Shown: positions 1 to 11,952 of the stretch, one piece after another
How the letters are laid out: the number at the start of each line of letters is the position of its first letter
How positions within the stretch are numbered: the stretch's first letter is position 1
NCBI GenBank assembly: GCA_902797195.1
Contig: CADBRY010000101.1
Location: 1-11,952 of the forward strand
Source of the DNA: an uncultured Eubacteriales bacterium
GTDB taxonomy: Bacteria > Bacillota > Clostridia > Peptostreptococcales > Anaerovoracaceae
DNA: 11,952 bases
Reading direction: 5' to 3'
The notes under the pieces: generated by a model
The model's database searches: none
Seen by the model: the letters and a program-made list of their open reading frames with translations, nothing else
Told to the model about the DNA's origin: nothing
Program-made: the position numbers and the translations under genes

Positions 1-72
1 AGCTGCATAGTAGCTATCAAAGACAGTAGATATAACCTGGACAAGCAATTGTCCGAGGCTATCATGGTATAG
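1..72 (+). CDS. feoA: C-terminal end of a FeoA-like protein (partial)
   Basis: The first 23 codons in frame 1 are open and end in TAG at 70-72. The peptide reads SCIVAIKDSRYNLDKQLSEA and then IMV. It resembles the last strand of the small SH3-like FeoA domain, which usually ends in a pattern like 'iaIr...i.L....A..I.V'. The stop codon overlaps the AGGAGG ribosome site of feoB and lies 12 bp before the feoB start, which is the usual feoA-feoB arrangement. FeoA is a small cytoplasmic protein needed for FeoB-dependent Fe(II) uptake. The fragment is too short for certainty, and the call rests partly on context. Confidence 0.62.
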   Translation, partial: SCIVAIKDSRYNLDKQLSEAIMV

Positions 73-84
73 GAGGAAAGTATT

Positions 85-2100
85 ATGAGAATTGCATTTG
101 CCGGAAATCCCAATAGCGGCAAAACCACCATGTACAACGCCCTTACAGGCCGAAGCGAAAAAATAGGCAACTGGGGCGGTGTTACAGTAGGAACCAAAGA
201 GTTCAACATCAAGGAGGAATTCGCAGGAGGAAAGGAAGTCATCGCAGTTGACCTGCCCGGAGCCTACTCCATGTCCCCCTTTACACCTGAAGAAGGTATC
301 ACCAGCGAGTACGTGCGCACTTCAAATCCCGATGCCATCATCAACATCGTGGATGCCACCAACCTGAGCAGATCCCTCTTCTTCACCACCCAGCTTCTGG
401 AGCTCGGTATCCCTGTTGTAGTCGCACTGAACAAGGCCGACATCAACAGCAAGGAAGGCACAAGTATAGATGTACAAAAGCTTTCCGATAAACTCGGATG
501 CCCTGTGTTCGAAACAACTTCCACGGAAGGCAAAGGGCTCAGAGAAGTTATTGCAAAGGCAATATCTCTTACGGGCGGCAAACAGTCAGCCCCCTATGTG
601 CAGGCGGACATCGACCTGAATGACAAATCCGCCGTAGACGCAGAAGACAGAAAGCGCTACAGCTTTGTAAACGAAATAGTTTCCGGCGTTGAAACCAGAA
701 AGACCCTGTCATCGGAGACCAGAGGATCCGATAAGGCCGACGCCGTTTTGACAAATCCCGTTGCCGGCATACTCATCTTTGCCGGAATCATGTATCTGGT
801 ATTCTGGATATCTCAGGCATGGCTTGGACCCCTCGTTGCCGACTGGCTCGTAGGATGGATCGAGGCATTCCAGGGATGGGTCGCAGGAAGACTTGAAAAC
901 AGCCCGGCGATTTTATCCGCTCTCCTTGCCGACGGTATCGTAGGAGGCGTGGGAGCCGTTGTGGGATTCCTTCCCCTTGTTATGGTCATGTACTTCCTGA
1001 TCGCACTCCTTGAAGACTGCGGTTATATGGCCCGTGTAAGTGCGGTAATGGATCCGATCTTCAAGAGAGTTGGTCTTTCCGGCAAATCCGTCATTCCTGT
1101 TGTTATTGGAACAGGCTGCGGCATACCGGCGATCATGGCCTGCCGTACCATAAGAGATGAAAGAGAAAGAAGAGCCACTTCCATGCTCACAACCTTCATC
1201 CCCTGCGGCGCAAAGATCCCGGTCATTGCCCTCTTCGCAGGAGCATTCTTCGCCGGAGCCGGCTGGGTAAGCACCCTGAGTTATTTCCTTGGACTGCTTC
1301 TGATCTTCCTGGGCGCTCTGCTGATCAAGTGGATCACCGGATACAAGTACAGAAAATCCTTCTTCATCATGGAGCTGCCCAAGTGGAAGGCACCCAGCAT
1401 CAAGTTCGCATTCAAATCCATGATGGAACGTGCCAAGGCTTACATCATCAAAGCCGCAACCATCATTCTTGTATGCAATACAGTAGTTCAGATAATGCAG
1501 ACATTCAACTGGAGCTTCCAGGTAGTTGAGGAAGGTGCTGAGGACACATCGATCCTGGCATCCATCGCATCGCCTTTCGCACTCCTTCTTATCCCTCTGG
1601 GATTTGGAGTATGGCAGCTTGCGGCGGCAGCTATCACAGGCTTCATCGCCAAGGAAAATGTCGTTGGTACTCTGGCGGTAGTATACGGCCTTACCGCATT
1701 CATCGACGTTGACGAACTTGAGATGACCGGAGGAGCAAACAACGTAGCCGTAGCTATGGGACTCACTTCCGTAACGGCTCTGGCATACCTCTTCTTCAAT
1801 CTCTACACGCCTCCCTGCTTCGCAGCTATCGGAGCTATGAACTCCGAGATGAAGAGCAAGGCATGGCTCTGGGGCGCAATCGGACTCCAGCTGGGAACCG
1901 GATACACCGTCGCATTCCTGATCAATCAGGTTGGAACCCTTGTAACAGAAGGACACCTGGCAGCAGGTTTCGTTCCCGGACTCATCGCGGTCATCCTCAT
2001 GGTGGCAGCAGTGATCCTCATCGGCAGGAGAACGAGAGCTCACTTCGATGAGCAGTATCGTCTGCACAAAGACGAAGTGGCACAAGGCGCAGCAGCGTAG
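85..2100 (+). CDS. feoB: FeoB ferrous iron transporter
   Basis: This is the Fe(II) uptake permease of the inner membrane, with an N-terminal GTPase domain. The G-protein motifs are all visible: G1 GNPNSGKT (residues 7-14), G2 GVT (32-34, in NWGGVTV), G3 DLPG (56-59), G4 NKAD (116-119) and a G5-like TST (145-147). A helical linker follows to about residue 220. The membrane core then carries the Gate-type motifs CGYMARVSAVMD (312-323), GTGCGIPAI (342-350) and FIPCGAKIPV (371-380), and a late NLYTPPC motif. The conserved cysteines of the core are present. The length of 671 aa fits the shorter clostridial FeoB forms. AGGAGG at 71-76 sets the ATG at 85. The gene sits directly after a FeoA-like tail and before a FeoB-associated protein, so it is part of a feo operon whose promoter lies outside the window. 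A Fur or other metal-sensor site cannot be seen here. Confidence 0.97.
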   Translation: MRIAFAGNPNSGKTTMYNALTGRSEKIGNWGGVTVGTKEFNIKEEFAGGKEVIAVDLPGAYSMSPFTPEEGITSEYVRTSNPDAIINIVDATNLSRSLFFTTQLLELGIPVVVALNKADINSKEGTSIDVQKLSDKLGCPVFETTSTEGKGLREVIAKAISLTGGKQSAPYVQADIDLNDKSAVDAEDRKRYSFVNEIVSGVETRKTLSSETRGSDKADAVLTNPVAGILIFAGIMYLVFWISQAWLGPLVADWLVGWIEAFQGWVAGRLENSPAILSALLADGIVGGVGAVVGFLPLVMVMYFLIALLEDCGYMARVSAVMDPIFKRVGLSGKSVIPVVIGTGCGIPAIMACRTIRDERERRATSMLTTFIPCGAKIPVIALFAGAFFAGAGWVSTLSYFLGLLLIFLGALLIKWITGYKYRKSFFIMELPKWKAPSIKFAFKSMMERAKAYIIKAATIILVCNTVVQIMQTFNWSFQVVEEGAEDTSILASIASPFALLLIPLGFGVWQLAAAAITGFIAKENVVGTLAVVYGLTAFIDVDELEMTGGANNVAVAMGLTSVTALAYLFFNLYTPPCFAAIGAMNSEMKSKAWLWGAIGLQLGTGYTVAFLINQVGTLVTEGHLAAGFVPGLIAVILMVAAVILIGRRTRAHFDEQYRLHKDEVAQGAAA

Positions 2101-2116
2101 TATACTATGGGCGCAG

Positions 2117-2213
2117 GCGCGCAGAAACACACTTGCAGGCGCGCACGTCGAACAGACTCGCTCGCGCGCACGTTGAACATACTCGCTCGCACGCACGTCG
2201 AACAGACTCGCAG
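2117..2213. repeat. GC-rich 25-bp tandem repeat between feoB and the next gene
   Basis: Three consecutive 25-bp units lie at 2139-2163, 2164-2188 and 2189-2213. They are built on GCGCGCACGTCGAACAGACT followed by CGCT(C). Copies 1 and 3 differ at only a few positions. A degenerate first copy (GCGCGCAG...) starts at 2117. The period is not a multiple of three and the stretch lies between the feoB stop and a well-placed downstream start, so it is not coding. Its composition is clearly more GC-rich than the flanks. Function is unknown. Confidence 0.9.
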
Positions 2214-2225
2214 AAAGGAACTGAG

Positions 2226-2417
2226 ATGTTGGCAACCGTTATCGCAACTCTGGCAATCATTACAGCAGTATATCTGGCTGTAAGGTACATATACAAAGAG
2301 AAGAAAAAAGGCAAGGCCTGTATAGGCTGTCCCTACTCCGGTTCATGTTCCGGCACTAAGGACCTTGAGAATTTCCATCTTTGTCACAGCACCGACCAGA
2401 GTGGAGAACAACAGTAG
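2226..2417 (+). CDS. FeoB-associated Cys-rich membrane protein
   Basis: This is a 63-residue protein with one N-terminal membrane helix (about residues 2-22), a lysine-rich positive stretch KEKKKGK (24-30), and a short tail with four cysteines: C32 and C35 in CIGCP, then C41 and C53. This layout matches the FeoB-associated Cys-rich membrane protein family found next to feoB in Clostridia. Its exact role is not established; a part in handling Fe(II) or stabilising FeoB is usually suggested. The frame is open further upstream, to 2133, but that part runs through the tandem repeat. The ATG at 2226 is preceded by AAAGGA (2214-2219) and places the membrane helix at the N-terminus, so it was chosen. 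It is the last gene before a terminator and so probably the last of the feo operon. Confidence 0.85.
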   Translation: MLATVIATLAIITAVYLAVRYIYKEKKKGKACIGCPYSGSCSGTKDLENFHLCHSTDQSGEQQ

Positions 2418-2472
2418 GCCGATCACAGAACGTCCAAACATACACTCATTCAAAATATTAATGAAACACGCG

Positions 2473-2503
2473 AAAACCCCGGTGTGAATGCGCCGGGGTT
2501 TTT
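2473..2503 (+). terminator. Rho-independent terminator of the feo operon
   Basis: AAAACCCCGG (2473-2482) pairs perfectly with CCGGGGTTTT (2493-2502) around a 10-nt loop, and the T run extends to 2503. It lies 55 bp after the stop of the FeoB-associated gene. The A run before the stem means it could also work in the opposite direction, but no gene reaches it from that side. Confidence 0.87.
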
Positions 2504-2538
2504 CGTGGCCCGGCTCGGCCGCCTCACCGCTGTTCCGG

Positions 2539-2797
2539 TGCAAACATTTGCTTTTAAGATGCTTGTTGACACAGAAACGTTGCCTTTCCATGCTCTGGAA
2601 GGGGATTTTACCCTCCAAAGTGTAAATGATTTTTTTATCTTGTGGCATTGACATAAAAAACAGCAAAAACAGTGTCAACGAGATGAGTATAATTTGTCGT
2701 TTACATTTTGAGCCTAAAAATGTCCTCAAAACAGGCTGTTTTCAGGGTTTTCAGAGGCGCAAAATGTCAACGGCGCCCTTAAGAAAACTTTTTTACA
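2539..2797. repeat. Intergenic element A: four TGTMAA-N21-TTKACA units
   Basis: This fills most of the 477-bp gene-free stretch 2418-2894. Four units, each 33 bp, begin at 2539 (TGCAAA/TTGACA), 2621 (TGTAAA/TTGACA), 2673 (TGTCAA/TTTACA) and 2765 (TGTCAA/TTTACA). In each, the left box and the right box are exactly 27 bp apart, start to start. Unit starts are 82, 52 and 92 bp apart. Boxes extend outward into a longer similarity: TTTACATTTTGAGCCT at 2700-2715 and, on the other strand, TTGACATTTTGCGCCT (2755-2770). The gap between units 3 and 4 has a central palindrome AAAACAG-G-CTGTTTT. Only the first box departs from the pattern, by one base. A second copy of this architecture, reversed, lies at 6433-6691. 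Small open frames in the region have no ribosome site. Function is unknown. Confidence 0.85.
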
Positions 2798-2811
2798 CTA
2801 GAAAGCCGGCG

Positions 2812-2840
2812 TGGACGGGGGAAAGTTCCTGATATAGAAT
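2812..2840 (+). promoter_or_regulatory. Possible weak promoter for the agmatinase gene
   Basis: TGGACG (2812-2817, 4/6 match to the -35 consensus) lies 17 bp before TAGAAT (2835-2840, 5/6 match to the -10). It would start transcription about 45-50 bp ahead of the ATG at 2895. The match is modest, and promoter activity from within element A just upstream is equally possible. Confidence 0.3.
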
Positions 2841-2894
2841 AAAAATCAGAGAATCTAACTTAATGACAACTGCTTAAACAAGGAGGACCGCAGT

Positions 2895-3827
2895 ATGAAG
2901 AAGTTAAACGAACACGCTCTCAAAGCCGGAACCTGGTTTGGTCTTAACAAGCCCGATGCAAAGGCAACGGAGGTGGATGCTGTCATTTTCGGTATTCCCT
3001 ACGACGGGGGAGTCAGCTACAGAGGCGGAGCTTCCGAAGCACCCGACCTTCTAAGAGCAAACACGGATCACGCCACACCCTGCACTGAGAGACTGGATTA
3101 CTTCGATGATTTTACGGTCCTTGACGGCGGCAATTTTGATAGCGAAGACAGAGATGAGATTTTTGCTGAAGTCCAGGATTACGTTGAATCACTTGTGCGG
3201 GATGGAGTCCGCTTCACAATGGTCGGCGGCGACCACTCGGTCACCATCCCCGTGGAGCGAGGTATAAACGCGGCCCTTGACGAACCCTTTGGCATAATCC
3301 ACATCGACGCCCACATGGACCTCAGCCTTGAACTTGAAGGAGATCCACTTTCCCACGGCTCCACGGAACAGAGAGCCCTGGAACTTTCAAATATCCAGTC
3401 GGAGAAAAACCTTTATTTCATAGGTATCAGATCCATAGAGCCGGACGAATTCGAATTTACAAGAGGAAAAAACATACAGGTAAAGACAGCTTTTGACTGC
3501 CACAAAGAAGGTATCGAAGCCGTCGCAGATGACTGCATTGAAAAAATGAAAGGATTCAACAAGGTCTATCTCACCTTTGATATAGATGCCCTGGATCCCG
3601 CCTATGCGGCAGGAACCGGGACGCCCCAGTTTGGCGGCCTTACATCAAGAATGGCCATGACCCTGATCCAAAGGCTCTTCAGAGAGCTTAACATCATCGG
3701 CTTCGACGTTGTGGAGATCGCTCCCCCTCTGGATGATTCTCTTGCATCAATGTACGCAGGGAGAAAAATCATCACCGAAGCCTGGGGGATCTGGGCTGAG
3801 GAAATTGGAAAGCTCAAAAAGTTTTGA
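2895..3827 (+). CDS. speB: Agmatinase-family ureohydrolase
   Basis: This is a 310-residue cytoplasmic enzyme of the arginase/agmatinase (ureohydrolase) fold. The two-manganese site is complete: GGDHS (111-115), DAHMD (138-142), SHG (153-155), DIDALD (229-234), and the later GFDVVEIAPP with E274. Agmatinase hydrolyses agmatine to putrescine and urea. DAHMD in place of the commoner DAHTD, and the general breadth of the family (guanidinobutyrase, guanidine hydrolase, formiminoglutamase), mean the substrate is not proven. The start at 2895 follows a strong AGGAGG (2881-2886). Its last 14 bp overlap the 3' end of the converging hydrogenase gene. It stands alone, without other polyamine genes in view. 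The APC permease 3.5 kb away could be related in function, but that is only a guess. Confidence 0.87.
   Translation: MKKLNEHALKAGTWFGLNKPDAKATEVDAVIFGIPYDGGVSYRGGASEAPDLLRANTDHATPCTERLDYFDDFTVLDGGNFDSEDRDEIFAEVQDYVESLVRDGVRFTMVGGDHSVTIPVERGINAALDEPFGIIHIDAHMDLSLELEGDPLSHGSTEQRALELSNIQSEKNLYFIGIRSIEPDEFEFTRGKNIQVKTAFDCHKEGIEAVADDCIEKMKGFNKVYLTFDIDALDPAYAAGTGTPQFGGLTSRMAMTLIQRLFRELNIIGFDVVEIAPPLDDSLASMYAGRKIITEAWGIWAEEIGKLKKF
3814..3827. other. Palindromic convergent stop-codon overlap
   Basis: TCAAAAAGTTTTGA has perfect arms TCAAAA/TTTTGA. Its right end is the TGA of the plus-strand agmatinase gene, and its left end, read on the minus strand, is the TGA of the hydrogenase gene. Both proteins end in Phe-stop. 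The hairpin is too short and A/T-rich to be a convincing terminator. Confidence 0.9.
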
Positions 3828-5334
3828 TTGATTTCTTATCCGAGGTGTCGCCAAATGCGTCTACCGCCGCTATGTCGGCAGGTCCATGAGTCACGCAGGC
3901 GGCACCTCCCACGCATCCGCCTTCGCATATCATCCCTTCGATAAAGTTGTTGGGAAGAACACCCTTCTTGGCTCTCATAAGGGCCGACCTGCATTTATCC
4001 ACCCCGTCGCACACTATCGGATTGAATTCAAGATCCTCGTATCCACGCTCTTCTATCACCCTGGCCACAGCCTCGGATACCCCTCCTGTTCTTGCGAACT
4101 TGCGCCCGTAGCCGGAGGCTTTGAGGTGTACTTTTGCCTCGTCGTCAGTTGTCTTTGCATCGGCTTCTTGGACATCCGTTGCCTTTGCATCTGATGTTCC
4201 TGCCTTATGCAAGGGAGCCCGGCACACCACCTGAGAAAACTCCGACTCCTCGAGGGAAGGCACATCGATGTCCCTGCTGTCGATCAAAGCCTGCAGCTCC
4301 TCAAAAGTCATGACGTAATCAACATAGCCTGAAACCTCCGGCTTCCTTATCTCTCCTTTTTTCGAAGTGCAGGGCCCGACAAACACCACCTTGCATTCCG
4401 GATCCTCGTTTTTTATCGCCTTTGCAAGAGTTATCATGGGAGAGTGGCTGGAGGAAATATTGTCTTTCAGCTCGGGGAAATTGTTCTTCACATAGGTCAC
4501 GAAAGCCGGACAGCACGAGGAAGTCAGAAAACCTTTTTCCTTGAGCTCCTCGGCCTCGCCCCAGGCCACCATGTCCGCGCCTACCGCCGTCTCCTCAACA
4601 TAGTCGAATCCCAATTCCCTCATGGCGCTGACTATCTGACCGGTGCTTGCGTACTTGAACTGCCCTGCGATAGCCGGGGCAACGATGGCGTGGATCTTAT
4701 ACTTCGTCCCTCCCTCTCCGGCGATGATCAATCTGATAATATCCGTTATGCTTGACACATCCAGCGTGGCTCCAAAGGGACATTTGTACACACACTCGCC
4801 GCACCTCATACATTTATCGGGATCGATGGACATCTCTCCCTGAAGCTGGCGGATGGCTTCCACCTTGCAGGCCCGCTCGCATGGTCTCTTGAGATTCGCA
4901 ATGGCATCATAGGGGCACACGTTGTAACATCTGCCGCACTCGACGCACTTGGTCTTGTCTATGTGAGCCCTTTGCTTGTCATCGAATTCCACCGCACCCT
5001 TTGGGCACACCTCGCTGCAGCTGTGGGCCAGGCATCCTCTGCAAAGGTCCGTTACCACATACCCCGCTTCAGGGCACTCGTCGCAGGCGATGTCTATGAT
5101 CTGGATCACGTTGGGATCTTCCTTGGTTCCACCCAGAGCTTTTCTCATTCTCTCCGCCACGATGGCTCTGTCTTTGTATATGCAGCAGCTCATTGTGGGT
5201 TCCCCTTTTTTAACTATGGTATTGGCGATCTCATTGAACACCATGAAAGGGTCGCTCTGGTTCCAGGTATGTCTGGCCAGTTCTCTCAAAACCTTGTATT
5301 TCAGCTGCTGAACGTTCGTATCAAAGGAAACCAT
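3814..5334 (-). CDS. [FeFe] hydrogenase, group B type, with N-terminal ferredoxin clusters
   Basis: This 506-residue protein joins ferredoxin-type iron-sulfur domains to an H-cluster catalytic domain. Cysteine sets visible are CxxC (84, 87), C98-C101-C106-C110, CxxCxxCxxxC at 130-140, C152/C156, and CxxCxxCxxxC at 175-185. The H-cluster motifs are TSSCCPAF (271-278), GPCTSKKGE (320-328), and CEGGCVGG (470-477), giving the expected cysteine ligands. CEGGC, rather than the CPGGC of classical group A enzymes, together with TSSCCPAF and YGRKFARTGGV, fits group B, a clostridial group of less well-known physiology. It would oxidise or produce H2 with ferredoxin, or act as a sensor. An acidic, Ala/Lys/Asp-rich insert sits at about 376-405. 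The ATG at 5334 has the site GGAGGTAGG just upstream. It appears monocistronic. Confidence 0.9.
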   Translation of the reverse strand: MVSFDTNVQQLKYKVLRELARHTWNQSDPFMVFNEIANTIVKKGEPTMSCCIYKDRAIVAERMRKALGGTKEDPNVIQIIDIACDECPEAGYVVTDLCRGCLAHSCSEVCPKGAVEFDDKQRAHIDKTKCVECGRCYNVCPYDAIANLKRPCERACKVEAIRQLQGEMSIDPDKCMRCGECVYKCPFGATLDVSSITDIIRLIIAGEGGTKYKIHAIVAPAIAGQFKYASTGQIVSAMRELGFDYVEETAVGADMVAWGEAEELKEKGFLTSSCCPAFVTYVKNNFPELKDNISSSHSPMITLAKAIKNEDPECKVVFVGPCTSKKGEIRKPEVSGYVDYVMTFEELQALIDSRDIDVPSLEESEFSQVVCRAPLHKAGTSDAKATDVQEADAKTTDDEAKVHLKASGYGRKFARTGGVSEAVARVIEERGYEDLEFNPIVCDGVDKCRSALMRAKKGVLPNNFIEGMICEGGCVGGAACVTHGPADIAAVDAFGDTSDKKSIKTF

Positions 5335-5357
5335 ATCCTACCTCCGGGCTCTCCTGA

Positions 5358-5377
5358 TCCTTGTTGGTCCTTGTTGG
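5358..5377 (-). repeat. Tandem 10-bp repeat in the hydrogenase leader
   Basis: Two perfect adjacent copies of CCAACAAGGA (minus-strand sense) occur in the predicted 5' untranslated leader, 24-43 bp before the start codon. Each contains AAGGA, which resembles a ribosome site. The true ribosome site, GGAGGTAGG, lies closer to the start. Confidence 0.8.
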
Positions 5378-5406
5378 GAATTTTGTTATTTTTTTAACAC
5401 ACTTAG

Positions 5407-5435
5407 AATGTACCATAGCCCCTGATGGATTTCAA
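5407..5435 (-). promoter_or_regulatory. Predicted promoter of the hydrogenase gene
   Basis: On the minus strand, TTGAAA (complement of 5430-5435, 5/6) is followed after 17 bp by TACATT (complement of 5407-5412, 4/6), which has a TGG just before it, an extended -10 element. Transcription would start near 5400 and give a leader of about 65 nt. Confidence 0.6.
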
Positions 5436-5438
5436 GCC

Positions 5439-5473
5439 TAATTTGCGGTTTCACCATAATTAATTTGCAGTTT
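5439..5473. promoter_or_regulatory. 13-bp direct repeat, candidate operator in the divergent promoter region
   Basis: TAATTTGCGGTTT (5439-5451) and TAATTTGCAGTTT (5461-5473) differ at one base and are 22 bp apart, about two helical turns. They lie just upstream of the hydrogenase -35 box, and the second touches the -35 box predicted for the plus-strand gene at 5560. Two in-phase sites in such a place suggest a regulator that could control both directions. The regulator is not known. Confidence 0.5.
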
Positions 5474-5500
5474 GTTATATGGCCATGTATTTGATAAAAT
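5472..5500 (+). promoter_or_regulatory. Predicted promoter of the 5560 operon
   Basis: TTGTTA (5472-5477, 4/6) is followed after 17 bp by TAAAAT (5495-5500, 5/6). Transcription would start around 5507, about 50 bp before the chosen start codon. This also argues against translation starting at the ATG at 5479, which would lie inside the promoter. Confidence 0.45.
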
Positions 5501-5559
5501 TGGTGGCAAATAAATCACGTTGCCTTTACACGGCAGCGATAATAAAAAGGAGATCTAAG

Positions 5560-6048
5560 ATGGCTTGTTTTTTAGTTCCTGCCGCAGAGGCAGTCGTAAC
5601 AACGGTTATAGAGAAGGTGCTTGATTCGAGTAACCGCCCTGCAAAGGCAACGAAGCTGCCGGCTAACAGCGCAGCGACCGGCACAGCTGACAGCACGGCT
5701 GACCTGTCGGAGGCCCACGGTGCAACGGCGGCCGTAGCAGACGCGTCGACAAACACGGGTGGCATGAGAAATAAAATCGCCCGCAAGCTAAGATGGCTGA
5801 ACATCATGCTGTGGGGCGGCTCTGCCCTGCTCTGCCTTGAACATATCTGGCATGGGGAGGTCGTTCCCTTTCCGCCGTTTTTGACGGCAATGCCCGATCC
5901 TGTCGCAAGAGCTGAAATGCTCCACGAGATGGCTACTGCCGGAGTACTGATGGCGGTCTTGATCACTGCCGCTTGGGGCGGCATGGTGGCCATATCGACC
6001 ATGATAGAGAAAAGGAACCCTGCCGTCTCCCGGGAAGCCGGCGAGTGA
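5560..6048 (+). CDS. Conserved-looking membrane protein of unknown function
   Basis: I do not recognise a named family. The 162-residue protein begins MACFLVPAAEAVVTTVIEKV, a hydrophobic/amphipathic stretch, followed by an Ala/Thr/Ser-rich low-complexity linker (about 25-66). A basic stretch (RNKIARKLR, 70-78) leads to a membrane helix at about 80-96. After a loop with HIWHGE (95-100) and MLHEMATAG (120-128) comes a second helix at about 126-148, and the tail is charged. The histidines next to the membrane segments could bind a metal or cofactor, but this is a guess. The frame is open from 5479; the ATG at 5560 was chosen because of AAGGAG at 5547-5552 and because the earlier ATG lies in the predicted promoter. 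It is 25 bp from the next gene, a likely partner, and divergent from the hydrogenase. Confidence 0.75.
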   Translation: MACFLVPAAEAVVTTVIEKVLDSSNRPAKATKLPANSAATGTADSTADLSEAHGATAAVADASTNTGGMRNKIARKLRWLNIMLWGGSALLCLEHIWHGEVVPFPPFLTAMPDPVARAEMLHEMATAGVLMAVLITAAWGGMVAISTMIEKRNPAVSREAGE

Positions 6049-6073
6049 CCACCCGGATTATTGGAGGTTTAGT

Positions 6074-6376
6074 ATGACTCTTCTTATAACGCTGTTTGCA
6101 GCAATAATTACTACTATCATATGGTACACTCGGGCAGGTGCCAGGGAGCTTAAGATAGGCACCCTCGGTTTGATGTTCTGGGGTGCATCCATTATGTGGA
6201 CTGTTGACGCGATATTTGGCTTTGCCGAAGAAGGTGCAGACTTCTTTGTTCCCACCTCCGGCAAAATTCTGAACGATGCCTTTTTAGGTTTTTCCGTAGT
6301 TGCTCTGGGTCTGTTGATCTGGACTGTCATCATGGTGGCCAAAGATCCAAAAGGCATCATCAGATCCATACGGTAA
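6074..6376 (+). CDS. Small three-helix membrane protein of unknown function
   Basis: This 100-residue, very hydrophobic protein has three predicted membrane helices: about residues 2-18, 27-48 (with GLMFWGASIMWTVDAIFGF) and 69-88 (FLGFSVVALGLLIWTVIMVA). It ends in a short basic tail (KDPKGIIRSIR). GGAGG at 6063-6067 is well placed for the ATG at 6074. It follows the 162-residue membrane protein after 25 bp with no terminator between, so the two are probably co-transcribed and may form one membrane complex. I recognise no named domain. It is followed by element B, with no clear terminator in between. Confidence 0.78.
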   Translation: MTLLITLFAAIITTIIWYTRAGARELKIGTLGLMFWGASIMWTVDAIFGFAEEGADFFVPTSGKILNDAFLGFSVVALGLLIWTVIMVAKDPKGIIRSIR

Positions 6377-6432
6377 ATTCGGGTCCGCGGCATTCTAAGC
6401 AGCTGTGAATCCAGTTCAGTTGGCCTCTAAAG

Positions 6433-6691
6433 TGTAAAATCCTCTTTTAACAGAGCCATTTGACATTTTGCCCTATCAAAACAGCTTATTTTTTGGTAAA
6501 ATATGGCAAAAAAACGCGCTTGGGTGTAAATTCCATTCTCAGAATCGATTGTTGACACAGAAATCCCTCATTTCGATGTCAACTCGCCCCTCTATCCTCG
6601 CCGTTTACACTTTGAGCCTGAAAATCAGCCATTTCCTCATGTAAAAGCAACTGATTTGTGTCAATATCTCTTCTGAAAAAAACTTTTTACA
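6433..6691. repeat. Intergenic element B: four TGTMAA-N21-TTKACA units, reversed relative to A
   Basis: This fills most of the 333-bp gene-free stretch 6377-6709. Units of 33 bp begin at 6433 (TGTAAA/TTGACA), 6525 (TGTAAA/TTGACA), 6577 (TGTCAA/TTTACA) and 6659 (TGTCAA/TTTACA). All have the boxes exactly 27 bp apart. Unit starts are 92, 52 and 82 bp apart, the mirror image of element A, and the total length is the same, 259 bp. Box contexts agree with inversion: TTTACACTTTGAGCC (6604-6618) matches the complement of CTCCAAAGTGTAAA (2613-2626), and TTGACATTTTGCCC (6460-6473) matches the complement of GCGCAAAATGTCAA (2757-2770). An extra single TGTAAA at 6640 has no partner. The element ends 18 bp from the stop of the converging DUF202 gene. 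Confidence 0.85.
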
Positions 6692-6709
6692 CTGGCAGGG
6701 CGGTCCGCG

Positions 6710-7099
6710 CTACTTGGAGTTTGGATCGGCTGCATCTATTTCCTTGAGCTGTTTGCGCACGAGGGTATAGTGGATGAGTCCTATGCCGGCGATCACCGGA
6801 GACAGGAGCATAATAATGAAGCCAAGTGTGATTATTGTTTCGTTGTTCACGAATTCAAACATTCCGATCCCCGCGGCAAGGGCGCCTATGGCTGTGCGAA
6901 GATAGGAAAGCAGAGTCTGGGAGTTGGCAAGTGCTGTCCTCTCCAGAGCCATATAGGTTCTTTCCTGAGCCATGGATGTGCGCTCCTGGGCCATGGATGT
7001 CCGTTCATGAGCCATTGCGGTACGCTCACTGGACATTTCTGTCCGTTCATATGCCATTTCATCCTGACTCATTCCTTTTGAAATCTCGTTTTTATTCAC
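6710..7099 (-). CDS. DUF202-type membrane protein with N-terminal MAxERTx heptad repeats
   Basis: This is a 129-residue protein. Residues 15-56 are six consecutive seven-residue repeats of the form M-A-x-E-R-T-x, with a decayed seventh (57-63). Then comes the DUF202-like core: LLSYLRTAIGALAAGIGMFE (about 63-82), a first membrane helix, and a second one at about 88-114. The family's normal entry motif (ERT-LA--RTA) looks like the source that was multiplied to make the repeats. The function of DUF202 proteins is not known. The start is GTG at 7097-7099, supported by AAGGAG at about 7109-7114 on the minus strand. Methionine 10 is a possible alternative start. Transcribed alone, divergent from the APC permease. 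Confidence 0.82.
   Translation of the reverse strand: MNKNEISKGMSQDEMAYERTEMSSERTAMAHERTSMAQERTSMAQERTYMALERTALANSQTLLSYLRTAIGALAAGIGMFEFVNNETIITLGFIIMLLSPVIAGIGLIHYTLVRKQLKEIDAADPNSK
6932..7057 (-). repeat. 21-bp coding tandem repeat (six MAxERTx heptads)
   Basis: Six in-frame 21-bp units encode residues 15-56 of the DUF202-type protein. The two central units (MAQERTS, MAQERTY) are the most alike, while the outer ones have diverged at the x positions, so M, E, R and T look selected. Confidence 0.88.
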
Positions 7100-7132
7100 A
7101 ACAGGTCATCTCCTTATAGTTAGTCTGTCATC

Positions 7133-7180
7133 AGGGGCCGTCACCGGGGTCTCCCGCCGAGAGCAGTCACCGGCGCCCCT
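7133..7180 (-). other. GC-rich stem-loop in the DUF202 leader
   Basis: AGGGGC (7133-7138) can pair with GCCCCT (7175-7180), enclosing a small inner hairpin (TCTC 7150-7153 with GAGA 7159-7162) and two direct copies of GTCACCGG (7140-7147, 7166-7173). It has no T run, so it is not an obvious terminator. It would sit near the 5' end of the minus-strand transcript. Confidence 0.35.
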
Positions 7181-7182
7181 CA

Positions 7183-7213
7183 CTTATACAGAAAAGTGTG
7201 AAAATTCATTCAA
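7183..7213 (-). promoter_or_regulatory. Possible promoter of the DUF202-type gene
   Basis: On the minus strand, TTGAAT (complement of 7208-7213) lies 19 bp before TATAAG (complement of 7183-7188). The spacing is on the long side. The -35 overlaps a perfect palindrome at 7209-7220. Confidence 0.35.
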
Positions 7214-7220
7214 ATTTGAA
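7209..7220. promoter_or_regulatory. Perfect 12-bp palindrome TTCAAATTTGAA
   Basis: This is a perfect inverted repeat between two divergent genes, overlapping the predicted minus-strand -35 box and upstream of the plus-strand promoter. It is suited to bind a dimeric regulator, but A/T-rich palindromes of this size also occur by chance. Confidence 0.3.
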
Positions 7221-7253
7221 GGTTTCTACATATATGATATCACAAAAAATCAT

Positions 7254-7282
7254 TTGTAAATGCACAACTTTTATCGTATACT
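7254..7282 (+). promoter_or_regulatory. Predicted promoter of the APC permease gene
   Basis: TTGTAA (7254-7259, 4/6) is followed after exactly 17 bp by TATACT (7277-7282, 5/6). Transcription would start near 7289, about 50 bp before the ATG, in an A/T-rich stretch. Confidence 0.6.
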
Positions 7283-7337
7283 TAAACGGTAAAAAGTTAT
7301 ATTTATCACAATCTGTTATGAAAAAAGGAGAAGTAGT

Positions 7338-8786
7338 ATGGAAAACAGTGGAGGAAGACAAGAGCTACAACGTTCTCTTAATATGAAGGACGTTTTAGCA
7401 TTGGCCTTCGGTACCATGATCGGTTGGGGCTGGATCATGCTCGCCGGATCATGGGTAGGCAATGGTGGATCGATTGGCGCTATGATCGCATTCGGATTCG
7501 GTGGCGTCATGGCTATCTTCGTAGGACTGACTTATGCTGAGCTGACTCCGGCACTGCCGCTTTCCGGTGGTGAGCTGGTATTTGCTTATCGTGCTATGGG
7601 TTACAATGCATCCTGGTTCACAGGCTGGATGATCACCCTGGCATACCTGGGTGTTGCTGCATGGGAAGGACCTGCACTCGCACGTGCACTCGAGTTCCTG
7701 TTCGCAGGAGTTCTGCCTCAGGGCGCAACACTTTGGACTATTCAGGAATCAAATGTTACAACAACATTCCTTCTGATTTCTATCATCGGTGCTGTCGTTA
7801 TGACAGTCATCAACTACAGAGGTGCTAAGGCATCAGCTGTATTCCAGACTGTTGCAACAGTTGCTATGGCTATCGGTGGTATTTCATTCGCGATCTGCGG
7901 AACCGCAACAGGTTCTATCGACAACTTCATGCCTCTGTTCACAGACGGTAAAGGTTTCGTAGCAGTTATGCTTGCTGTACCTGCTATGTTCGTAGGTTTC
8001 GATGTTATCCCGCAGGCTGCTGAGGAAATGAACATTCCTCTCAGCAAAATCGCTAAAGTTCTGATCATCTCGATCTGCATGGCAGCATTCTGGTACTGCC
8101 TGATGATCTTCGCAGTTGCAATCTCAACTCCGGGTGCTGTACTTGATGGATTCGTAAGTGATGACACTGCAGTTCCTGTAGCAAACTGCTTCGCATATGC
8201 AATGAACAACCCGATCTTCGGTAAGATCATGATCATCGCTGCAATGTGCGGTATCCTGACTTCCTGGAACGGATTCGTTGTTGGTGCATCCAGAGTTATC
8301 TTCTCAATGGCAAGAGCCAAGATGCTGCCTGAGCTGTTCTCAAAGGTACATCCTCAGTATGGTTCCCCCGTTGGTGCTGTTGTACTCGTTGGTGTATTCA
8401 CCTGCCTGTCACCGCTCCTCGGAAGAAGCGCTCTTGTTTGGCTGGTAGACGCAGCTGCATTCGGTACAGTTGTAGCATACTTCATGGTATCAATGTCCTT
8501 CTTCTTCCTGAGAAGAAAAGAGCCTGAACTGGAGAGACCTTTCTACACCAAGGCCGGTACATTTGTCGGTATCATGGCTATGCTGGTAGCACTCTTCTTC
8601 CTGTGGCTGTATCTGCCCGGACTCGGAAGCCCTGCTCCTCTTACAACAATTGAGTGGGGTCTGGTCGGCGGCTGGATCATCCTGGGTGTTATCCTGTTCT
8701 TCGTCAACAAGATGGGTAAGAACGGTAAGACTCCTGCTGAAGAGATTGAGTATCTCATGTTCGGTGACGAATACAAGAGATTCTAA
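7338..8786 (+). CDS. APC-family amino acid/amine permease
   Basis: This is a 482-residue integral membrane protein with about 12 helices. The first helix carries the broken, glycine-rich APC signature (LAFGTMIGWGWIMLAG, about 22-37), and YAELTPALPLSGGELVFAY (66-84) fits the family's helix 2-3 motif with its P and GG. FVGFDVIPQAAEEMN, in the middle helices, is also typical of the superfamily. Such proteins exchange or import amino acids or amines by ion symport; the substrate cannot be read from sequence. Start: AAAGGAG at 7325-7331, then ATG 7338. It is a single-gene unit with its own promoter and terminator. Codon use looks biased towards GCT, GTT, GGT and CGT compared with its neighbours, suggesting high expression. 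Confidence 0.9.
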   Translation: MENSGGRQELQRSLNMKDVLALAFGTMIGWGWIMLAGSWVGNGGSIGAMIAFGFGGVMAIFVGLTYAELTPALPLSGGELVFAYRAMGYNASWFTGWMITLAYLGVAAWEGPALARALEFLFAGVLPQGATLWTIQESNVTTTFLLISIIGAVVMTVINYRGAKASAVFQTVATVAMAIGGISFAICGTATGSIDNFMPLFTDGKGFVAVMLAVPAMFVGFDVIPQAAEEMNIPLSKIAKVLIISICMAAFWYCLMIFAVAISTPGAVLDGFVSDDTAVPVANCFAYAMNNPIFGKIMIIAAMCGILTSWNGFVVGASRVIFSMARAKMLPELFSKVHPQYGSPVGAVVLVGVFTCLSPLLGRSALVWLVDAAAFGTVVAYFMVSMSFFFLRRKEPELERPFYTKAGTFVGIMAMLVALFFLWLYLPGLGSPAPLTTIEWGLVGGWIILGVILFFVNKMGKNGKTPAEEIEYLMFGDEYKRF

Positions 8787-8802
8787 GCCAATTGACAAAT
8801 CC

Positions 8803-8833
8803 AAAAGGAGCGGTATACTACCGCTCCTTTTTT
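8803..8833 (+). terminator. Rho-independent terminator of the permease gene
   Basis: A 13-bp perfect stem (8803-8815 with 8819-8831, core GGAGCGGTA/TACCGCTCC) has a 3-nt loop and a run of six T (8828-8833). It begins 17 bp after the permease stop. The A run on the left means it may also work in reverse. Confidence 0.92.
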
Positions 8834-8865
8834 CATTCCTTTTCCCTTTGAATTCCAGCCCCCGA

Positions 8866-8871
8866 TATACT
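8866..8871 (+). promoter_or_regulatory. -10 box very close to the PAP2 start codon
   Basis: TATACT (8866-8871) lies 11 bp before the ATG at 8883, with no good -35 at the right distance (TTGAAT at 8848 is only 12 bp away). If used, the transcript would have a leader of about 5 nt. No clear ribosome site precedes the ATG. Confidence 0.4.
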
Positions 8872-8882
8872 ACAATTGAAGC

Positions 8883-9536
8883 ATGGATACCACACTTATC
8901 AGACGGGCAGCGGCGATCCTTGCCGCCGGGCTTTTTATCTTTATTCTTGCATGCGTAATGATGGACAAGACATCGGCTTTTGATGACCCCATCAGGTACG
9001 CCTTCTACGAGTTGAGAAGCGATGGGCTCACCTTTATTGCAAAGGCAATCACCCACACTGCCGACAAAGTCTTTATCATTGCCCTTTGCATAATTCTTCT
9101 GATCATACCAACAACAAGGATCAAATTTGGCCTTCCTCTGTCTGCGGGAGCACTTGGGGTAACGATAATAAACCAGATTATCAAGCACCTGATCCAGCGT
9201 CCAAGACCTGAAATAGCCCACCTTGTATCGGAGACCGGCTACTCATTTCCAAGCGGACATTCCATCACCAGCATGTTTTTCTATTGCCTTTCCATATGGC
9301 TTGTCCGAAGATATGTTACAAATAAAAAAGCAAGGGACGTTCTGACCGTTATCCTTGCTATACCCATGCTTCTTGTTGGCCCCACCAGGATCTATCTGGG
9401 AGTCCATTATCCTACAGATGTGCTGGCGGGCTGGTGTCTGGGATTCTTTATATTTGCAGTAGTCGTTGAAGTGATCCGGGTTCTTTCTCAGCGAAGAGCT
9501 GAAGGAATCGGCCCCAATGATCGTTTATCTTTGTAG
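8883..9536 (+). CDS. PAP2-family membrane phosphatase
   Basis: This 217-residue membrane protein has about five to six helices. All three phosphatase motifs are present: K101-x6-RP (KHLIQRPRP, 101-109), PSGH (123-126) with the catalytic histidine, and TRIYLGVHYPTD (168-179), where the usual SR is TR, ending in the conserved H175 and D179. Members dephosphorylate phosphatidic acid, undecaprenyl pyrophosphate or related lipids on the outer face of the membrane. The substrate here is open; recycling of undecaprenyl pyrophosphate is one possibility. The ATG at 8883 has no evident ribosome site but gives a proper first helix (8-26); a start at M26 or M27 would delete it. The gene ends 2 bp from the stop of a converging HAD gene. 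Confidence 0.9.
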   Translation: MDTTLIRRAAAILAAGLFIFILACVMMDKTSAFDDPIRYAFYELRSDGLTFIAKAITHTADKVFIIALCIILLIIPTTRIKFGLPLSAGALGVTIINQIIKHLIQRPRPEIAHLVSETGYSFPSGHSITSMFFYCLSIWLVRRYVTNKKARDVLTVILAIPMLLVGPTRIYLGVHYPTDVLAGWCLGFFIFAVVVEVIRVLSQRRAEGIGPNDRLSL

Positions 9537-9538
9537 CG

Positions 9539-10186
9539 TTATAATATTTTCAGGAGATCCCCGGGTTTTCTCAATATGTGATCCGGAGCCTCTTCCGGTG
9601 AAAAGTCATCCAGTTCCTTGCCCCCAAGGGTTATGGACCAGTCTACAAGGGCTGATGTGACCCCCGCATTCTTTGCGCAGAGAATGTCGTGGATGGTGTC
9701 ACCTATCAGGATCGTACTTTCCGCTTCTCCGCCGATCTTATCAAGGGCCATATCCACCGCCTGAGGATCAGGCTTGGGTCTGGTCACATCGTCTGCGGTG
9801 ACTACATATGCGAAGTATTTCCCCAGATCAAATTCTTCCAGTGCCTGTTCCGTGGTGAATCTGAGCCTTGAAGTGACCATGGACATTGTATATCCACGGC
9901 TGTAAAGCTCATCCAAAAGCTCCCTTATCCCGGGAAAGAGCTTAATGTTCTTAATGAAGTTCTCCCTCTGAAAATTCCTGTATATTGGCAGGGAGACATC
10001 AAGAGAAACCTCCGGGAAGAAGTTCTCCATACTGTAATCGAGAGTCTCCCCGAAGGTTGCAATAATATCATCTCTATTTGCCTCTTCTCCACGAAGAGTT
10101 CTGAATGTATGCTGCCAGGACTGGATAATAATCTCGTTAGTATCCATTATCGTCCCGTCAAAATCAAACAGAATTGTTTTTATCAT
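9539..10186 (-). CDS. HAD-family phosphatase, PpaX/phosphoglycolate phosphatase-like
   Basis: This is a 215-residue cytoplasmic hydrolase with the HAD motifs: I DFDGT (8-12, D8 nucleophile and D10), II VTS (104-106), III K138 in RPKPDP, IV GDTIHD (162-167). A helical cap (about 15-85) lies between motifs I and II, as in subfamily I. The N-terminus (DGTIMDTNEIIIQSWQHTF) and length are close to pyrophosphatase PpaX, but phosphoglycolate phosphatases look similar, so the substrate is uncertain. It starts 9 bp after the stop of the lipoprotein gene, with only a weak ribosome site (AGACAGAGAT), so translation may be coupled to the upstream gene. Confidence 0.88.
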   Translation of the reverse strand: MIKTILFDFDGTIMDTNEIIIQSWQHTFRTLRGEEANRDDIIATFGETLDYSMENFFPEVSLDVSLPIYRNFQRENFIKNIKLFPGIRELLDELYSRGYTMSMVTSRLRFTTEQALEEFDLGKYFAYVVTADDVTRPKPDPQAVDMALDKIGGEAESTILIGDTIHDILCAKNAGVTSALVDWSITLGGKELDDFSPEEAPDHILRKPGDLLKIL

Positions 10187-10195
10187 ATCTCTGTC

Positions 10196-11770
10196 TTACT
10201 GAGCAGGTGTCTCAGCGGCACGATAGATCAGGCTGATATTCTTGAGTGTCATCTCATTCTTATCGTAGGTCACCTTGACCTGATCGCCGGCCTGCGGGAA
10301 GTATCCGCTGGGATATGATGCCTCGGTAAGGCTCAGCCTCATTGTAGCTCCCCCGTCGACTTTGATCGTGCAGCTTGAACCGTCGCCACCTACGATCACG
10401 CCATTGGCATCAACGATGGTCTCGGTCTCATCTGCCGGCTGATCCTCGAATGTAGGCTTGGTCTCAGGCTGAGTGGGCTCGGTCTCCGTCTGAGTGGGCT
10501 CGGTCTGAGTCTCCGTTTGAGTGGGCTCGGTCTGAGTTTCCGTCTGAGTAGGCTCGGTCTGAGTCTCCGTCTGAGTGGGCTCAGTCTTTGTAGGCTCAGT
10601 CTTCGTGGGCTCGGTCTTTGTCGGCTCAGTCTTTGTGGGCTCGGTCTTCGTGGGTTCCGTCTTTGTAGGCTTCTGAGTTGGCTTCTTTGTCTCAGTAGCC
10701 TTTGTGGTAGCCTTTGTGGTAGCCTTAGTCGTTGCCTTTGTAGTAGCCTTTGTAGTAGCCTTTGTAGTAGCCTTTGTAGTAGCCTTTGTGGTAGTCTTTG
10801 TTACGTCAGGGGCAACCTTATCCTTGTGGCAGTACAGTACGACAGCCTGAGGATCCTTACCCAGTTCTCCGTCATATGTTACCGTGACCATGTGGCCCTT
10901 CTTGAAATAATCCTTGTTTCTAAGCTCAGTCTGTCCGTTGACTTTGAATCTGTAGGAATTCTTGGTGGTGTCAACATTTATGGTCTTTGATGAAATATTG
11001 GAGATCCAGCCGTCAAGAACATAATACTGTTGTGTATTCTTTCTTGTGATCTGGATGGACCTGGCTACAGGATCCCTGTCAAGGTCGCCTGTGTAGACCA
11101 TCTTGACTCTGTCACCCACCTTGAGTGATGTGGCGTCACCGCCGATTATAGTATCCTCGGTGAGCTTGAATCTGTGTGCATCCGCAGAATCAAGACTTAC
11201 CATAACGCTGTCTCTGGTCACTTCCGATACCGTACCGTAGACGGTAACAAGAGTAGCTTCGTCCCTGTCTTCCAGAACAACGATACTGATCGCTATGGGC
11301 TGTTCACTGAGATCACCATCATAAGTTACGGCAACATAGTCACCCTTGGTCAGATTGCCTTCCACAGCCGTATCGTCGTTGCGGTCAAAGGTCACCGTCA
11401 GCGTCTCGGTTTTGACGGTTATGGATTTTTTATTGATGTCCGTCGCTTCTCCCGCCAGCACCTGGAGCTGTTTTTTGTGCTCCTTGAGTTCCACCTTGTC
11501 GGCTATAAATCTGCCGCCTTTTTCCGTATACTCGATCTGGATCTCGTCTCCTATGGTCAGCTTGCTTTCTTCTCCAAGCTCATAGGCGGTCTTGTCGGAT
11601 GTTGAGAACAGCATGGTAGCCGTCTCGCCTCTGACAACCAGTCTATCTCCCTGTGCATCCACAAGCTCTCCCGCGAATGATTTCTCCATCACGTTTTGAC
11701 AACCGGTCAGAGTGCCGATCATCAGGAGAACTGTCACCAGTGCGAGAAGAATCTTTGATTTTTTCTTCAT
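10196..11770 (-). CDS. Threonine-rich repeat lipoprotein with five small beta-type domains
   Basis: This is a 524-residue surface lipoprotein. The N-terminus is a lysine-rich signal peptide ending in a lipobox (GTLTGC), so the protein would be lipid-anchored at the outer face of the membrane. Four related domains of about 65-75 residues follow, each with a pattern of 'G.v..i....i.v' then 'l..GD.v.v.Y.GdL...P.a..i', and a fifth similar one lies at the C-terminus. Between the fourth and fifth sits a low-complexity Thr-rich linker of about 110 residues (TKAT x8, KTEPT x6, then QTETQTEPT-type units). The domains resemble small OB-like or SH3-like beta barrels, but I recognise no named family. The frame is open three codons further to a GTG at 11779, but GGAGG abuts it, so the ATG at 11770, 8 bp after the GGAGG, is preferred. 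Confidence 0.85.
   Translation of the reverse strand: MKKKSKILLALVTVLLMIGTLTGCQNVMEKSFAGELVDAQGDRLVVRGETATMLFSTSDKTAYELGEESKLTIGDEIQIEYTEKGGRFIADKVELKEHKKQLQVLAGEATDINKKSITVKTETLTVTFDRNDDTAVEGNLTKGDYVAVTYDGDLSEQPIAISIVVLEDRDEATLVTVYGTVSEVTRDSVMVSLDSADAHRFKLTEDTIIGGDATSLKVGDRVKMVYTGDLDRDPVARSIQITRKNTQQYYVLDGWISNISSKTINVDTTKNSYRFKVNGQTELRNKDYFKKGHMVTVTYDGELGKDPQAVVLYCHKDKVAPDVTKTTTKATTKATTKATTKATTKATTKATTKATTKATETKKPTQKPTKTEPTKTEPTKTEPTKTEPTKTEPTKTEPTQTETQTEPTQTETQTEPTQTETQTEPTQTETEPTQPETKPTFEDQPADETETIVDANGVIVGGDGSSCTIKVDGGATMRLSLTEASYPSGYFPQAGDQVKVTYDKNEMTLKNISLIYRAAETPAQ
10471..10802 (-). repeat. Three nested coding tandem repeats (27, 15 and 12 bp)
   Basis: On the plus strand there are 27-bp units at 10492-10518, 10519-10545 and 10546-10572 (with a 21-bp shortened one at 10471-10491). 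Six 15-bp units follow at 10575-10664, and eight 12-bp units at 10695-10790 with a decayed ninth to 10802. They encode QTETQTEPT, KTEPT and TKAT repeats. The near-identical copies suggest recent expansion and likely length variation between strains. Confidence 0.9.
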
Positions 11771-11847
11771 AGCCAGCACCTCCTTTTAACTACAGAACTG
11801 TAACTATGTATCCCCTTCAAATTAATTGGTATAAATGATTGCATATC

Positions 11848-11877
11848 ATTATACACCTCTTGTAATCGGTTTGGCAA
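11848..11877 (-). promoter_or_regulatory. Predicted promoter of the lipoprotein-HAD operon
   Basis: On the minus strand, TTGCCA (complement of 11872-11877, 5/6) lies 18 bp before a perfect TATAAT (complement of 11848-11853). Transcription would start near 11841, with a leader of about 70 nt. Confidence 0.68.
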
Positions 11878-11920
11878 TAATATCCAAAATAATTGTTTGA
11901 ATTGTTCGAATCTCTTTCTG

Positions 11921-11952
11921 TGCTATACTATTTTCATATAAAACAACGGGAG
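11921..11952 (+). promoter_or_regulatory. Extended -10 promoter and ribosome site leading out of the window
   Basis: TGCTATACT (11921-11929) is an extended -10 element (TGn plus TATACT). The best -35 candidate is poor (TTGTTC, 11902-11907, 16 bp away). GGGAG at the very end (11948-11952) looks like a ribosome site, so a plus-strand gene probably starts a few bases beyond the window, divergent from the lipoprotein. Confidence 0.5.

Follow-up and report, generated by a model that had tools for sequence, protein, structure and literature searches.

Bacterial genomes carry dispersed intergenic repeats such as BIME, ERIC and RU, which are small, present in many copies and, overall, of inverted symmetry. 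A close parallel to the arrays described here is offered by the RAYT/REPIN system, for which excerpts of PMC3116915, PMC2817692 and PMC8049555 describe a chromosomal, fast-evolving DNA-processing protein together with species-specific sets of short repeats dispersed between genes, the letters of the repeats co-varying with the protein of the same genome. RAYTs are single-copy in the excerpted part of PMC8049555.

We analysed a window of 11,952 nucleotides, the whole of one contig stretch from an uncultured Eubacteriales bacterium. A sequence-only reading of this DNA had singled out two intergenic elements, A and B, built from TGTMAA-N21-TTKACA units, and knew no named repeat family with this rule. 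None came to light here either: Rfam has no match inside the elements, and we found no description of the repeat, or of the link between gene and array, in the open-access literature. The two elements are part of a larger whole, made up of a fixed four-unit array and a nuclease-like gene whose start carries the same array. We lean towards reading this whole as a nuclease-like protein that is self-addressed and whose target arrays are dispersed, an analogue of RAYT/REPIN on an unrelated enzyme.

Units of the two arrays in the window

The features of the two elements are as follows, the single units being given without strand:

2539 to 2797, minus strand: element A, a four-unit array whose gene orientation (92/52/82) falls on this strand
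2539 to 2571: unit 1 of A, TGCAAA-N21-TTGACA, with a single base changed
2574 to 2592, plus strand: conserved non-box stretch in A (AAACGTTGCCTTTCCATGC region), well kept among solo copies and partly repeated after the extra outer unit u0
2621 to 2653: unit 2 of A, TGTAAA-N21-TTGACA
2673 to 2705: unit 3 of A, TGTCAA-N21-TTTACA
2765 to 2797: unit 4 of A, TGTCAA-N21-TTTACA
6433 to 6691, plus strand: element B, a four-unit array whose gene orientation (92/52/82) falls on this strand
6433 to 6465: unit 1 of B, TGTAAA-N21-TTGACA
6525 to 6557: unit 2 of B, TGTAAA-N21-TTGACA
6577 to 6609: unit 3 of B, TGTCAA-N21-TTTACA
6659 to 6691: unit 4 of B, TGTCAA-N21-TTTACA

The four units of A lie where the sequence-only reading had placed them, with boxes 27 bp apart from start to start, and its count of seven exact pairs and one single-base variant also stands: all four units of B are exact, and the variant is the unit of A at 2539 (TGCAAA). 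Unit starts are spaced 82/52/92 in A and 92/52/82 in B, with 259 bp from the first to the last box, and since these spacings mirror each other A and B are one 259-bp element in opposite orientations. Every unit of the window has one half of the TGTAAA type and one of the TGTCAA type, in the order ++--. With up to two mismatches allowed, the window holds nine matches, against a mean of 1.58 and a maximum of 7 in 200 dinucleotide-preserving shuffles, none of which reached nine. Likeness to other copies spans about 2517-2818 for A (copies C79 and C173) and about 6416-6698 for B. Element A is found 98 bp upstream of the agmatinase start, and element B sits between two convergent gene ends.

Outside the boxes, solo copies keep a further stretch, approximately CAGAAACGTTGCYTTTWCATG, which follows unit 1 and recurs behind the extra outer unit. 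This region (2574-2592 in the window; left of unit 1 at L059, L064 and L069) is missing from the gene array on contig C112, and it is possibly the site of a second factor. Two further features of the window are a GC-rich repeat directly after feoB (2126-2211, three copies, period 25 bp) and a predicted lipoprotein-like gene with long Thr-Lys/Glu-Pro-Thr repeats (10196-11779, minus strand).

Array copies within the genome and across genera

The genome of origin, a 1.55-Mb assembly of 300 contigs that is 78% complete, contains 57 exact matches to TGTMAA-N21-TTKACA against 0 for the reversed control, so that the pattern, for which the sequence-only reading had proposed a scan of the genome and its relatives, is above chance rate outside the two elements. 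A search with the two middle units and up to three mismatches gave 13 cores (control 0). Complete four-unit arrays number 13, of which 12 are solo and one (C112) covers a gene, and partial arrays are present on C4, C71, C133 and C182; some copies have extra units 69-73 bp outside, mostly TGTAAA/TTTACA. Ten of the 12 complete solo copies are free of any overlap with an ORF of at least 100 aa, and the short ORFs that overlap the other two (C79 and window A) are taken as spurious. One array with an altered second unit (L070, 3065-3781) is tandemly duplicated with a period of 395. The exact core pattern had 0 matches in viral_contigs and genome_contigs, collections from which the own genome may be left out.

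Inside the element, the most similar solo copies reach 90% identity; over the 50 bp on either side they have 20-42%. Majority letters over the 13 complete copies (12 solo and C112) account for 98.2% of the boxes, 60.5% of the interiors and 68.1% of the gaps, and the two copies most alike, C98 and C176, show 0 differences at the 48 box positions and 25 at the 211 others. The rigid 27-bp spacing of half-sites around varying 21-bp interiors, noticed first in the two elements, is exact in these copies, with conserved boxes and drifting interiors. A search by box pattern could favour copies with good boxes, and a box-blind BLAST with element B was run alongside: among the 11 matches listed, seven are long (the window copy, C243, C176, C251, C98, C60 and C36), the remaining ones being fragmentary.

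Target-site duplications around the arrays were not convincing: nothing exceeded permutation in the own genome (n = 12), and in genus g75 (n = 20) three shared 5-mers were seen at one offset, against a permuted maximum of 2. Synteny revealed no empty site for A or B, a 5.2-kb window query matching 37 of 49 genus genomes (own included), with relatives aligned over single genes only; the g75 loci compared were all element-bearing. One alternative is a plain MITE, mobilised by a transposase of another kind, the gene array then being coincidence or regulatory borrowing. It would suit multi-copy, intergenic elements of overall inverted symmetry and the IS256-family copy within one G297 array. We hold it to be very improbable: besides the doubtful duplications, the array keeps a fixed register with the start codon in many nuclease genes that differ in their letters, and array letters match within a genome (both described below). 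Moreover, no full element with these boxes around an internal transposase was found in the loci examined, and the IS256-family copy, the sole transposase in an array, interrupts it. The 1.6-kb split array of G297, considered as a candidate autonomous transposon, proved to be this IS256-type insertion, whose transposase gene lies between array units 1 and 2 (L107, 3389-4633).

A match to the exact pattern occurs in 20 of the 41 genus genomes scanned, the own one included: 57 in the own genome, 8 in G030 and one or two in the other 18, the reversed control giving 0-2. The core pattern with up to three mismatches matches the own genome alone among 49 genus genomes, and three among 349 family genomes (own, G297 and G300; one control match, in G290). 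With other box letters, the array geometry is present in at least three further genera of the family. A GTTGTA-type unit was found in genus g75, with 21/19 matches in G297, 26/24 in G298 and 47/41 in G300 (controls 0-1) and 0-3 in G295, G296 and G299, the other three of the six species examined; arrays there are spaced 83/52/83, with the variants 73/62/82, 83/61/83, 83/62/72 and 82/62/83. In G127 the boxes of the four-unit arrays are of the GGTGTGAA, GGTGTAAA and TGTGTATA types (spacing 82/52/82 or 83), and there is also an eight-unit array (L166, 9023-9541; 82/52/82/52/83/52/83); G006 has one 82/52/81 array with ATGTTGAT boxes, and the single array of G306 is close to a g75 array. A letter-free core pattern matched seven of 393 genomes of the order (G000 12 times, G300 twice, and G298, G306, G006, G127 and G224 once each; controls 0), while the 185 genomes from outside the family gave no match. 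Within the family, genomes rich in arrays are uncommon.

Several of these loci have features of their own. The eight-unit array stands between two genes of purine-metabolism type, next to a four-unit array whose letters differ. GTTGTA-type boxes form a long run with a period of about 52 bp (L165, G224:C24, about 7200-7850; L149), which exceeds any four-unit array and was missed by the general scan, and L110 and L126 are two-unit forms without the middle pair, with 83 bp from unit 1 to unit 4. An array between pilB-like and pilT-like genes has the same place in two species (L107/L109). At L174 (G306:C48) and L128 (G297:C188) array and neighbours are near-identical though the genomes are assigned to different genera, which reflects either transfer or assembly contamination.

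For adjacent units 34-130 bp apart (own, g75 and G127 sets), 129 of 133 distances are 52, 61, 62, 72, 73, 82, 83 or 92 bp, and the best period is about 10.2 bp, roughly one helical turn; such a ladder fits what a protein complex on one DNA face requires. From this ladder and the conservation of the boxes, protein recognition of paired half-sites is the better reading over an RNA hairpin, as had been argued from the two elements. Structured RNA, or a single-stranded DNA hairpin, is scarcely credible. As RNA, both elements do give better folds than shuffled sequences (for A, z -3.9 with 0 of 200 better; for B, z -2.7 with 2 of 200), as expected because their box order is near-palindromic, but an alignment fold of 12 copies is nearly devoid of covariation (a term of -0.45 out of -16.41 kcal/mol; some double change in 12 of 47 predicted pairs, with box-formed pairs hardly varying), and RNA structure was rejected as the main explanation. 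Against it stand also the 10-bp spacing steps, the non-pairing interiors of constant length and the absence of an Rfam family at threshold in the elements, the window yielding only three sub-threshold matches, all at 8794-8927.

Arrays at orthologous places could be compared between g75 species in six pairs, kept for a gap difference below 45%. Differences amount to 23 of 367 positions in boxes (6.3%), 124 of 482 in interiors (25.7%), 120 of 593 in gaps (20.2%) and 249 of 1156 in flanks (21.5%), with a Fisher P of 5e-14 for boxes against the rest of the element. Three pairs that looked misaligned or not orthologous were dropped (L125-L108, L136-L129 and L139-L131); over all nine, 89 of 539 box, 230 of 707 interior and 269 of 849 gap positions differ. 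Dead insertions do not fit, because the boxes are kept in place long after insertion. At these places the interiors differ more than the flanks overall, and do so in several pairs (L142/L120, L142/L128 and L143/L117), as if unit interiors were mutating faster than flanks.

Boxes kept at fixed orthologous places after insertion would also be expected if the nuclease-like protein, or an inactive relative, were a transcription or chromosome-organising factor, with the gene array as operator, the solo arrays as regulon or anchors, and a spread that is ancient or incidental. The multi-site, helically phased form of the arrays and the location of element A shortly upstream of agmatinase agree with this. 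Element B, however, is a poor place for an operator because it lies between two convergent gene ends, few genomes of the family are array-rich, and solo copies are placed differently between genomes; we regard this explanation as unlikely.

The nuclease-like gene and the array over its start

The gene family picked out among array neighbours encodes proteins of about 280 aa (range about 280-330 aa) with a PD-(D/E)XK-like C-terminal domain, and the array covers the 5' end of the gene; the EamA transporters beside four loci are ordinary. The family has a match in 58 of the 62 genomes tested, with 1-20 matches per genome where present. The own-genome member is:

Contig C112, 14 to 946, minus strand: nuclease-like gene, with a 92/52/82 array at the common offset

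Each unit of this array has one TGTAAA-type and one TGTC-type half, like the solo copies. The C-terminal domains match PADLOC PDC-S68 with E values down to 7.2e-30, and the structural-match scores for a PD-(D/E)XK-like protein are middling. The protein has no Pfam or NCBIfam match, TnsA-type nuclease included; at E values up to 10, Pfam gave nothing for two of three family members and only FeoB_Cyto (0.12) for the third. In the family member A2, the acidic residues E177, D207 and E221 are conserved and K238 is invariant, but the second position after E221 is not lysine. For the N-terminal domain, whose model has a pLDDT of 93.5, an AP2/arm-type DNA-binding fold guessed from the strand pattern was left unproven, with a best Foldseek E value above 0.08 and prefoldins among the matches; the match to 3rmp (P4-like integrase arm domain) has an E value of 0.23.

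A letter-free detector, which scores the agreement of eight half-sites in four-unit arrays with allowed spacings, gave 52-68 for true arrays and up to 49 for shuffles in a first control. When the three best arrays were taken at each of 80 loci, 24 scored at least 52; in 16 of these 24, the first base of unit 4 falls exactly 34 nt downstream of the start-codon A, and in eight it is placed elsewhere. Among 41 offsets tried at the 54 loci whose start was known and whose sequence sufficed, the 34-nt offset was best in 22 (1.3 expected), and it recurred in 14 of 22 arrays scoring at least 50 from 40 family genes, which are partly the same loci as the 80. Unit 4 is fixed in codons 12-23, and the upstream spacings vary between genes in helical steps. 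The offset scan left many family genes with no visible array. Box letters of gene arrays vary widely (GGTGTGAAT, CGTGTTGAT, ACTGACAAA, ATTGACAAA, GTTGGCAAA, GTTGCAGAT and others), the types with differing letters including GGTGTGAAT and GTTGTAAAA.

At the Emergencia locus L189, a nuclease-like gene lies between oraE and a mutL-like gene in the ornithine aminomutase operon, with flanks common to 16 other loci and box letters that differ between species (ACTGACAAA, ATTGACAAA, GTTGGCAAA, GTTGACTT). When L189 is compared with L195, the neighbours show 89% identity, the gene middle is unalignable and the gene end is 76% identical. An oraE-mutL query matched 123 of 213 genomes, and of 40 junctions fetched, 11 hold a nuclease match, intact or partial, in six genera, and 29 none; partly lost genes are seen in G299, G303, G164 and G248. 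The nuclease-like gene at this place is old, fast-changing and often lost. The junction itself (L361-L400) measures from 84 bp to more than 2 kb, depending on the genome, and has the look of a site prone to insertions.

Such partly lost genes, and the gene-orientation geometry of 92/52/82 retained by solo arrays, are what one would expect if a solo array were the remnant of a gene-plus-array copy after loss of its coding part. Yet of the 25 junctions whose length sufficed for the detector, five of the ten with a nuclease match have arrays above shuffle level, as do none of the 15 without, so that gene loss at oraE-mutL left no solo arrays, although 29 of the 40 junctions lack a nuclease match. 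The conserved solo stretch CGTTGCYTTTWCATG is likewise missing from the C112 gene array, and an origin of solo arrays as remnants seems to us decidedly improbable.

The letters of solo arrays were compared with those of gene arrays through half-site profiles built from solo arrays, with the gene loci C112, C27 and C14 excluded, and scored on 30 hand-picked gene arrays, mostly of at least 50. The own solo profile ranked C112 first of the 30 (7.0; next 4.3; median -7.6), the g75 profile ranked G300:C27 first (9.8, followed by L185 with 7.5 and G298:C15 with 6.3), and the G127 profile ranked G127:C14 first (13.8), the next being its close relative L176 (13.0). In all three array-rich sets, the top-scoring gene array of the 30 belongs to the genome or genus of the solo arrays. 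That the same geometry appears in several genera would be explained by a host DNA-binding protein, conserved and of fixed specificity, with the nuclease gene as just one target. Such a protein would not behave in this way, since solo letters match the gene array of their own genome or genus, nor would it follow box letters that differ between genes, and do so even inside a single genome and at a single conserved locus; we give such a factor very little credence.

Proposed mechanism and comparison with known systems

The array family and its geometry, the helical phasing, the fixed place over the gene start, the within-genome match of letters and the conservation of the boxes are established at the level of the DNA letters. 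In the account that we favour, the array would be a docking platform for a sequence-specific DNA-binding protein, one dimer gripping the two inverted half-sites of each 33-bp unit and the four units on one helix face gathering four dimers in one complex. The binder would most likely be the nuclease-like protein of about 280-330 aa encoded from inside such an array (C112 in the own genome), and its binding to arrays, supported indirectly, is in our opinion quite probable. An occupied gene array would restrain the gene's own expression, and we infer both this self-repression and cleavage by the protein. The solo intergenic arrays, A and B included, would be non-autonomous copies spread by the nuclease-like protein and would stay recognisable through its continued recognition. 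Mobilisation is the weakest step, which we infer with a confidence slightly short of even. We tentatively propose, as a possibility nearly balanced by doubt, a gene class in which the start codon is embedded in a target array of four units, with lineage-specific addresses, seeding and maintaining solo copies by a PD-(D/E)XK-type enzyme on double-stranded phased sites. Facts contrary to the favoured account are the unconvincing target-site duplications, the failure to find an empty site for a solo array, a gene far more widespread than array-rich genomes, the many genes without a visible array and the middling structural matches.

What these observations bring together is a set of unnamed dispersed repeats and an unnamed, widespread gene family, tied through one rigid geometry, in which each protein's target letters would be predicted from its own gene start. 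Among known systems, autoregulation by restriction-modification controller proteins, as presented in excerpts of PMC6237814, would be similar if a protein acted here on paired sites over the start of its own nuclease-type gene, whereas here there is a multi-site array with dispersed solo copies, and the 10 neighbouring proteins scanned at two loci include no methyltransferase. Tn7-like elements combine a TnsA nuclease with several TnsB sites per end; here no transposase partner was found among the neighbours scanned at two loci, there is no two-ended element, and target-site duplications are not convincing. The arrays resemble MITEs in being small, intergenic, multi-copy and of inverted symmetry overall, but differ from MITE, BIME, ERIC and RU in keeping their geometry across genera with changing letters, and in the linked nuclease-like gene.

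The likeness to RAYT/REPIN, as far as the excerpted descriptions go, extends to a fast-evolving chromosomal protein, dispersed intergenic repeats and letters that track the protein of the own genome, this last feature being seen here as rank 1 of 30 in three of three sets. The protein differs, having no Pfam match to a tyrosine/HUH transposase, the Y1-type enzyme of RAYTs, and looking like PD-(D/E)XK, and so do the repeats: 259-bp arrays of four phased bipartite sites with non-pairing interiors, against 20-40-bp hairpins in RAYT/REPIN, where two inverted REPs make up a repeat. One array lies across the start of the gene with a constant offset, unlike REPs, which flank the RAYT gene, and there are 1-20 family matches per genome, compared with single-copy RAYTs in the excerpt of PMC8049555. 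Since the defining enzyme and the repeat form both fail, the arrays and their nuclease-like gene are not a RAYT/REPIN member. If the protein moves arrays, REPIN-like populations would have arisen on an unrelated enzyme, and general questions on the persistence of such populations would become testable; if it only binds them, the system would be a self-addressed one for DNA binding, with dozens of anchor sites and a specificity that changes quickly. In both cases, the naturally occurring series of protein and site pairs can serve at once as data on changes in DNA recognition.
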